A DNA stretch of 64,000 nucleotides from Bacteroidota bacterium. Its GTDB lineage: Bacteria; Bacteroidota; Bacteroidia; M30B66. The position numbers and the translations under genes were made by a program. Below the pieces are notes generated by a model that made no database searches, was not told the origin of the DNA, and saw nothing but the letters and a program-made list of their open reading frames with translations. The DNA lies in NCBI GenBank assembly GCA_027483445.1, contig JAIXUS010000001.1, positions 1 to 64,000 on the forward strand. The letters run 5' to 3'. Of the stretch, positions 1-64,000 are shown in pieces (position 1 is the first letter of the stretch; every line of letters starts with the position of its first letter).

Positions 1-104
1 AGGGCTACGCAAGATAAACACCCGTCGAAAACTCGAAGTGTGTCTTCTTTGGTCTGATTCAAAGGTAAAGTTTTTTTGCAATTTTATTTGCATGTTAAGA
101 CAGT

Positions 105-549
105 ACCTCTCTCCGCGGGCGAGAGATGATACTTCGCGGTAAAACGGGGTTTTTAAGTAAAAGGAAGCTGTCATCAATTACTGAGAATCGCTCTCGCTCT
201 GCACTCTCACTCTGACCTTCAGCGGGAGAAAGACGATACTTTAAGGTAAAACGGAGTTTATCGATGGAAAGGTGAATCTCGAAGTCAACGGCAAGTTACA
301 CCCTTTGACCTTTCGCCTTTTCCCTGATTTTCGCGCCATGCGGGTGCAGCGGATACCCCGCAAAACAGAGTGAGAGTGGGTGTGAGAGTGAGAATAAGAG
401 TGAGAGCGAACGAAGAGTAAGTGTGAATGAAGGCCTAAGTGGGAAGGAGAGCGATGGCGGCTCTGTTTTGCGGAGTATGAGCGGAACACGCGGTGCCCGG
501 CGATGCAGCCTCAGTAACTCGAAAAGCCCAGCGAGGCAGGCGCCCAAAA
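105..549 (-). repeat. Dispersed hairpin repeat, copy A, with degenerate tandem tail
   Basis: Read on the minus strand this element starts with the family end (GGCAGGCGCCCAAAA on the plus strand at 535-549). It continues through the shared core ACCGCGTGTTCCGCTCATACTCC and an 11-bp inverted repeat (GCAAAACAGAG at 360-370, CTCTGTTTTGC at 461-471) around a GAGAGTGAG-rich loop. The stretch 287-359 is an almost exact reverse complement of 44263-44350 in copy C. Beyond it, about 109-290 holds two degraded copies of the tandem unit seen in copy C, recognisable by GATACTTCGCGGTAAAACGG near 128 and GATACTTTAAGGTAAAACGG near 235. Open frames here are low-complexity Ser/His/Arg translations and are not genes. 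Nothing is recognised in bases 1-104. Confidence 0.8.
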
Positions 550-572
550 GGATAAAATCTCTAGAAAGATGA

Positions 573-599
573 TTGTTGCTTTTGCTTCGCGTATATTTG
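573..599 (+). promoter_or_regulatory. Candidate Bacteroidetes promoter for the Bax inhibitor-1 family gene
   Basis: TATATTTG at 592-599 fits the -7 consensus TAnnTTTG exactly. An upstream TTG lies at 573-575 with a slightly short spacer of 16 nt. Transcription would start near 606, about 10 nt before the ATG at 617. This is a motif match only. Confidence 0.45.
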
Positions 600-616
600 G
601 CGAAAATTGATACGCA

Positions 617-1330
617 ATGATTAATCAGGAACCTATTGATGCTGTTGTGATCCCGGGAAGGGATGCTACAGAAGTGGCCTCATTCATGACCAAGGTGTAT
701 GGCTGGATGACCGCTGCACTGGCTATTACCGGACTTGTAGCTATGGTAACCGCTTCATCACCGGCTATTTTGGAAATGGTGTTTGGAAGTAAAATCGCTT
801 TTTGGGGATTGATTATTGGCACATTCCTCCTCGTAGGCTGGCTTACGATGGCCATTAGAACCATGGCGCCGCTCACCGCTACGCTCGTTTTTCTCGTGTA
901 TTCGGCCTTAAACGGAGTGCTTTTCTCCTCGATTTTCCTCATCTATACCGGTTCGTCTATTGCCCTCACGTTTTTTATTACGGCAGGCACCTTCGGTGTG
1001 ATGAGTATTTACGGATACACCACCAAAGCCGATTTATCGAAAATTGGTAGCATCGCTATGATGGCTTTAATCGGGATTATTATTGCCTCGCTGGTGAACA
1101 TGTTCCTTGGCTCTGAAACACTCTACTGGATTATCAGCTACGTGGGTGTGGCCGTGTTTGTAGCCCTGGTGGCTTATGACACTCAAAAGATTAAAGACAT
1201 GGCCATTTATGGCTTTGAAGGTGAGGCGGTTGAAAAGAAGGCCTCGATTATTGGCGCTTTAACGCTGTACCTCGATTTCATTAACCTCTTTTTGTTCTTG
1301 CTCCGCCTTTTTGGAGGCCGCAAAGACTAA
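617..1330 (+). CDS. Bax inhibitor-1/YccA family membrane protein
   Basis: The 237-residue protein is almost entirely hydrophobic, with about seven predicted membrane spans after a short polar N-terminus. It ends in the family-typical last helix followed by a basic tail (RLFGGRKD). The aspartate-containing segment VALVAYDTQKIK near residues 184-195 matches the conserved region of the BI-1/YccA (TMBIM) family, whose members are inner-membrane proteins linked to calcium leak or to modulation of the FtsH protease. The precise role here is unknown. Length is usual for bacterial members. The gene appears monocistronic, with a promoter-like motif just upstream and a strong terminator just downstream. 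Confidence 0.88.
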   Translation: MINQEPIDAVVIPGRDATEVASFMTKVYGWMTAALAITGLVAMVTASSPAILEMVFGSKIAFWGLIIGTFLLVGWLTMAIRTMAPLTATLVFLVYSALNGVLFSSIFLIYTGSSIALTFFITAGTFGVMSIYGYTTKADLSKIGSIAMMALIGIIIASLVNMFLGSETLYWIISYVGVAVFVALVAYDTQKIKDMAIYGFEGEAVEKKASIIGALTLYLDFINLFLFLLRLFGGRKD

Positions 1331-1349
1331 TTGAGCCTTATTCCTGAGT

Positions 1350-1384
1350 AAAAAACCCGGGCCGAAAGGTTTCCGGGTTTTTTT
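1350..1384 (+). terminator. Rho-independent terminator
   Basis: A GC-rich stem (AAAAACCCGG at 1351-1360 pairing with CCGGGTTTTT at 1373-1382) is followed by a T run. It lies 20 bases after the Bax inhibitor-like stop codon. The A-rich 5' arm could let it work in both directions. Confidence 0.85.
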
Positions 1385-1417
1385 GTGCCTCACGGCCGAT
1401 GCATTCTTCTATTTTTG
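1382..1417 (+). promoter_or_regulatory. Candidate promoter for the secreted cyclophilin
   Basis: TATTTTTG at 1410-1417 matches TAnnTTTG. A TTTG at 1382-1385 lies 24 nt upstream, longer than the usual spacing, so the -7 part is the stronger evidence. It supports starting the gene at 1439 and not at the upstream in-frame codon at 1385. Confidence 0.4.
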
Positions 1418-1438
1418 TGCTGCAACTTAAAAACCACT

Positions 1439-2035
1439 ATGCGATACCTTGTGATGATCGGCCTGCTCATGTTCTCTGCCATGCAGCTTCAGGCCCAGAA
1501 GAAGCCTAAACTGGAAAAAGGAATGTATGCGGAGATGACAACCTCCAAAGGGGTGATTCTACTTCAACTCGAATTTGAAAAAACGCCGCTTACCGTGGCC
1601 AATTTTGTAGGCCTCGCTGAGGGTAAACTGGAAAATTCGGCGCGAAAAGGAAAACCTTACTACGACAGCCTGAAGTTTCACCGTGTGATCAAAGATTTCA
1701 TGATTCAGGGAGGCGACCCCGAAGGAACGGGTAGGGGAGGTCCGGGCTACAAATTCAAAGACGAAATTGTAGAAGGCCTCAAGCACGACAAAGCCGGAAT
1801 TCTCTCTATGGCCAATGCCGGACCGAAAACCAATGGCTCTCAATTCTTCATTACCCACAAAGCCACGCCTTGGCTTGATGGCAAGCATACTGTGTTTGGT
1901 CGGGTAATTAGCGGACAAGATGTTGTAGATGCGATTGTTCAAAACGACTACATCCTCAAAGTGAAGATTATCCGCAAAGGCAAGGCGGCTAAGAAATTCA
2001 ACGCTGTAAAAACATTTGCCGAGCTCAATAAATAA
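1439..2035 (+). CDS. Secreted cyclophilin-type peptidyl-prolyl cis-trans isomerase
   Basis: The product catalyses proline cis/trans isomerisation to help exported proteins fold. The 198-residue protein has a signal peptide ending around LQAQ, then one cyclophilin domain. Diagnostic segments are [36 protein letters not shown] and the [12 protein letters not shown] loop. The ATG at 1439 is chosen because the signal peptide starts there and a promoter-like motif lies between it and an in-frame codon at 1385. The product is probably periplasmic or envelope-attached. It is followed 18 bases later by a T9SS cargo gene in the same direction, so the two may be co-transcribed. Confidence 0.93.
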
Positions 2036-2053
2036 CCGCTAAAAAATCCAACC

Positions 2054-3934
2054 ATGAAATTGCTCTCCATTGCGGCATCATTGCTGATTTCAGCAGGCTT
2101 GGCCGCCCAAACTCCTACACTTACGCTCACGCAGGTAGGTAGCGGTTTTACCCGCGTAACAACCTTAGCCAATGCAGGCGACGACCGACTTTTTGTTTGC
2201 GAAAAAGCGGGCATCATCAAATTCTTCCGTCCATACCAAGGAAATACCAGCACAACGTTTATGGACATCAACTCGCGGGTTATCAATATTTCCGGCGATT
2301 CTGATGAGCGCGGCCTGTTGGGTTTGGCCTTCGACCCCAACTACGCCACCAATGGCCGCCTTTATGTGAATTACATCAACAATAGCGGAAATACAGTTGT
2401 TGCCCGTTACACGGTTACTCCCGGAAACCCCAATGCCGGTGATGTGAATTCAGAGCAAATTCTGCTCACCATTACCCAACCATACTCTAACCACAATGGC
2501 GGTTGCACCTTGTTCGGGCCTGATGGCTACCTGTACATTGGCATGGGCGACGGTGGCTCGGGCGGCGACCCACAGAACTTTGCCCAAAATCCACAAAGTC
2601 TGTTGGGTAAAATGCTCCGCATTGATGTGAGTACCAACGATGCCAGCTATACCATTCCTTCCGACAACCCGTTTACGTCGGCCAACGACCCGAACAATTC
2701 CGTGCGCGACGAAATTTGGGCGCAAGGGCTTCGCAATCCTTGGCGCTGGAGTTTCGACCGCGTAAATGGCGACATGTGGATTGCCGATGTTGGACAGAAT
2801 GTTTACGAAGAAGTGAACTACCAGCCGGCCTCCTCAAACGGTGGCGAAAACTACGGCTGGAGATGCTACGAGGCCGACGCCACTTATAACACATCCGGCT
2901 GTCAGGGCGCATCAAATTACGTATTCCCTATTTTTAGTTACGACCACAGCAATCCCAACGGTTGCTCCATTACCGGTGGTTATGTGTACCGCGGTTCGGT
3001 GTATGGCGATTTGTACTCCCGTTATTTCGTAACCGACTACTGCTCCGGTCGAATTTGGAGTTTGCTCAATGACGGCAATGGAAATTTCCCGGTTACCGAT
3101 CACGGACAGTTTAATACGTTCTCCTATACCACCTTTGGTGAGGATGCCTATGGCGAGGTGTATGTGGCCCGGCAAAATGGAATCATCTTCCGATTAACCT
3201 CTACAGCGGCGCCCCGTGCAGCCATCAACACCAATGGTAGTCTCGCACTGTGCGAAGGACAAACTCTGGCCTTGAATACTCAGTTTAATCCGCTACTCAC
3301 CTACACCTGGCTGCGCAACGGAGAAGTGATTGCCGATGCCAATTCAAGCAGCTACAACGCTGCCGAAGCCGGTTCTTACTCGGTTCGCGTGAGTTCAGCG
3401 GCGGGAGAAACTGAGTCGGAGGCCGTTGTAGTTACACTCAACCCGTCACCAACCGTAAGCCTTTCCGGAGTTGATCCGCTTTACTGCACCAATTCTACCA
3501 TTTTGGTGAATCCAACTCTGGAGCCGGCCGGTGGCGTTTTATCAGGCCCCGGTGTGAGCGGCGTTAGTTTCCAGCCATCCTCCGCAGGAGCAGGAAACCA
3601 CACCTTGACCTATACCTATACCGATAACAACAATTGTTCGGCAAGTGCCTCTTTCGACGTAATTGTGGATGAGTGCACTCAGCTTGAATCGGCGGAGTTG
3701 GTAGCCAAAGTGTTTCCAAATCCATTTCAAGGGCAGTTCGTGGTTCAGCCTGCATCGCCGGCTTTGCCCGTGCGCGTTAGGGTGTTTAACGTAGCTGGAC
3801 AATTAATTCAAGACCTTCAGCAAGCCGGTGGCGAGCAATTGATGATAAGCATGGCAGGTCAACCGGCCGGACTGTACACAGTGGTGATTGAACAGGCGGG
3901 TAAACAATCGGTGCAGCAACTGGTTCAGGAATAA
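2054..3934 (+). CDS. PQQ-dependent sugar dehydrogenase-like protein with T9SS sorting domain
   Basis: The product resembles soluble aldose/glucose dehydrogenases (GSDH family), six-bladed propellers that oxidise sugars using PQQ. A signal peptide (residues 1-19) precedes the propeller (about 25-385), with motifs ERGLLGLAFDPNY, HNGG (147-150), GPDGYLYIGMGDGG and GLRNPWRWSFD. Two Ig-like segments follow (about 390-540). The tail (about 548-626) is a type A T9SS sorting domain with FPNPF and GLYTVVIEQ. The product is expected to be exported and placed on or released from the surface. Substrate and cofactor cannot be read from sequence. It is followed after 3 bases by another T9SS gene, so the two are very likely co-transcribed. 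Confidence 0.88.
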   Translation: MKLLSIAASLLISAGLAAQTPTLTLTQVGSGFTRVTTLANAGDDRLFVCEKAGIIKFFRPYQGNTSTTFMDINSRVINISGDSDERGLLGLAFDPNYATNGRLYVNYINNSGNTVVARYTVTPGNPNAGDVNSEQILLTITQPYSNHNGGCTLFGPDGYLYIGMGDGGSGGDPQNFAQNPQSLLGKMLRIDVSTNDASYTIPSDNPFTSANDPNNSVRDEIWAQGLRNPWRWSFDRVNGDMWIADVGQNVYEEVNYQPASSNGGENYGWRCYEADATYNTSGCQGASNYVFPIFSYDHSNPNGCSITGGYVYRGSVYGDLYSRYFVTDYCSGRIWSLLNDGNGNFPVTDHGQFNTFSYTTFGEDAYGEVYVARQNGIIFRLTSTAAPRAAINTNGSLALCEGQTLALNTQFNPLLTYTWLRNGEVIADANSSSYNAAEAGSYSVRVSSAAGETESEAVVVTLNPSPTVSLSGVDPLYCTNSTILVNPTLEPAGGVLSGPGVSGVSFQPSSAGAGNHTLTYTYTDNNNCSASASFDVIVDECTQLESAELVAKVFPNPFQGQFVVQPASPALPVRVRVFNVAGQLIQDLQQAGGEQLMISMAGQPAGLYTVVIEQAGKQSVQQLVQE

Positions 3935-3937
3935 GCT

Positions 3938-5566
3938 ATGCGTCATCTTCGTTTCGTATTTATTGGGCTTCTGCTGCTTTGTATGTTCAGGCCTCAGGCC
4001 GCTGCGCAGCTGGATAGCTTTACCGTTACGCTCGAGGAGCTCACATTCCCCGATTTCCCGGGATTACATTCCGGTGCTGTGGCCAAGTACAATAACCGTT
4101 GGATTTACATCGGTGGGCGTACCAATGGTTTGCATGGTTTCCTTTCGCCTTTTGCATTCCCGAATGATGGGAAAAACAATTCGGCCTGGGTTTTCGACCC
4201 TACAACCCAGCAAATCTGGTCGGCCGACCTTAGCACCTTGCCTGAGAGCCTCTACGAGCCGCTCACCTCGTCGAACATACCCTTTCATCAGGATGGCAAC
4301 GTATTGTTTTTAGCTGGCGGATATGGATGGAGCAATGCCACCAACGACTTTCGCACTTTCCCAACCTTAACGGCTGTTGAACTCGATTGCCTGCACGATA
4401 ACATTGTTGCCGGTGGCGACGTGAACGGATGCTTCCGCCAGATTACCGACACTACCATGGCTGTTTGTGGGGCGCATCTCGACAAGCTGGGCGATCGCTT
4501 TTATCTTGTGTTTGGGCATTTGTTCGACGGTATTTATTCGGTAAAGAATCCCAACGGAGCCGTTCACCGTCAGGTATACACCAACGAAGTGCGAAGCTTC
4601 GACATCACCTTTAACGACGCCGAGTTTTTTATTTCCAACTACAGCGCCCTGCGCGATACGGTGAACTACCACCGCCGCGATTATAACCTCGTTCCGCAGA
4701 TTTTTCCTAACCGTAGCCATGGATTAACCGCATTTTCGGGGGTTTTTCAGTATGGCGCAGTGCTTCCTTACCTCAATACCGTTGATGTTGGCCCTAGTTC
4801 GGCCACGGTTGTGGATGGCTTTGAACAACACCTTTCACAGTATCATAACGCGGTAATGCCGGTGTACGACTCCCTGAATAATGCCATGCATACCGTATTT
4901 TTTGGCGGTATGAGTCGGTTTCGGATTGATGCAGAATCGGGTGAAATGCTCGACGATACGCTCGTTCCATTTGTGAAAACCATCTCGCGCGTTACCCGCT
5001 TTGCCGATGGCAGCATGGTGGAAGAACAGTTGCCCATCGAAATGCCCGAACTACTCGGTTCAAACATGGACTTTATTCCGGCTTTTGATGTGCCTACCTT
5101 TCACCAGGAAATTATCCACCTTAACCAGTTGGGCAATCAGCGCCGGCTGGCGGGATGGCTTATTGGAGGCATTTTGAGTCCGGAGCCCAACATCTCAACC
5201 ACCAGTCCGGCCAGCAGTACCGCCAATACCCGTGTATTCGAAGTGTACATCGAGCGAGGCAGCGCTGATACTGGCGTTGTAACACAAACCATGAAGGCAT
5301 CGCCGCCTATTGCGGTGTTTTCTGTGAGTCCCAACCCAATGAAGTCGCAGTCGGAATTTACCCTTCGTGCGGCCGAGGCCGGCTCGTTGGAGTTGAGTAT
5401 TTACGACCGCAAAGGGGCATTCATCACAACCCTTTTCCGCGGCAACATTCAACCGGGAGAGCACCGCATTCCATTTTCAGGTAACGGCCTGGCTTCGGGC
5501 GTTTACATTGCGCGTGCCCGGCTCAATGGCAGTACTAAATCCTTATCAGTTCTTGTAAACCCATAA
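3938..5566 (+). CDS. Kelch-like beta-propeller protein with T9SS sorting domain
   Basis: The 542-residue protein starts with a signal peptide (about 1-23). Kelch-type repeats follow, for example YNNRWIYIGGRTNGLHG, then a W-V-F-D-P step, and later VLFLAGGYGW and FYLVFGHLFDG. A type A sorting domain (about 460-542) contains SPNPM and SGVYIARARLNG. No catalytic motif is visible, so this is probably a surface binding or structural protein. Its start is only 3 bases after the dehydrogenase-like gene, and a DUF2911 gene follows after 8 bases, making a three-gene transcription unit. The function is not recognised beyond the fold. Confidence 0.8.
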   Translation: MRHLRFVFIGLLLLCMFRPQAAAQLDSFTVTLEELTFPDFPGLHSGAVAKYNNRWIYIGGRTNGLHGFLSPFAFPNDGKNNSAWVFDPTTQQIWSADLSTLPESLYEPLTSSNIPFHQDGNVLFLAGGYGWSNATNDFRTFPTLTAVELDCLHDNIVAGGDVNGCFRQITDTTMAVCGAHLDKLGDRFYLVFGHLFDGIYSVKNPNGAVHRQVYTNEVRSFDITFNDAEFFISNYSALRDTVNYHRRDYNLVPQIFPNRSHGLTAFSGVFQYGAVLPYLNTVDVGPSSATVVDGFEQHLSQYHNAVMPVYDSLNNAMHTVFFGGMSRFRIDAESGEMLDDTLVPFVKTISRVTRFADGSMVEEQLPIEMPELLGSNMDFIPAFDVPTFHQEIIHLNQLGNQRRLAGWLIGGILSPEPNISTTSPASSTANTRVFEVYIERGSADTGVVTQTMKASPPIAVFSVSPNPMKSQSEFTLRAAEAGSLELSIYDRKGAFITTLFRGNIQPGEHRIPFSGNGLASGVYIARARLNGSTKSLSVLVNP

Positions 5567-5574
5567 AACCAATC

Positions 5575-6441
5575 ATGAGAAAAATTTTTGCCTCAGTAAC
5601 TTTATTGCTTGTTGGAAGCCTTGCTCTTCAGGCGCAAATTGAAACCCCTCAACCCAGCCCGCTGAGCACTATCACACAGCGTGTTGGGCTCAACGATTTT
5701 ACTTTAACCTACTCGCGTCCCTCTTTGAAAGGTAGAAAGGCATTTGGCGACGTTGTGCCATTTGATAAGCTTTGGCGCTTCGGGGCTAACATGGCTACCG
5801 TATTGAAGAGTAACGAAGAGTTTAGCATTCAGGGCAACAAAATTCCGGCAGGCGAGTACAGCGTATTTGCTATTCCGGGTGCTACCGAGTGGACCATGGT
5901 TTTGAACAAAACGGCGAAGCTTTCAGGCACCGGTGGCTACAAGGAAAGCGATGATGCACTTCGGTTCAAAGTAAAACCAGAGGCCTACCCGACGCGGATT
6001 GAGACCTTCACCTTGGGTTTTACCAACTTGCGCGACAATGCAGCCACATTTGAATTGCTGTGGGAAAACACCCGTGTAGCCTTCGATATTAATGTGGAAT
6101 ATGATGCCAAAGTGATGAAGCAAATCGACGATGTAATTGGCGGCCCAACTGCGGGTTCATACTATCGCGCGGCTTCATATTACTTCAACAACAAGAAAGA
6201 CATGGCCAAGGCCCTCGAGTGGGTGAACAAGTCGCTTGAGAAAGGCGGCGATAAGTATTGGATTTTAACGATGAAAGCCCAAATCCAGGCCGCGAACAAC
6301 GATTTTAAAGGCGCCGTTGAAACCGCCACCAAAGCCCGCGACATGGCCAAGGCCGACGAAGATGATGCCTATGTAAAATCGAACGAGGAGCGCATCAAAG
6401 AGTGGACGCCAAAGATTCCTGCTGGCGGCAAGAAGAAGTAA
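5575..6441 (+). CDS. DUF2911 domain-containing exported protein
   Basis: The 288-residue protein has a signal peptide ending near LALQAQ. A DUF2911 domain follows (about 24-165) with the family signatures YSRPSLKGRKAFG, LWRFGANMAT and GEYSVFAIPG. The C-terminal third (about 190-288) is helical and TPR-like, with lysine-rich repeats (KALEWVNKSLEKGGDKYW), and ends in a basic tail. The biochemical role of DUF2911 is unknown. It is the last gene of the 2054-6441 unit and is followed by a terminator. Confidence 0.88.
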   Translation: MRKIFASVTLLLVGSLALQAQIETPQPSPLSTITQRVGLNDFTLTYSRPSLKGRKAFGDVVPFDKLWRFGANMATVLKSNEEFSIQGNKIPAGEYSVFAIPGATEWTMVLNKTAKLSGTGGYKESDDALRFKVKPEAYPTRIETFTLGFTNLRDNAATFELLWENTRVAFDINVEYDAKVMKQIDDVIGGPTAGSYYRAASYYFNNKKDMAKALEWVNKSLEKGGDKYWILTMKAQIQAANNDFKGAVETATKARDMAKADEDDAYVKSNEERIKEWTPKIPAGGKKK

Positions 6442-6468
6442 CTCGAATTTTTCGGTAACTTATTAGAG

Positions 6469-6502
6469 TCGGGCTTCGCCTTTGGGCGGGCCCGATTTTT
6501 TT
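6469..6502 (+). terminator. Rho-independent terminator after the DUF2911 gene
   Basis: TCGGGC (6469-6474) pairs with GCCCGA (6490-6495) around a G/C-rich loop and is followed by seven T's. Confidence 0.8.
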
Positions 6503-6714
6503 GTTTTTCTGGGTTTTTGATGTTGAAGAGTCATGTGCAATACGCACGTTTATTCTACAACGATTTATGATTTGCTCAAGATTTATGTCAACGACTTTTA
6601 TTTTGCTGTTTTAAGCTTATTCAATAAGTTGCCGTTAAATTTTAAATCTGAAACTATTCTGATTATCGCTGCGGGATTATTTTCTACATTCGTCTCACGG
6701 CAGAAGTATTCACC

Positions 6715-7527
6715 ATGGCCCTACATACCTGTATTCATTGTCACCATAAATTTAATGGTCAGTTCTGTCCGGCTTGTGGAGAGAAAGTGATTAAGAGCAG
6801 CGACTTTACACTGCGCAGCATGCTCAATCAGTTTATGGATGTTTTTTTTCATCTCGACTCCAAGCTTTTTCTCTCCTTTAGAAAGCTCCTTTTTTCGCCG
6901 GGAATATTGAGTTTGCGCTATGTTGAAGGTTTGCGAAAACCATTTATGAAGCCACTCCAGATATTTTTTCTGGTGAATATTTTATTTTTTTTACTGTTGT
7001 CGAAGGTCGATTTATTTAGAATCCCGGCCAAACAGTGGCAACATTCTGAATATGCATTAAGTGCCAGCCTTAAAGCCAAAGCACAGCTCAAGGCAGAACA
7101 ATTAAATCTTACAACTGCCGAAATAGAAAATCGTTACGAAGGGCTTTCTAATTCCTTTGCGAAAGGATTTGTGGTCATATTCATTCCAATTTTAGCCCTT
7201 GTTTTTTTTCTTCTCTTTTTTAGAAAACAATTTCAGGTAGGAAAACACATTGTTTTTGCAACACATTTTTTCTCTTTTGTCTTGCTCATTCTTGTGCTGT
7301 GGTCGTTGATACTCGAGGTGCTTTTTACAGAAGTAAACCGTTGGTTTTTTGTTCTCCCTGTTATTCTTTTTTCTCTGAGCTATCTTGCTATTGCCATTCG
7401 GAGATTTTATCAGGCAAATTTAGTTTGGACCCTTCTGGCTTCAATTCTTGCATTTATAGCACTCCTTCAAGGTATTGAAGTCTACAGAGAGCTCATTAGT
7501 ATTGTGAGCATGAATTCGATATCTTGA
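6715..7527 (+). CDS. DUF3667 family membrane protein with N-terminal zinc ribbon
   Basis: The protein (270 residues) opens with a small metal-binding knuckle (CIHCHHKF, then CPACGEK), typical of DUF3667. An amphipathic region with the DSKLFLSFRKLLFSPG motif follows. About four hydrophobic membrane segments come next (near 78-95, 150-168, 180-205 and 210-250). The family is common in Bacteroidota and has no assigned function. The ATG at 6715 is chosen because the zinc knuckle starts right after it. The gene stands alone. The 268 bases between it and the next gene hold nothing recognisable. Confidence 0.82.
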   Translation: MALHTCIHCHHKFNGQFCPACGEKVIKSSDFTLRSMLNQFMDVFFHLDSKLFLSFRKLLFSPGILSLRYVEGLRKPFMKPLQIFFLVNILFFLLLSKVDLFRIPAKQWQHSEYALSASLKAKAQLKAEQLNLTTAEIENRYEGLSNSFAKGFVVIFIPILALVFFLLFFRKQFQVGKHIVFATHFFSFVLLILVLWSLILEVLFTEVNRWFFVLPVILFSLSYLAIAIRRFYQANLVWTLLASILAFIALLQGIEVYRELISIVSMNSIS

Positions 7528-7795
7528 TGTAGCTTTTTTTTGAAGCAAAGAGTTAATTCCACTGTGTGGATTATCATTCGAATTCAAACAATATTAAAGG
7601 TTAATGACCTATTGGCATAGATTCAAACGGAATCTTCTTTAAGTGCGAACGTAATGTGAACTTAAGCAGATTGAAGTTTGCCCCATGGAGACAAATCAAG
7701 GATGAACCTCAATAATCAACGCTATTTTGTTCAGGTCCCTCAAATTCCCGTCTGTTCCTGATTAATTATCTTCGGCAAAAAAATAGAGGGTTGTA

Positions 7796-10225
7796 GTGCG
7801 CATCCATTTTTATCATTCACTTTTTGGGCTTTTAACTTTCTTCCTGAGTTCAATTTCACTAAAAGCTCAGGAACTCACCGTTACCGATAGCGAAACGAGG
7901 CAGCCACTCGACGAAGTATCGGTTTGGAGCGCTGTTCCGGCCTCATTTGGTTTAACCAACGCGCAAGGCAAACTCGATTTAACTGATTTTCAAGGCGCTA
8001 CCAAGGTTCAAATTGCCCGCCTTGGTTATGAGCCCCTCACCAGCAGCTACGATGAGCTTCAGCAAGTCGGTTTTAACTTGGCCCTAAAGCCTTCCGCACT
8101 GAGCACCAAAAGCGCTGTGGTGATTTCGGCCAATCGGTGGTTGAATTCCCCGCGTTTTGTTCCTGCAAGGCTGGCGGTTATTCCCCGGAGCAGCATTTAT
8201 CTCATGAATCCTCAAACCGCAGCCGACCTTCTGGCACAATCAGGCGAGGTGTTCGTGCAAAAAAGCCAGCAAGGAGGAGGCAGCCCAATGATTCGCGGTT
8301 TTGCCACAAATCGGCTGCTCTATTCTGTAGATGGAGTGCGCATGAATACCGCCATTTTTAGGGGTGGAAACATTCAAAATGTGATTTCGCTCGATGCGCT
8401 CGCCCTCGAATCGGCCGAGGTACTCTTCGGCCCGGGTTCTGTTTTATACGGAAGCGATGCTATAGGTGCCGTTATGCGTTTCGAAACGCTCAAACCACGC
8501 TTTGCGACTACCGACGCTCAAATCGTAAATGGCTCAGCCACCAGTCGCTATGCCTCGGCCAGCAACGAACTTACCGTACATGCCGATGTTAACGTGGCCA
8601 ACCGCAAATGGTCTTACCTCAGCTCCTTCACCCATTCGCGCTTTGGAGATATGCGAATGGGGCGCTTCGGACCTCAGGAATACCTCCGGCCATTTTTCGT
8701 GCAACGGGTCGATAGCGCCGATCAAGTCGTTCAAAACACCGATCCTTTAGTGCAAACACCCGGTGGATATCGCCAACTTAACCTCATGCAAAAATTGGCC
8801 TGGAAGCCCAGTAGTTCGTGGCAGGTTGACTATGCTTTTCACTATTCTGAAACTTCCGACTACGCCCGTTACGATCGGCTTATTGCCACACAAAGCAATG
8901 GTTTGCCCTTGTTCGCTGTGTGGAATTATGGACCGCAAACGTGGATGATGAATCAATTAACCGTCGAACACCGACAAACCCGAGCTCTGTTCGACCAGTT
9001 TAGCGCACGTGCAGCTTGGCAACAATTCGGCGAAAGCCGCATCGACCGCCGATTTAACCAAAACCGCCTGCGAACTCAACAAGAAGATGTACAGGCCTAC
9101 TCCATCAACTTCGATTTTGTTAAGCATATCGGCAAACACCAGTTCCAGTACGGTGCAGAATGGGTAAACAATCAGGTGCAATCGAATGGATCAGCCCTGA
9201 ACATTGCTACCGGTGCACCCATAGCCGTACCTGATCGATACCCGGCTGCAACATGGAACAGCGCTGCCATTTACGCACACTACAGCTACCGATGGGGAAA
9301 GTCGATATTGCTCAACGCCGCCGCCCGAGCCAACTTTTACAGTTTAAACGCCGACTTTACGCGGCATCTTCCCTTTTTTCCCTTCGATTTTACCCAAACC
9401 CAGCTCCAGAACCAAGCATTAACCGGAAGCTTAGGCATGGTCTACAGCCCCAAAGAAACCCTGCGCGTTTATGCCTCGCTTAGCAACGCCTTTAGAGCCC
9501 CGAATGTCGACGACATTGGAAAAATTTTTGAGCTTGGCGATGCCGAAGTGGTAGTGCCAAACCCACAACTGGCCGCCGAAACCGCATGGAACGCAGAATT
9601 GGGCCTCGATATTCGTCCCTTCGATTGGCTTCGATTCGAAATCAGTGCCTTCTACACCTATCTCGATCGCGCCCTTGTACGACGACCCTTTCAGGTCGAT
9701 GGCCAAGACAGCCTGATGTTCGACGGACAACTGAGCCAGATTTTCGCCATTCAAAATGCCGCTTTTGCCCGTGTGCAAGGACTTCAAGGAAGTGTAGAGC
9801 TTTCACCCGGACATGGATTCCTCTTCCTTTCACGGTTCAATTGGCAGGTAGGCGAGGAGCAGATGGACAATGGCGAGCTTTCCCCAAGCCGACACGCTGC
9901 GCCCGGTTTCGGATTGAGCCGCTTAGCATACAGCCAGAAAGCATGGCAATTTCAGGCCGAAGTGGTTTACAGCGCCGCACTTTCCTTCGACCAGTTAAAT
10001 GTAGAGGAACAACTCAAACCGGAACTCTACGCGCGCGACAATTGGGGGCGACCTTATTCGCCCTCCTGGTACAGCCTAAATCTGAGGTTTAGGGTGAATT
10101 TTCACCCGCAGATGAGCCTCAGCGCCGGCGTCGAAAATCTAAGCGATCAGCGTTATCGACCTTACAGTTCTGGCATGGCCGCCGCCGGCCGAAACCTGAT
10201 TTGCTCGTTGCAGCTCAAGTTTTAA
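7796..10225 (+). CDS. TonB-dependent outer-membrane receptor
   Basis: The 809-residue protein has a signal peptide (1-24), a carboxypeptidase-regulatory-like beta domain (about 26-98) and a plug (about 115-235) with SPMIRGFATNRLLYSVDG and VLFGPGSVLYGSDAIGAV. The 22-strand-type barrel ends in a terminal phenylalanine. The plug resembles hemoglobin/transferrin/lactoferrin-type receptors, suggesting an iron-source ligand, but the ligand is inferred only. Translation appears to begin at a GTG (7796), as a TAG stop lies in frame just before it. No lipoprotein partner (SusD-like) or regulator lies beside it, unlike polysaccharide loci. Confidence 0.88.
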   Translation: MRIHFYHSLFGLLTFFLSSISLKAQELTVTDSETRQPLDEVSVWSAVPASFGLTNAQGKLDLTDFQGATKVQIARLGYEPLTSSYDELQQVGFNLALKPSALSTKSAVVISANRWLNSPRFVPARLAVIPRSSIYLMNPQTAADLLAQSGEVFVQKSQQGGGSPMIRGFATNRLLYSVDGVRMNTAIFRGGNIQNVISLDALALESAEVLFGPGSVLYGSDAIGAVMRFETLKPRFATTDAQIVNGSATSRYASASNELTVHADVNVANRKWSYLSSFTHSRFGDMRMGRFGPQEYLRPFFVQRVDSADQVVQNTDPLVQTPGGYRQLNLMQKLAWKPSSSWQVDYAFHYSETSDYARYDRLIATQSNGLPLFAVWNYGPQTWMMNQLTVEHRQTRALFDQFSARAAWQQFGESRIDRRFNQNRLRTQQEDVQAYSINFDFVKHIGKHQFQYGAEWVNNQVQSNGSALNIATGAPIAVPDRYPAATWNSAAIYAHYSYRWGKSILLNAAARANFYSLNADFTRHLPFFPFDFTQTQLQNQALTGSLGMVYSPKETLRVYASLSNAFRAPNVDDIGKIFELGDAEVVVPNPQLAAETAWNAELGLDIRPFDWLRFEISAFYTYLDRALVRRPFQVDGQDSLMFDGQLSQIFAIQNAAFARVQGLQGSVELSPGHGFLFLSRFNWQVGEEQMDNGELSPSRHAAPGFGLSRLAYSQKAWQFQAEVVYSAALSFDQLNVEEQLKPELYARDNWGRPYSPSWYSLNLRFRVNFHPQMSLSAGVENLSDQRYRPYSSGMAAAGRNLICSLQLKF

Positions 10226-10240
10226 ATTCTTTACCACTCT

Positions 10241-10440
10241 TTTTTGGGCGCATGCCCGGTTCGCTGCACCTCATTCTGTGCGCTTTTGGGGCGGGCACCG
10301 CGTGTTCCGCTGCTACTCCGCAAAGCAGAGCCTCCATCGCACTCCTTCTCACTTACACACGCACTTCCCTCTCGCTCTCACACCCACACTCACTCTGCTT
10401 TACGGGGTATCCGCTTCACCCGCTTGCGCAATCCCTTCCA
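10241..10440 (+). repeat. Dispersed hairpin repeat, copy B
   Basis: Sixteen bases after the receptor stop codon, TTTTTGGGCG at 10241 begins a diverged copy of the family. The core ACCGCGTGTTCCGCT runs from 10296. GCAAAGCAGAG and CTCTGCTTTAC then bracket a CTCTCAC-rich loop, and the copy ends with GGGGTATCCGCTTCACCCGC (to 10423). Both arms of the inner inverted repeat carry the matching G/C change relative to copies A and C (AAAACAGAG becomes AAAGCAGAG, and CTCTGTTTT becomes CTCTGCTTT), so pairing is kept. Confidence 0.75.
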
Positions 10441-10703
10441 CTACATCTTTAGAATACACTTGCTGCATTTCCAATATTTTCAGCGAGCCTTAGGTATTCG
10501 GAAAACACCGCAATTCGGGCCAACGAGATCATTCCAACTCCAGATTTGGACTGGCTGAACGTGCAGATTTTCCATAAATCCCATCCATACATTGAGGTAA
10601 AAGCCTTCTTGAACGACCTACACTTTACCCGTTGAGTTCTTTCAATGCCTTGATTATCATTATAATTCCAAGGTCATCAACCAAGCCCAAACAATGTTTG
10701 CCT
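10441..10703. other. Intergenic stretch with possible coding remnant
   Basis: No intact gene is seen. One frame is open without a start codon at 10453-10635 on the plus strand. On the minus strand an open frame of about 47 codons beginning near 10600 is also possible. Neither resembles a family I recognise. This may be decayed coding sequence or chance. Confidence 0.3.
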
Positions 10704-11996
10704 TTACCCTTTGGCCATCAAGGCCTCGATTTCTTCCACCTCCAAAGGTATGCTGGCCATTAGGTCAACATTGCCGGTTTCGGTAATGAGAATGTTGTTT
10801 TCGAGCCGGATACCCAGACCTTCCTCCGGAATATAAATACCTGGCTCGCAAGTAAATACCATTCCAGCTTCGAAATGAGCGTACCGAAAGCCAACGTCGT
10901 GCACATCAATTCCCAAATAATGCGAGGTGCCATGCATAAAATACTTCTTATACAACGGAGCATCAGGCGATTGCTGCTTAACCTCATCTGCTTTAAGCAA
11001 CCCGAGTTGGATCAGTTCCTCTTCCATGGCCAGCCCTACCTGTTGTATATAATTTTCGTACTTGGTGCCGGGCTTCAGCATGCCGGTCGCATACCGCATT
11101 ACCCTCAGCACCGCGTTGTACACATCGCGTTGGCGGCTGGTAAATCTTCCATTTACTGGTATGCATCGGGTTAAGTCGGACATATAATTGGCATACTCCG
11201 ACCCAAAATCCATCAGTATCATGTCGCCATCCTTACAAACCTTATTGTTCTCCACATAATGCAGCACACAAGCCGCCGGTCCGCTCGCAATAATTGGCGA
11301 GTACGCATGCCCTGTTGCCCGATTGCGTAGGAATTCGTGGATGATTTCCGCTTCAATCTCATACTCAGTTACGCCGGGCTTTACAAACCCGCAAACCCTG
11401 CGGAAAGCCTTTTCAGTAATGCCGCAAGCCTTGCGCATCAGTTCAGCTTCCCAATGCGATTTTATCGACCTCAGCTTATGCATGATTGGCGAACTCCGCT
11501 CTACACTGTGCAAGGGGTAACGGCTTCGCATTTCGAGGGCAAAACGGTGCTCATGCACAGGCACCTTGGTGTAAGCGCGGTCGTGGTCGTTCATATTCAA
11601 ATAAATACCCGACGCATAAGTCATCAGCACATGGAGCACCTGCTCAAAACTATCGCTCCACTGAATATTCTCTATGCCCGAAGCCGCCAAAGCCTCTTCC
11701 TTGGTGTATTTATGGCCCTCCCAAATGGCAATGGTTTCGTTGGTTTTTCTCACAAAGAGGATTTCCCTCTGCCGTGGATTCGGACAATCTGGATACAAAA
11801 CCAGCCAGGTTTGCTCCTGATCAATCCCACTGAGGTAAAACAAATCGGGGTTTTGCCGCCAAACATAGGTGGCATCCGCACTGCGCGGAACTTCATCGTT
11901 CGACACAAAAACAGCAATATGGTTGGGCTTCATTTCCCGCACAAATCGCTTTCGGTTTTCAATAAACAGTTGTTGGTCAATAGTTTCGTATTTCAT
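10704..11996 (-). CDS. pepP: Xaa-Pro aminopeptidase (M24 family, aminopeptidase P)
   Basis: The product removes N-terminal residues that precede proline and uses two metal ions. The N-terminal creatinase-like domain spans about 1-175 and the pita-bread catalytic domain follows. Visible metal ligands sit in MDFGSEYANYMSDLTR (two Asp), HGTSHYLGIDVHD (His), CEPGIYIP (Glu) and GIRLENN (Glu). The ATG at 11996 (430 residues) is preferred, because the 24-codon upstream extension would run into the epimerase gene and resembles no known N-terminus. It lies 50 bases downstream of the epimerase gene, likely in the same transcript. The product is predicted cytoplasmic. Confidence 0.92.
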   Translation of the reverse strand: MKYETIDQQLFIENRKRFVREMKPNHIAVFVSNDEVPRSADATYVWRQNPDLFYLSGIDQEQTWLVLYPDCPNPRQREILFVRKTNETIAIWEGHKYTKEEALAASGIENIQWSDSFEQVLHVLMTYASGIYLNMNDHDRAYTKVPVHEHRFALEMRSRYPLHSVERSSPIMHKLRSIKSHWEAELMRKACGITEKAFRRVCGFVKPGVTEYEIEAEIIHEFLRNRATGHAYSPIIASGPAACVLHYVENNKVCKDGDMILMDFGSEYANYMSDLTRCIPVNGRFTSRQRDVYNAVLRVMRYATGMLKPGTKYENYIQQVGLAMEEELIQLGLLKADEVKQQSPDAPLYKKYFMHGTSHYLGIDVHDVGFRYAHFEAGMVFTCEPGIYIPEEGLGIRLENNILITETGNVDLMASIPLEVEEIEALMAKG

Positions 11997-12046
11997 GCCC
12001 TCAGTGTTGTGGGTTCTAAAGTAGTATTCTTTTTGGTTTGGCCGCG

Positions 12047-12451
12047 TTACCCGCGGATGTCCTGACACAATTCAACCAGCAAACCGTTGGTGCTTCGTGG
12101 GTGCAGAAAGCAAATCAGTTTTTGATCGGCGCCTTGTTTGGGTTCTTCCGAGAGTAGCTCAAAACCGGCTTCTTGAAGTCGTTTCATCTCCGCATGAATA
12201 TCGTCGACCGAAATGGCCACATGATGAAAACCTTCGCCTTTCTTGTCTAAAAAACGAGCAATCGTTCCATCGGGATCGGTGCTCCGCAATAGCTCAATTT
12301 TGTTGGGCCCCAATTGGTAAAAAATGGTTTCTACCTTTTCGCTTTCTACCAACTCTGTTTTGTAAGGCTCAACTCCCAAAAGCTTGGCAAACAATTGTTT
12401 CGACTTTTCGGCATCTTTTACCGCAATGCCCAGGTGCTCAATTTTATTCAT
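12047..12451 (-). CDS. mce: Methylmalonyl-CoA epimerase
   Basis: The product interconverts (R)- and (S)-methylmalonyl-CoA, linking propionate and branched-chain degradation to succinyl-CoA. The 134-residue protein is one vicinal-oxygen-chelate unit pair with metal-ligand regions IEHLGIAVKD (His), FHHVAISVDD (His) and GLLVELCQ (Glu). Length and the RSTDPDGTIARFLDKKGEG segment are typical. It is divergent from the exonuclease gene across a 57-base gap and upstream of pepP. No methylmalonyl-CoA mutase lies in the window. Confidence 0.93.
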   Translation of the reverse strand: MNKIEHLGIAVKDAEKSKQLFAKLLGVEPYKTELVESEKVETIFYQLGPNKIELLRSTDPDGTIARFLDKKGEGFHHVAISVDDIHAEMKRLQEAGFELLSEEPKQGADQKLICFLHPRSTNGLLVELCQDIRG

Positions 12452-12508
12452 GGGTCAAAGTTCAGCATTCCGGCGAAATACCCATGCGCTTGGCGTAAAT
12501 TCGCCACC

Positions 12509-13534
12509 GTGGATTTACTCACCTTCACCGATAAAGGCATTTACTGTGCGGCGGCCGACGTTTATCTCGACCCCTGGAGAGGTGTAGAGCGGGCCTTAAT
12601 CACCCACGCGCACAGCGATCATGCCCGCTGGGGCTCGCAATACTATCTTGCACACGAACATTCAGCGCCTGCGCTTTATCTAAGGCTCGGAAAGCAAATT
12701 CAGCTGCAAACAGTGGCTTACGGCGAGCCAATTCACATCAACGGAGTGCAGTTTTCCTTTCACCCTGCGGGACATATCATTGGGTCGTCGCAAATCCGGG
12801 TCGAATACAAAGGCGAAGTTTGGGTGTTTACCGGCGATTACAAGCTCGAAAACGATGGGTTTTCCGCTCCTTTCGAAACCGTAAAATGCCACACCTTCAT
12901 CACCGAATCTACATTTGGCCTGCCGGTGTATCGTTGGAAGCCTCAGTCGGATATTTTTCGCGACATCCTGTTTTGGTGGGAAAGCAATGCCGCAGCGGGC
13001 GTTTGTTCTATCATTTCGGCGTATTCGCTCGGCAAAGCCCAACGTTTACTTACGCATTTGGCGGGCGATTCAGGTCCAATTTATACCCATTCGGTCATCC
13101 ATGCCATGCATGAGGCGCTCCGCTCCGCGGGGATGACCTTGCCATACACCGAAAGGCTCGAATCTATAAAAGATCCGGAGCAACTGCGCAAGGCCCTCAT
13201 CATTATTCCGCCATCTGCGGCTGGCTCTGCGGCTTTGCGTAAACTGGAGCCTGTCTCAGAGGCCGTTGCATCCGGCTGGATGAGTATTCGTGGGGCCCGC
13301 AGGCGAAACACCATCGACCGTGGTTTTGCCTTGTCGGATCATGCCGATTGGACAGCCCTTAACAAAGCCGTTGAGGCCAGCGGAGCCAGTAAAGTTTTTG
13401 TAACCCATGGCTACACCGAAGCCTTTTCGGCCTACCTCCGCGAAAAAGGGCTGGATGCCCGCGTAGCACGCACAGCCTACAATGCAGAGCTGGATGACAA
13501 CAGCACGGAAGAAAAAAAATTACCCGAAGTGTAA
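12509..13534 (+). CDS. Ligase-associated DNA exonuclease (metallo-beta-lactamase / beta-CASP fold)
   Basis: The 341-residue protein carries the metal-binding motif THAHSDHA (about residues 32-39), a further HPAGHIIGSSQ segment, FTGDYK, and late SDHADW and VTHGYTE histidines. These are the signatures of the CPSF-like exonuclease that usually sits next to an ATP-dependent DNA ligase and a DEAD/DEAH helicase in Bacteroidota. The GTG at 12509 (VDLLTFTDKGIYC) is chosen because family members start with this segment. An upstream ATG would overlap mce by about 140 bases. Here neither the ligase nor the helicase is adjacent. Confidence 0.87.
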   Translation: MDLLTFTDKGIYCAAADVYLDPWRGVERALITHAHSDHARWGSQYYLAHEHSAPALYLRLGKQIQLQTVAYGEPIHINGVQFSFHPAGHIIGSSQIRVEYKGEVWVFTGDYKLENDGFSAPFETVKCHTFITESTFGLPVYRWKPQSDIFRDILFWWESNAAAGVCSIISAYSLGKAQRLLTHLAGDSGPIYTHSVIHAMHEALRSAGMTLPYTERLESIKDPEQLRKALIIIPPSAAGSAALRKLEPVSEAVASGWMSIRGARRRNTIDRGFALSDHADWTALNKAVEASGASKVFVTHGYTEAFSAYLREKGLDARVARTAYNAELDDNSTEEKKLPEV

Positions 13535-13580
13535 CCTTTTTTGGCACACTTTTATCTAACGGCTCATCAAACTTAATATC

Positions 13581-14957
13581 ATGATTAGAACCCTATTTTC
13601 ATCCGCTCTTCTTCTTTGTTTTTCTTTCACATACGCCCAGCAACGAGGCTTCGAACAATATCAGCCCAAGGCTGTGAAAGAAAATATCCAAAAAAAGCTG
13701 CTCCGCAGTACACCCACTTTTTTACCCGAAATCGAGAAACGCTTTCAATGGAATCTCATCAATGGTGATTGGGATTCTACTGAGGTGCTTCGCTATGTTT
13801 ACGACAATGGCGAACTCGATACCATCCGCATCACCGATCCGGTAACCAATGCGCCTATCGGTCGTGAAATTCACTCAAGAACGCCTCAGCTCGAGGAGGT
13901 GCTTCGTCAAACTTACAACGGTTCCGGTTACGAAAACGAAAGTCGCCGCCAGGTGTTTTACAACCAGTTTGGGTACCGACTCGGCGAGGAGCTTCAGGTT
14001 TGGAATAACAATGCCTGGGAGATTACCGAAGGCGATAAGGTCACCCTCGAATACACACCTGAAAATCGCATTTCAGCCGCTGAGTTTCAATTTTGGGATG
14101 CACAACTTTCGGCCTGGATGACTGAAGTGAAGTATTTTGTAGGCTGGATGAACGATGGCCGCTTTGATGGCTTCCTGTTGCAAGTTCCCTCAGAAGATGG
14201 CACCCTCGAAGATTACCTGCGTATCGATGCTCAATACAGCGCTGCTGCTGTTGAAGCCGATTCGCTGTACATCGAACTTCAATTTATGGGCTCTTGGGTT
14301 GAAGTCGCTCGCTATATTGTGAGTCGTTGGGCAAATTATGACGATGTTCTCATAGCCGAACCGGTTACATTTATAGAGCAAACTGACCTTGGTAACGGCT
14401 TCACCAATAGCGGTCGTCAAACCCGCGTCGATTTACCCAACGGCGGTTATATCGATACTTATGAAACCTTCACCGAAGACAACACTTGGGCAATTGATGT
14501 CAGCGATGAAGTTGCCTTCAACGAAAACAACGATTTGCTTTACGAGCGAGGCTACGAATACGGCAGTGGCTCCCAAATGGTAAGCTATTGGGATAATTAT
14601 ATTTACAATTACGATGTGCAAAACCGCCGCACCGAAATGGTTTTTCAAACCTACGATTTCGATGCCGAAGGACTGGTTAATCAAACCCGTAGCGTTTACC
14701 CGCAATACCTCGATGTAACCTCCGCGTCTGCCGAAAAGCCAATAGCATTAAAAGCATATCCCAATCCATCAGCCGGCTTGGTGCAGCTCGAAGGACTTAA
14801 ATCTGGAGTCCAGGGCCGGGTTTTCAATTTGCTGGGCGCCGAAGTTCTCCGCTTCCAGGCACAAGGCGAAAACCATACGCTTGATTTAAGCAAACTGCCT
14901 TCGGGTGTGTATATTCTCGAAGCAGGTGGGAAAAATCATCGACTCGTAAAACAGTAA
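13581..14957 (+). CDS. Secreted protein with T9SS sorting domain, unknown function
   Basis: The 458-residue protein has a signal peptide (about 1-19). The body (about 60-385) is rich in aromatic and acidic residues and consists of irregular repeats of the form W-x3-6-D/E followed by a Y-x-N-R-like turn (for example ENRISAAEFQFWDAQLSAW and VQNRRTEMVFQTYD). These resemble the YD-like repeat proteins common among Bacteroidota surface proteins. The C-terminus (about 388-458) is a type A sorting domain with YPNPSAG and SGVYILEAG. No enzyme motif is seen. It appears to be a single-gene unit ending at a strong terminator. Confidence 0.75.
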   Translation: MIRTLFSSALLLCFSFTYAQQRGFEQYQPKAVKENIQKKLLRSTPTFLPEIEKRFQWNLINGDWDSTEVLRYVYDNGELDTIRITDPVTNAPIGREIHSRTPQLEEVLRQTYNGSGYENESRRQVFYNQFGYRLGEELQVWNNNAWEITEGDKVTLEYTPENRISAAEFQFWDAQLSAWMTEVKYFVGWMNDGRFDGFLLQVPSEDGTLEDYLRIDAQYSAAAVEADSLYIELQFMGSWVEVARYIVSRWANYDDVLIAEPVTFIEQTDLGNGFTNSGRQTRVDLPNGGYIDTYETFTEDNTWAIDVSDEVAFNENNDLLYERGYEYGSGSQMVSYWDNYIYNYDVQNRRTEMVFQTYDFDAEGLVNQTRSVYPQYLDVTSASAEKPIALKAYPNPSAGLVQLEGLKSGVQGRVFNLLGAEVLRFQAQGENHTLDLSKLPSGVYILEAGGKNHRLVKQ

Positions 14958-14976
14958 AACGTCGTGTTTCCGTGTG

Positions 14977-15012
14977 TGCCCGGCTGTATCTGATACAGTC
15001 GGGCATTTTATT
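14977..15012 (+). terminator. Rho-independent terminator
   Basis: TGCCCGGCTGTATC pairs with GATACAGTCGGGCA with one G-T wobble and a one-base loop, followed by a T-rich tract. It lies 20 bases after the preceding T9SS gene. Confidence 0.85.
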
Positions 15013-15078
15013 TTAATGATAATCAGTATTTTATAATTATACTTTGGTATAGATGTACCTACATATAATGTGATTACA

Positions 15079-15086
15079 TAAATTTG
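15079..15086 (+). promoter_or_regulatory. Candidate -7 promoter element for marR, close to its start codon
   Basis: TAAATTTG matches TAnnTTTG and ends only 8 bases before the ATG at 15095, so a transcript from it would be almost leaderless. No well-placed TTTG was found upstream, and the region is AT-rich, so this may be chance. Confidence 0.3.
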
Positions 15087-15094
15087 CCTCCGTT

Positions 15095-15562
15095 ATGGGA
15101 CTCGAAGAGGACATCAAGCAGAAAAAATTCAAAAGCGTGTATCAGAAAGCAGGCATCAATCTCACGTATACCACCAGCTTTATGATGAACCGCAATATGC
15201 GCTTGCTGAAAAAGTTTGGATTGACCTTACCGCAATTCAACATTTTGCGCATTCTACGTGGGCAACATCCACAAGCTACAACTGTAAACGATTTAATTGA
15301 CCGCATGCTCGACAAGTCGTCAAACGCCAGCAGAATCGTGGAAAAATTGAGGTCGAAAAATCTTGTAGAGCGTAAAGCCTGCGAAAACGATCGCCGCGCA
15401 GTTGATGTCTCCATAACCAAATCAGGACTCGATTTATTGGCCAAAATAGACGCCATTGAGCACGAGTTTTATTTTGGAAAAGGGTCCCTTACTGAGGCTG
15501 AGGCGCAGTTGCTCAACGAGTTGCTCGACAAAGGCCGTAGCTGTTACGAAAACGAAAATTAA
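15095..15562 (+). CDS. MarR family transcriptional regulator
   Basis: The 155-residue protein contains a winged helix: GLTLPQFNILRILRGQHP, then the recognition-helix region DLIDRMLDKSSNASRIVEKLRSKN with a split core, then the wing VERKACENDRRAVDVSIT. It probably binds DNA as a dimer and responds to a small molecule or redox cue. It lies 24 bases upstream of a YceI-family lipoprotein gene in the same direction, so it likely controls that gene and itself. This pairing is frequent in Flavobacteriia. Confidence 0.9.
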   Translation: MGLEEDIKQKKFKSVYQKAGINLTYTTSFMMNRNMRLLKKFGLTLPQFNILRILRGQHPQATTVNDLIDRMLDKSSNASRIVEKLRSKNLVERKACENDRRAVDVSITKSGLDLLAKIDAIEHEFYFGKGSLTEAEAQLLNELLDKGRSCYENEN

Positions 15563-15586
15563 ACCCAAACCCCAATACACATCATC

Positions 15587-16240
15587 ATGAAAAAAGCGTT
15601 TTTTGCATTAACCGTAGCTGTGGCTACAATTTTGGCTTCCTGCGGAGGAAGTGGAGTGAAAACAGAAGATGGTCAAACCGCTGCCGCTGCTGATTCGGCT
15701 GGTAAGAACTACACCCTCGATGCTACGGCTTCTACTTTTGAGTGGAACGCCAGCAAAGTAACCGGTAAGCACAATGGAACCGTAGCCATTAAATCAGGTG
15801 AATTCAATGTAAAAGCTGGTGCAATTGCAGCGGGTTCGTTTGTGATGGACATGGCCTCTATCAAGGTGCTCGACATTACCGATGCTGAGACAAATGGTAA
15901 GCTTACCGGACATTTGAATTCCGACGATTTCTTCGCCACTGCAAAGAATCCTGAAGCTAAATTTGAAATTGTGAGCGTTGAAGCCATTCAAGGGGCTGCT
16001 GCTGGTGCTCCAAACTACAACGTGAAAGGTAACCTCACCATTAAAGGCATTACTAAAGCCATCACTTTCCCGGCTACCATCGCGGTTACCGACACTGAAG
16101 TGAAGGCTAGTGCGCAGTTCGATATCGATCGTACAGAGTGGGACATCAAGTATGGCTCAGGCAAATTCTTCCAGGATTTGGGCGACAAGATGATTAACGA
16201 CGCCTTTACCGTGAAGTTCAACGTGGTTGCTAAGGCTTAA
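15587..16240 (+). CDS. YceI family lipoprotein
   Basis: The 217-residue protein starts with a lipoprotein signal (ILASC, lipidated Cys near residue 19) and a short Ala/Asp-rich linker. A YceI lipocalin-like barrel follows (about 42-217) with the typical ASTFEWNASKVTGKHNGTV opening, LTGHLNSDDFFATAKNPEAKF and NLTIKGITKAITFPATI. YceI proteins bind isoprenoid or amphiphilic ligands in the periplasm, and the ligand here is unknown. It probably forms an operon with the upstream marR, ending at the following terminator. Confidence 0.93.
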   Translation: MKKAFFALTVAVATILASCGGSGVKTEDGQTAAAADSAGKNYTLDATASTFEWNASKVTGKHNGTVAIKSGEFNVKAGAIAAGSFVMDMASIKVLDITDAETNGKLTGHLNSDDFFATAKNPEAKFEIVSVEAIQGAAAGAPNYNVKGNLTIKGITKAITFPATIAVTDTEVKASAQFDIDRTEWDIKYGSGKFFQDLGDKMINDAFTVKFNVVAKA

Positions 16241-16260
16241 TCAAAACCATCAATAAACAT

Positions 16261-16296
16261 AAAAAGCTGCAGTACTTCTAGTGCTGCAGCTTTTTT
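16261..16296. terminator. Bidirectional Rho-independent terminator
   Basis: AAAAAGCTGCAGTACT pairs with AGTGCTGCAGCTTTTTT through a 4-base loop. It sits between the convergent YceI and SlyD-like genes and can serve both. Confidence 0.9.
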
Positions 16297-16314
16297 ATTG
16301 GGCTCCTTTAAGGC

Positions 16315-16833
16315 TTAGTGGTGATGACCACCCGGCCCATGCACGTGACCATGTGCAATTTCTTCAGCCGAGGCGCTGCGGATATCAATTACACCACCCT
16401 GAAAATGAAGGTCTTTGTCGGCTAAAGGATGGTTGAAATCCATTACCACAAACTGATCTCCAACTTCTAGTACCATGCCTTGTAGATGATTTCCCTGATC
16501 GTCGACCATTGGCAGGTAATTCCCGGCACGTACCATATCCGTGTCGAGTTCTTCTCCCGGAGGAACAAAAGCTTCCATGGGAATTCTAACCACATTTTCG
16601 CGGTTTGAAGTGCCGTAGCCATTGGCTGCACGAATCACAAAGTCGAAAGAGTCGCCTGCCTTGAGGCCGTTCAGATTCGATTCAAATTCCTCGAGCAATC
16701 CACCGTTTCCGAAAAGAAAGGTGAATGGGTTGTCGGAAGCTGTTTCTTCCACCAACTCCTCTGTCTCGAAGTTGTTGTCGCTCACTGTTAATCGGTAGTT
16801 TACAGAAACGACGGTGTTTTTTTCAATGATCAT
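16315..16833 (-). CDS. FKBP-type peptidyl-prolyl isomerase, SlyD-like
   Basis: The 172-residue protein has an FKBP core interrupted by an insert-in-flap domain, the SlyD layout: NTVVSVNYRLTV, then FLFGNGGLLEEFESNLNGLKAGD, an insert around AANGYGTSNRENVV, and VMDFNHPLADKDLHFQG. The last residues are His-rich (HGHVHGPGGHHH), suggesting nickel or other divalent metal binding as in SlyD. The ATG at 16833 (MIIEKN) is chosen over an upstream in-frame codon at 16905, because a TAACTTTA promoter-like element (16852-16859) lies between them and the core domain begins right after it. The product is cytoplasmic. Confidence 0.9.
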   Translation of the reverse strand: MIIEKNTVVSVNYRLTVSDNNFETEELVEETASDNPFTFLFGNGGLLEEFESNLNGLKAGDSFDFVIRAANGYGTSNRENVVRIPMEAFVPPGEELDTDMVRAGNYLPMVDDQGNHLQGMVLEVGDQFVVMDFNHPLADKDLHFQGGVIDIRSASAEEIAHGHVHGPGGHHH

Positions 16834-16964
16834 AGTGAAAGTATTATGCGGTAAAGTTATGGCTTTCCGCCTTAAAAATCGCCCGTCCTCATTAACTTTA
16901 CCCAATCTGCCGCACGAAGTGTCATCCCGCGAATGCGGCTATTTTACAAACCGACGTACACACT

Positions 16965-18122
16965 ATGCCCACATTTCCAAGCCTGGTCAGTTCGAAGTTG
17001 CCTACTGTTCAGACTTCCATTTTCGCGGTTATGTCGAAGCTGGCCGCCGAACAGCAAGCCATTAATCTTTCGCAGGGTTTTCCGGGTTTTGATTGTTCGC
17101 CGGAGCTTATTGGTTTGGTAGAGAAGCACATGCGGCTAGCCCGAAATCAGTACGCGCCTATGCCCGGTGTTCCTGAATTGCGTGAGGCCATCGCCGAAAA
17201 AACGGAGTTTTTGTACTCTGCGCAATACAACCCGGAAACCGAAATCACCATTACGGCCGGCGCAACGCAGGCTTTGTATACCGCCATTACAGCCCTGGTT
17301 AAGGAAGGCGACGAGGTTATTATTATTGAACCGGCCTACGATAGCTATGCTCCTGCTGTTGAGTTAGCCGGAGGCAAGTGCGTATTCTTTCAGCTACAAC
17401 CCGGATCATTTAGCATCAATTGGGCGGAGTTTCAAAAATTGATAAACCCGCGTACGCGGATGATTTTGCTCAATACCCCGCACAACCCAACCGGCTCGGC
17501 ACTTTCGGCTGCCGACATGCAGAAACTCGAAAAACTCACCAACAACACCGATATTGTGATTCTCAGTGATGAGGTTTACGAGCATATTCTGTTTGATGGC
17601 CTTGAACATCAAAGTGTTGCCCGTTATCCTAAATTGGCTCAACGCGCGCTCATTGTTTCATCATTCGGTAAAACATACCACAATACCGGCTGGAAAATAG
17701 GCTATTGCCTCGGTCCGGAAAATCTCATGGCCGAATTCCGAAAGGTCCATCAGTTTTTAGTGTTCTCCGTAAATACGCCCATTCAGTTCGCGCTGGCTGA
17801 ATACATGCGCAATAGAGACGCCTACCTGGAACTCTCGGCATTTTACCAGCAGAAACGCGACTTTTTCAATCGGCTTTTTAAGGGCTCCCGATTCCACATC
17901 AAGCCATCACAAGGCACTTATTTTCAATTGCTTGATTTTGAAGCCATCTCTAACGAGAGCGATGTTGACTTTGCCCGAAAACTTACCATTGAGCATAAAG
18001 TAGCTTCAATCCCTGTTTCGGTATTTTATCACAAAAAAACACCGTCCACTCTGCTGCGGTTTTGTTTTGCGAAAAACAATGAAGAACTGGAGCGCGCGGC
18101 TGAAAAATTGATTCATTTATGA
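16965..18122 (+). CDS. Methionine aminotransferase (class I/II PLP enzyme, YbdL/kynurenine aminotransferase-like)
   Basis: The protein (385 residues) transfers amino groups between methionine or glutamine-type donors and 2-oxo acids. It has NLSQGFPGFD near the N-terminus, ITAGATQALYTAI, LLNTPHNPTGS, the PLP-contacting DEVYEH (Asp202, Tyr205) and the Schiff-base lysine in SSFGKTYHNTGWKIGY (Lys236). Its stop codon overlaps the start of an omega-amidase-like nitrilase gene by 4 bases (ATGA). That pairing supports a glutamine-transaminase/omega-amidase or methionine-salvage role, because the 2-oxoglutaramate made by such transamination is removed by the amidase. Confidence 0.92.
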   Translation: MPTFPSLVSSKLPTVQTSIFAVMSKLAAEQQAINLSQGFPGFDCSPELIGLVEKHMRLARNQYAPMPGVPELREAIAEKTEFLYSAQYNPETEITITAGATQALYTAITALVKEGDEVIIIEPAYDSYAPAVELAGGKCVFFQLQPGSFSINWAEFQKLINPRTRMILLNTPHNPTGSALSAADMQKLEKLTNNTDIVILSDEVYEHILFDGLEHQSVARYPKLAQRALIVSSFGKTYHNTGWKIGYCLGPENLMAEFRKVHQFLVFSVNTPIQFALAEYMRNRDAYLELSAFYQQKRDFFNRLFKGSRFHIKPSQGTYFQLLDFEAISNESDVDFARKLTIEHKVASIPVSVFYHKKTPSTLLRFCFAKNNEELERAAEKLIHL

Positions 18123-18916
18123 ATAATGTGCTGAACGTGAGTATTGTGCAGTCGCGCATTCATTGGCTCGATATTCCGGCAAACTTAGATTGGTACGCCT
18201 CGCGGCTTGAGCAACTGACCGCCCGCACCGACCTGATTGTCCTTCCCGAAATGTTCAATACGGGATTTAGTATGGACGCAGCTCAGTTCGCCGAAACCAT
18301 GGATGGTCCAACAGTGCAGTGGATGAGCGAAAAATCGGCAAAGCATCAGGCTGCCGTGGTCGGCTCTATCATGATTCAGGAAAACGGACAATTCTTTAAT
18401 CGACTCATCTGGATGTTTCCCGATGGTCGATTCGAATACTACGATAAGCGCCACCTTTTCCGCATGGCCGGTGAGCATAAAACTTACAGCGCAGGGCGGT
18501 CTCGGCTTATTATACAGTATAAGGGCTGGAAAATTTGTCCCATGGTCTGTTATGATTTGCGATTTCCGGTTTGGTCGCGCAATCGCTTGATAAACAACGA
18601 GTACGATTTCGATTGTCTGGTCTACATCGCCAACTGGCCCGAGAAACGTTCCCATGCCTGGAAATCCTTGTTGTTAGCCAGGGCCATCGAGAATCAATGC
18701 TATGTAGTTGGGGTAAACCGCGTAGGCGCGGATGGCAACCAAATTCAATATTCGGGCGACTCGGGTGTTTTTGACTTTTTGGGCCAAAAGTGCTCAACTA
18801 CAGAACGTTTCGGTGATCGTGTGGAGACAGTTACGCTACACAAGGAGCAACTTCGTGAATTTCGACAAAACTTTCCGGCGCTGCTCGATGCCGACCAATT
18901 CAGCATCAACTTATGA
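18119..18916 (+). CDS. Nitrilase-superfamily omega-amidase
   Basis: The protein (265 residues) hydrolyses the amide of 2-oxoglutaramate or related 2-oxo acid amides. The catalytic triad is visible: Glu44 in VLPEMFNTGFS, Lys110 in YYDKRHLF and Cys144 in CPMVCYDLRFPVW. It resembles E. coli YafV and mammalian Nit2. It overlaps the aminotransferase upstream and the esterase downstream by 4 bases each, implying translational coupling in a three-gene operon. The product is predicted cytoplasmic. Confidence 0.92.
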   Translation: MNNVLNVSIVQSRIHWLDIPANLDWYASRLEQLTARTDLIVLPEMFNTGFSMDAAQFAETMDGPTVQWMSEKSAKHQAAVVGSIMIQENGQFFNRLIWMFPDGRFEYYDKRHLFRMAGEHKTYSAGRSRLIIQYKGWKICPMVCYDLRFPVWSRNRLINNEYDFDCLVYIANWPEKRSHAWKSLLLARAIENQCYVVGVNRVGADGNQIQYSGDSGVFDFLGQKCSTTERFGDRVETVTLHKEQLREFRQNFPALLDADQFSINL

Positions 18917-20307
18917 AACGCATTATCAGTTTTCTAACTCTTTTTTTTAGCGCCGTTTTACTGTCGGCCCAAGTCACTTTTAGGGTAGTGAGTTTGCCAT
19001 CCAACACCCCTGCGAATTCTACCATTTTTATTGCGGGCAGCTTTAATGGTTGGGATGAAAATAGTCCTTCCCATCAGCTCAGTACTTTGATCAATGGCGC
19101 TCCTTCCATCACCCTTCCATTGAGTGGTACCATTACCTGTAAATTTACCCGTGGTTCGTGGGCTGCCGTAGAGGGAAATGCCAGTGGAGGCTTTTTGCCA
19201 GACCGGCAATACACGGTTGCGCCAATGGATACGATTGAAATCACCATTCTTTCTTGGGAAGACCTTGGCGGAAATACAACAGGCGGAACTGCGCTACCTT
19301 CAGTTTCGGTGCTTTCTGAAAGCTTTTTCATGCCTCAGCTTAACCGCAATCGACGTATATGGATTTGTTTACCCGACGATTATGCCACACAACCATCCAA
19401 AAGATACCGAACGGTGTACATGCACGACGGGCAGAATTTATTCAACAACGCCCTGGCCTTTGCCGGCGAATGGGGCGTCGATGAGGCGATGCGTGATTTA
19501 CAACTCGATGGCGACCCCGGTGCTATCGTAATTGGCATTGAGAATGGCGGTGCCGCGCGTATTGCTGAATATACACCGTGGTCGAACCCTCAGTATGGCG
19601 GCGGCGATGGTGAGGCCTATACCGATTTTATTCGAAATACCCTAAAGCCCTACATCGACGCGAATTACCGTACTAAACCTGAGTCTGAACACACTGCCAT
19701 TGCCGGATCTTCGCTGGGTGGACTTATCTCACTTTATGCAGCTGCGAAACACCCGGAAACCTTTGGAAAAGCCGGACTGTTTTCTCCGGCATTTTGGATT
19801 AACCGTGACTCTTTGCAGCTTTGGCTTTCAAATCAAAATCTTCCGGCCAGTTTGCGGGTGTATTTTGTGGCCGGAACCACAGAAAGCAGCAGTATGATGA
19901 GCGATATCAATCAGGTGCGCAACACGCTTGCTGCCTCGGGTGTTGCCAATACAAATCTGCGGGTTTTAGGCGAAGCCGATGGTGCGCACAGCGAATGGTT
20001 TTGGCGGCGTGAGTTTCCGGATGCCTATCTCTGGCTGTTTGATGAGGCTACTTCTGTTGAAGTGGCTTCCGTTCAGGGATTTCGGGCATTTCCCAATCCC
20101 GCCGATAGCGGTTTAAGCCTATGCTCAACCGGTTCGCCCGATTTTGTTTATTCCGTGAGCAGTGTAGATGGCCGTAAAATTCTTGGTCTGCAAAAAGCCC
20201 AAAGCTGCACTCAGATTGATGTGAGCGGCTGGTTACCGGGAGTTTACCTGATTTGGGTAGGCCAAGCCGATTCAGACCTGCGTCCTCTTCGACTGGTGAA
20301 GCCTTAG
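18913..20307 (+). CDS. Secreted esterase with N-terminal starch-binding-like domain and T9SS sorting domain
   Basis: After a signal peptide (about 1-19) comes a CBM20/48-like beta domain (about 21-115, with FIAGSFNGWDE). An esterase-D-type alpha/beta hydrolase follows (about 130-385), with YMHDGQNLF, the nucleophile elbow AGSSLGG (Ser267) and a probable His359 in ADGAHSEWFW. A type A sorting domain closes the protein (about 395-464, FPNPADSG and PGVYLIWVG). It probably hydrolyses carbohydrate esters or related surface substrates outside the cell. Its gene overlaps the cytosolic amidase gene by 4 bases, an odd partner for an exported enzyme. A related esterase lies at 37879-38796. Confidence 0.87.
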   Translation: MKRIISFLTLFFSAVLLSAQVTFRVVSLPSNTPANSTIFIAGSFNGWDENSPSHQLSTLINGAPSITLPLSGTITCKFTRGSWAAVEGNASGGFLPDRQYTVAPMDTIEITILSWEDLGGNTTGGTALPSVSVLSESFFMPQLNRNRRIWICLPDDYATQPSKRYRTVYMHDGQNLFNNALAFAGEWGVDEAMRDLQLDGDPGAIVIGIENGGAARIAEYTPWSNPQYGGGDGEAYTDFIRNTLKPYIDANYRTKPESEHTAIAGSSLGGLISLYAAAKHPETFGKAGLFSPAFWINRDSLQLWLSNQNLPASLRVYFVAGTTESSSMMSDINQVRNTLAASGVANTNLRVLGEADGAHSEWFWRREFPDAYLWLFDEATSVEVASVQGFRAFPNPADSGLSLCSTGSPDFVYSVSSVDGRKILGLQKAQSCTQIDVSGWLPGVYLIWVGQADSDLRPLRLVKP

Positions 20308-21152
20308 TCTTTTCGCTTTGCAGGCTTTAGTAAATACCCAAATCCAAGCTTGAAGTGCAAAGCATCGATTCTGAAAAAGCTGGAGTTTACCGGTACGTCT
20401 AACGGAAAAAGCGGATTTTCAGTTCTGCTTGAGCCGGCGTACCTAAATTGGTCTTGCAGCGAATATTGATATCGGCAGCCAATATTGATGAAGGATTTTT
20501 CGCTGATGCGGCTTACCCAGTTCAGCCCTGCTGTGGCCATCAGAAAAAATGATCCGCTCTGCTCCCAGCGAAGGGTTGAGGTTTGTACAATATTCCCCAG
20601 AAAAGGAATGTTCCCTAAAGAATCGGTTCGTGTGTAGATGGCCTCATCGCTGGTACTGCTGAATTGCGCCTGAAGTCCAAGCTGAATCTGCAGGCGATTA
20701 CTTTGATTGACGATCGGAGTGTACACACCGGCCAGCGAAAAATAGGGTGCTTGCTGCCGGAGTTGAAGAGTCCGCGCGTAGTCAGAGTAAACATTCAAGG
20801 TTCGTTGTTGCAATCCGGTACCTACCAACCAGCTAAATTTTGCTTCCTGATTGTGCAGGTATTGCATGTCGAATACCCATCCATGCCCTCCTCCAAAACC
20901 AATGCGACTCCCAACTGTATCTGTACTTCCAAGAAGATTGGCGATTTCAGAGATGTCGAAAAGACTTGAAACCTGAGCAAATGGAGTATTGAAATTCTGC
21001 AAGCTTATGGAGCCTCCTGCGGAAAATTGCAGTGCCCCTCTCCGGGCCGGCTTTTGCTGCCCATAAATAGCAGTGCTGAACAGCAATAGCAAAAGAAAAG
21101 CTCCTACACTTTTGAGGTTTTGAGGAGCCAGAAGTGAAGGAGCTTTTTTCAT
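20304..21152 (-). CDS. Predicted outer-membrane beta-barrel protein, unknown function
   Basis: The 282-residue protein has a signal peptide ending near AIYGQQ and then about ten alternating amphipathic strands (for example GALQFSAGGSISLQNF, FSWLVGTGLQQRTLNVYSD and ALHFKLGFGYLL), consistent with a small barrel. No family is recognised. It lies 12 bases after accC in the same direction and may be the distal gene of the lipid operon. Its 3' end overlaps the convergent esterase gene by 4 bases. Confidence 0.65.
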   Translation of the reverse strand: MKKAPSLLAPQNLKSVGAFLLLLLFSTAIYGQQKPARRGALQFSAGGSISLQNFNTPFAQVSSLFDISEIANLLGSTDTVGSRIGFGGGHGWVFDMQYLHNQEAKFSWLVGTGLQQRTLNVYSDYARTLQLRQQAPYFSLAGVYTPIVNQSNRLQIQLGLQAQFSSTSDEAIYTRTDSLGNIPFLGNIVQTSTLRWEQSGSFFLMATAGLNWVSRISEKSFINIGCRYQYSLQDQFRYAGSSRTENPLFPLDVPVNSSFFRIDALHFKLGFGYLLKPAKRKD

Positions 21153-21164
21153 GGTGTTTTAGGA

Positions 21165-22511
21165 TTACTCGATGGATGAAAAATCGAAGCCCTCGAGGAA
21201 TTTGGTGGTGTAGTTTCCACTGTTAAAATCGGGGTCGTCCATTAATTTCCGGTGGAATGGAATCGTTGTTTTGATGCCATCAATCACAAATTCGTGGAGC
21301 GCACGCCGCATTTTGGCAATGGCCTCTTCGCGGGTTTGGGCCACGGTGATGAGTTTGGCAATCATCGAATCGTAGTTCGGTGGAATGGTGTAACCGGCAT
21401 ACGCGTGGGTATCGAGTCTAACGCCATGTCCTCCCGGGGCATGAAATGTAGTGATGGTTCCGGGCGATGGGCGGAAGTTGTTTTTGATGTCTTCCGCATT
21501 GATGCGGCACTCAATCGCGTGCATTTCGGGGTAGTAATTTTTTCCTGAAATGGGAACGCCGGCTGCCACTTTAATTTGCTCCCGAATGAGGTCGTAATCA
21601 ATCACTTCTTCGGTAATCGGATGTTCAACCTGAATACGGGTATTCATCTCCATGAAGTAAAAGTTGCGGTGCTTGTCGACCAGGAATTCGATGGTACCAC
21701 AACCTTCATAATTAACGGCTTTGGCGGCTTTAACTGCAGCATCACCCATTTCGTCGCGCAATTCCTGAGTCATGAATGGTGATGGCGTTTCTTCCACCAA
21801 TTTCTGATGTCGACGTTGAATGGAGCAATCGCGTTCGCTGAGGTGAACCACTTTGCCGTATTGGTCGCCAATAATTTGAATTTCGATGTGGCGTGGCTCT
21901 TCAATGTACTTTTCCATGTACATGCCATCGTTTCCGAATGCGGCAGCAGCTTCCTGGCGGGCAGAATCCCAAGCGGTTTCAAGGTCTTCTTCCTTCCAAA
22001 CGATACGCATGCCCCGACCACCACCACCGGCAGTAGCTTTGAGAATTACCGGGTATTTAATTTTCTTGGCAATTTTCTTAGCGTCGGCAATGTTTTCAAG
22101 CAAACCTTCAGAGCCTGGAATGGTGGGCACACCGGCTTGCTTCATGGTTTCTTTGGCCATCGACTTGTCGCCCATTTTGTCGATCTGGTCGGGCGTAGCA
22201 CCGATGAATTTGATGCCGTGGTCGGCACAGATTTTCGAGAACTTGGCATTTTCCGAAAGAAAGCCGTAACCGGGGTGGATGGCATCGGCGTTGGTAATTT
22301 CGGCTGCTGAAATAATGTTGGGGATGTTCAGGTAAGAATCGCGGCTGGTGGGCGGACCAATACACACGGCTTCATCAGCGAAGCGAACATGGAGGCTTTC
22401 CTTATCGGCAGTGGAGAAAACCGCCACCGTTTTAATACCCATTTCGTGGGCAGTACGAATGATGCGCAAGGCAATTTCGCCCCGGTTGGCAATGAGAATC
22501 TTTTTAAACAC
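21165..22511 (-). CDS. accC: Acetyl-CoA carboxylase, biotin carboxylase subunit
   Basis: The product carboxylates biotin on AccB using ATP and bicarbonate, the first half of malonyl-CoA synthesis. The 448-residue protein shows [13 protein letters not shown] at the N-terminus, the ATP-grasp glycine loop [10 protein letters not shown], the [12 protein letters not shown] segment, and [15 protein letters not shown] with the catalytic region. It has full length for the family. The start codon is a GTG. It lies 24 bases downstream of accB in the yceD-rpmF-plsX-fabH-accB-accC operon. Confidence 0.97.
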
Positions 22512-22535
22512 AGCGCTTGGTTTTAAGCCTGATTA

Positions 22536-23027
22536 TCAGGCAGGTTCAACTAGGAAGAGCGGCTGGTCGTATTCAACAGGTGTAGCATCATCTACGAGCA
22601 CCTTTACAATACGGCCTTTTACATCACATTCGATTTCGTTGAATAGCTTCATCGCTTCAATGATGCAAATAACTTTTCCAGGCGCTACCTCATCACCTAC
22701 ATTTACGAAAGGTCCTTTTTCAGGGCCCGGTGAGCGGTAGAAAGTACCAATCATCGGCGATTTAATGGTAACGGTGTTGGAGGCAGACTCTGGTTTAGGA
22801 GCTGCCGCCGGTGCTGGAGCAGCAGCGGCTGCGGCTGGAGCCGGAGCAGCAGCCACAGGAACGGCGGCGGGTACTTCGGCCGGAACCTGATAAACGATGG
22901 TTTCTTTCGCCTTAGCGACTTGTTCGGTTTTTACTGTAAGCTTGAACTCTTCGGTTTCAAGTGAGACTTCGCTCACGCCCGACTTGGCAACAAACTTAAT
23001 CAGATCCTGGATTTCCCGGATGTCCAT
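22536..23027 (-). CDS. accB: Acetyl-CoA carboxylase, biotin carboxyl carrier protein
   Basis: The 163-residue protein has an N-terminal helical region (1-45), a flexible Ala/Pro-rich linker (about 48-80), and a biotinyl domain (about 84-163). The biotinylated lysine sits in IIEAMKLFNE (Lys127). It shuttles carboxyl groups from AccC to the carboxyltransferase, whose subunits are not in the window. It sits between fabH and accC. Confidence 0.96.
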   Translation of the reverse strand: MDIREIQDLIKFVAKSGVSEVSLETEEFKLTVKTEQVAKAKETIVYQVPAEVPAAVPVAAAPAPAAAAAAPAPAAAPKPESASNTVTIKSPMIGTFYRSPGPEKGPFVNVGDEVAPGKVICIIEAMKLFNEIECDVKGRIVKVLVDDATPVEYDQPLFLVEPA

Positions 23028-23084
23028 AAATGCTTTGGTTTTGAATGGGTGGTAAAATTATAAAATTCGGAATAGGTCGAACAA

Positions 23085-24080
23085 TTAAGCAGAATATGCC
23101 CACTTTAGCCAAACTGCCCCCCAGGTAAATCCTCCGCCGAAGGCCGCTAAAATGAGGTTATCGCCTTTTTTTAGTTGTTTTTCCCATTCCCACAGGCAAA
23201 GAGGCAAGGTTCCGTTGGTGGTGTTTCCAAACTTTTGGATGTTAATCATGATTTTTTCGCGCCCTACACCCATGCGGTCTGCAGTAGCATCGATAATTCT
23301 CAGATTGGCTTGGTGCGGAACTAACCAGGCGATATCATCGGGCTTGAGGTGGTTGCGTTCCATCACCGTTGCTGCCGATTCGGCCATATTGGTTACTGCA
23401 AAGCGAAATACCTGCTTGCCTTCCTGGTAGACGAAATGCTCACGGGCATCAACAGTTTCATGGCTGGCCGGTTTTACTGATCCACCGGCCTTTTGATGCA
23501 AGAATGTGCGGCCGGAGCCATCAGAATGAAGGTCTGCATCCATCAAGCCAACGGCTTCTTCGGTAGGCTCTAATAACACGGCACCGCAGCCATCCCCAAA
23601 AATTACGCAGGTAGCACGGTCGGTGTAATCGATAATGGCCGACATCTTATCGCCGCCCACCACAATTACTTTTTTATGCATTCCGCTTTCGATGAATTTA
23701 GAACCGGTGGTGAGACCGAAAAGGAAACCCGAACAAGCAGCACCGAGGTCATAGCCCCATGCGTTTACCAAACCGGCCTTGTCGCAGAGAATATTTGCCG
23801 AAGCCGGGAAAACGAGGTCGGGAGTAACTGTGCAAAAAATTACCAGCTCGACATCTTCCGGGCGGGTATTGGTTTTTTCGAGCAGCCCTTTAACGGCGTG
23901 AACAGCCATATCGGAAACCCCAAGGCCTTCTCCTTTGAGGATTCGTCGTTCGCTAATTCCGGTTCGGGTAAGAATCCACTCATCGGAGGTGTCGACCAGT
24001 TTCTCAAGTTCCTTATTACTTAAGATGTAATCGGGAACGTAACCGTGCACCCCTGTAATGGCAGCGTGGATTTTACTCAT
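23085..24080 (-). CDS. fabH: 3-oxoacyl-ACP synthase III (beta-ketoacyl-ACP synthase III)
   Basis: The product starts fatty acid synthesis by condensing an acyl-CoA primer with malonyl-ACP. The 331-residue protein has the Cys-His-Asn triad: Cys116 in [11 protein letters not shown], His256 in VPHQANLRI and Asn286 in GNTTNGTLP. Its start overlaps plsX by 8 bases, so translation is probably coupled. Bacteroidota FabH often accepts branched primers; that is a family expectation and is not read from this sequence. Confidence 0.96.
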
Positions 24081-25017
24081 GGTGAAGAACAGCTTTAATT
24101 TTGTGGGTCAATCCTGCCTTTTGCACGTCGTGCGCGAGGAGAATCATATTCTTTATGGCGTTGGCGTTTGAAATACCGTGGCCAACAATTACGGTTGCAT
24201 TAATCCCCAAAATGGGAGTTCCCCCATAGGCTTCATAATTGAAGCGGTCGAGGTAAGGATCAGAAAATCCTCTTTTCTTAAAGAGCCAGTAAAACGATTC
24301 TGCCAGCTTTAGGACTACGTTTCCGGTGAAGCCATCACAAACCATCACATCTGCTTTCGCGTTGAAGAGGTCCCGACCTTCAATATTGCCAACAAAGTGA
24401 AAATCGTCGCTATTACTCAGCAACTGGTAAGTGGCAAGGGCGAGCTGGTTGCCTTTTTCTGGCTCCTCACCAATATTGATGAGTCCAACCTTTGGGTTAT
24501 CAATCCCTAAAACCGATGAGGCATACATGGAACCCAAAAGAGCAAATTGCAAAAGCGTTTCCGGTTTGCAATCCGCATTACTTCCCACATCCAGTAAAAT
24601 TCCGTAGCCGCCTTTTTCTTTGGGCAAGAGCGACATGATGCATGGGCGTTGAATGCCTTCAATGGTTTTGACGCTCAATACAGAGCCAACCAGCATTGCA
24701 CCTGTGTTTCCGGCACCGGCAAATGCATCCAATTCGCCATCTTTAAGCATCTTAAACCCAATACCAATGCTGGAATTGGGTTTTTGGGTGAAGGCCTTGG
24801 TGGGGTTTTCACCCATTTCAATAACCGATTCGCTGTGTACAATGCGAAATTCGGCCGGGGAAATACCCTTGCCTAAGAGGTTTTCGTGAATGAGTTCGGC
24901 GTCTCCGATAAGGGTAATACCTACCCCTTCAGGCAAAACCTGTTTAGCCAGAAGGGCTCCATGAACAGTGGCTTCGGGCGCGAAATCGCCCCCCATTACG
25001 TCGAGTCCGATTTGCAT
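24073..25017 (-). CDS. plsX: Phosphate acyltransferase PlsX
   Basis: The product makes acyl-phosphate from acyl-ACP, feeding PlsY in phospholipid synthesis. The 314-residue protein begins [14 protein letters not shown] and contains the conserved [24 protein letters not shown] and [13 protein letters not shown] segments. It is full length. It is placed between rpmF (22 bases upstream) and the overlapping fabH, the classical rpmF-plsX-fabH order. Confidence 0.96.
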
Positions 25018-25039
25018 CAGCTTGCCTCAACAGCCTGTA

Positions 25040-25231
25040 TTAGGCAGTAACCTTGGCCGGAACGAGAAGCTTCCCTTTGTAGTACAGCGCTCCATCCACA
25101 TAATAAGCTCTGTGGTAGAGGTGAATGGTGCCGGTGGTTGAGCATTTAGCCAGTGTTGGCGCTTCTGCTTTGTAGTGCGTTCTGCGTTTGTCGCGGCGGG
25201 TTTTCGAAATTTTTCGTTTCGGATGTGCCAT
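25040..25231 (-). CDS. rpmF: 50S ribosomal protein L32
   Basis: The 63-residue basic protein begins [20 protein letters not shown], the L32 signature. Only one cysteine remains (Cys30), so the zinc ribbon seen in four-Cys L32 proteins is absent. It therefore belongs to the zinc-independent type. It lies 30 bases after yceD and 22 before plsX. Confidence 0.96.
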
Positions 25232-25261
25232 GGTATGTGTTTATGAAATGTCGTTCTACTG

Positions 25262-25798
25262 TTAGTTGTCTGAGGTATTCAGGCCCCGAAGCTTTTCCCA
25301 ACGTGGATCGACCGGTTGGTCTGGCTCTGTTCGGATAAGTTCTTCGAGTTTGTTGATTACCGATTGGTCACACAGCGTGGTGTCACCGGTTTCTTCGCAA
25401 GGCACCACGCGGAGCGGAAGAGAAAGCGCAATATACTCGTATAAATGTTGCGCGACGTTAAATTCAAATTCACCCCTTGGAAGAATTATCAATTCGTCGT
25501 CATCAGCTTCGCCATCTCCAATTTGAATAATCAAACGTTGCTCACCTTCTACCGGAAAGTCATAGTTTCCGGCGCAACGGTCGCAGGTAACCTGAACCTG
25601 CCCTTTGAACTGAAACCGAAGTGTGATCAGGTTGGGTTTTTTGTTGAGGAGAACCTCTACATTCACCTTTCCTCTCTCTACAACAGCATATTCCAGTGCC
25701 TGAAAGAAATCATCTCCGATTTCATATTCGAATCGGTGATCTCCATCGGACAAGCCGGGAAATTGAATGGCAAACTGTTGAAAATAGTCCGTCGGCAC
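25262..25798 (-). CDS. DUF177 / YceD family protein (23S rRNA accumulation protein)
   Basis: YceD homologues accompany rpmF in most bacteria and affect 23S rRNA accumulation. The protein (178 residues from the GTG at 25798) carries the family CDRCAGNYDFPV Cys pair near residue 90, an acidic stretch, and a second Cys pair in VPCEETGDTTLCDQS. The GTG start (VPTDYFQQFAIQFPGL) is preferred over an ATG at 25873. A clear promoter lies between the two, and family members begin near this segment. First gene of the lipid operon. Confidence 0.85.
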   Translation of the reverse strand: MPTDYFQQFAIQFPGLSDGDHRFEYEIGDDFFQALEYAVVERGKVNVEVLLNKKPNLITLRFQFKGQVQVTCDRCAGNYDFPVEGEQRLIIQIGDGEADDDELIILPRGEFEFNVAQHLYEYIALSLPLRVVPCEETGDTTLCDQSVINKLEELIRTEPDQPVDPRWEKLRGLNTSDN

Positions 25799-25819
25799 GG
25801 TTTTTTTGTCAAAGGTCGG

Positions 25820-25852
25820 CAAAGATAGGGGAAAAATAATTTGAGTGGACAA
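25820..25852 (-). promoter_or_regulatory. Promoter of the yceD-rpmF-plsX-fabH-accBC operon
   Basis: On the minus strand TATCTTTG (25820-25827) matches the -7 consensus, with a TTG at 25850-25852 about 22 nt upstream. Transcription would start near 25813, 15 bases before the GTG of yceD. This places the alternative ATG at 25873 outside the transcript. Confidence 0.55.
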
Positions 25853-25877
25853 TGTCGATAAAAATCCTATCAAGGTC

Positions 25878-27557
25878 CTACAGCTTCACCCACTTCGTCA
25901 TTGCCGATTGTTGATTTATATTCGACAATTGCAGCATATAGATTCCTGGCTGTAAATCAGAAACATTGAGCCACGTTGAAGTTTCAGAAACTGGTTTTTG
26001 CATCACAATTCTACCTTGTACGTCGAAAATCCGCAGCAAAGGGTATTTGTTTGCTGAAGTTTTTATGCACAAGATGTCGCTTGCAGGGTTTGGATACACT
26101 GTTAGCTGAGCATTGGCATCGTTTGTTAGGGTGGTGATTATTGGTTCTTGGAATCCATCGGGAGTGAGCACAAAATCCGCATTACTGGCCTCAGGACCAT
26201 CTGCTGTAATCTCTACCTTTTTCCGAAATAGCAACGGAACGCCGGCGATGTCGGGCAATACATAGTATGTTCCTTCTGCCAGGTTTGAAAAAGAATAGTT
26301 GCCCTCTTCATCGGTGAGGGTAAATCCTCTCCATTCCAGCGTGGCCGAGTCTTGTAAGAATACGTAAACGCCCGGAGCCGGAGATCCTGAACGGAGCCTT
26401 CCTCCGCTGACATTCTGAGAAATAGTTCCTGAAATTCCACCCGGACCTGTAACAATGGTTAGTGCAGCAGGGGAGAGGGCATATTGGTCGCAGGTTACAT
26501 TGACCAGTTCTGCATTTTCCCACAATACTTCACCATTGAAATAGGTTGGAATTGAGTTTTGAAACACACTTTGGTCCGGAATGCAGCGTACAAGATAAGA
26601 ACCCTCTTCTACACCATTGAACTGCCATACTCCGTCGGTATCAATACCCACAGAATCGAGGCGAGGAAATGCACCTTCATTCAGGTTAAACCCAAAAAGT
26701 TCCATATAGCCTGCATTCATGGGCTGCACACCGGCAACTGCAGCGCCTTGAATGACCTGAGAGCCATCTGAAACCTTTTCCAGGAAAACGGCGGAGTCCA
26801 AAGCACTATCGCCAATATCAGAAATAGCGATAATCAAATGGTAGGTTTGTCCGGCAATGGCATTGAAAGTGGCTGTTATTGGAGTAGTGTACGCGTTAAA
26901 GACGAAAGCATCGGTAGCTGAAGTTTCAATGTATAACTGACTATTATAAACAGGGTTGATGTTCGCAATCGTCACTGGTTGATTAGTTCCGGGGATAAGC
27001 GCAATGTTTTCATAGGTTGTGCTTCCTAAAGGTGCAACAAAAAAGGCAAAGATATCATTGTACAGACTGGGATTGGGCGGTGCGTAAAATGGGTACTCCT
27101 CAGATGCAAATACAAAACGAATGGTAACCGGACCGCTTGTTGAAGGAGTAAAGTTTAACTCAATTCTTGCTGCATCAAAGGAGCCTGTTAAACTTTGGTA
27201 ATTCAAATCAGTTATTGCATATGCTTCTAGTAAGGAGTCACCTTCTAAAAGTGTTGAATTACCCCAAATGGGAGAATTCTCAGGTGTATTGCTCACATCG
27301 TTGCTCAATGTGCCAGTACTCAATACAATGCCTTCGGTTAGACCCAACAAATTGCCTTGTGTAAAACGCGCTGCCCGATCTGAACCTGCGTTGTAACTTA
27401 CATTGCTGATGTCAACACAATTTCCACCTAAAATCGTAGAAATCCATTGTTGCCAATTTGCGCTGGTATCCACTTGGATGGGGCCTTGGGCTTTCGATGG
27501 GGTGATTGAAGCGACAAGTGCAAAAATCAGAGATGGAATTGTAAGTCTATTCGTCAT
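25878..27557 (-). CDS. Choice-of-anchor L domain protein with T9SS sorting domain (paralogue 1)
   Basis: The 559-residue protein has a signal peptide (1-23). A choice-of-anchor L domain follows (about 30-265), with signatures FTQGNLLGLTEGIVLSTG, IRFVFASEEYP and YNDIFAFFVAP. Two short SdrD/carboxypeptidase-regulatory-like beta units follow (about 280-345 and 375-455; YSFSNLAEGTYYVLPD). A type A sorting domain closes it (about 480-559, YPNPASD and PGIYMLQLS). It is probably a surface adhesin-like or matrix protein. The gene at 27748-30078 is a close paralogue, including the upstream leader and promoter. This copy is shorter in its C-terminal half. Confidence 0.85.
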   Translation of the reverse strand: MTNRLTIPSLIFALVASITPSKAQGPIQVDTSANWQQWISTILGGNCVDISNVSYNAGSDRAARFTQGNLLGLTEGIVLSTGTLSNDVSNTPENSPIWGNSTLLEGDSLLEAYAITDLNYQSLTGSFDAARIELNFTPSTSGPVTIRFVFASEEYPFYAPPNPSLYNDIFAFFVAPLGSTTYENIALIPGTNQPVTIANINPVYNSQLYIETSATDAFVFNAYTTPITATFNAIAGQTYHLIIAISDIGDSALDSAVFLEKVSDGSQVIQGAAVAGVQPMNAGYMELFGFNLNEGAFPRLDSVGIDTDGVWQFNGVEEGSYLVRCIPDQSVFQNSIPTYFNGEVLWENAELVNVTCDQYALSPAALTIVTGPGGISGTISQNVSGGRLRSGSPAPGVYVFLQDSATLEWRGFTLTDEEGNYSFSNLAEGTYYVLPDIAGVPLLFRKKVEITADGPEASNADFVLTPDGFQEPIITTLTNDANAQLTVYPNPASDILCIKTSANKYPLLRIFDVQGRIVMQKPVSETSTWLNVSDLQPGIYMLQLSNINQQSAMTKWVKL

Positions 27558-27635
27558 AGGTCGGAGACTTTTAGCGGTTAGTAATCGATGAATAGGTTTA
27601 ATTCATCGTTGATTAGGGGTATTGTTATTTTTAAA

Positions 27636-27666
27636 CGAAAATACAAATTGTTTAAATCTGTGCAAA
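27636..27666 (-). promoter_or_regulatory. Promoter of choice-of-anchor L paralogue 1
   Basis: Minus strand TTTG (27663-27666), 19 nt, then TATTTTCG (27636-27643), one mismatch from TAnnTTTG. The -7 region and the bases after it (AAACAATTTGTATTTTCG) are identical in paralogue 2, so the element was duplicated with the gene. It implies a leader of about 70 nt. Confidence 0.55.
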
Positions 27667-27747
27667 TAAGTGTGTGAGAAATTTACAATCCGTGATTTTT
27701 AATAGTTCATTGCAGAGCGGGAAGCTGATTCAAACGGAACTTTATCA

Positions 27748-30078
27748 CTACTCCTTAATCCACTTGACTGCAGAGCGGTTACCCGTTTGGTCAACAAGCA
27801 TGATGATATACGCGCCTGATTCTAGTTGAGAGGTGTTTACAGTGTTATTGCTGTTACTGACAGGCTGAATATTCACCATCCTGCCACTGATATCATACAC
27901 GAAGACTTCTCCTGAGAACGAAAATTCAGATTCGAGTTGTAAATAATTGTTTCCCGGGTTGGGAAATACCTTTACTCTATCGTTCGAGATGGTCTCGTTT
28001 CCTCCAAAACTTCCCTGGAAACAATTATTGAAAACCCAATGCTGATACAATGGTCCGTAGATTTCATGAAACTTAAAGTTCTGACCATTTTTATCTGTGT
28101 AGCAAGTGTTAAATGGCTGTGGACCATCTAGAAGCAATTCATAACCGAAGTTGAAGAGTCCACTTGAATTTCCAATCCCAGAAGTAAAGACTTCATTTGG
28201 ATTAATAGAACTAGTTAATGATTCTGTAGCCCAAACAATACGATTGACACCTCCGATTGGAATTGTGTCGATTGAAACAACGAGCAACTTACTTATTTCG
28301 CCGTCCCAAGAGTTGTTGAAAGGAGTCTCCAAGGTGTCACCTACTTGAAGATCAGCATCGAAATACAGTAAATCTGTGTTGCTTTCAGCATATCCAAAGG
28401 TTTCTGTAAGTATGCGCAAATAGAGTTTCGATTGGAATTGTCGGAACGCACCTACAACTATTGCTTCGTTTTCGTTATAAATGTCTGAAGAATCCGTTAG
28501 TCCATCCGCTTTGATTAGCGTATACAATGTGTCGTTGATTAAGGTATCGTTCCCTGTTTTGAAAACAAGATTGTAACCCAAATAAAAATAGCTTGAATAA
28601 TTTATTTGCCATTGGACGTTTTCCCCTTTTTCAAGGAGCTCAATTTCATTTGTATTGTTGAGGTTAAGTACTCCGGATACATTCATCTGGAAATCAATTC
28701 CATTGAAAATTGGACTTTCAGCAGAAAGTACGACTTTCCAAGGCTCAATTACTGGAATGCCGGGTTTATCTGGATAGACATAATAGGTACCCAATCCTAG
28801 ATTTTGAAATTGGTAGCGTCCCCATGCGTCCGAAACTGCATATCCACGCCATTCGCCCGATGCCGAATCTTGCAAGAATACATTCACGCCTTCGAAAGGA
28901 ATCAAATCATTGGAGCGCATGCGGCCGCCGAATGGGTCTTGACCTATGATTCCCGTAATCTGCCCCGGACCGGTATTAAAAATCATTCCCGGACCATTTA
29001 TATCGAGTGAATCGCAGGTTATTCCTACCGCTGTGGCATCTTCCCAAAGAACTACGCCCGGGAAATAAATGGGGATGGCCTGAGGATAAACTACAGCATC
29101 GGGCACCACCTGAACCAGGTAAAGACCTTGATTCACGTTGGTGAATGAATAATTTCCACTGGTATCAGTGAGAGCCACCGCGAGAGAATCAAATGCTCCG
29201 GGGGCGGTATTGAATCCATATAACTTAACTTGTGAACTCTCTAAGGGCTCAGTATTTACATAAGCGGTTCCATGAATGCTTTGGCTGTCGTTCGAATTCA
29301 ATTCTAAAAAAACGGCAGAGTCAAAGTTGGGATCCCCGATATCGCTGATGGCAATAACCATGTGGTATGTAACCCCACCGATGGCATCAAATGTGGCTGT
29401 TATTGGAGTGGTAAACCCATCAAAAGCAAATGGTAAATTTGAAGGAGATTCAACGTAAAACTGGGTATTGTTAATTGCATTAATATTTCCGATGGTTACC
29501 GGAAGCGTCGTGCCCGGAACCTTAGCAATATTCTGAAAATTCGAGCTGCCTTGTTCAGCAACGAAAAAGGCAAAAATGTCGTTAAAAAATGAATTATTCG
29601 GTGGTGCAAATTCAGGATATTCCTCAGAAGCGAAAACGAAGCGAATATTCACTTGTTGGTTAGAAGGGGCGGTAAAGTCGAATTCAATTCGGGTTGCATC
29701 ATAAGATGTCGCATTACCTGTGTAACCAATTTCCTGAATCGCATATTGTTCAAGCAACGTATCTGTATTGCTCACAGGAAATGTCTCGCTAAGAAACAAG
29801 CTTGGGACGGCGGTTAATTGCGGACCGAGTGAACCGGTAGAAAGAACAATGCCTTGCGTAAGCCCTAAATCTGTGCCACCGGTGAAACGCGCTGCGGAAC
29901 CTAACTGTTGAGTAAACTGCACATTGTTGATCTGTACACAATTTCCGCCCAGAACTCCGGAAATCCATTGTTGCCAATTTGCGCTGGTATCCACTTGGAT
30001 GGGGCCTTGGGCTTTCGATGGGGCAATTGAAGCGATAAGTGCAAAAATCAGGAATGGAATTGTAAGTCTATTCATCAT
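27748..30078 (-). CDS. Choice-of-anchor L domain protein with T9SS sorting domain (paralogue 2)
   Basis: The product is 776 residues from the ATG at 30078, which aligns with the paralogue 1 start. The layout is signal peptide, choice-of-anchor L domain (about 30-268; IRFVFASEEYPEFAPPNNSF), two regulatory-like beta units (about 275-460; YQFQNLGLGTYYVYPDKPG), and an extra region of about 200 residues (about 495-690) that paralogue 1 lacks. A type A sorting domain (FPNPGNN, ESGAYIIMLVDQTG) ends the protein. The extra region has no recognised motif. The N-terminal half and the leader are strongly similar to paralogue 1. An upstream start 36 codons earlier would read through the promoter and is rejected. 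Confidence 0.85.
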   Translation of the reverse strand: MMNRLTIPFLIFALIASIAPSKAQGPIQVDTSANWQQWISGVLGGNCVQINNVQFTQQLGSAARFTGGTDLGLTQGIVLSTGSLGPQLTAVPSLFLSETFPVSNTDTLLEQYAIQEIGYTGNATSYDATRIEFDFTAPSNQQVNIRFVFASEEYPEFAPPNNSFFNDIFAFFVAEQGSSNFQNIAKVPGTTLPVTIGNINAINNTQFYVESPSNLPFAFDGFTTPITATFDAIGGVTYHMVIAISDIGDPNFDSAVFLELNSNDSQSIHGTAYVNTEPLESSQVKLYGFNTAPGAFDSLAVALTDTSGNYSFTNVNQGLYLVQVVPDAVVYPQAIPIYFPGVVLWEDATAVGITCDSLDINGPGMIFNTGPGQITGIIGQDPFGGRMRSNDLIPFEGVNVFLQDSASGEWRGYAVSDAWGRYQFQNLGLGTYYVYPDKPGIPVIEPWKVVLSAESPIFNGIDFQMNVSGVLNLNNTNEIELLEKGENVQWQINYSSYFYLGYNLVFKTGNDTLINDTLYTLIKADGLTDSSDIYNENEAIVVGAFRQFQSKLYLRILTETFGYAESNTDLLYFDADLQVGDTLETPFNNSWDGEISKLLVVSIDTIPIGGVNRIVWATESLTSSINPNEVFTSGIGNSSGLFNFGYELLLDGPQPFNTCYTDKNGQNFKFHEIYGPLYQHWVFNNCFQGSFGGNETISNDRVKVFPNPGNNYLQLESEFSFSGEVFVYDISGRMVNIQPVSNSNNTVNTSQLESGAYIIMLVDQTGNRSAVKWIKE

Positions 30079-30156
30079 AGGTCGGAGACTTTTAGCGGTT
30101 AGTAATCGATGAACGGGTTTAGTTGGTCGATGCTTAACTGATTCATTATTTTTAAA

Positions 30157-30187
30157 CGAAAATACAAATTGTTTACAGTTGCACAAT
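30157..30187 (-). promoter_or_regulatory. Promoter of choice-of-anchor L paralogue 2
   Basis: Minus strand ATTG (30184-30187), 19 nt, then TATTTTCG (30157-30164). Spacing is identical to that of paralogue 1. The remaining sequence up to 30333 shows nothing else. Confidence 0.5.
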
Positions 30188-30333
30188 TAAAACTTCAAAA
30201 AAAAATCGTGAAAAGTAATATCAAAGGGGTTGTTTCTCTAAAACACCGTGGTTGTCTACTGGTGATTGAAAAGTGAGGTTGGTCGTTTAATAAAGGCTTG
30301 TTTGTCTAGTGGAATAGCTTTCAGGCGGTTCAT

Positions 30334-32064
30334 TCACTTCCAATGTAATGAAAAAACGCTCACCTTTTCTCTTTTCTGATAAACCACCAACTCAACCTGT
30401 CCGATTTGCTCGCTATGTAAATTTTTGCCGGCTAAAAACCGCGGAAAAATCTCCGTTGAATCTGAACTTAACCATATAAATGGCTTGTCTTTTTTTAACC
30501 GACCATCACTCCAGCAATACCGGTTGTACTCCTGTTCTTTAAAGTCGTTCCAAGAGCGTAGTGGTGGCTCATAACCCAGGAGTAATCCCGCACCCATCAT
30601 TCCTGAGTAGGAGCATAAGTAGTGATTTTCAGGATTTATATTGTTCAGAGTTAACAGGATGTCTAATTCGTGCAAGGCATTGGTAGTTGCCGCGTCCAGT
30701 AAAAGAATTTCTGATTTGTTTTTTATTTGAAATGGTATATTTTGTTCTGTTATCGATGATTTCAAACGGTATGGATTTTTCCAGTATTCTTTATAAAACG
30801 ATAAGGATATAGCCAACGTTGCCAGAACAAGACCAACATATCCGAAATTTCCAGACATCCGGCTTTTTAACCATAATGTGGCGAGAATGAAAAATGGAAA
30901 ATAAAAAGTGATTTGTGTAAACAAATTATTATTTGTACCTAATGATGCGGCGAAAGGAATCATGCAAAAAGATAAAACAATCAATGCATCTTTTGGCGAT
31001 CGAAAGGCTTGTAAAATAATGCCACCTGCAAGAACGTAAATCCAAGCCGAAATAGCGGGGAATACTTCTTGGTCATTGAGATAATTAAAATAGTGAATAA
31101 TTTTGGGAGTAATCCAAAAGCCAAGAATAATAAGCGCGATTCTACTTTTAAATACAGAAAAATAAAGAAGAAGTGAAAATAAGATTATCCGGTCAAACTC
31201 TAAATCATCACCTGCTAAGTCGCCGAAAAAGTATTTTACATCAAGCCATAGTTTTTGGAGTAAGTATGCCGGAGCATGCGACGACATCGTATTTCCAAAG
31301 GCCTGATATTTCTCGATAAATTCCGTAAATCGTGCTGGAGTTCCCGCGAGAATTATCAATGGTATACCAACACTTAAAAAGATGAAAAGCGGTTTCTTCC
31401 AGCTTTGCTTTTGCTGAATAAGCCCAATGATTGTTGGCCAGATGAAAGTGAATAGAATACCTGTTGGAAACTTGGCCAAGAAGAGCAAAGGACTCGTAAT
31501 AGCGAGGAATACCAAGTTTAATTTAAATCGGATCGAATTTAACTCGCCACTGCTTAGCCAAAAAATAATTCCGGTTTGAATTTGAAGAATTATTAAAACC
31601 AAATGGTTGTAAGAAAGACTTTGTGGTCCTAAAGAATAGGTTGCCCAGTTGGCCAACAATAGTAGCGGCAATAAAAAAGGGAGAAATGGACTGCTTTTTT
31701 CGGTTTTCTTCAAATATACCTTGACGGCATGATAGAGAATTCCTGCCGATAACAGGTGCAGTAAAAGCCTTGAAATACGCAGGCTATGAATTTCCGGAAG
31801 GCCATCAACCAATAAAACCTCTCCAAACCATTGGAAAAAACCAACATACACAAATTCTGAAGGCTTTTGGTAGGCCATCCAATAAAAGGCTTCGTCGCTC
31901 CAATCAAATCCCCTCGGAATCGAGTAAAGAATAGTTAAAAAGCCTGTTATTGCGAGCAACCAGACTGCACTGAGCGAAATTATAAACAGAAAACGCAGTT
32001 CACTCCCACCCGGTTGAGACCTTAAGGCCTTTAAAATATTGTCGATGAAACGATTTCCATTCAC
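30334..32064 (-). CDS. Polytopic membrane protein, glycosyltransferase (GT-C)-like
   Basis: The 576-residue protein starts at a GTG. It has about ten to twelve membrane spans, and an early extracytoplasmic loop after the first span carries DWSDEAFYW. This acidic loop placement is reminiscent of GT-C enzymes that use polyprenyl-phosphate sugars. A soluble C-terminal part of about 150 residues follows the last span (from NPYRLKSS). The identity is tentative, as no family-specific signature beyond topology is seen. It lies just after the Nfu gene in the same direction (19-base gap). Confidence 0.55.
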   Translation of the reverse strand: MNGNRFIDNILKALRSQPGGSELRFLFIISLSAVWLLAITGFLTILYSIPRGFDWSDEAFYWMAYQKPSEFVYVGFFQWFGEVLLVDGLPEIHSLRISRLLLHLLSAGILYHAVKVYLKKTEKSSPFLPFLLPLLLLANWATYSLGPQSLSYNHLVLIILQIQTGIIFWLSSGELNSIRFKLNLVFLAITSPLLFLAKFPTGILFTFIWPTIIGLIQQKQSWKKPLFIFLSVGIPLIILAGTPARFTEFIEKYQAFGNTMSSHAPAYLLQKLWLDVKYFFGDLAGDDLEFDRIILFSLLLYFSVFKSRIALIILGFWITPKIIHYFNYLNDQEVFPAISAWIYVLAGGIILQAFRSPKDALIVLSFCMIPFAASLGTNNNLFTQITFYFPFFILATLWLKSRMSGNFGYVGLVLATLAISLSFYKEYWKNPYRLKSSITEQNIPFQIKNKSEILLLDAATTNALHELDILLTLNNINPENHYLCSYSGMMGAGLLLGYEPPLRSWNDFKEQEYNRYCWSDGRLKKDKPFIWLSSDSTEIFPRFLAGKNLHSEQIGQVELVVYQKREKVSVFSLHWK

Positions 32065-32083
32065 CTGTCAAGCCGATATTGCA

Positions 32084-32671
32084 TCAGATTTCTTCGGCTA
32101 CAACTTCCTCAACGCCTGGTACCATTCGTTTTAAAAGCGCTTCAATTCCCGATTTAAGCGTTATCTTCGATGAAGGGCAACCTGAACAGCTTCCCTGCAA
32201 GGCCACGGTTACAATTCCATTTTGAAATGAACGGAAGGTAATGGCGCCACCGTCTTGTTCCACTGCCGGACGGATGTACTCTTCCAAAATTTGAGTGATG
32301 GCTTCTTCAGGACTGTCTGGAGCCGGAGGGGCAACGTTTTCTTCTATTGTGGCTTGTTTTTCAGGGTACACCTCGATCACCGGCAGGCCTTTGGTGAGGT
32401 AATCCTGCAAAAACTCCCGAACTGCCGATACCATTTTCGACCACTCCATGGTTTCGTTCCGAGTAATTGATACGAAATTATTGCTGAAAAACAATGCTTT
32501 CACATAGCCTCCTTTGAAGAGTTCTTTGGCCAATGGTGCGCCATCTGTTTCTTCGGCACTTAGATATTCAACCTGTTTCATGGGCTCGATGATGAGTCTA
32601 TTGGCCACAAATTTCATCACGTCAGGATTTGGCGTGGCTTCGGCGTATACAAGTGTCGGAGTGAATGGCAT
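32084..32671 (-). CDS. NifU/NfuA-like iron-sulfur carrier protein
   Basis: The 195-residue protein has an N-terminal Nfu_N domain (about 6-92; EATPNPDVMKFVAN and YVKALFFSNNFVSITR) and a C-terminal NifU-like domain (about 122-195). The cluster-binding pair is Cys162/Cys165 in GSCSGCPSS. It delivers 4Fe-4S clusters to apo-enzymes in the cytoplasm. A TATCTTTG element (minus strand, 32685-32692) just upstream of the ATG is a likely -7 promoter box. Confidence 0.92.
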   Translation of the reverse strand: MPFTPTLVYAEATPNPDVMKFVANRLIIEPMKQVEYLSAEETDGAPLAKELFKGGYVKALFFSNNFVSITRNETMEWSKMVSAVREFLQDYLTKGLPVIEVYPEKQATIEENVAPPAPDSPEEAITQILEEYIRPAVEQDGGAITFRSFQNGIVTVALQGSCSGCPSSKITLKSGIEALLKRMVPGVEEVVAEEI

Positions 32672-32684
32672 AACAATTTTTGGG

Positions 32685-32692
32685 CAAAGATA
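32685..32692 (-). promoter_or_regulatory. Candidate -7 box for the nfu gene
   Basis: TATCTTTG on the minus strand, ending 14 bases before the start codon. No clear TTTG was found at the expected upstream distance. Confidence 0.4.
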
Positions 32693-32809
32693 GGAGTTTG
32701 GATTTGGTCGCCCGTAACAGAAACATCAATACAGAACAAAAGTTTGTTAGCCGGCTTTCAATTGTGTTGAATGTTACCTTTACAGCGTAATTAATCTGTT
32801 CATGAACAC

Positions 32810-33817
32810 ATGACAAGAATTTCCCTGTTTTTTTTGCTGATTTGCTTTTTACATTCTTGCAAACGAGCAGAACCGGAAATTTCATTTTATCACTGGCGCT
32901 CCAACTACATTGCTGATGATCGGTCTGAGCAATTAATCAGAGAGTTAAAAGTAAAAAAAATCGTGGTTCATACCTTTGATGTCGACTGGTCGCAAGAGCG
33001 GAACATGCCCGAATTAAAGGCAAGGCTAAAAACCGAATCCAAATTTCCCCAAGGTGTTGAGATTGTTCCGATCGTTTATTTAACCCGAAGGGTGATGGCC
33101 AATGCGGATCCCAACATGCTGCTATCGTTAATTATTGAGCAATCAGAAAAGTGTTTGGGTATTGCCCGAAATCAATGGAAGTCTTTTCATTGGGATTGTG
33201 ATTGGAATGCTGAAACCCGCGAACCTTTTTTTCGGTTCTTAAGCCTAGCTTCTAAAGTATTGCCTACAACAGAGCAGGTTTCAACCTTGAGGCTATCGCA
33301 AATTAAGTACGCCTCGAAGAGCGGCATACCTCCAGTAAATCGAGGTGTATTAATGTTGTATAATGTTGGAGAATTTCGGCAATATTCGGAGATGAATTCA
33401 ATTTTGAATTACACATCCGTAGAGCCTTACCTTTCTTCCATCGGCGGTTATCCGCTCCCTCTTGACCTTGCTTTGCCTGTATTTCAATGGGGAATTCATT
33501 ATCGATTGGGAGAGGTGCAAGGAATTATTTCGGAGCCTGAATTGGAATCTTTACTCTCCGATTCTATGTGGAAAAGCCAAGGCGACACGCTTTTTCAAGC
33601 CCGTAGCGGGTTTTTTCAATCCGGTCGATATTTTAAGTCGGGCGATGTTGTGAAATTGGAAAGCACTTCACCGATCGACTGTAAATCAGCGGCGGAATGG
33701 ATTCGTCCTCATTGGAAAAATACTACATTCACACTTTATTTTTATCATCTTAATTCTCCTGTTGTATATGCGCATTCACCTGAATCGTTCCGCGCTGTAT
33801 CTGCTGTTTTTCCTTAG
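32810..33817 (+). CDS. Putative lipoprotein of unknown function
   Basis: The 335-residue protein has a lipoprotein-type signal (FLHSC, Cys near residue 17). The body has a possible TIM-barrel-like alternation, with strands such as KKIVVHTFDVDW, GVEIVPIVYL and SFHWDCDWN each followed by helices. The aromatic/acidic WDCDWN cluster near residue 126 could be a substrate site, but no glycosidase family is recognised with confidence. It overlaps the next gene by 50 bases, suggesting tight co-expression. It probably sits on the outer membrane. Confidence 0.65.
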   Translation: MTRISLFFLLICFLHSCKRAEPEISFYHWRSNYIADDRSEQLIRELKVKKIVVHTFDVDWSQERNMPELKARLKTESKFPQGVEIVPIVYLTRRVMANADPNMLLSLIIEQSEKCLGIARNQWKSFHWDCDWNAETREPFFRFLSLASKVLPTTEQVSTLRLSQIKYASKSGIPPVNRGVLMLYNVGEFRQYSEMNSILNYTSVEPYLSSIGGYPLPLDLALPVFQWGIHYRLGEVQGIISEPELESLLSDSMWKSQGDTLFQARSGFFQSGRYFKSGDVVKLESTSPIDCKSAAEWIRPHWKNTTFTLYFYHLNSPVVYAHSPESFRAVSAVFP

Positions 33818-36113
33818 CTTTTTCTTGCACCCTAAGGCATTTCCTCTCCTTCAGGGTTGTGCATGGTGGGAGCCTGATGACATCAAGGATAACTCCATGT
33901 TTATTCCTGAAATGATAGACTCCAAAGAATTCGATCCATTCTTTTTATCTATTTGGGATTACTACAGTGCACCCGATGATAGCGACCCCTATACATTTCG
34001 TTCTGAAGCTTCTGAAGGCCCGGATTTTAATGCCATGAATGCTCAAGAGTGGCAGGCGTATTTAAATGTAGATACTAATTTAAATTTGAATTTCATTTTA
34101 TACGAAATTCCTGAATCGGGAGTAGATACCCTTTTGATGGCGGCTAAGGGAAAACTCAAGGAAGTTCCACCGGTGTATAGGCCGGCAATTGGGCGAAAAG
34201 CATGGATTCCGGCATTTGAATACCTGAAATTGGCAAAGCAATTGTCAAAGGCGATGCATGTAAATGAGTATTATTGGGGTGAACCCGAGTTGGATATTAC
34301 CGTGTTAAAAAAGCTTCATGCAGAATTTTTACAAGGTTATTCAACCGCTCGTCAGCCATTTTTAAAAGCGCGATATGGATTTCAATACGTACGAACCTGC
34401 CGTGCTTTGGGTTTGTATAAAGAGGGCGTTGAATTTGGAGAACGTGAGTTTTCACTCAGTCCGGAACAGGCGGGTAGCATGTACGTTCGAATTAAAGGAC
34501 ATTTAGCGGGATGCCTTTACCACCTTGGAATGTATGCTCAATCAAACCTTGAATTTGCACGCATCTATGATTTAGGGGGCTATTATCGTTACATCGGACT
34601 ACAGTCTTTTCATCCTCAAAATGAAATCGATTGGGCTCAAACATTGGCTTTGACCAAAAATTCAAAAGAAAAAGAATTGCTTTGGCATTTAATGGGTGTA
34701 TATGCTGATCCTGTTCGAGGAATGGAGGAAATACTGAAGTTGAATCCCGAATCTAAATATCTCCCATTATTGCTGGTAAGGGCTGTGCAGATTGGTGAAC
34801 GTCATCAAATATCCAACCCTCAGTTTGATGTTGAATTCGAAAATTGGTCGATGAGTGATTTCAGTCAATTTACCCCTGATCCATTGTATTCATGGAGTAA
34901 GGTGAAAAGTGATGAATTCAACAGACTAGAGCAGGTCTGCACTCAAATTGCCGCTTTGCGCAAACAAGATACACCTTTATGGCATTTGGCTTCTGCTTAT
35001 TTGTCTTGGATGCAAGGCAAAGTGGATCAGTCGGAAGAATTGATCGCCAAAGCCCAGCAATCGACCAATAATCCTGCAGTCAAAAATCAAATAAGTATTT
35101 TGGAATTATTAATTGAATTTGAACGTTCCAAAACACTTACAGCAGCTGATGAAGCCAAGTTACTGTATCGAATTCAGCGACTCCCCGACAACGAAAAGCG
35201 TGCAAGAAGTAGTGTTCGTTATGTACTTCGTCAAATAAAATCCATTTTAACCAGCCGCGGTGATTTTGTTTGGGCAGAGCTGGCATGGCCAACACCTGAT
35301 TCGTATTTTTATACGAATAATGATGTTCAACCACTTATTGATATTTTTCTTAAGGCAGATCAACTTAGCCCTTTTAGAAAGTACCTTGTAGATCGCTATC
35401 CTCTAAAGTTGGTTGATTTGTATGATATTCAAGCAACACAGGAAATTTATCGCACTGATTTTGAGCAAGCGCTCAATATTTACAATAAGCATCCAGAAGC
35501 CGGATTGACTGAATTGGCTGGAAATCCCTTTAATCACCGAATTGTCGATTGTCACGATTGCGATCATGCAATGCCGCAAAAGGTAAAGTACAGTAAGCGC
35601 AGTTTTGTTGAAAAGATGCTCGAGTTAAAAGGCAAAATTTCATCCTCCAGCGAAAAACAAGAAAAGGCTAACAATGCCTTTTTGTTTGCCAACGGGTTAT
35701 ACAATATGACCTGGTATGGTAATGGTCGACTGATTCGTCAAACTGCAGTGAGTTTTGACTATTTCGATTCTAATCGATTTGCCTATTTGACGGAGGAGGA
35801 CACGCTTGAATTTGGTCCTTTTTACGATTGCAGGCCTGCCGCTGAATTTTATATGAAAGCTTTTGCTTTATCCTCAGATTCTGAATTTAAAGCGCGGTGT
35901 ATTTGGATGGCTGCGAAGTGTGAGCATAATTATTGGCTCGAAACCCAATACAAATCTAATGATGATATTTCTTTTCAGTCAGGAGAAAATTTTAGGCGAT
36001 TGAAAAATGAATTCGGAAAAACTAAATATTTCACCAAGGTCATTGATGAATGCGGGTATTTCTGCCAGTTTATTCAAGGTCCCGGAACTCAATCGTGCAT
36101 ACGAAATAAATAG
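33768..36113 (+). CDS. Large secreted protein with TPR-like helical repeats, unknown function
   Basis: The 781-residue protein starts from the ATG at 33768, with a TTG two codons earlier as an alternative. A signal peptide (about 1-22) is followed by LQGCAWWEPDD, an acidic N-terminal region, then long helical TPR-like repeats (about 150-620). Near 590 is a compact CHDCDH motif, possibly metal-binding. The C-terminal part again has a helical repeat. It starts inside the preceding lipoprotein gene. The pair has no recognised function; co-translation suggests a shared complex at the envelope. Confidence 0.65.
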   Translation: MRIHLNRSALYLLFFLSFFLHPKAFPLLQGCAWWEPDDIKDNSMFIPEMIDSKEFDPFFLSIWDYYSAPDDSDPYTFRSEASEGPDFNAMNAQEWQAYLNVDTNLNLNFILYEIPESGVDTLLMAAKGKLKEVPPVYRPAIGRKAWIPAFEYLKLAKQLSKAMHVNEYYWGEPELDITVLKKLHAEFLQGYSTARQPFLKARYGFQYVRTCRALGLYKEGVEFGEREFSLSPEQAGSMYVRIKGHLAGCLYHLGMYAQSNLEFARIYDLGGYYRYIGLQSFHPQNEIDWAQTLALTKNSKEKELLWHLMGVYADPVRGMEEILKLNPESKYLPLLLVRAVQIGERHQISNPQFDVEFENWSMSDFSQFTPDPLYSWSKVKSDEFNRLEQVCTQIAALRKQDTPLWHLASAYLSWMQGKVDQSEELIAKAQQSTNNPAVKNQISILELLIEFERSKTLTAADEAKLLYRIQRLPDNEKRARSSVRYVLRQIKSILTSRGDFVWAELAWPTPDSYFYTNNDVQPLIDIFLKADQLSPFRKYLVDRYPLKLVDLYDIQATQEIYRTDFEQALNIYNKHPEAGLTELAGNPFNHRIVDCHDCDHAMPQKVKYSKRSFVEKMLELKGKISSSSEKQEKANNAFLFANGLYNMTWYGNGRLIRQTAVSFDYFDSNRFAYLTEEDTLEFGPFYDCRPAAEFYMKAFALSSDSEFKARCIWMAAKCEHNYWLETQYKSNDDISFQSGENFRRLKNEFGKTKYFTKVIDECGYFCQFIQGPGTQSCIRNK

Positions 36114-36119
36114 TATTGA

Positions 36120-37388
36120 TCAAGGCGCAAAATCAACCCAACGAATGGATTGTTCATTTTCAACACTCATCGACGGTGTTCCGTTAAAGTCATTCACCTT
36201 GCCACTGACGCAAATTGTTTTCCCTATCAATTCTTCATGTGGAGCATAGGAGAAATTACTGAGGTTATCCTTAAAAATACTCACCGTGAAAATTTGATTG
36301 GGAAAGGCCTTGTCTAAATTCAGAAACACATTTCCCTTCGAAGATAGCTTTGTACTCACTACAGTTCCGCACACTTCAATCCGCTCATTTTTTCCGGAAT
36401 ATAACTTAGCCTGAACGGTGTTGAAGTGATTTTTGGGAAGGATGGTCGGATCAAGAGGTTTGGCATCGGTTAATTCTTTGGGAGCCATGAAAGGCTTTGC
36501 ATCTTTTTGGATTTCAAGCAGCGCCTGTTCGGTTTCTGGAAGTGAATGGTAGAAATTGATTCCGGTTAGCGTTTCAATACTGTCAATCGATACGGCATAA
36601 GACTCAGCGGGGTATTCACACAATTTATTAGGCATTAAAAAAGCTACAGCCTTTCCATTTTTCCGATCTACAACCAATTTATAATAAAAGCCCGGAATAC
36701 TCGGTTTATTGATTGCCCTTTCTACTCTTGGCAATCCATCGCGCAATAAAGGTCCTGTAACTACGAGCAAAGGTGTTTCATTTCTTTCGGCATACGAGCG
36801 CACCATATCTTCCAGTTTCGCCCATGAATTTCGATTAAAATCGGGCCTTTGCGGCGACATATTCGAGAACAAATAGCTTTCCGACAAGGCGCTTGCAGAC
36901 CACCTGAAATCGGCTGATGGTGCCAAATGACCGCGATCAAATCCGAAACCATCATACTTCACTGTGCCATCGGGAAGGGTGTCGCGGATAAAATAATCGC
37001 GGTCGTTGCAGGTACCTGTTTTTACGAGTGGGTCTGGACGAAAATCATTGGTTCGACCAACCGCTCCGAACTTTACGTCGGGCGAGATAATGTGGGCAAC
37101 CCAAATCGATTGTTCGTGTTTTTCGCTGTAGACTAAGCTCATCAACGAGTGTTGAATCAGCTCATCGTTTGGCGCCAACTCGGGTAAGCCAAATGTATTG
37201 AGTTCAGATTTCCAAAATTCGAGTTTCGCCTTTTCCAGAGATTGCTGCAAAGAGGTTTGTTTTCTTTGCAAAGTGTCGAGCTCCGACTTTATTTTCTGCA
37301 CATTTTCCGGCCATATTGTTTGCGCCTTCAGTGTAAGCCCACCAAGCACATTGAAAAGAAGAATGGCAACTGAAATTAAGCATTTCAT
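36120..37388 (-). CDS. Secreted DNA/RNA non-specific endonuclease (NUC1 family) with C-terminal OB-like domain
   Basis: The 422-residue protein has a signal peptide (about 1-22), a coiled-coil segment (about 28-60, QKIKSELDTLQRKQTSLQQ), and the beta-beta-alpha-metal nuclease domain (about 75-300). Its catalytic motif is DRGH (His about residue 154), followed by SNMSPQRPDFNRNSW. The last 105 residues look like an OB-type beta barrel (IEVCGTVVSTKLSSKGNVFLNL and GKTICVSGKV). It probably degrades nucleic acid outside the cytoplasm. The ATG at 37388 is preferred over a TTG three codons earlier. It follows tspO by 5 bases. Confidence 0.88.
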   Translation of the reverse strand: MKCLISVAILLFNVLGGLTLKAQTIWPENVQKIKSELDTLQRKQTSLQQSLEKAKLEFWKSELNTFGLPELAPNDELIQHSLMSLVYSEKHEQSIWVAHIISPDVKFGAVGRTNDFRPDPLVKTGTCNDRDYFIRDTLPDGTVKYDGFGFDRGHLAPSADFRWSASALSESYLFSNMSPQRPDFNRNSWAKLEDMVRSYAERNETPLLVVTGPLLRDGLPRVERAINKPSIPGFYYKLVVDRKNGKAVAFLMPNKLCEYPAESYAVSIDSIETLTGINFYHSLPETEQALLEIQKDAKPFMAPKELTDAKPLDPTILPKNHFNTVQAKLYSGKNERIEVCGTVVSTKLSSKGNVFLNLDKAFPNQIFTVSIFKDNLSNFSYAPHEELIGKTICVSGKVNDFNGTPSMSVENEQSIRWVDFAP

Positions 37389-37393
37389 GAAAT

Positions 37394-37882
37394 TCAAGGA
37401 TTTAAATTGAAAATAGCGGCGGTAAGCGCGGTGGCAAAACTAACCCAAAGCAAATATGGAACTTGAAGCCAGCCAGCTAAGCGGTCAAGTTTGCTGAAAT
37501 GAATAATCATCAACACAATACAAACCCATAAAATCAAAATTTCCGCCAAGGCTAAACCAATATTTTCAAAATGAAAAAACAAGATACTCCACCAGAAGTT
37601 GAAAAAAAGCTGAATCCAATAGATAGCCAGGGCTTTGTTTCGTTGTGGAGAAGGCGGCAGTTGCCAAATTCTCCAGCTGGAATAACCCATAATTACATAC
37701 AAAGTCGTCCAAACAGGGCCAAAAATCCAGTTGGGCGGATTAAACCAGGGCTTATTCAGGGTGCTGTACCAACTGTCGATTCCTGTCACTGTAAAGTAGG
37801 CCGCTATACCTCCAACAGTGAGCGGAATGGCCACGGCAAGCAGTAAAGCAAGGCTTTTTTTGTAGATGGTTTGGGGCTTCAT
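37394..37882 (-). CDS. tspO: TspO/MBR family membrane protein
   Basis: The 162-residue protein has five predicted membrane spans and the family motifs WYSTLNKPWFNPPNWIFGPVWT and FNFWWSILFF. TspO proteins bind porphyrins and help regulate tetrapyrrole or stress responses. Its ATG overlaps the stop of the upstream esterase gene by 4 bases, and the nuclease gene follows 5 bases downstream, making a three-gene unit. Confidence 0.93.
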   Translation of the reverse strand: MKPQTIYKKSLALLLAVAIPLTVGGIAAYFTVTGIDSWYSTLNKPWFNPPNWIFGPVWTTLYVIMGYSSWRIWQLPPSPQRNKALAIYWIQLFFNFWWSILFFHFENIGLALAEILILWVCIVLMIIHFSKLDRLAGWLQVPYLLWVSFATALTAAIFNLNP

Positions 37883-38796
37883 GGTTTCGATGGGCTCAGC
37901 AGAAATTCAATGATAATATCGAGGCGGGCATTCCAACTGGCTTCATTATGTCCTGCCCCTTCAAATGTTTTGGAAATCAGCGTGCCGGCTTTGAATTTCT
38001 TTTTCATCAACATGGCATCTACTTGTTTTTGCCATTGTGGATACCAGGCATCTAACTGAGTAGTTCCGAGGTCGAAATACAATCGGTAATTGGGAGTTAT
38101 TGGAATATTTTCCTCCATCCATTTTTGAATAGCAGCCGGAATTTCTCCGGTATTAAACTTTAAGCTACTGGGCCAATGGGTTGAAATACACGCTGCTGCA
38201 GAAAATAGGTCGGGCCGCTTCACTAAAGTGTACATCGAAATAAGTCCGCCCATGCTGGATCCGGCTAAAAATCGGGATTCCCGATTGGCTTCCGTTCTAA
38301 ACTCCTTGTCGACGCGGGGAATTAACTCTTCAGTAAGAAACCTAAGGTATTGCCTCGACATCGGTACTCCGCCACGTTCGGCACTGAGCGCATTTTTAAT
38401 CGAATCTTCGAGTGCAAAAAATGGCTCCTCCGGCATGTATTCCCTAAATCTTTTGGGGCTGTTCCAGATACCCACAACGATTGCCGGCTTTATTCTTTTT
38501 TCAGCGATGAGTTTAGCCATCCATTCATCAACGCCCCATTCAACACCTCCGTAAGAAAGGGCACTATCGAAGAGGTTTTGGCCATCCTGAAAATACAAAA
38601 CTGGAAAGCGTGAATTAGGATTCTCCTCATATTCACGAGGAAGCCATATATCAATGTTTCTCGCTTCAACAAATTCCGAAGTCCACTGAGCCCATCGAAC
38701 GAGTGTACCTGAACTCACCTTCGGAACTTCCTCAATTTGTGCACTGAGCATAGCTTGTGCGAAGATTATCCAACCAACAGGAAAAAGCCATTTCAT
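37879..38796 (-). CDS. Exported esterase (esterase-D-type alpha/beta hydrolase)
   Basis: The 305-residue protein has a signal peptide (about 1-19) and a PF00756-like hydrolase fold. It shows YFQDGQNLF near residue 68, the nucleophile elbow AGSSMGG (Ser181) and a likely His in GAGHNEASW near 285. It is related to the T9SS esterase at 18913-20307 but has neither the starch-binding-like nor the sorting domain, so it probably stays in the periplasm. Substrate unknown. First gene of the esterase-tspO-nuclease unit. Confidence 0.85.
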   Translation of the reverse strand: MKWLFPVGWIIFAQAMLSAQIEEVPKVSSGTLVRWAQWTSEFVEARNIDIWLPREYEENPNSRFPVLYFQDGQNLFDSALSYGGVEWGVDEWMAKLIAEKRIKPAIVVGIWNSPKRFREYMPEEPFFALEDSIKNALSAERGGVPMSRQYLRFLTEELIPRVDKEFRTEANRESRFLAGSSMGGLISMYTLVKRPDLFSAAACISTHWPSSLKFNTGEIPAAIQKWMEENIPITPNYRLYFDLGTTQLDAWYPQWQKQVDAMLMKKKFKAGTLISKTFEGAGHNEASWNARLDIIIEFLLSPSKP

Positions 38797-38818
38797 GCCG
38801 AAAAGGTACGAAATGACA

Positions 38819-39283
38819 TCAAAGTACTTGCTCTACACGCAGCGAATTCTGTGGTTGAGGTACTGTTTCACCAACCCTTTTGCCTTTTAGAAGCGTAAAT
38901 AGTGGTGCATCGGCAGAAATACACATTACTTTTGAGGTTGGAGTGCTTAATGCACCTTCGGGTATACCGATAAAAATCCAGTTCTCTCCCAGTTTTACCA
39001 AGCTTCCGGCCTGTATGGTTTCGCTTGATACATTGCTTTGCTTTAAACGAAGCAGCATAATTTCCTTGTTCCTCAACTCGGTCAATTGTTGCATCAATTG
39101 CCGTTCTTCCTGGGCCAGCATTTCTCTACTGGTCTCGAACTTATCGCCCGCGCTGCTTTTTGAATCGCCTTCCTTACTCTCTGAAATTCCGCGTAAATCC
39201 CGCTCTAATTGCGCCATTTTTAATCGGAGTTTTTCCTCCAATAACTGGTAAATCTCGCTTTTAAATGGATGAATTTCAGACAC
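38819..39283 (-). CDS. GreA/GreB C-terminal-domain-like protein
   Basis: The 154-residue protein starts at a GTG. An N-terminal coiled-coil-like stretch (about 10-80) has the family-typical SSAGDKFETSREM, and a small beta domain follows (about 90-145, GSLVKLGENWIFIG). Such proteins are often labelled GreA/GreB family or misnamed 3-oxoacyl-ACP synthase in Bacteroidota. Transcript-cleavage activity cannot be assumed. The GTG at 39283 is preferred over a TTG 15 bases upstream, which lies inside a TTTG-ending promoter-like box. Confidence 0.72.
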   Translation of the reverse strand: MSEIHPFKSEIYQLLEEKLRLKMAQLERDLRGISESKEGDSKSSAGDKFETSREMLAQEERQLMQQLTELRNKEIMLLRLKQSNVSSETIQAGSLVKLGENWIFIGIPEGALSTPTSKVMCISADAPLFTLLKGKRVGETVPQPQNSLRVEQVL

Positions 39284-39350
39284 GGTTTCGAAAAGCAAAG
39301 CTCAAGCGATTCAATGCATCGCTCAATTTTTTGACATAATTACAAATGCT

Positions 39351-39998
39351 TTATCGCTTATGCAAAAATCGAACGCTCCAATTCGGTGAAATGAGCGAAT
39401 AAATCCCGTCACTTTCGGCCGACAAGTCAATACTCATCTGATTGCCAAGGCATTGAATTTCCTTTATTTTTCGACCTTGAGAATCCAGCAATTGCCCGCT
39501 TAGTTTGGGTATGGCTTCTTTAAACTGCAAGACATAATTCCCATTTCCCAGGTTTTGCAGTGTGTATTCTTGCTTGAGCGGAACAATGGCTGTTGGTGAG
39601 GGTTGAACGAAGAAAAACAGGGTATCGCTGCTCGAAAAACTCGGTATATTGATGTCGGTTAGTGTAGTGTTGATTTGGTATAATTCAAAAACGCCCGGAC
39701 TGATTTCCTGAGATGGTGGAAGAATTCCAAGGCTTATGGTATCAACACTTTCACAAATTACCGTGAGAAATCCAACAGCGTAACGGGCATTTACCTTAAT
39801 TATTGGCAGTGAATCCAAGTCTACTTCCGCCGAATCTAATTCGCAACCGCCCGAGACCCAGGTTGCCTGGATTACTAAAGAAACAGGCTCACCTTCAATC
39901 GGCTGCTCAGGAATTAGGCTCAGTACTTGAGTTTGCGCGTTGGTCTTTGCAAATCCCAACAAACAACACATGGAGAGTATCAGAAATTGTGCTTTCAT
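39351..39998 (-). CDS. Secreted protein with probable T9SS-type tail, third gene of the sigma-factor operon
   Basis: The 215-residue protein has a signal peptide (about 1-21, ending TNAQ). An Ig-like beta region follows (about 25-130) with a Cys pair (GGCELDS, VICESVD). A C-terminal region (about 142-215) resembles a type A sorting domain (LLDSQGRKIKEI, SDGIYSLIS, ending in basic residues) but is shorter than usual. Its start overlaps the preceding gene by 4 bases. Function unknown; co-expression with a sigma factor and an outer-membrane-type protein suggests a surface component of that system. Confidence 0.65.
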   Translation of the reverse strand: MKAQFLILSMCCLLGFAKTNAQTQVLSLIPEQPIEGEPVSLVIQATWVSGGCELDSAEVDLDSLPIIKVNARYAVGFLTVICESVDTISLGILPPSQEISPGVFELYQINTTLTDINIPSFSSSDTLFFFVQPSPTAIVPLKQEYTLQNLGNGNYVLQFKEAIPKLSGQLLDSQGRKIKEIQCLGNQMSIDLSAESDGIYSLISPNWSVRFLHKR

Positions 39999-41614
39999 GG
40001 TTTTTGGGTAATAGGAATACCCAAACCTAATGAAATTCCCACACTTGAGTAACGACTATTTAAACCCGATGCATTTTGAAAAACCGAGTTGAGCATGCCA
40101 CGGTATTCTGCTTGGGCAAACACCGAAATACCATTGATGAAGGCGTAATCGAATCGAAGTCCACCCCGGAAATTCCAGAGTATACGTTGTAGATTCTCCG
40201 CTTCTTCAAGTCGTAAAAAAGCTGTATTGTTTGGGTTCAACATAAATCCGGATGCACCTTGCAGGAATGCTGCTGAAATACCGGCTTGAATCCTTAGATT
40301 AAATCTTTTATGATTCATCAGGCGATAGCCAATGCTTACCGGAATTTCAAAATACCGATATCTGTTTCTGCCATTGCTGTAGCCATCCGGCAAATTGCCG
40401 GCAACGGTTCCTGCAACCTTTAAGGTGTCTTGTGTAATTAAGGTATCGCTCACCACTTCGATTACCGACTCCGTAAACTCATTGCCCAAATAATAGTTGA
40501 AACGTGTGCTCAATAAGCTGTCGGAGACGATTTGCTGACCATTTTGAAGGGTAGTAACCAATCCATCAACCCAATTGTTGTATTGTGTTTTTTCTCCATA
40601 ACTGCTTAATTCAATTCCCGAGTTAAACCGCCAGTTTCCAAGCGATTTGCTGATTTGTAGTGAATGAATCCAACTTAAATCTGCACGCTCTTCATTACTT
40701 CTTCGGTTTTGATAGGTTGTTGTACCACCGAAATGTCGAGCTTGATGGTAAAATAATCCTGACCGAACCTCTACATAAGTTGCAGAGTTTCTCAATTTGC
40801 TTTGAGATTTAATCGATTCAATTGGCGAACCCGAAATCAACTCTTGTGGATTTTTTTCGGAGAGGAAATTCAGCGGAAATAAGTTTTCAATTTCTGGCGC
40901 AGTAATTCGCTCGCCGGTTTTATTGGCTTGGTTTCCACCGCTATTCTTCGCATTAATTTCTGCAAGATTGCTGTTAGCCGCTATGGAAGAGTTATTGTTC
41001 TTGCCTGTGTTTAAAAGATTTTCGGGTTTTTCAATACGCGTATTCTGATTTACAATAACAGGTTCGTTTGCTTTGTTGCCCGCATACAACGCTTCTTTTT
41101 CAGGCCCGCTCTGTGAAACTGAATTCGGTAATTTACTTGTATTTTGTGGCTTTGCAGTTTCAGACCATTTCTTGGTATTTAATTTTTTACCCTCGCTCTT
41201 AATTCCAGGGCTTTTCTGATTTTCAACTTCCGGTGCTGAATCAGATGCTTGGTTTACATTGGCAATAGGCGTGGTTTCTTTCTTTAGTGTAGGAGTATTT
41301 TGAGACTTATTATCGGCATTGAAATTTTGACGGTTTTCAAGCTTAGTCTCTTCTTGTGTGGCGCTATATTTAGGGGTTTCAGTTGGGTTTGATTGCTCAG
41401 CATTCTTTGTTTTTGACACTGAGCTTGTTTGAAATACCGAAAGTGTGAGTTCTTCCCGATTAAAAAGGAAAACTACAACCGCGCTTGTAACCACGAGTGC
41501 TGCTGCAACCAACGAATAACGGATGATTCGCTTACGTCGAAAATGCGCATCGAGCATTTGCTCCGCATCCGGCCAAAAATCCTTGGCATTGAATTGATCT
41601 TTATATTCAGTCAT
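39995..41614 (-). CDS. Envelope-spanning protein: cytoplasmic N-terminus, one TM helix, C-terminal beta-barrel-like domain
   Basis: The 539-residue protein begins with a short polar region (FNAKDFWPDAEQMLDAHF), then one membrane helix (about 30-52). A long low-complexity linker rich in Asn, Lys, Glu and Thr follows (about 55-290). The C-terminal domain (about 300-539) consists of alternating amphipathic strands typical of outer-membrane barrels (YVEVRSGLFYHQARHFG, FFAQAEYRG-like strands, SSVGISLGLGIPI). Its start overlaps the sigma factor gene by 8 bases. A role as anti-sigma or signal transducer is inferred from position only. The 44-codon upstream extension overlaps the sigma gene and is rejected. 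Confidence 0.75.
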   Translation of the reverse strand: MTEYKDQFNAKDFWPDAEQMLDAHFRRKRIIRYSLVAAALVVTSAVVVFLFNREELTLSVFQTSSVSKTKNAEQSNPTETPKYSATQEETKLENRQNFNADNKSQNTPTLKKETTPIANVNQASDSAPEVENQKSPGIKSEGKKLNTKKWSETAKPQNTSKLPNSVSQSGPEKEALYAGNKANEPVIVNQNTRIEKPENLLNTGKNNNSSIAANSNLAEINAKNSGGNQANKTGERITAPEIENLFPLNFLSEKNPQELISGSPIESIKSQSKLRNSATYVEVRSGLFYHQARHFGGTTTYQNRRSNEERADLSWIHSLQISKSLGNWRFNSGIELSSYGEKTQYNNWVDGLVTTLQNGQQIVSDSLLSTRFNYYLGNEFTESVIEVVSDTLITQDTLKVAGTVAGNLPDGYSNGRNRYRYFEIPVSIGYRLMNHKRFNLRIQAGISAAFLQGASGFMLNPNNTAFLRLEEAENLQRILWNFRGGLRFDYAFINGISVFAQAEYRGMLNSVFQNASGLNSRYSSVGISLGLGIPITQKP

Positions 41615-42176
41615 GGCTTCCAATTTTTTGCTTTTGCAAGGACAATTGCAATTTCTGTCTTGCCTTGAAAAGATGAACTTTTGAGGTGTTTGCGGAAATA
41701 TTAAGCATTTCACCGATTTCTTCGTGCTTGTATCCTTCAATGGCATAAAGATTAAATACTGCTCTGCTCATTTCCGGAAGGGCATCAATACTGTTTTGTA
41801 TCGCCTCTTTTTCGTATTTGTCAAATCCATTATCTGATATTCCTTCGTATTTTTTAATTATATCCTGCTCTTCCTCCAATTGAATTTTCTCCAGATATTT
41901 TTTTTGTTTTCTAAATTCATCAATAATGCATCTAAGGGTAATTTTTCGCATCCAGCTGTAAAATAAGGCATCGTCGTAATTTTTAGTAATCAATTCCAGC
42001 CCTTTTATCATATTTAAAAAGCTGGTATTTACAATTGACCGAATGTCATCTTCGTTTTTAAAATACTGGCGGGTAATATTAATTAAATCCTGAAAGCACC
42101 ACTCATACAGCGCAAAATGAGCCTTGCGGTCATTCTGCCTGCATTGCTTTAACAGCGAAAGTGGTGGGTTTTTCAT
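41607..42176 (-). CDS. ECF-type RNA polymerase sigma-70 factor
   Basis: The protein (189 residues from ATG 42176) has sigma region 2 (about 22-95; FYSWMRKITLRCIIDEFRKQKKY) and region 4 (about 125-180). Region 4 carries LPEMSRAVFNLYAIEGYKHEEIGEMLNIS and the recognition helix TSKVHLFKARQKLQ. There is no region 1 or 3. It directs transcription of a specific regulon, probably tied to the co-transcribed TM/barrel protein downstream. It is separated from the upstream PKD gene by a terminator, so it likely has its own promoter. Confidence 0.92.
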   Translation of the reverse strand: MKNPPLSLLKQCRQNDRKAHFALYEWCFQDLINITRQYFKNEDDIRSIVNTSFLNMIKGLELITKNYDDALFYSWMRKITLRCIIDEFRKQKKYLEKIQLEEEQDIIKKYEGISDNGFDKYEKEAIQNSIDALPEMSRAVFNLYAIEGYKHEEIGEMLNISANTSKVHLFKARQKLQLSLQKQKIGSHD

Positions 42177-42181
42177 ACAAT

Positions 42182-42213
42182 AAAAAAAGTCTCCCGGCAA
42201 AACCGGGAGACTC
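42182..42213 (-). terminator. Terminator of the PKD T9SS gene
   Basis: On the minus strand GAGTCTCCCGG and CCGGGAGACT form a strong stem around a TTTTG loop, followed by a run of T's (A's at 42182-42188 on the plus strand). Confidence 0.88.
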
Positions 42214-42224
42214 ATTAAAGGCAA

Positions 42225-43940
42225 TTATTGTTTTACAATTTTCTGCACACTGCGAGCGCCTGATTTTTCAGTCAAATTAAGCAAGTAAATACCGGCATTT
42301 AATTGTTCTGTAGAAAGCACCGCGTTTCCATTGAGCAGAGCTCCTTGAAGAACCAGTCTGCCATCGAGGCTAAATACTTCGTACTGAGCAGCATTTGCAT
42401 TGGTAATCATAACGCTGTTGTTGAATGGATTCGGGAACACAAGGGTTTCCACTTTGTCATCAGGCTTTGCCGATGTAACAAAACCAGTAACTTCCTGCGG
42501 ACTAACAACATTGATTACAAAGCCTTCAGCAGCGCGGCGTCCGCCCCACAAACCATTTTCATCGATTACCAATGAATCGCAGTAAGTTGAGGTGCAGTTT
42601 GGAGAAGTTACGGTTAAACACAAGGTATATGCGCCGGTTGCTTCTACCAAAATTTCAGGGTAAGCGCCTTGAGCAGTGATCGATACGCCATTTCCGGTTA
42701 ATGTCCAGCTAAAGCTCAAATCGTTGCCAGAGCTGCCGTTTACCACCAATACTTCGAACGGACTGTCTTGTGTGATTACGTATTGAGCATTGCAAAGTGA
42801 ATCGCTGATGACAGGCATAACGTCATCAATAACAATGGTTTGACATTGATTTTGGAAGCAATTCGCAGCCGATACCAACAAGCAAACTTCATAAGTTCCC
42901 GGTGCGTCATAAACGTGGTAAGCGTATGGGCCGGTACCTGTTTGACCATCACCATAATCCCAGCTATACGAAGTGCCAGGAGTCCAGGTGTTTCCGAGCG
43001 CTACAAAATACCCGGTAAGTGGCGAGGAGGAAGCGAAGAAGTCGGCGTTACAATCTGCCGGCGGCGGAGTGCAAGGGTAAGGCAATACACACAATTGATT
43101 ATTGAAAACAAAGTGAATAAAAACTTCTTGCGAAGGAGCCCACTGCTCGTTCGGTAGCACATTTACATCGTAAGTTGCAACAGTTCCGCCGATTTGACCA
43201 AAAAGGTTCATATTACCAGTCGCAATGGTGTCTCCAGCTAAATTAGTTACAAACGCAGCGTAAGGGTAATTGATAAAATCATTCGGGCCTCCGGTAAACG
43301 AAATCGAGATTGATGCTGCTGTAAGTGAGGGATTTAACGCCACATCAGTAGCACAGAACAATGAACAGTCAATCTGAGGATTTATAACTGTATCCTGATA
43401 AACAAATACTTGCACGCAATTATCGCAGGTAAAGCCGCCACCGGTAATGTTTGCGCACACTGTGTAAGTTCCGGGAGTGGTGTAGGTATGGCTTACATCA
43501 AATCCTGAAGCTGTATTGCCGTCGCCAAAATTCCAAGTGGCCGGGTAATTGGCGCCAGGAATTGTAAACGAGAATTCTGTTCCGGAAAACTGCTCAATGG
43601 CAATTGGACAGGCACTTTGATTTCCACCACCTTGAATTACAACAACTTGGTTTGAGCTACACACCAAATTACTATCGGGCAAGGCTTGGAAAATACTCAG
43701 TTGAATGTTATCGGTAACAGGCTGATTATAAGTAAACGACACCTGTGAGCCGTTCAAAAAATTCTGACCATTGTTTACCGACCAAAAAAACAGGTGCGCA
43801 TTAGGGTCAAAATTGTTTACCGGCGCAAAAAGCGTGATGGTGTTCGTGTTTGTGTCGAGCTGAAAGCTAAAGTTACAGTTCTGAGCTTTGGCCGCACTCA
43901 TTCCAATGAGCACCGTCAAAAGGAGAAGTAGTTTTTTCAT
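42225..43940 (-). CDS. PKD-domain protein with T9SS sorting domain
   Basis: The 571-residue protein has a signal peptide (1-20). At least two clear PKD domains follow (about 112-180, ATWNFGDGNTASG and HTYTTPGTYTV; about 295-375, YSWDYGDGQTG and YDAPGTYEVCL), with a weaker third around 390-455. A type A sorting domain (about 495-571) carries FPNPFNN and AGIYLLNL. It is a surface or secreted protein with no catalytic motif. It ends at a strong terminator just before the sigma factor operon, so the two are separate units. Confidence 0.85.
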   Translation of the reverse strand: MKKLLLLLTVLIGMSAAKAQNCNFSFQLDTNTNTITLFAPVNNFDPNAHLFFWSVNNGQNFLNGSQVSFTYNQPVTDNIQLSIFQALPDSNLVCSSNQVVVIQGGGNQSACPIAIEQFSGTEFSFTIPGANYPATWNFGDGNTASGFDVSHTYTTPGTYTVCANITGGGFTCDNCVQVFVYQDTVINPQIDCSLFCATDVALNPSLTAASISISFTGGPNDFINYPYAAFVTNLAGDTIATGNMNLFGQIGGTVATYDVNVLPNEQWAPSQEVFIHFVFNNQLCVLPYPCTPPPADCNADFFASSSPLTGYFVALGNTWTPGTSYSWDYGDGQTGTGPYAYHVYDAPGTYEVCLLVSAANCFQNQCQTIVIDDVMPVISDSLCNAQYVITQDSPFEVLVVNGSSGNDLSFSWTLTGNGVSITAQGAYPEILVEATGAYTLCLTVTSPNCTSTYCDSLVIDENGLWGGRRAAEGFVINVVSPQEVTGFVTSAKPDDKVETLVFPNPFNNSVMITNANAAQYEVFSLDGRLVLQGALLNGNAVLSTEQLNAGIYLLNLTEKSGARSVQKIVKQ

Positions 43941-44094
43941 AGTTTATGTATTGAGTTCGCTTGGGTACACGTGGCTACTCAACGAATGGTTTACCAGCCA
44001 CAAAATTATTTTTCGGTAAAGTTATAAATAAATGAAAATGTGAGAATTGTAAATATAATCTAATCGCTTTCCCCACAATTCGCCATTTTTTTCG

Positions 44095-44362
44095 GGGCGC
44101 CTGCCTCGCTAAGCATCTCGTGTTACTGAGGCTGCCTCGCCGGGCACCGCGTGTTTCGCTCATACTCCGCAAAACAGAGCCGCCATCGCGCTGCTTTCCG
44201 CCTGCGCTCACCTAAACACGCTCTTCCCTCTCGCTCTCACTCCCACACTCACTCTGTTTTGCGGGGTATCCGCTGCACCCGCATGGCGCGAAAATCAGGA
44301 AAAAGGCGAAAGGTCAAAGGTTAAAGGGTGTAACTTGCCGTTGACTTCGAGAGTTACTTTTC
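44095..44362 (+). repeat. Dispersed hairpin repeat, copy C (core)
   Basis: It opens with GGGCGCCTGCC (44095-44105) and continues through the core CGGGCACCGCG (44141). GCAAAACAGAG (44169-44179) and CTCTGTTTTGC (44252-44262) then bracket a CTCTCACTC-rich loop, followed by GGGGTATCCGCTGCACCCGC. After the core, 44284-44350 matches copy A on the other strand nearly base for base. The stretch 43941-44094 is the upstream region of the PKD gene and shows nothing else. Confidence 0.85.
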
Positions 44363-44780
44363 CATTGATAAGCTCCGTTCTAACGTGCAGTATCGTCCCC
44401 CTGAATGTCAGAGTGAGTTTGAGAGCGAGAGCGATTTCTACAGTGTAAAAGACATCTCCCACTCACCAATAAATTCCGTTGTACCGTAAAGCATCGTCTC
44501 TCTCTCGCGGAGAGAGACAGGTAAATTCAAAGTGAGAGTGTAGAGCGAGAGCGATTCACGTCATTGATGATATCTTTCTTTCACTAATAAGTCCCGTTTT
44601 ACCGCGAAGTATCATCTCTCTCCCGCGGAGAGAGACAGGAGAGAGAGGTAAATTCAAAGTGAGAGTGTAGAGCGAGAGCGATTCACGTCATTGATGATCT
44701 CTTTCTTTCACTAATAAGTCCCGTTTTACCGCGAAGTATCATCTCTCTCCCGCGGAGAGAGACAGGAGAGAGAGGTAAAT
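44363..44780 (+). repeat. Tandem repeat array attached to copy C, abutting the ettA stop codon
   Basis: About four head-to-tail units begin near 44364, 44465, 44583 and 44710, with periods of 101, 118 and 127 bp. Each unit carries AATAAGTCCCGTTTTACCGC (or a variant), then a hairpin of CTCTCTCC-CGC-GGAGAGAG, then a GTGAGAGTGTAGAGCGAGAG tract. The last two units are nearly identical, so they are the youngest. The 9-base difference between units is a GAGAGAGAG insertion. The array runs directly into the ettA stop codon. Confidence 0.85.
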
Positions 44781-46466
<1,686 letters not shown>

Positions 46467-46484
46467 GTTTTACAATTTGGGCTG

Positions 46485-46511
46485 CAAAGGTAAAAATTCC
46501 GTGGCCTCAAT
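46485..46511 (-). promoter_or_regulatory. Candidate promoter of ettA
   Basis: Minus-strand TACCTTTG (46485-46492) matches TAnnTTTG. A TTG lies about 15-16 nt upstream, a slightly short spacing. The transcript would start near 46478, 12 bases before the ATG. Confidence 0.45.
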
Positions 46512-46595
46512 GGTGCAGGAATCTTCTCGGATTGTGAGTTGAAGTAAGGCCTATATCAATACTGCCTTTGTAGTATCTTTTCCCCGCAGTTTATC

Positions 46596-47186
46596 ATGCT
46601 CAAGCGCTGTGTCGATCTCCTCTTTTCCGCAATAGGTTTAATCCTGTTGTTGCCGCTGCTGTTGATTCTTGCCCTGTGGGTGAGATTCGATTCGCCCGGG
46701 CCGGCATTTTACGGCCAAATCAGGGTAGGGCAGGGCGGCCGCGATTTTCGCCTCTGGAAATTCCGCTCCATGCGCATCGGCTCTGATGCCAAAGGATTGC
46801 TAACCGTGGGCGGCCGCGACCCACGCATCACGCGAAGCGGCTATTATTTGCGCAAATACAAGCTCGACGAACTTCCACAATTGTGGAATGTATTCATGGG
46901 CGAGATGAGTTTGGTTGGCCCAAGGCCCGAAGTCCGTAAATACGTTGAGCTTTACAACGCCGAACAGCAAAGCGTGCTCAACGTAAAGCCTGGAATCACC
47001 GATTTGGCTTCATTGGAGTATTTCGAAGAGAGCGAATTGCTCGCCCAATCACCCAACCCCGAAAAAACCTACGTTGAAGAGGTCATGCCGGCAAAGCTAA
47101 AGCTCAATCAGCGCTATATCGAAACACAAAGTTTGGCTACCGATTTTAGGATTATTTTCAGAACAATAAAGCGGATTTTTGAGTGA
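46596..47186 (+). CDS. Undecaprenyl-phosphate sugar phosphotransferase (bacterial sugar transferase family)
   Basis: The product moves a phosphosugar to a lipid carrier at the inner membrane, starting surface glycan assembly. The 196-residue protein has one N-terminal membrane helix (about 8-28) and the catalytic core with FDSPGPAFYGQIRVGQGGRDF, WKFRSMR, KYKLDELPQLWNV and MSLVGPRPE. It is a minimal PglC-like form without the extra membrane spans of WbaP/WcaJ. No other glycan genes are adjacent, only the hairpin array downstream. Confidence 0.92.
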   Translation: MLKRCVDLLFSAIGLILLLPLLLILALWVRFDSPGPAFYGQIRVGQGGRDFRLWKFRSMRIGSDAKGLLTVGGRDPRITRSGYYLRKYKLDELPQLWNVFMGEMSLVGPRPEVRKYVELYNAEQQSVLNVKPGITDLASLEYFEESELLAQSPNPEKTYVEEVMPAKLKLNQRYIETQSLATDFRIIFRTIKRIFE

Positions 47187-47235
47187 TTTGTTGGGAGAAG
47201 TCCAGAGTCTGGAGTATTCAGTCTGAAGAAGTGCT

Positions 47236-47500
47236 GAGCGTTGTTTGCAATAGCGCTCGAAACATCATCGAATTTGAGGTTAAAGTCCTAAGTCTGGAGT
47301 ATTAAGTATTTAACAGAATAGGGCAGTTGAGCGTCATTTGTAATGGCGCTCGGAACATTGGCGAATTTGAGGTTAAAGTCCTGAGTCTGGAATTCAGTCT
47401 TAAGAAGAGTTGAGGAATTGAGCGTTGTTTTTAATAGCGCTCGGAACATCATCGAATTTGAAGTTTAAGTCGCAGTTGAGCGTCATTTGTAATGGCGCTC
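47236..47500 (+). repeat. Array of four short hairpin repeats
   Basis: Four 23-base hairpins lie at 47236-47258, 47329-47351, 47420-47442 and 47478-47500. Each has the form GAGCG-N5-3 nt loop-N5-CGCTC. Two versions alternate (GAGCGTTGTT...AATAGCGCTC and GAGCGTCATT...AATGGCGCTC). Differences between arms keep pairing through G-T wobbles. Each hairpin is followed by CGAATTTG, and in three cases by GAGGTTAAAGTC or a close variant, then AGTCTGGA. No open reading frame or CRISPR-like regularity is present. The flanks 47187-47235 and 47501-47549 hold partial spacer-like repeats only. Confidence 0.8.
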
Positions 47501-47549
47501 GGAACATTGGCGAATTTGTAATTCGCCCAAACAAACCCTTTTCCGATTT

Positions 47550-47966
47550 CTACAATTGCTCTTCCACAAACTGCTCACAGTATTCCTTGATCATCTGCCT
47601 TACCCGTCTGAATTCCTCCATAATTTCCTGCTCAGTTCCCTGTGCTTTTGCCGGATCAGGAAAATTGTTGTGGAATTTTAGGGCATTTGTCGGGAAATAC
47701 GGGCAGCGTTCCCTCGCATTGTCGCAAACGGTAATCACAAAATCGAAGTCAATCGATGCATATTCATCCACATGGTTTGACGTGTGGTTCGAAATGTCGA
47801 TACCATCTTCAGCCATAGTCGCGATCGCTCGCGGATTAACACCGTGGGTTTCAACACCGGCGCTGTAGACATCGGCTTTATTGCCGGCGAAATAACGTAA
47901 ATAGCCTTCTGCAATTTGACTGCGGCAACTGTTGCCGGTGCAGAGAATGAGAATTTTCTTTTTCAT
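47550..47966 (-). CDS. arsC: Arsenate reductase, thioredoxin-coupled (low-molecular-weight phosphatase fold)
   Basis: The product reduces arsenate to arsenite. The protein (138 residues from ATG 47966) has the P-loop CTGNSCR (Cys9-Arg15) and two more cysteines at 81 and 88 in VCDNARERCPYF, the three-Cys relay of thioredoxin-linked ArsC. The FPDPAKAQGTEQE segment is also typical. It is the last gene of a tight four-gene unit with an ArsR-type regulator. An upstream in-frame codon at 47984 would overlap the small membrane gene and is rejected. No arsenite exporter follows. Confidence 0.92.
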   Translation of the reverse strand: MKKKILILCTGNSCRSQIAEGYLRYFAGNKADVYSAGVETHGVNPRAIATMAEDGIDISNHTSNHVDEYASIDFDFVITVCDNARERCPYFPTNALKFHNNFPDPAKAQGTEQEIMEEFRRVRQMIKEYCEQFVEEQL

Positions 47967-47968
47967 GA

Positions 47969-48094
47969 TTACACGAGTAACCAAATTATATTGATGATGA
48001 AAAACTTCGGGTCAAAGCCGAAAAGAAGCTGAAGAATTATCACCGATGTGGTGATAATAATGGGTTTTTTGTATTGAATGATTTTGTCTTTCAT
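47969..48094 (-). CDS. Small membrane protein of 41 residues in the arsenic operon
   Basis: It reads MKDKIIQYKKPIII, then hydrophobic and aromatic residues to the end (LQLLFGF and IINIIWLLV are typical pieces). It carries one or two membrane segments with a basic N-terminus. Its start is 3 bases after the DUF6428 stop and its stop is 2 bases before the arsC start, so it fits exactly between its neighbours with no slack. This tight packing is strong evidence for a real gene. Function unknown. Similar short hydrophobic proteins may have been missed elsewhere because of length. Confidence 0.7.
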   Translation of the reverse strand: MKDKIIQYKKPIIITTSVIILQLLFGFDPKFFIINIIWLLV

Positions 48095-48097
48095 TGC

Positions 48098-48571
48098 TCA
48101 ACAACAACCGCCGCCGGGTGTGCAAGCCGGGGCTTGATTTATGGTTAATTCAGATAAATTCAATTTTCGTTTTTCCTGAGGAATTCCGCATTGGTCCTGT
48201 GCCAGACAATTGGTGAATTTAGGTGTGAAAATAAATTGCTGTCCATCGAATGCTAAACCATAGCGCCCAATGGTTTCAGCCTGATATTCCATTTCTACAT
48301 CCAAATCCTCTTCGCCCAATATTGGTTCCGCAATACGAATAATATTGAGGAGTTTAGGCGCTTTAAGCCTATGCTCAACATCATTGGCGGTCCAAATCTG
48401 AAAACTCACCGTTTTTTCTGTTCTCACAGTGCCGCCGCAATCGATAAAATGCTTGGTGCTTAGGCCTGCTTCGGTAATGTGAAAGTGCGCAGGAATGTTG
48501 GTGCCATTGGGCAGGCAAAATTCGAGCTTCTCCGCTTGGTTGAGCGCCTCTTTAAATTGTGAAAGTTTCAT
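48098..48571 (-). CDS. DUF6428 family protein of arsenic operons
   Basis: The 157-residue protein begins MKLSQFKEALNQAEKLEF and has HFHITEAGLSTKHFIDCGG. The C-terminus is cysteine-rich (CTPGGGCC). These features match the DUF6428 family, which usually lies between arsR and arsC in Bacteroidota. The terminal Cys cluster suggests thiol-metalloid binding, but no activity is established. It lies 17 bases after arsR. Confidence 0.85.
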   Translation of the reverse strand: MKLSQFKEALNQAEKLEFCLPNGTNIPAHFHITEAGLSTKHFIDCGGTVRTEKTVSFQIWTANDVEHRLKAPKLLNIIRIAEPILGEEDLDVEMEYQAETIGRYGLAFDGQQFIFTPKFTNCLAQDQCGIPQEKRKLNLSELTINQAPACTPGGGCC

Positions 48572-48588
48572 GATTCAGGTTTTATGGA

Positions 48589-48921
48589 TTAACAGCACGT
48601 ATCCTGTTTGCCGCTTAGTGTTGCCGACATGTTTTGGAAGTATTGATGTAATTCTCGAATGGTCTCATCATTAATGCAATAGCAAATCGCGTTGCCTTCA
48701 ATACTGCCCTTGATGAGTCCGGCGTTTTTGAGCTCCTTCAGATGTTGCGAAATGGTTGGTTGCGACAAGGGCAGCTCGTTCACTATATCGCCGCAAATGC
48801 AGGTATTCACCTCCATCAGATATTCGATAATGGCCACCCTGGCCGGATGTCCTAAAGCCTTAAGTTTCACAGCCAGAGTGTTTTGTGCTGTACTAAAGTG
48901 CTCAGTTTTGGTCAGACCCAT
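48589..48921 (-). CDS. ArsR/SmtB family metalloregulator
   Basis: The 110-residue winged-helix repressor has HPARVAIIEYLMEVNTCICGD (putative As(III)-binding Cys41/Cys43), a recognition helix in LPLSQPTISQHLKELKNAGLI and a terminal Cys pair. The ATG at 48921 is chosen, because the in-frame codon 39 bases upstream lies beyond the palindromic site and the family starts near this point. It is the first gene of the arsR-DUF6428-small protein-arsC unit and is probably autoregulated. Confidence 0.9.
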   Translation of the reverse strand: MGLTKTEHFSTAQNTLAVKLKALGHPARVAIIEYLMEVNTCICGDIVNELPLSQPTISQHLKELKNAGLIKGSIEGNAICYCINDETIRELHQYFQNMSATLSGKQDTCC

Positions 48922-48933
48922 CGTTTCATTTAT

Positions 48934-48945
48934 ATATTGCAATAT
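48934..48945. promoter_or_regulatory. Candidate ArsR operator
   Basis: ATATTGCAATAT is a perfect 12-base palindrome 13 bases before the arsR start, flanked by further AT-rich near-repeats (ATATCG on the minus strand). Position and symmetry suit autorepression. Confidence 0.5.
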
Positions 48946-49013
48946 TACGATATACTTCAATCCGCAGCACCACCGATAAAATTATTTTCAGTTTCAGGGT
49001 AGGGGCTGGTTAG

Positions 49014-49218
49014 TTTTGGGCGCCTGCCTCGCTGAGCATCACGGTAGCTTGAGGCCGCCTCGCCGGGCACCGCGTGTTCCGCTCATACTCCTCAAACCGC
49101 GCTCCCGCTCTCGCACTCGCTCTGTTTTGCGGGGTATCCGCTTCACCCGCTGGCGTTTGCTGGTACCAACCCGCACAGCCGAGCCAACCGGACGCTTTGG
49201 GTGGGCAGGCGCCCAAAA
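49014..49218 (+). repeat. Dispersed hairpin repeat, copy D: 205 bp with perfect 15-bp terminal inverted repeats
   Basis: TTTTGGGCGCCTGCC (49014-49028) and GGCAGGCGCCCAAAA (49204-49218) are exact inverted repeats bounding the unit. Inside are the family core (GGGCACCGCGTGTTCCGC), an incomplete inner inverted repeat, GGGGTATCCGCTTCACCCGC, and a right segment (CCGCACAGCCGAGCC to GCTTTGGGTGGG) shared with copy E. There is no transposase, so it has the form of a miniature inverted-repeat element. Confidence 0.85.
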
Positions 49219-49654
49219 AGAAAAATTAACGATTCTTCAACTTGAATTTTTGGCTATTCAACATTAAGCTTTCCGAGTATTGTTTCTGTTATTCCATCGA
49301 GCTTCGAAAAGGCGAACCATTTCTTTCCTAAATCTTTGAGCGATGCACCTAAATGGTAGAGCTCGTTGCGGTCGATGATCAGAAAGCGGTCGTGACTATT
49401 TGTGAGCTCGTGTACTTCGAAATTGCCATATTGTTCATTGGCTTTTTGGACATCCAAGACCAGTGGTTTTGAGATTTTACGTGTAAATATTTGTGCTTTA
49501 ACGTTTATAGCCTTTTTGGCGAGATGGGTGAGGGTGATTTCGTTGATGTAGTTGTCGATTAGAATAATCTCTTTTTTGGCCTTTTTAATCAATCCAGAGG
49601 TGAAAGCATAGGCATCGAAAACTTGTCCATCGAAGAAAATGCCTTGGGTGGGTA
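49171..49654 (-). repeat. 484-bp direct repeat, left copy
   Basis: The block starts inside hairpin repeat D, crosses the gap and stop codon, and covers the last 133 codons of the ORF6N gene. The other copy is at 50342-50824 in the same orientation. The right-hand breakpoint is abrupt, at GGGTGGGTA (49654). Confidence 0.9.
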
Positions 49655-50120
49655 AATGCTTACCTGATTCCAGAGCATTAAATATTTGTTCCAGCTTTTC
49701 TTCGGTTTTAAGTTGTTTCAATTCAACCTGATCGAGCCGTTGAAATACAGACGCATGGTTTGAAATGAACTTTCGCATAGCCACAAATGCTTGAATGATT
49801 TGGATACTTGCAACTATGGCGCGTTCTGTATTCAAAACTGCAGAGAGCATTGCAACTCCTTGCTCTGTAAAAGCAAATGGCCGTGTGCGTCTTCCTCCGT
49901 GATCACTTGAGGTTCCAAATTGGTACTTCAAGTTGTTCCACTCCTTTTCGGTTAATTGAAACATGAACTCTTCCGGGAATCGCAGAGGATTTCTTTTAAC
50001 TGCCCTGTTTAAGAATTTAGTTTCAGTTTGATAGAGCTTGGCTAAGTCACTATCAAGCATCACTTGAACTCCCCTCATGGAGATAATTTGATTTTGGATT
50101 ATTTCTTTTTTTAATTCCAT
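49254..50120 (-). CDS. ORF6N DNA-binding domain protein with C-terminal phospholipase-D-like domain
   Basis: The 288-residue protein has an ORF6N/KilA-N-related domain (about 8-95; RGVQVMLDSDLAKLYQTETKFLNRAVKRN and FAFTEQGVAMLSAVL), a helical connector (about 100-152), and a PLD-like domain (156-288). Its HDRFLIID motif (near 241) is an H-x-R variant of the HKD motif, followed by YHLGASLKDLGKKWFAFS. Residues 156-288 differ at only one position (Lys/Arg) from the RhuM-type gene at 50424-51278. Such genes are typical of mobile and defence-like regions. The activity is not known. It lies between hairpin repeats D and E. Confidence 0.85.
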   Translation of the reverse strand: MELKKEIIQNQIISMRGVQVMLDSDLAKLYQTETKFLNRAVKRNPLRFPEEFMFQLTEKEWNNLKYQFGTSSDHGGRRTRPFAFTEQGVAMLSAVLNTERAIVASIQIIQAFVAMRKFISNHASVFQRLDQVELKQLKTEEKLEQIFNALESGKHLPTQGIFFDGQVFDAYAFTSGLIKKAKKEIILIDNYINEITLTHLAKKAINVKAQIFTRKISKPLVLDVQKANEQYGNFEVHELTNSHDRFLIIDRNELYHLGASLKDLGKKWFAFSKLDGITETILGKLNVE

Positions 50121-50224
50121 TCCAACGTTTATTTTAAATGCTAAGAGTCACTTACATATTAAATTATTTGTTTGGGTATTCTTCCATTGTTGAATTTATT
50201 GCAAAAAATGCAATGTCCTTTCTC

Positions 50225-50390
50225 AATGCAGTCCGCATTTTGATGGCCAATGGTTGATGAAAATCCGCGCCACCGGTTGAAGCCGGCAGCCCCCGAAAGC
50301 GGAGCGAATCGGGGCTAGAGGCGGAAAACGGGATGCCCCACCCGTACAGCCGAGCCGACCGGGCGCTTTGGGTGGGCAGGCGCCCAAAAG
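50225..50390 (-). repeat. Dispersed hairpin repeat, copy E
   Basis: The right end GGCAGGCGCCCAAAA (50375-50389) is identical to copy D. On the minus strand the family core appears as GGGGCATCCCGTTTTCCGCC, followed by a short CG-rich hairpin (CTAGCCCCG / CGGGGGCTGC) in place of the CT-rich loop, then CCGGCTTCAACCGGTGGCG. The left end is degenerate (TTTTGATGGCC near 50238). The rest of 50121-50224 is the upstream region of the ORF6N gene. Confidence 0.75.
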
Positions 50391-50824
50391 AATAATTAAC
50401 GATTCTTCAACTTGAATTTTTGGCTATTCAACATTAAGCTTGCCGAGTATTGTTTCTGTTATTCCATCGAGCCTCGAAAAGGCAAACCACTTCTTTCCTA
50501 AATCTTTGAGCGATGCACCTAAATGGTAGAGCTCGTTGCGGTCAATGATCAGGAAGCGGTCGTGACTATTTGTGAGCTCGTGTACTTCGAAATTCCCGTA
50601 TTGTTCATTGGCTTTTTGGACATCCAAGACAAGTGGTTTTGAGATTTTACGTGTAAATATTTGTGCTTTAACGTTTATAGCCTTTTTGGCGAGATGGGTA
50701 AGGGTGATTTCGTTGATGTAATTGTCGATTAGAATAATCTCTTTTTTGGCCTTTTTAATCAATCCAGAGGTGAAGGCATAGGCATCGAAAACTTGTCCGT
50801 CGAAGAAAATGCCTTGGGTGGGTA
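50342..50824 (-). repeat. 484-bp direct repeat, right copy
   Basis: Matches 49171-49654 with a few substitutions and a one-base indel just before the stop codon region. It includes the right part of hairpin repeat E and the last 133 codons of the RhuM-type gene. The high identity outside the coding part shows recent duplication or gene conversion rather than selection on the protein alone. Confidence 0.9.
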
Positions 50825-51278
50825 GCTCTTGGGTTTTGAGCTGCAAACTTATTCGCTTTATTTCGGTGCTAAGGTTTTCGTAGTTGTTTTCGATTCTTTC
50901 TATTCTCTGATTTATGGCATACCCTTTTAGCAAGTAATCACGCAGAATGTTTGTAGCCCAAATTCGAAACTGTGTTCCTTGTTTTGATTTTACGCGGTAG
51001 CCCACCGAAATAACGACATCTAAATTGTAGTATTCGATAAGCCTTTCGATGTGTCTTCCACCCTCTAATTGAACTGTCGCAAAATTTGCGACGGTTGCGC
51101 TCTTACTGAGTTCACCCTCGGTGAATACATTGCTTATGTGTTTTCCAATGGTTTTAACATCTCTACCCAACAATGCTGCGAGCTGATTTCTATTCAACCA
51201 AACGGTGTCTGCACTTAGCCTAACTTCAATATGCATTGCGGTCTCATCTGGTTGGTAAAGGATAATTTCGTTTTTCAC
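50424..51278 (-). CDS. RhuM family protein with C-terminal phospholipase-D-like domain
   Basis: The 284-residue protein starts at a GTG (51278, VKNEIILYQPDE). The N-terminal RhuM module (about 1-125) has VWLNRNQLAALLGRDVKTIGKHISNVF, a helix-turn-helix, then YYNLDVVISVGYRVKSKQGTQFRIWAT. A coiled-coil segment follows (126-151), then the PLD-like domain (152-284) shared almost exactly with the ORF6N gene. The start is chosen to match RhuM proteins; the 31-codon extension upstream is noise-like. Function unknown. It is flanked by hairpin repeats E and F. Confidence 0.85.
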   Translation of the reverse strand: MKNEIILYQPDETAMHIEVRLSADTVWLNRNQLAALLGRDVKTIGKHISNVFTEGELSKSATVANFATVQLEGGRHIERLIEYYNLDVVISVGYRVKSKQGTQFRIWATNILRDYLLKGYAINQRIERIENNYENLSTEIKRISLQLKTQELPTQGIFFDGQVFDAYAFTSGLIKKAKKEIILIDNYINEITLTHLAKKAINVKAQIFTRKISKPLVLDVQKANEQYGNFEVHELTNSHDRFLIIDRNELYHLGASLKDLGKKWFAFSRLDGITETILGKLNVE

Positions 51279-51439
51279 AGTGAGTGAATTTTTTAGATGT
51301 AGTATAAAGTTAAGATTATTGCAAAAGGCGTGATTTGTAATTTTCGTATAATTTATACTGTCAGCAAGCATTGTGCGTGTTCGGAATTGCTTCTTTTAGA
51401 GGTGTTTTGCCGATGTTTGAATTTACTCAATGAGGCTTT

Positions 51440-51579
51440 CCAGTGAATCAGAAACCTGCGCCACCGGTTGGAGCCGGCAGCGCCCGGGAGCGGTGCGAGC
51501 GGGACTAAAGGCGGAAAACGGGATGCCCTGCCGGAAACGCTGAGGCGATGATGGGCTTTGGGTGGGCAGGCGCCCAAAA
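51440..51579 (-). repeat. Dispersed hairpin repeat, copy F
   Basis: The right end GGCAGGCGCCCAAAA (51565-51579) is identical to copies A, D and E. The left part CGCCACCGGTTGGAGCCGGC, the short CG-rich hairpin and GGCGGAAAACGGGATGCCC are close to copy E. It lies between the RhuM-type gene and a terminator. The stretch 51279-51439 is the upstream region of the RhuM gene. Confidence 0.8.
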
Positions 51580-51595
51580 GAAAAACAACCTGAAA

Positions 51596-51631
51596 TAAAA
51601 AACCCGGAGCGTTTTGAGGACTCCGGGTTTT
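51596..51631 (-). terminator. Terminator of the DUF4476 gene
   Basis: AAAACCCGGAG pairs with CTCCGGGTTTT on the minus strand through an 11-base loop and is followed by a T run. The A-rich arms also allow function in the other direction. Confidence 0.88.
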
Positions 51632-51650
51632 AGAATGCTTGTATTATTTC

Positions 51651-52736
51651 TTAGCGGCGTGGCTGGCTGGCGATAAATGCGTTGAGTTCATCGACGCTGG
51701 AGGAGAAGGTGAATGCGTTGTTTACCATGAAGTAGTTGCCGAGGTCGAAGGTGCGGCCGTAGGCGAACTTGGCGAAATCGAGTTTTGAATCTTCAAAGCT
51801 GAAGAGCCCCAGAATTTGGGTTACCTGTGCTGATGTCATGCAGTTGCTGGTAAATACCTGCTGTGCCACCTGGAGTTTGTTTTCTTCGAAAGCCTGGTTG
51901 TTAATGGTGTTGAGGGCGTTGTTGAACGTTCCCTGATCCATGGGCCAAGGGCAGCCGATGGGGCCATTGTAACCGGGCATTACAAAATGTGCAGGCTGCT
52001 GTTGAACGGGCATTGGTGTTCCGGTGGTGGTAACTGTTGTTGTTTGCTGAACGGTACCGCCGGTGGTTACTACTCCGCCAACGGGAATACCAACGTTCAT
52101 GTTGAAGTTTACGCCGAGATCAGGGTCGTTCACCGATACATTCATTCCGGCTGCCGGCGCAACAACGGTAGTGGTTGTAGTGGCAGGCACAGCAGTGGTG
52201 GTAGTGGTGGTGCGGGTTGTTTGGGTAACGGTTCCGGCTGGAGGCACTGGCGTGTAAACAGGCTGCGGTGGAGGCGCAACCACAGTGGTTTGCTGCATTG
52301 GAACCATGAGTGGAGTTTCAGAGATGAAACGCATCACGTATTTTTCTTTGTCTTCTTCCTTCTTTTTGATGTCGGAAGAGTCGCGGCCGCCCAAATCGCG
52401 CGCTACCTGGTTTCCGGCTTTTTTGAAAGCTCCGCCAACGGCAGTTTCTTTCTTTGGACGGATGTTAAAAGTGTATTCTTTAAACGGATCGAGTGGAATG
52501 GTTTTGGTGACTTCGCCAAGGCTGGCGTCTTCGAAAAGCACCTTCACTTTGTAAGTTGCGGGTGCGGTAAGATCAGTAAGTTTTACATTGGTCGCAGGAA
52601 CTTCGTTATAACGAAGGCCGTTCATGATTACAGTAAACTTTTCGCCGTTTTCTGCGAAGAAAATCAGATTGGATTTTTGAGCGCTTGTTGCTCCACTTAT
52701 CAGGGCTAACAAAGCAAGTAAAATTGTCTGTTTCAT
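51651..52736 (-). CDS. DUF4476 domain-containing exported protein
   Basis: The 361-residue protein has a signal peptide (about 1-19). An N-terminal beta domain follows (about 22-95; FFAENGEKFTVIMNGLRYN), then a long Thr/Pro/Val-rich linker (about 150-255, with runs of Thr). The C-terminal DUF4476 domain (about 265-361) has FNNALNTINNQAFEENKLQVAQQV and LLGLFSFEDSKLDFAKFAY-like segments. The domain is common in Bacteroidota and its function is not known. The Thr-rich linker may be O-glycosylated, as is usual for secreted Bacteroidota proteins; that is inference. Confidence 0.85.
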   Translation of the reverse strand: MKQTILLALLALISGATSAQKSNLIFFAENGEKFTVIMNGLRYNEVPATNVKLTDLTAPATYKVKVLFEDASLGEVTKTIPLDPFKEYTFNIRPKKETAVGGAFKKAGNQVARDLGGRDSSDIKKKEEDKEKYVMRFISETPLMVPMQQTTVVAPPPQPVYTPVPPAGTVTQTTRTTTTTTAVPATTTTTVVAPAAGMNVSVNDPDLGVNFNMNVGIPVGGVVTTGGTVQQTTTVTTTGTPMPVQQQPAHFVMPGYNGPIGCPWPMDQGTFNNALNTINNQAFEENKLQVAQQVFTSNCMTSAQVTQILGLFSFEDSKLDFAKFAYGRTFDLGNYFMVNNAFTFSSSVDELNAFIASQPRR

Positions 52737-52812
52737 AGGAGGTCCGTTTTGTCGGCCGGGGTTTTCAAAGTTGATGCCAAAGATAATTAAGATTTGTTGC
52801 CTGCAGATATTT

Positions 52813-53850
52813 TTAGAGTGGGTTCCAATCCCACTGATCGAGCTCTTCGATGGCTGTTTTTAGCAGATTTACAGAGGCTTCCACATCCTCTTTGTGGACC
52901 ATCTCGATGACCTGATGTATATGTCTTGTAGGGATACTTATTGCTCCCGCGATGGCACCACCGGCAGTCATTCGCTGGATTCCTGAGGTGTCGGTGCCGC
53001 CGCCTGTTAGAATTTCCGGCTGCCAAGAAATATTGTGCTTTTGGGCGGTGGCCTTGAGGAACTCAACCATTCTCGGGTCGCAGATTACAGAGGTGTCCAT
53101 TACTTTAATGCCCGCACCGCGGCCGAGGCTGGTTACTTTTTCATGCTCTTTGGCTCCGGGCACATCGAAGGCAATGGTGGTGTCGAGGCCAAAGCCAAAA
53201 TCGGGCTGGATGTTCAATGTGGCCACTTGAGCTCCGCGAATTCCTACTTCTTCCTGGACGGTAAATACGGCGTAGAGGTCGTATGGAATTTCATTTAAAC
53301 GCCGGAGGGTTTCAATGAGAATGTAAACGGAGATTCGGTTATCGAGCGATTTGCAGTTTACGCAAGCGCCCATTTCGACCAATGACCGCTCGCGAGTTAC
53401 GGTATTGCCAATTTGAATTTTGCGTTTCACTTCATCGGCCGGCAAACCGGTGTCGATGAAGAAGTCGCTAAGCTTAGGTGGCTTTTCGCGTTCGTCGGGG
53501 CTCATCAGGTGGATGGGTTTGGAGCCCATCACGCCAAGTACGTCTTCGGTTCCATGAACAATCACACGCTGGGCGGTGAGGGTTTTGGGATCAAACCCTC
53601 CGAGTGTGGTAAAGCGGATGAAGCCCTGGTCGTCGATGTGGGTAACCATGAAGCCAATTTCATCCATATGAGCGGCTACCATTACTTTTTTGTCGAGCTT
53701 CCCTTTTCGAAACAGGGTGATGTTTCCCATGTTGTCGACACTGAGTTCACCCAATCCCTGGAGTTCTTTGATAACCAGCGATCGTATGCGGTGTTCGTAA
53801 CCGGGCGCGCCGGGTGTTTCGCAAATTTCGCGTAAGCGTGAGATGTTCAT
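52813..53850 (-). CDS. M42 family metallopeptidase (cellulase M/glutamyl aminopeptidase-like)
   Basis: The product is a dinuclear metal aminopeptidase that usually assembles as a dodecamer. The 345-residue protein shows VAAHMDEIGFMVTHID (metal His), CKSLDNRIS (bridging Asp), TVQEEVGIRGAQVA (catalytic Glu pair), ALDTT-like GFGLDTTIAFD, and a late SIPTRHIHQVIE histidine. It is full length and cytoplasmic. It lies 13 bases after pyk in the same direction, so it likely forms the end of the acpP-fabF-rnc-pyk unit. Confidence 0.92.
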   Translation of the reverse strand: MNISRLREICETPGAPGYEHRIRSLVIKELQGLGELSVDNMGNITLFRKGKLDKKVMVAAHMDEIGFMVTHIDDQGFIRFTTLGGFDPKTLTAQRVIVHGTEDVLGVMGSKPIHLMSPDEREKPPKLSDFFIDTGLPADEVKRKIQIGNTVTRERSLVEMGACVNCKSLDNRISVYILIETLRRLNEIPYDLYAVFTVQEEVGIRGAQVATLNIQPDFGFGLDTTIAFDVPGAKEHEKVTSLGRGAGIKVMDTSVICDPRMVEFLKATAQKHNISWQPEILTGGGTDTSGIQRMTAGGAIAGAISIPTRHIHQVIEMVHKEDVEASVNLLKTAIEELDQWDWNPL

Positions 53851-53863
53851 GCCTTGTTCTCTT

Positions 53864-55294
53864 TTAATCTACGAAGCTGATTTTGAGCATGTTTGACTTT
53901 CCGAACTCGTGCATTGGAATGGAAGCCACGTTCACCATCAGGTCGCCTGATTTAACAAAACCATCGCGCTTTAAAATGGTTTGAATTTCAGCGATTGTAT
54001 GGTCGGTGCTCACCATTTTATCGTAGTAGAAGCCTCTCACTCCCCACACGAGACTAAGTGTATTGAGCAGTGCTTCATTTCCGGTGAAGATGAAAATATT
54101 GGCTTTAGGTCTGAAGCTGGATACCCGGAATGCGGTGTAGCCTGAGTGTGTCATGGCAACAATAGCCTGTGCATTGGTTTGTTCGGCCATTTGTACTGCA
54201 TTTTTGCAGATGGCATCAGTGAGCATTCGCGACTTTTGGGAACCTGCTTTGTGCTCTTTGTGATAGATGCCTTCAAATTCCTCAACACGGGCGAGGATTT
54301 TCTGTACGGTTTGAATAACGCGTACCGGAAACTTACCCACCGAGGTTTCTCCGCTGAGCATAACGGCATCGGCGCCGTCCATTACTGAGTTGGCCACGTC
54401 GTTCACCTCAGCGCGCGTTGCGTTAAAATTGGTGATCATCGACTCCATCATTTGGGTGGCAATGATGATTGGAATGGAGGCTTCGAGGCATTTCTTCACC
54501 AACATTTTTTGTACGAGTGGAACGTTTTCCATGGGAACTTCCACACCTAAATCGCCACGTGCAACCATCACGGCGTCGGTGCAGGCAATAATATTGTCGA
54601 TGTCCTCGATGGCTTCAGGCTTCTCGATTTTAGCCACCACACGTGAGTTTTTGTTCTGCCTTGAAATGAGGTGTTTCAGTTCGAGAATATCGCTGGCTTT
54701 CCGCACGAACGAGAGGCCTATCCATTCAACATCGTGTTCAAGAGCGAACTTGAGATCCTGTAAGTCTTTTTTGGTGAGGCAAGGCAATGAGATTTTTGTG
54801 TTCGGCAGGTTTACTCCTTTTTTTGAGGAGAGGATGCCACCATGTAACACTGTGGCTACCACTTCATTGTCTTTGTTGGTGTCTTTCACTTCGAGGAGTA
54901 GCTTTCCATCGTCGATGAGGATGGTTTCTCCAATTTTAACGTCCTGCGGAAACTGTGGGTAAGTGATGTAAAGGCGCGATGCGTTGCCGATGCATTTTTC
55001 GGTGGTAAACACAATTTCGTCGCCCTTATTGATTTGCACGCCGTTGTTTTCAACTTCACCGATGCGCAGTTTGGGTCCTTGGAGGTCGGCGAGGATGGCT
55101 GTGTGATAGCCTCTTTCTTTGTTGATTTCACGGATGAATTCAATCACTTTCGCGTGGTCTTCATAGCTTCCGTGGCTGAAGTTAAGTCGACAAACATCGA
55201 CCCCTGCTGTAATCATTTCTTCGAGCACTTCTTTGGTTGAAGTTGCAGGACCGAGGGTTGCAATAACTTTTGTTCTGCTTTGTGTCTTGTTCAT
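53864..55294 (-). CDS. pyk: Pyruvate kinase
   Basis: The product makes pyruvate and ATP from phosphoenolpyruvate and ADP. The 476-residue protein has ATLGPATS at the N-terminus, CRLNFSHGSYEDH, ILADLQGPKLRIGE, the catalytic loop KIEKPEAIEDID and VMVARGDLGVEVP, and ATQMMESMI. It is full length, including the C-terminal allosteric domain. It lies 7 bases after the IPExxxVDY gene. Confidence 0.97.
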   Translation of the reverse strand: MNKTQSRTKVIATLGPATSTKEVLEEMITAGVDVCRLNFSHGSYEDHAKVIEFIREINKERGYHTAILADLQGPKLRIGEVENNGVQINKGDEIVFTTEKCIGNASRLYITYPQFPQDVKIGETILIDDGKLLLEVKDTNKDNEVVATVLHGGILSSKKGVNLPNTKISLPCLTKKDLQDLKFALEHDVEWIGLSFVRKASDILELKHLISRQNKNSRVVAKIEKPEAIEDIDNIIACTDAVMVARGDLGVEVPMENVPLVQKMLVKKCLEASIPIIIATQMMESMITNFNATRAEVNDVANSVMDGADAVMLSGETSVGKFPVRVIQTVQKILARVEEFEGIYHKEHKAGSQKSRMLTDAICKNAVQMAEQTNAQAIVAMTHSGYTAFRVSSFRPKANIFIFTGNEALLNTLSLVWGVRGFYYDKMVSTDHTIAEIQTILKRDGFVKSGDLMVNVASIPMHEFGKSNMLKISFVD

Positions 55295-55301
55295 GTGCAG
55301 C

Positions 55302-55793
55302 TTAAAAAATGAGGTTTTCTTTCGATTTGAGCGATTGAGGTTGAAGAGAAAAGGCCATGTGCATTTTAGGTATTTGCTTCAGGCTGTGCAGGATGGCATC
55401 AGGGTTAACCTGATCGTGGTATTCACCCCTAACAATCAGGAAGTAGTCGACTCTGGGCTGTTCAGGAATGAGTACACCGTTCGGGTTTCGATTTCCAACC
55501 AACTGATAAATAACGTCGAGTTCTTCGGCTTTGTCGAGCTGCTCCAGTTCATCAGGGTTTTCTGGATAATCGCACTCGATGGGTTTTTTTACGTACTCGA
55601 ACAGCGGGAAGGAGTTTTGTTCTCCAAGCTTGTTGTTCTGAGTTTCAATGCTGGGTTGCTTTAGGAAATCCAGTCCAAGTGACTTGTTCAAAAGCCAGCA
55701 AAGCCGCAATTCTTCTTCAGAACAGTTTAAGCCGAATAACAGAAAGTCGTAATCGGCATACTCCCAAACGTCGAGTTTGAATTTGGCCTTCAT
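55302..55793 (-). CDS. IPExxxVDY family protein
   Basis: The 163-residue protein carries the diagnostic LIPEQPRVDYFLIV near residue 112, plus a conserved YPENPDELEQLDKAEELDVIYQL region. The family is Bacteroidota-specific, always found near rnc/pyk, and has no assigned role. Codon phasing and spacing (34 bases after rnc, 7 before pyk) support co-transcription. Confidence 0.92.
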   Translation of the reverse strand: MKAKFKLDVWEYADYDFLLFGLNCSEEELRLCWLLNKSLGLDFLKQPSIETQNNKLGEQNSFPLFEYVKKPIECDYPENPDELEQLDKAEELDVIYQLVGNRNPNGVLIPEQPRVDYFLIVRGEYHDQVNPDAILHSLKQIPKMHMAFSLQPQSLKSKENLIF

Positions 55794-55827
55794 GCGTGGC
55801 GAAGATAATCACATTGTTGGAACTACA

Positions 55828-56547
55828 CTAAGGGGTAATATCCTGAAAGTGATGTGTCCACACCGATTCTGCTGCGGCCTGCTCTGCTGCTTTTTTTGAA
55901 TACCCTAAACCTTCGCCAAGGGCCTGACCATCGTAGACTACGGTTACAACATAGAGTTTTTGCCGGTCGCTTTGGTTGTCTTCGCGGGCTTCGAAATACA
56001 CCGACTTGCGAAGTTTTTGTGCGTGATTGATGAGCCGCGATTTGAAATTGAGGTCTTGTTGCTCAAGTTCTTCCATGTCTACATGGAATCGAATAATGCG
56101 ATGCAGGATAAGCTTTTCAGTAAAATCGAAGCCCTTATCAAGATAAATGGCTCCAATAAGTGCTTCGAAGGTATCGCCGCAGATTGATTTGTGCAGTCTG
56201 TTTCCGGCTTCGTACTGCACCATTTTATCGATTCCAATCTTGATAGCCAGTTTGTTCAGGTAAGCCCGGCTAACCATACGGGAGCGCATCTCCGTTAAGA
56301 AGCCTTCGTCTTTGAAGGGAAATTTTCCAAAGAGAAAACGTGCGATGACAGCCCCAAGGATGGCATCGCCGAGAAACTCGAGCCTCTCATTCGAATCTTT
56401 AACGCCTTCACGAATTTCGCGGGCAACAGACCGATGGGTGAAGGCTTGTTCGTACAAGCGTAAGTTTCCCGGCCAGAATCCGAACAGGTTACGGATTTGG
56501 CGACTTAAAGGACGGTTGGGGGAAAGGAGGTAGTGGAAAAAACTCAC
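55828..56547 (-). CDS. rnc: Ribonuclease III
   Basis: The product cleaves double-stranded RNA in rRNA maturation and mRNA decay. The 239-residue protein has the catalytic RLEFLGDAILG (55-65) and a second acidic site in CGDTFEALIGAIYLD. A dsRNA-binding domain follows (about 168-235; KAAEQAAAESVW). It starts at a GTG 6 bases after fabF. The fabF-rnc pair is conserved in the phylum. Confidence 0.95.
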   Translation of the reverse strand: MSFFHYLLSPNRPLSRQIRNLFGFWPGNLRLYEQAFTHRSVAREIREGVKDSNERLEFLGDAILGAVIARFLFGKFPFKDEGFLTEMRSRMVSRAYLNKLAIKIGIDKMVQYEAGNRLHKSICGDTFEALIGAIYLDKGFDFTEKLILHRIIRFHVDMEELEQQDLNFKSRLINHAQKLRKSVYFEAREDNQSDRQKLYVVTVVYDGQALGEGLGYSKKAAEQAAAESVWTHHFQDITP

Positions 56548-56553
56548 CGTTTG

Positions 56554-57801
56554 TTAATCCACAAATTTGCGGAATATCACCGAGGCATTGTGCCCACCGA
56601 AGCCGAACGTATTGCTTAACGCTGCTCTAACAGGGCGTTTTTGGGCCTTGTTGAAGGTGAAATTCAGGTTGGCATCCAACTCAGGATCGATGTTTTCCAG
56701 ATTAATGGTTGGAGGCACCACATCGTCGCGAACGGCTAGCAACGAAGCAATAGCTTCAACAGCACCGGCGGCTCCGAGTAAGTGACCGGTCATCGACTTG
56801 GTAGAGCTGATGTTTAATTTGTAGGCGTGTTCGCCAAATACGCCCAATATGGCCTTGGTTTCTGCAATGTCGCCCAGAGGGGTAGATGTACCATGAACAT
56901 TGATGTAATCTATCTCATCGGGTGTCATTCCCGCATCTTTAAGCGCCGATTTCATTACGTTCAGTGCGCCCAGACCTTCAGGGTGTGGTGCAGTAATGTG
57001 ATGTGCATCGGCAGAAGCTCCACCACCTACGATTTCAGCGTAGATTTTAGCGCCCCTGGCTTTGGCATGTTCGAGCTCTTCGAGAATAAGGCAACCTCCA
57101 CCTTCGCCCATCACAAAACCATCGCGGCTTACATCGAATGGGCGTGAGGCTGTTTTGGGTGAATCGTTTCGCTCTGAAAGGGCGTGCATGGCATTGAATC
57201 CGCCCATAGCAGGCTCATTCACCGCGGCTTCAGAACCACCGGTAATCATCACATCGGCCTTTCCCATGCGTATGTAAAACATGGAATCGATAATGGCATT
57301 TGTAGATGACGCGCAGGCTGAAACGGTTGTAAAGTTCGGTCCACGGAAGCCGTATCGCATAGAAATATGACCGGAGGCGATGTCGGCAATCATTTTCGGA
57401 ATGAAGAATGGACTAAAACGGGGCGTTCCATCGCCTTTGGCGAAGTTTTGAACCTCATTAAAGAAAGTCTCCAATCCTCCAATGCCCGAACCCCAGATAA
57501 CGCCGGATCTGTCGGGGTCGAAATTACCCTCGGTCAGACCGGCATCCTGATAGGCTTCTGCAGCAGCAAAAAGTGCATACTGCGCAAAGAGGTCGAGTCG
57601 ACGTACTTCTTTCCGATCAATCACCGAAGAGGGGTCAAAATTCTTGACTTCGCAGGCGAAGCGGGTTTTGAATTTTGAACAATCAAATCGAGTAATCATG
57701 TCGGCTCCGCTTACTCCATTTACAAGGTTAGTCCAGAATTCCTGAACTGTGTTTCCTAGTGGGGTAATGGCACCTAGACCGGTTACAACTACGCGTCTCA
57801 A
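56554..57801 (-). CDS. fabF: 3-oxoacyl-ACP synthase II
   Basis: The product elongates fatty acids on ACP. The 415-residue protein has the Cys-His-His triad: Cys163 in TVSACASSTNA, His303 in NVHGTSTPLGD and His340 in STKSMTGHLLGAAG. Translation apparently begins at a TTG (57801) 15 bases after acpP. No ATG or GTG lies in a suitable place, and the first residues RRVVVTGLGAITPLGN match the family N-terminus. Confidence 0.95.
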   Translation of the reverse strand: MRRVVVTGLGAITPLGNTVQEFWTNLVNGVSGADMITRFDCSKFKTRFACEVKNFDPSSVIDRKEVRRLDLFAQYALFAAAEAYQDAGLTEGNFDPDRSGVIWGSGIGGLETFFNEVQNFAKGDGTPRFSPFFIPKMIADIASGHISMRYGFRGPNFTTVSACASSTNAIIDSMFYIRMGKADVMITGGSEAAVNEPAMGGFNAMHALSERNDSPKTASRPFDVSRDGFVMGEGGGCLILEELEHAKARGAKIYAEIVGGGASADAHHITAPHPEGLGALNVMKSALKDAGMTPDEIDYINVHGTSTPLGDIAETKAILGVFGEHAYKLNISSTKSMTGHLLGAAGAVEAIASLLAVRDDVVPPTINLENIDPELDANLNFTFNKAQKRPVRAALSNTFGFGGHNASVIFRKFVD

Positions 57802-57816
57802 AGCGGTAAAGCTTAA

Positions 57817-58053
57817 TTATTTTTTGTTTTTCTCGATGTAGGTAATGGCATCACCTACTGTGCTGATGTTTTCTGCCTGATCATCGGGAATAGCGATGCT
57901 GAATTCCTTTTCGAATTCCATAATCAGTTCAACAGTGTCGAGTGAATCCGCACCAAGATCGTTGGTGAAAGACGCTTCTGGAGTTACTTCATTCTCGTCT
58001 ACTCCGAGTTTGTCTACGATAATGGCTTTTACGCGTGCAGCGATATCTGACAT
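57817..58053 (-). CDS. acpP: Acyl carrier protein
   Basis: The 78-residue acidic protein carries growing fatty acyl chains. The phosphopantetheine serine is Ser37 in [16 protein letters not shown]. The ATG at 58053 ([17 protein letters not shown]) is chosen. The 19-codon upstream extension lies within the promoter region. First gene of the acpP-fabF-rnc-IPE-pyk unit. Confidence 0.96.
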
Positions 58054-58080
58054 GATTGTAAGGGTGTAAAATTTTGGGTG

Positions 58081-58111
58081 CAAAGAAAGGACTAAACCTT
58101 TAACCTGCAAA
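58081..58111 (-). promoter_or_regulatory. Promoter of the acpP-fabF-rnc-pyk unit
   Basis: Minus strand TTTG (58108-58111), 19 nt, then TTTCTTTG (58081-58088), one mismatch from TAnnTTTG. The start of transcription would lie about 20 bases before the acpP ATG. Confidence 0.5.
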
Positions 58112-58202
58112 ATCTTTTTTTAACAGGGCTGTTCATACTCTATTGTAGCCGCTAAACCAAACGATTGATAGGGCTTCTTACCTTGCGGCCGGAAATACAG
58201 CT

Positions 58203-58775
58203 ATGCCTAAAATTGTCATATTCGGCTCAGGAAAAGGAAGCAATGCGCGTCGGTTGCTTGATTTTTTTCAAAATCACCCCGGCATTCAAGTGGCCGCATT
58301 GGTGAGCAACAAACCCAGAAGGGGCTTTCTCGACATCTCCTATGATTATCGGATTAACCTTGAAATTGTGAAAGGGCCCGAACTGAGCGACCCCAAATGG
58401 ATCGCCCACCTGCGATTGATGTATCGTCCTGATTTACTCGTTCTGGCCGGTTATCTGCAACAGATTCCGCCGGCCTTGATAGAGGCGTTTCCGGGGAAAA
58501 TCATCAATCTTCACCCGGCATTATTGCCCAATTTTGGAGGTAAAGGCATGTACGGACATCATGTTCACGAAGCCGTATTGAACAGTGGAGCCAGCAAAAG
58601 TGGAATCACCATTCACAAGGTTGACGAGGAATACGACCGGGGCGAGATTCTTTTTCAGGCTGAATGTCCGGTTTTACCGGGCGACACCATCGAAAGTCTG
58701 GCCGAACGTATTCATTCGCTTGAGCACGCCCATCTGCCAGTGGTTATTGAGAAACTGTTGGGTGATGGACATTGA
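58203..58775 (+). CDS. purN: Phosphoribosylglycinamide formyltransferase
   Basis: The product transfers a formyl group from 10-formyl-THF to GAR in purine synthesis. The 190-residue protein begins IVIFGSGKGSNARRLLDFF. Its catalytic INLHPALLPNFGGKGMYG includes Asn102 and His104, with the acidic site in HKVDEEYDRGEI (Asp141/Asp145). It overlaps rnhA by 11 bases. It is divergent from acpP. Confidence 0.95.
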   Translation: MPKIVIFGSGKGSNARRLLDFFQNHPGIQVAALVSNKPRRGFLDISYDYRINLEIVKGPELSDPKWIAHLRLMYRPDLLVLAGYLQQIPPALIEAFPGKIINLHPALLPNFGGKGMYGHHVHEAVLNSGASKSGITIHKVDEEYDRGEILFQAECPVLPGDTIESLAERIHSLEHAHLPVVIEKLLGDGH

Positions 58776-59223
58776 TGTATTTACCGACGGAAGTTCGCGC
58801 GGAAACCCAGGCCCCGGCGGCTATGGGGTCATCCTCCGCTCAGGAAAGCACTACAAGGAGTTAAGTGAGGGTTTTCGGTTAACGACCAATAACAGAATGG
58901 AACTCCTCAGCGTAATTGTTGCCTTGGAGAGCCTAAAAATCCCCGGAAGCCGGGTAACGGTTTGGTCCGATTCGAAGTATGTGGTGGATAGCGTTACAAA
59001 AGGCTGGGTTTTCAGTTGGGTTCAAAAGAACTTTAAAGACAAGAAAAACCGTGATCTCTGGGAGCGATTCTTACGAATATACCCTAAACACAGGGTCAAT
59101 TTCAGGTGGATACGTGGTCATAACAACCACCCTGAAAATGAGCGGTGCGATCAGCTTGCTGTGGCGGCAGCTACCGGAGCGGTGCTAAACATAGACCAGG
59201 GTTACGAAGACGAAATCGACTGA
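58765..59223 (+). CDS. rnhA: Ribonuclease HI
   Basis: The product degrades RNA in RNA:DNA hybrids. The 152-residue protein has the DEDD residues Asp8 (FTDGSSRGNPGPGGYG), Glu46 (NNRMELLSV), Asp69 (VWSDSKYVV) and Asp129 (NERCDQLA), with the helical WVQKNFKDKKNRDLW basic region. It starts inside the 3' end of purN (11-base overlap), so a longer start at 58585 is wrong. It ends 9 bases before the convergent M1 gene. Confidence 0.96.
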   Translation: MDIDVFTDGSSRGNPGPGGYGVILRSGKHYKELSEGFRLTTNNRMELLSVIVALESLKIPGSRVTVWSDSKYVVDSVTKGWVFSWVQKNFKDKKNRDLWERFLRIYPKHRVNFRWIRGHNNHPENERCDQLAVAAATGAVLNIDQGYEDEID

Positions 59224-59232
59224 GCTACAGCC

Positions 59233-61950
59233 TTAAGGCTCTCGCATGTTTAGGATTCGGCTCAGGTTGGGATCCGTTTCGGTTGCACGAATGGTGTCCA
59301 TCTCTGCGTCGAGCTCTAACACCTTTTTCTTGAGCGCAGTCTTTTGCAGTTCTTTGTCCTGGATGGCCGTAACCGATGCCCCTTTTTCTTTCATCGAAAC
59401 AATCTCCGCCTCTAACTCATCCACTTTGGCATCGAAGTAATTTTTGTATTCGGCAATTACCTGAATGGCCGAAAGACGGAGGTACCAAGCGGGTTCTTTT
59501 TTGGCTTTTTGGATAAACGAAGGCATCGACTTTTCAACGAGTTCCTGCGATTGCGACAAGGCATAACGCCCAATCAGCTGAATGAAAATGTACTTATCGT
59601 TCGGATTGCTGATTTTGCTGTAGGCTTTTTCTAAAAATTCGAATTTACCGGGAGTGCCTGAGGAGGCATAGATGGCCGCCATTGAAGTGAGCATTTCGCC
59701 TTTAGCCGTTGCCTCGAGGCCTTCGAGCAATTTCGCTGTACCTTGAGGGTCAGACTCGTAAAGCGCAGAAAGGGCATTGCTTTGTACTTGTATGGAACTA
59801 TCGTTAAGCGCTTTTTTCAAGGCATTCAAGGTAGGCTCATCACTGCCTTTGAGCCATTTGATGGCTGAGGCTCGAACGCGGGCATCCGGATCGCCTGTGG
59901 CCAGCTGTCGAAGGATGGGCAAGAAGTTATCGGGCTCCGTTTGTACAAAATACTCCAGATTGTTCAGGGCGTAGTTGCGTTGATACCAGAAAGGGTCGCG
60001 TAAAGCCGATTTAACCAATTCTGCCGTTCCGGGCTCTGAAGGTTCTTCGAGAAGGCGCTCCAGGGCCATGAATCGGTCGGCATAGAGTTTTCCATTCAAC
60101 AAAAGCCACTCAGCTTGCTGCCGGGTGTTTAGCTGCTTTACAAAGCCCAATACCATTCGTTCGGCATCGATATTTACGAAGTCGGGCTGCTCAGGGTAAG
60201 GGATTCTCAAGGTGTTTTTAACGGAATCCATCACAATTTTTACCCGTGTGGCCTTTCCACGGTTGTAAATGTCAACCTCCATTGGAAGTCTGAAAGCGTT
60301 GTTGGCCTCTAAATTTTGCGTTTGTTCCAAATTGAGGGTGATGAAGCCATCCGCAAAGCTCCAAGAGGTTTCTACTGTTGGATGACCTTTGCCGAAGAAC
60401 CATTGGTTAAAGAACCAGTTGAGATCTTCGCCGGTCACCTCTTCGAACGCGAGTCGCAGGTTGTGAATTTCGACGGGTTTGAATCGATTTTCGTTCAAAT
60501 ACCGCTTCAACGATTCGTAGAAAGCTTCGTCGCCCGTGTATTTGCGAAGCATGTGAAGGATGCAGCCTCCTTTTTGATAGGAATGGCGATCAAACATATC
60601 CTCCCGAAACTCATAATCGAAACGGATTAGCGGCACTTTCTTATTAAAGGCTTCTTCAATGTAGTTGTTTCTGGCGTCCTGTAAATGGTAATCTGCGGCA
60701 TCACGTCCGTATTTGTGCTCTTCCCACAAGTACTCGCCGTATGTGGCAAACGACTCGTTGAGCGGCAAATTAGCCCAGCTTTCGCAGGTTACAAGGTCGC
60801 CAAACCAGTGGTGGAACAGTTCATGGGCAATTACGGCTTCGTAGTTGCCATCGAGCATCTCCTCGGGAGTTTGTTGAACGAATTCGCCGAAAATAGTTGC
60901 CGAGGTGTTTTCCATCGCTCCGGAAACATAATCGCGAACCACCACCTGTGCATATTTCTGCCATGGGTATTCAACGCCCAATTTTTCGGAGAAGAAACTA
61001 AGCATTTCGGGTGTGTTGCCGAATATTTTGCGTGCATGGGGCTCGTATTCTTTTTCGACGTAATAATCCACCTCGATGTTTTTCCACTTGTCTTTCACAA
61101 CAGCGTATTCACCAATGGCCATCATAACCAGATAAGGCGCGTGTGGCAAATCCATTTTCCATGTATCGGTGCGGGTTCCGTCGGTATTTTTTTTCGAGGC
61201 GGTTTTCAAGCCATTGCTTAGGCTAACATATTTTTCAGGAACGGTGATGAACAACTCATGTGTCATCCGCTCATTGGGTTTATCGATGGTTGGAAACCAA
61301 CAGCTCGACGATTCGGTTTCTCCTTGCGTCCATATTTGGGTAGGCTTTGCCGGATCTTCTTCTTTTGGGTCGATGAAATACAGCCCTCTGGCGTCGGTTA
61401 TTGCTGCACTGGCTTCAGGTTTAACACGTTGTGGGTTGGCGGTATACTGAACGAAAATGCTGAAAGTCTCTTTTCTCGTATAGGTGCGGTCGAGTGCAAT
61501 GCGCAGCTGGCGGTCGTTGTAGGTATATTTCAGGTCGGTCATGCTTCCGCCTTTACCGACCAGGGCTACCCGGAAAATATCGAAAGCCTTCGCATCGAGA
61601 ATCAGTGAATCGACCGGGTAGAAATAAGGACGGAACTCCAACGTTGCCTTACCGTTGAGTTGCTGAGCCGGAATGTTAAAACCAACCTCAAGTTTTGTAT
61701 GCAAAAGGTCGTTTACCCTTGTGGCTGAAGCATTATAGGTTTTGTTTAAATCATTCACCTCATCGTCGAGTGTGTCTACACTGGCATTTTTGAATGCTTC
61801 CAATAAGGCATTAATCAACGTAGAATCGGCCGACTCCTCAGCCGGAGCTTGTGTCTCAGCAGCTTGCTTTTTTTTAACCTTACACGATGGGATGGCCAAT
61901 GTCATCAGGCCAACCATGGCCAAAGAAAGTAGAATTCGAGTACTAAACAT
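59233..61950 (-). CDS. M1 family metallo-aminopeptidase, predicted lipoprotein
   Basis: The product removes N-terminal residues from peptides. The protein (905 residues from ATG 61950) has a lipoprotein signal (LAIPSC, Cys near 23), a short linker, the M1 N-terminal beta domain and the GAMEN-type VSGAMENTSATIF. The zinc motif HELFHHW is followed 18 residues on by NESFATYGEYL. A long helical C-terminal region (about 580-905) has HEAT-like repeats. Lipidation suggests an outer-membrane peptidase. A promoter-like box lies between the ATG and an upstream in-frame codon at 61971. Confidence 0.92.
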   Translation of the reverse strand: MFSTRILLSLAMVGLMTLAIPSCKVKKKQAAETQAPAEESADSTLINALLEAFKNASVDTLDDEVNDLNKTYNASATRVNDLLHTKLEVGFNIPAQQLNGKATLEFRPYFYPVDSLILDAKAFDIFRVALVGKGGSMTDLKYTYNDRQLRIALDRTYTRKETFSIFVQYTANPQRVKPEASAAITDARGLYFIDPKEEDPAKPTQIWTQGETESSSCWFPTIDKPNERMTHELFITVPEKYVSLSNGLKTASKKNTDGTRTDTWKMDLPHAPYLVMMAIGEYAVVKDKWKNIEVDYYVEKEYEPHARKIFGNTPEMLSFFSEKLGVEYPWQKYAQVVVRDYVSGAMENTSATIFGEFVQQTPEEMLDGNYEAVIAHELFHHWFGDLVTCESWANLPLNESFATYGEYLWEEHKYGRDAADYHLQDARNNYIEEAFNKKVPLIRFDYEFREDMFDRHSYQKGGCILHMLRKYTGDEAFYESLKRYLNENRFKPVEIHNLRLAFEEVTGEDLNWFFNQWFFGKGHPTVETSWSFADGFITLNLEQTQNLEANNAFRLPMEVDIYNRGKATRVKIVMDSVKNTLRIPYPEQPDFVNIDAERMVLGFVKQLNTRQQAEWLLLNGKLYADRFMALERLLEEPSEPGTAELVKSALRDPFWYQRNYALNNLEYFVQTEPDNFLPILRQLATGDPDARVRASAIKWLKGSDEPTLNALKKALNDSSIQVQSNALSALYESDPQGTAKLLEGLEATAKGEMLTSMAAIYASSGTPGKFEFLEKAYSKISNPNDKYIFIQLIGRYALSQSQELVEKSMPSFIQKAKKEPAWYLRLSAIQVIAEYKNYFDAKVDELEAEIVSMKEKGASVTAIQDKELQKTALKKKVLELDAEMDTIRATETDPNLSRILNMREP

Positions 61951-61968
61951 GAAGTGGAGTAGAATGTG

Positions 61969-61998
61969 CAAAGATGGAAATAAGTTTTTCAGTGCAAA
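61969..61998 (-). promoter_or_regulatory. Promoter of the M1 aminopeptidase gene
   Basis: Minus strand TTTG (61995-61998), 18 nt, then CATCTTTG (61969-61976), one mismatch from TAnnTTTG. It rules out the upstream start at 61971. Confidence 0.5.
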
Positions 61999-62061
61999 GA
62001 AAAACGCGGTTATCGATCAAACATTTCGCGTCGATTTTCATTTTCTGAGCGTAACACAGGA

Positions 62062-62069
62062 TATCTTTG
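62062..62069 (+). promoter_or_regulatory. Candidate -7 box immediately upstream of the small membrane protein gene
   Basis: TATCTTTG fits TAnnTTTG and ends 4 bases before the ATG at 62074, implying a leaderless or very short-leader mRNA, or that the true start is downstream. Confidence 0.35.
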
Positions 62070-62073
62070 CCGC

Positions 62074-62622
62074 ATGGCCAAACCTCAATTTGAAAGTGAT
62101 CGCATCGTGGTAACCGACTCCCGCGATAGCCTCGAAGTCATCATCAGCGGAAGAATTCCACAATCACAGTTTATCATGCTCAGCGCGTGGTTGTTGGCCT
62201 GGACTTTAGCCGGTTTGTTTGTGCTTTCGCAGTTGTTTAGCATGCAGGGCGAACAGCGGGTTTACATGCTTGTTTGGCTGGCGTTTTGGGCCTACTTCGA
62301 GTATCGTGTCGCGTCTGTATGGTTGTGGCGAAAATATGGTCGTGAAGTATTGAAAATTCAAGCTCAACACACCGAACTCCGCTTTGAGGTTGCCTATGGA
62401 GGGAGAGCCTACGCCTTGCAAACCAGTGAAATACGAAACCTCAGAAATCTCGAAAAGGAAAAGGGAGGCTTTGTGAAAAGCTTTTACAGTTCATTTTGGA
62501 CTCTCGGCGGCGAAACAATTGGGTTTTATGCCAAAAGCAAGCTTTACACCATGGGGCGACAAATTTCTGTGAGCGATGCCGATACACTTATTCGCTTGAT
62601 GCAAAAGCACTTACCGTCATGA
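62074..62622 (+). CDS. Small membrane protein of unknown function
   Basis: The 182-residue protein has a polar N-terminus (about 1-35). Two close membrane spans follow (about 36-58 and 64-84), with a cytoplasmic region (about 90-182) of beta-rich, PH-like character (VLKIQAQHTELRFEVAYGG and ETIGFYAKSKLYTMGRQIS). No family is recognised. Its stop overlaps the start of the Smr-domain gene by 4 bases, so the two are coupled. Confidence 0.65.
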   Translation: MAKPQFESDRIVVTDSRDSLEVIISGRIPQSQFIMLSAWLLAWTLAGLFVLSQLFSMQGEQRVYMLVWLAFWAYFEYRVASVWLWRKYGREVLKIQAQHTELRFEVAYGGRAYALQTSEIRNLRNLEKEKGGFVKSFYSSFWTLGGETIGFYAKSKLYTMGRQISVSDADTLIRLMQKHLPS

Positions 62623-63602
62623 GTGCTCGCTTTCCAATTGGGAGTGTGGTGCGGCCACTCAACGAAACAGGCGAAGGGATTGTTGCTGCTTATCGCGCTG
62701 ATGGCTGTGTGTTGGTAAGTATGCAGGATGGCTTCGAGATTCCGTATTTGCCCAACCAGCTGGTTTTGATTTCTGCGCCTCAAAATGGGGGTGCAGACGC
62801 TGAGGTGAAGGCGGTGCGAAGCATTGCTGTGAGCGATAGGCCTGAGGCGCTTTATTTAGCCTTTCAGGCTGATGGCATGCAGGGTGCTGATGTGAAGATA
62901 AGTATGCAGTTGATGAACACCTCGCCTAGCGATTTGCTGGTGCAGGTTTACGGTTTGGAAGGGAAGCTTTCGAAGTCGCTTTTTGCCCAGCGCCTGGAAG
63001 CCCGGAAGACGGCTATCGTTATGAAAGCCACGGTTGCAGATCTGCTTCAGTTCGACCGATTTTTCGTTCAGCTTTTACCGGTTCTTCGAGAAACTACCGC
63101 CATTCAAAGTTCTTGGGAAGGTCATGTTAAACACCAAACTCCGGCATTCGTCGACCCTTCGGGCTGGCCTTTGGAAATGAATCTTTCAGGACGTGCGTTG
63201 TTGTTCCAGGTTTATCCGGAGCCTCAGGCGCAGCGAATGGTCATCCCCAAACCGGGCCCAAACCCAAGCACAGCAAAGGCTGCCCCGGTAAATCAATCGA
63301 AAGACTGGTTAATTTCGGAGCGCGACAGTTATCATGAGGTTGATTTACACATTGAAGAGTTGATGGACGACACGCGCGGTATGGATAACGCCGCCATTAT
63401 TCGTTACCAGCTGCAGGTGTTTCAACGCTGCCTCGACGAGGCCCGACTTCGCCGTTTGTGGAAATTTACCGTGATCCATGGTATTGGCAAAGGTGTGCTA
63501 AAAACAGAGGTTAGGAAGCTTGTTCGCGACGAAGGCCTTCAGTTTCAGGATGCTTCGTACGCCCGTTATGGATTTGGAGCTACCGAAGTGCTCATGCGTT
63601 GA
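62619..63602 (+). CDS. DUF2027 domain protein with C-terminal Smr domain
   Basis: The 327-residue protein has an N-terminal DUF2027 region (about 1-230; SVVRPLNETGEGIVAAYR, a beta-sandwich), a proline-rich linker (about 210-225) and a Smr domain (about 245-327). The Smr domain has HEVDLHIEEL and FTVIHGIGKGVLKTEVRKLV. Smr domains nick or bind branched DNA or act on RNA, and the Bacteroidota fusion has no assigned role. The ATG at 62619 is chosen because it overlaps the upstream stop (ATGA). Its 3' end overlaps the convergent bioA by 37 bases. Confidence 0.88.
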   Translation: MSARFPIGSVVRPLNETGEGIVAAYRADGCVLVSMQDGFEIPYLPNQLVLISAPQNGGADAEVKAVRSIAVSDRPEALYLAFQADGMQGADVKISMQLMNTSPSDLLVQVYGLEGKLSKSLFAQRLEARKTAIVMKATVADLLQFDRFFVQLLPVLRETTAIQSSWEGHVKHQTPAFVDPSGWPLEMNLSGRALLFQVYPEPQAQRMVIPKPGPNPSTAKAAPVNQSKDWLISERDSYHEVDLHIEELMDDTRGMDNAAIIRYQLQVFQRCLDEARLRRLWKFTVIHGIGKGVLKTEVRKLVRDEGLQFQDASYARYGFGATEVLMR

Positions 63603-64000
63603 TTGAGGAATTCTACGATGCTGGTGTGGATGTACTCTAACTCCGATTTTTCGATGCAATAGGGTGGAGTACAGTAGATTACATTTCCTAAAGGGCGAAG
63701 GTAAATTCCTTTGCTGAGGAAGAACGCCGTAATTTCAGCGGCAACAGGGTTGAGGTACCCTGTTTCGGCTTCGGTTTTTAGCTCTAAAGCGAGAATTGTT
63801 CCCAGGCAACGGGCGTCGAGTAATGCAGGATGGCTTTTCAGGGCCTCGCAAAACCGGGCTTGCCATTGACCAATTTCAGCGATTTGATTCCGTTTTTGAT
63901 GGTCAAACAGTTCGAGCGAGGCCAAGGCAGCAGTACAACTAAGTGGATTGGCTGTGTAGGAATGTCCGTGGAAAAAGGTTTTGTGCATCTCCGTTGAACG
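63566..64000 (-). CDS. bioA: Adenosylmethionine-8-amino-7-oxononanoate aminotransferase (3' part; gene continues beyond the window)
   Basis: The product makes 7,8-diaminopelargonate in biotin synthesis. The visible 3' part encodes the C-terminal subdomain, with FFHGHSYTANPLSCTAALASLE (family SYTANP motif with substrate contacts) and IYLRPLGNVIYCTPPY. The reading frame stays open to the window edge. The 37-base antisense overlap with the Smr gene is notable. Confidence 0.9.
   Translation of the reverse strand, partial: RSTEMHKTFFHGHSYTANPLSCTAALASLELFDHQKRNQIAEIGQWQARFCEALKSHPALLDARCLGTILALELKTEAETGYLNPVAAEITAFFLSKGIYLRPLGNVIYCTPPYCIEKSELEYIHTSIVEFLNQRMSTSVAPNP

Follow-up and report, generated by a model that had tools for sequence, protein, structure and literature searches.

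The locus lies in a window of 64,000 nucleotides, the whole stretch of DNA analysed here (contig JAIXUS010000001.1 of a Bacteroidota bacterium), and consists of four genes that follow one another on the minus strand. They are, in this order, a gene for a secreted PKD-domain protein of 571 aa with a type IX secretion (T9SS) tail, which heads the operon (42225-43940); an ECF sigma factor gene of 189 aa counted from its ATG (41607-42176); a middle gene, called Dma below, of 539 aa counted from its ATG and starting MTEYKDQ (39995-41614); and a gene for a secreted protein of 215 aa with a degenerate T9SS-like tail, a lineage-specific accessory (39351-39998). The mechanical open reading frame of the sigma factor includes an extra upstream TTG at 42224, and the open frame of the middle gene extends upstream to 41746. 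A preliminary description of the last three genes had reported overlaps of 8 nt between the sigma and middle genes and of 4 nt between the middle and third genes, and both are real; that three-gene description leaves out the conserved T9SS gene lying just upstream at 42225-43940. An Rfam scan of 38700-44700 returned nothing at the gathering score.

The PKD protein matches PF18911 (6.9e-28) and PF18962 (3.8e-10) in Pfam and TIGR04183 in NCBIfam (1.5e-12, 47.3 bits against a cut-off of 23), and it is a T9SS cargo by its type A sorting domain together with the presence of a T9SS in the genome. SprA was found in its own genome and throughout the window's order (10 of 10 genomes), and the own genome holds at least 150 T9SS-tail matches. 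The sigma factor is recognised by Sigma70_r4_2 (2.3e-14) and Sigma70_ECF (4.8e-11) of Pfam and by the sigma70-ECF model TIGR02937 of NCBIfam (1.1e-19), and its assignment is also based on alignment A2.

The middle protein, encoded together with the sigma factor, had been proposed to be a single chain running from a short N-terminus through one inner-membrane helix and a low-complexity tether to an outer-membrane barrel, and AlphaFold2 and fold comparison predict just that. Residues 1-32 (41519..41614) would form a presumed cytoplasmic anti-sigma motif with Trp14 in a conserved Trp column, residues 33-54 (41453..41518; hydropathy 2.41) the inner-membrane helix, residues 55-277 (40784..41452) a disordered periplasmic tether, and residues 278-537 (40004..40783) an 8-stranded outer-membrane barrel, all on the minus strand. 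The AlphaFold2 model, built from an 11-row alignment, has a helix over 10-55, disorder over 52-273 with pLDDT below 50, and eight long strands over 278-537, mostly at pLDDT 85-97, and thus structure prediction gives for the C-terminal domain an 8-stranded barrel rather than the soluble periplasmic domain that was the alternative. In the barrel model, three strand-to-strand turns have 2-3 residues and four connections are long; on our reading of the model, these short turns, with both barrel termini periplasmic, would fit an N-terminal helix in the inner membrane. The Pfam family OMP_b-brl_2 stays below its cut-off (19.8 against 27 bits), and a PDB sequence search with the Dma profile gave two weak matches, E 0.0097 and 0.32, neither of them a barrel. 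Re-ranking Foldseek's own matches with VIA-align, the Foldseek list alone being noisy, placed the barrel near OprF (Z 17.6, 2.3 A, 132 aligned residues), NspA (Z 17.4, 3.4 A, 153 residues), OmpW (Z 16.7, 3.1 A, 174 residues) and OmpA 1bxw (Z 16.0, 3.3 A, 167 residues), and the predicted C-terminal fold is therefore of the OmpA/OmpW-like 8-stranded kind.

Across 62 sigma-paired Dma proteins, window included, the tether measures 131-361 residues, with a median of 189.5 (L088 and L089 were dropped as duplicates of L017 and L018, and the helix of L031 is probably misplaced). Tryptophan occupies the Trp14 column in 28 of 28 T9SS-linked Dma proteins, a set without the truncated proteins of L130 and L008, and in 65 of 71 others. 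By eye, most relatives have a further segment of the kind 'D..F...L' before the conserved Trp, which is shortened in the window's order and in L138, L140, L149, L151 and L155, and the window protein ends without the terminal Phe common in its relatives.

In the FecI-FecR-FecA type of surface signalling, the signal goes from an outer-membrane barrel to an inner-membrane anti-sigma factor and on to the ECF sigma factor, the TonB-dependent receptor and FecR being separate proteins. The window instead has one chain with an 8-stranded barrel, so the contrast with the FecR/FecA split drawn earlier is apt as far as architecture goes, and the same two features lead us to reject the FecR/FecA type for this locus; FecR or TonB-receptor matches were absent from the five proteins scanned between 38819 and 43940. 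Nearer to the window are the ECF sigma factors with a large anti-sigma factor encoded downstream, among them EcfO of Bacteroides fragilis, whose anti-sigma factor is named Reo. This arrangement is described, in the sections consulted, both for EcfO and for M0N98_03761/03760 of Phocaeicola vulgatus, and the anti-sigma factor of the latter is predicted to span the periplasm and to end in an outer-membrane barrel; the roles reported there are responses to oxidative stress and to a toxin, and those sections mention no T9SS gene (PMC9308784). The Dma proteins are described as running from an N-terminal anti-sigma domain through a TM helix and a long disordered tether to a C-terminal barrel, and their genes adjoin an ECF21 sigma factor gene, Dma3 excepted (PMC13088901). 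By this described architecture, the middle protein, as modelled, belongs to the published Dma kind (PMC13088901, PMC9308784). In Bacteroides thetaiotaomicron, Dma1, Dma2 and Dma3, which work with Das sigma factors, share the anti-sigma region, TM helix, tether and barrel, a likeness taken from their description; Dma1 and Dma2 also have the ECF sigma gene next door, as in the window, and the operon of Dma2 has three genes, one of them for a protein whose function is not known (PMC13088901).

The architecture is thus already known, and what differs from the B. thetaiotaomicron Dma systems is the operon: in the window's clade, a T9SS cargo gene stands first, behind an ECF-type promoter motif of its own, and a hairpin precedes the sigma gene. 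The N-terminus is also short in the window's order and in some other families. A T9SS-tail protein at the surface is known upstream of an ECF sigma factor in the PorA-PorXY-SigP pathway of Porphyromonas gingivalis, but there the signal passes through a two-component system and the sigma factor controls T9SS machinery genes, and Dma is not mentioned in the extract of that paper (PMC7712824). A related theme in a different operon comes from F. psychrophilum, where T9SS machinery genes and an ECF/anti-sigma pair are associated with a class of ECF-type promoters that contain a CGT box (PMC9723704). A literature search over titles and the beginnings of abstracts, with most subscription papers outside its scope, gave no report of a T9SS-cargo-Dma operon among the matches listed; Dma and type IX secretion met there only where Dma was cited in a reference list.

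Profile A4 matches 83 of 395 genomes of the phylum, not all of them with Dma, and the Dma of L019 matches 43 of 395 genomes of the class. From the A4 matches, the L019 matches and the window's relatives, 107 loci were examined, and in 101 of them, window included, the barrel gene has a sigma gene immediately upstream (the exceptions are L084, L086, L136, L162, L168 and L169), for which reason the sigma-Dma pairing is not due to chance. Some places carry two labels (L014 and L120 are both the locus L002 of G004; L012 and L130 are one place, as are L008 and L131), and L004 and L016, one place at a contig end in G007, were left out of the gene-order survey. The only putative Dma outside Bacteroidota is on a single contig, L020, assigned to Chlorobiota by its title alone.

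A T9SS-tail gene, called with our own profile, lies directly upstream of sigma on the same strand, at a gap of 17-121 nt, in 30 of the 101 loci, and the gap is 45-73 nt in 25 of these 30. Seven of the linked loci belong to the window's order and one is L019; the other 22 come from a second sample of 39 loci, 35 of them with sigma, whose members were picked for their resemblance to L019, a locus that is T9SS-linked already. When the 101 sigma factors are placed in a tree, those of all 30 linked loci fall in one clade of 37 (support 100/99), spread over nine numbered families plus L019, with none among the 64 outside; the other seven members of the clade have no T9SS gene directly upstream, and two of these seven have one after Dma. 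We therefore reject T9SS linkage as a general feature of Dma, the upstream T9SS gene being found in 0 of 56 sigma-bearing loci among L030-L087. Among the other genes of the linked loci, 21 of 174 encode a T9SS tail, as do 27 of 709 genes in the remaining loci; no weight is placed on Fisher values, for which related loci count as independent. Fifteen of the 30 upstream cargos were scanned; all 15 have the sorting domain above the Pfam cut-off and 14 have PKD domains, L163 being the one without. Cargo length and PKD number vary, and the T9SS tail is constant.

The conserved partner of the sigma-Dma pair is this upstream T9SS gene and not the third gene, which we reject as a core part given that, among the ten genomes of the order, it occurs only in the window's genome and in G004, adjoining the sigma-Dma pair in both. 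Its matches cover 7 of 60 genomes, namely its own, G004 and five distant ones. The start of the 215-aa protein resembles a signal peptide by eye, and its C-terminus is a degenerate T9SS-tail-like sequence (PF18962 at 16.9 against a cut-off of 27 bits; E 5e-7 with our own T9SS-tail profile, in a search of two sequences only); its AlphaFold2 model is poor, with a mean pLDDT of 45.7.

Before the T9SS gene lies a putative ECF-type promoter, GTAAACC-N16-CGTG (43968..43994, minus strand), 27 nt ahead of the ATG. It was defined by aligning the upstream regions of four members of the order, and the gene and motif are present together in 7 of 7 genomes of the order with the locus (the order has ten genomes). 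Ungapped identity is 1.00 in the motif and falls to 0.41 in the spacer, 0.40 in the upstream flank and 0.44 in the downstream one. In the window, the exact motif occurs only here, and at up to two mismatches there are 13 matches against 13.5 expected. With spacers of 13-19, the ten genomes of the order contain 58 matches (11, 6, 6, 16, 8, 4 and 7 for N13 to N19, counted by hand), and the short motif is not enriched genome-wide, since a control, the pattern in reverse, gave more matches. The 16 exact N16 matches divide into seven before the PKD gene, eight inside ORFs and one before an unrelated gene; the seven stand 25-51 nt upstream, one per genome with the locus, and three of them had not been used for the definition. 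In G004, the promoter match is on a different contig from sigma.

The shorter form AAC-N17-CGT is found within 160 nt upstream of 20 of 29 T9SS genes (15 of 23 outside the window's order), whereas ten other spacings tested on the same regions gave 0-3 matches each and 205 control upstream regions of the same loci matched at about 2.4%; over the larger interval from -250 to +150, the best of the other spacings reached 5 of 28 against 20 at N17. These sets leave out L002 (n=29), or L002 and the mis-started L008 (n=28). AACC-N16-CGTG occurs before 16 of 28 T9SS genes; ahead of the sigma gene, none of 30 linked loci and 2 of 71 others have it, against 2 of 30 and 7 of 71 for the looser AAC-N17-CGT. 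The looser form is missing from all ten T9SS-tail genes downstream of Dma and from 9 of the 29 upstream ones, in L008 and probably in L144 through a wrong start, and its match in L150 seems to lie inside the preceding gene and is probably chance. That non-T9SS loci have the same promoter before sigma was rejected, AACC-N16-CGT being present in only 3 of 71 (L075, L171, L172). A longer lineage form, searched with spacers 13-19 in 11 other genomes, gave 13 matches, each with N16 and each ahead of a T9SS-tail gene. Twelve are at the locus, three of these before a second cargo gene in family f8, and one is elsewhere in G588; four of the 13 are new sites, and G673 and G555 have no match to the long form. 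We suggest keeping in mind that most of these matches arise by construction, given that the short form was defined on loci of the window's order and the long forms on loci already seen; the independent matches are three window-order loci, the 15 of 23 outside loci and the four extra genomic sites. The genomic searches were exact, so that degenerate targets would have escaped them.

Directly before the sigma start codon stands a hairpin with a T-run (42180..42213, minus strand), found in a terminator scan, which is terminator-like and a possible attenuator. Its folding energy is -21.6 kcal/mol (z -6.4), and eight loci that were folded gave -19.7 to -24 kcal/mol (z -3.9 to -7.4). A hairpin of at least 8 pairs ending 2-19 nt before the sigma start occurs in 25 of 30 linked loci, 17 of the 25 being followed by at least 4 T in 8, and with at least 9 pairs under the same 60-nt rule the count is 24 of 30 T9SS-linked against 1 of 71 other loci. 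The hairpin of L148, one of these 25, is at chance level (64 of 200 shuffles) and may not be a terminator, and none was found in the cargo-sigma gap of L137, L141, L144, L150 and L165. In all six f8 loci, the hairpin has no T-run and hence may not be a terminator there, and its role may differ. In the window, only 7 nt separate the stem from the sigma start, which leaves no room for a promoter between them; as an alternative to read-through, sigma may have a promoter within the final part of the T9SS gene.

The predicted architecture, the conserved gene order, the conserved promoter-like motif, the hairpin and the genomic placement of the motif come directly from computation, and from this anatomy we infer that the four genes probably form an autoregulated operon, with Dma releasing sigma for production of the T9SS surface protein. 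The short Trp-containing N-terminus of Dma would hold the ECF sigma factor at the inner membrane, the chain would cross the periplasm as a disordered linker, and the outer-membrane barrel would report the state of the cell surface. A change in the barrel or the envelope would then release sigma, by proteolysis or by conformational change, and free sigma may transcribe from GTAAACC-N16-CGTG, with the upstream T9SS-exported PKD surface protein as the main product. Sigma and Dma themselves would be made by read-through past the hairpin, and we propose that this attenuation would consequently yield little regulator per surface protein.

What the barrel would respond to is where the readings part. 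That the sigma-Dma pair is a unit apart from the T9SS gene, the two being kept together by chance or slow rearrangement, we regard as highly improbable: the hairpin does stand between them in most loci, and T9SS genes are common, with at least 150 matches in the own genome, but the linkage of 30 in 37 within one sigma clade across nine numbered families plus L019, the cargo-sigma gap of 45-73 nt in 25 of 30, and a promoter motif that precedes the T9SS gene rather than sigma all argue against it. An ordinary envelope-stress Dma, sensing damage to the outer membrane or LPS, with the T9SS protein merely a protective product that is not itself sensed, is a serious contender, to which we give a little less than an even chance. 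Such sensing has been suggested for the Phocaeicola member; a toxin that damages the envelope elicits a response of the P. vulgatus pair, which also alters the length of the O-antigen (PMC9308784), and Dma1 and Dma2 affect vesiculation (PMC13088901). However, the 13 long-promoter sites, found with exact motifs only, lie only before T9SS-tail genes, 12 of them at the locus, which is narrow for a stress regulon.

The other reading is that the T9SS PKD protein, surface-exposed or stalled in export, is itself the ligand of the Dma barrel, so that sigma output would match surface load or export success; we advance it tentatively. It draws on the linkage of cargo gene, sigma and Dma within one clade, on a cargo that varies in length and PKD number and yet keeps its T9SS tail (PKD in 14 of 15 scanned), and on the precedent of PorA, a surface T9SS-tail protein upstream of SigP (PMC7712824). 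Against it, the loops of the T9SS-linked barrels are conserved at 0.32-0.40, no better than the strands at 0.33-0.48, and, taken alone, the loop conservation is no argument for a shared ligand. On the same reading, and with the same reserve, the widespread Dma clade could be a dedicated surface-cargo homeostat, in which one unbroken chain relays the state of the cargo to sigma, sigma transcribes the operon of that cargo, and the regulators are attenuated behind a hairpin.

Within the proposed autoregulated operon, the sigma-Dma switch appears, here and in many relatives, to be connected to an exported surface protein whose gene stands first in the operon, and through this connection the switch may let the cell gauge that protein. 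The descriptions of Dma factors come from gut Bacteroides, where little is known of the signals that they detect, and a clade with a predicted promoter, a predicted one-operon regulon and an obvious candidate ligand makes the question of Dma sensing directly testable. Such a clade would also show how individual T9SS cargos, at least 150 of them in the own genome alone as judged by tail matches, may each come under a feedback control of their own.

The predicted membrane-spanning anti-sigma protein Dma ends in Gln-Lys-Pro in the window (39995–40018), as it does in the closest relative, and a comparison of C-termini found that the terminal Phe common among the relatives is absent from both of these proteins. 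At the opposite end of Dma, the anti-sigma Trp motif appears by eye three times in tandem at locus L031, N-terminal to the TM helix, and seemingly twice at L007/L087; the repeated motif could possibly provide several sigma-binding sites per Dma.

Upstream of the T9SS gene, the window carries a tandem repeat of period 127 with 2.1–2.5 copies (44463–44781), with 98% matches across 44512–44781. At nine of the compared loci (L020, L021, L037, L059, L145, L146, L147, L152, and L160), the T9SS-tail gene lies directly 3' of Dma and not upstream of sigma, and the sigma tree places the sigma factors of these loci mostly in other branches. The contig of L020, where sigma-Dma is followed by the T9SS-tail gene, is titled Chlorobiota; Dma is described as restricted to Bacteroidota, and this title may be wrong.

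Two T9SS cargo genes stand in tandem upstream of sigma-Dma at L148, L157, and L164, and a motif search located a ACCCAACC-N16-CGTGTA site before each of both genes. The same promoter motif as that of the cargo genes at sigma-Dma loci also precedes a T9SS-tail gene at L187 (G588:C345), where no sigma or Dma matches were found within the surrounding 10 kb. On both counts, the L187 gene is likely a trans target.
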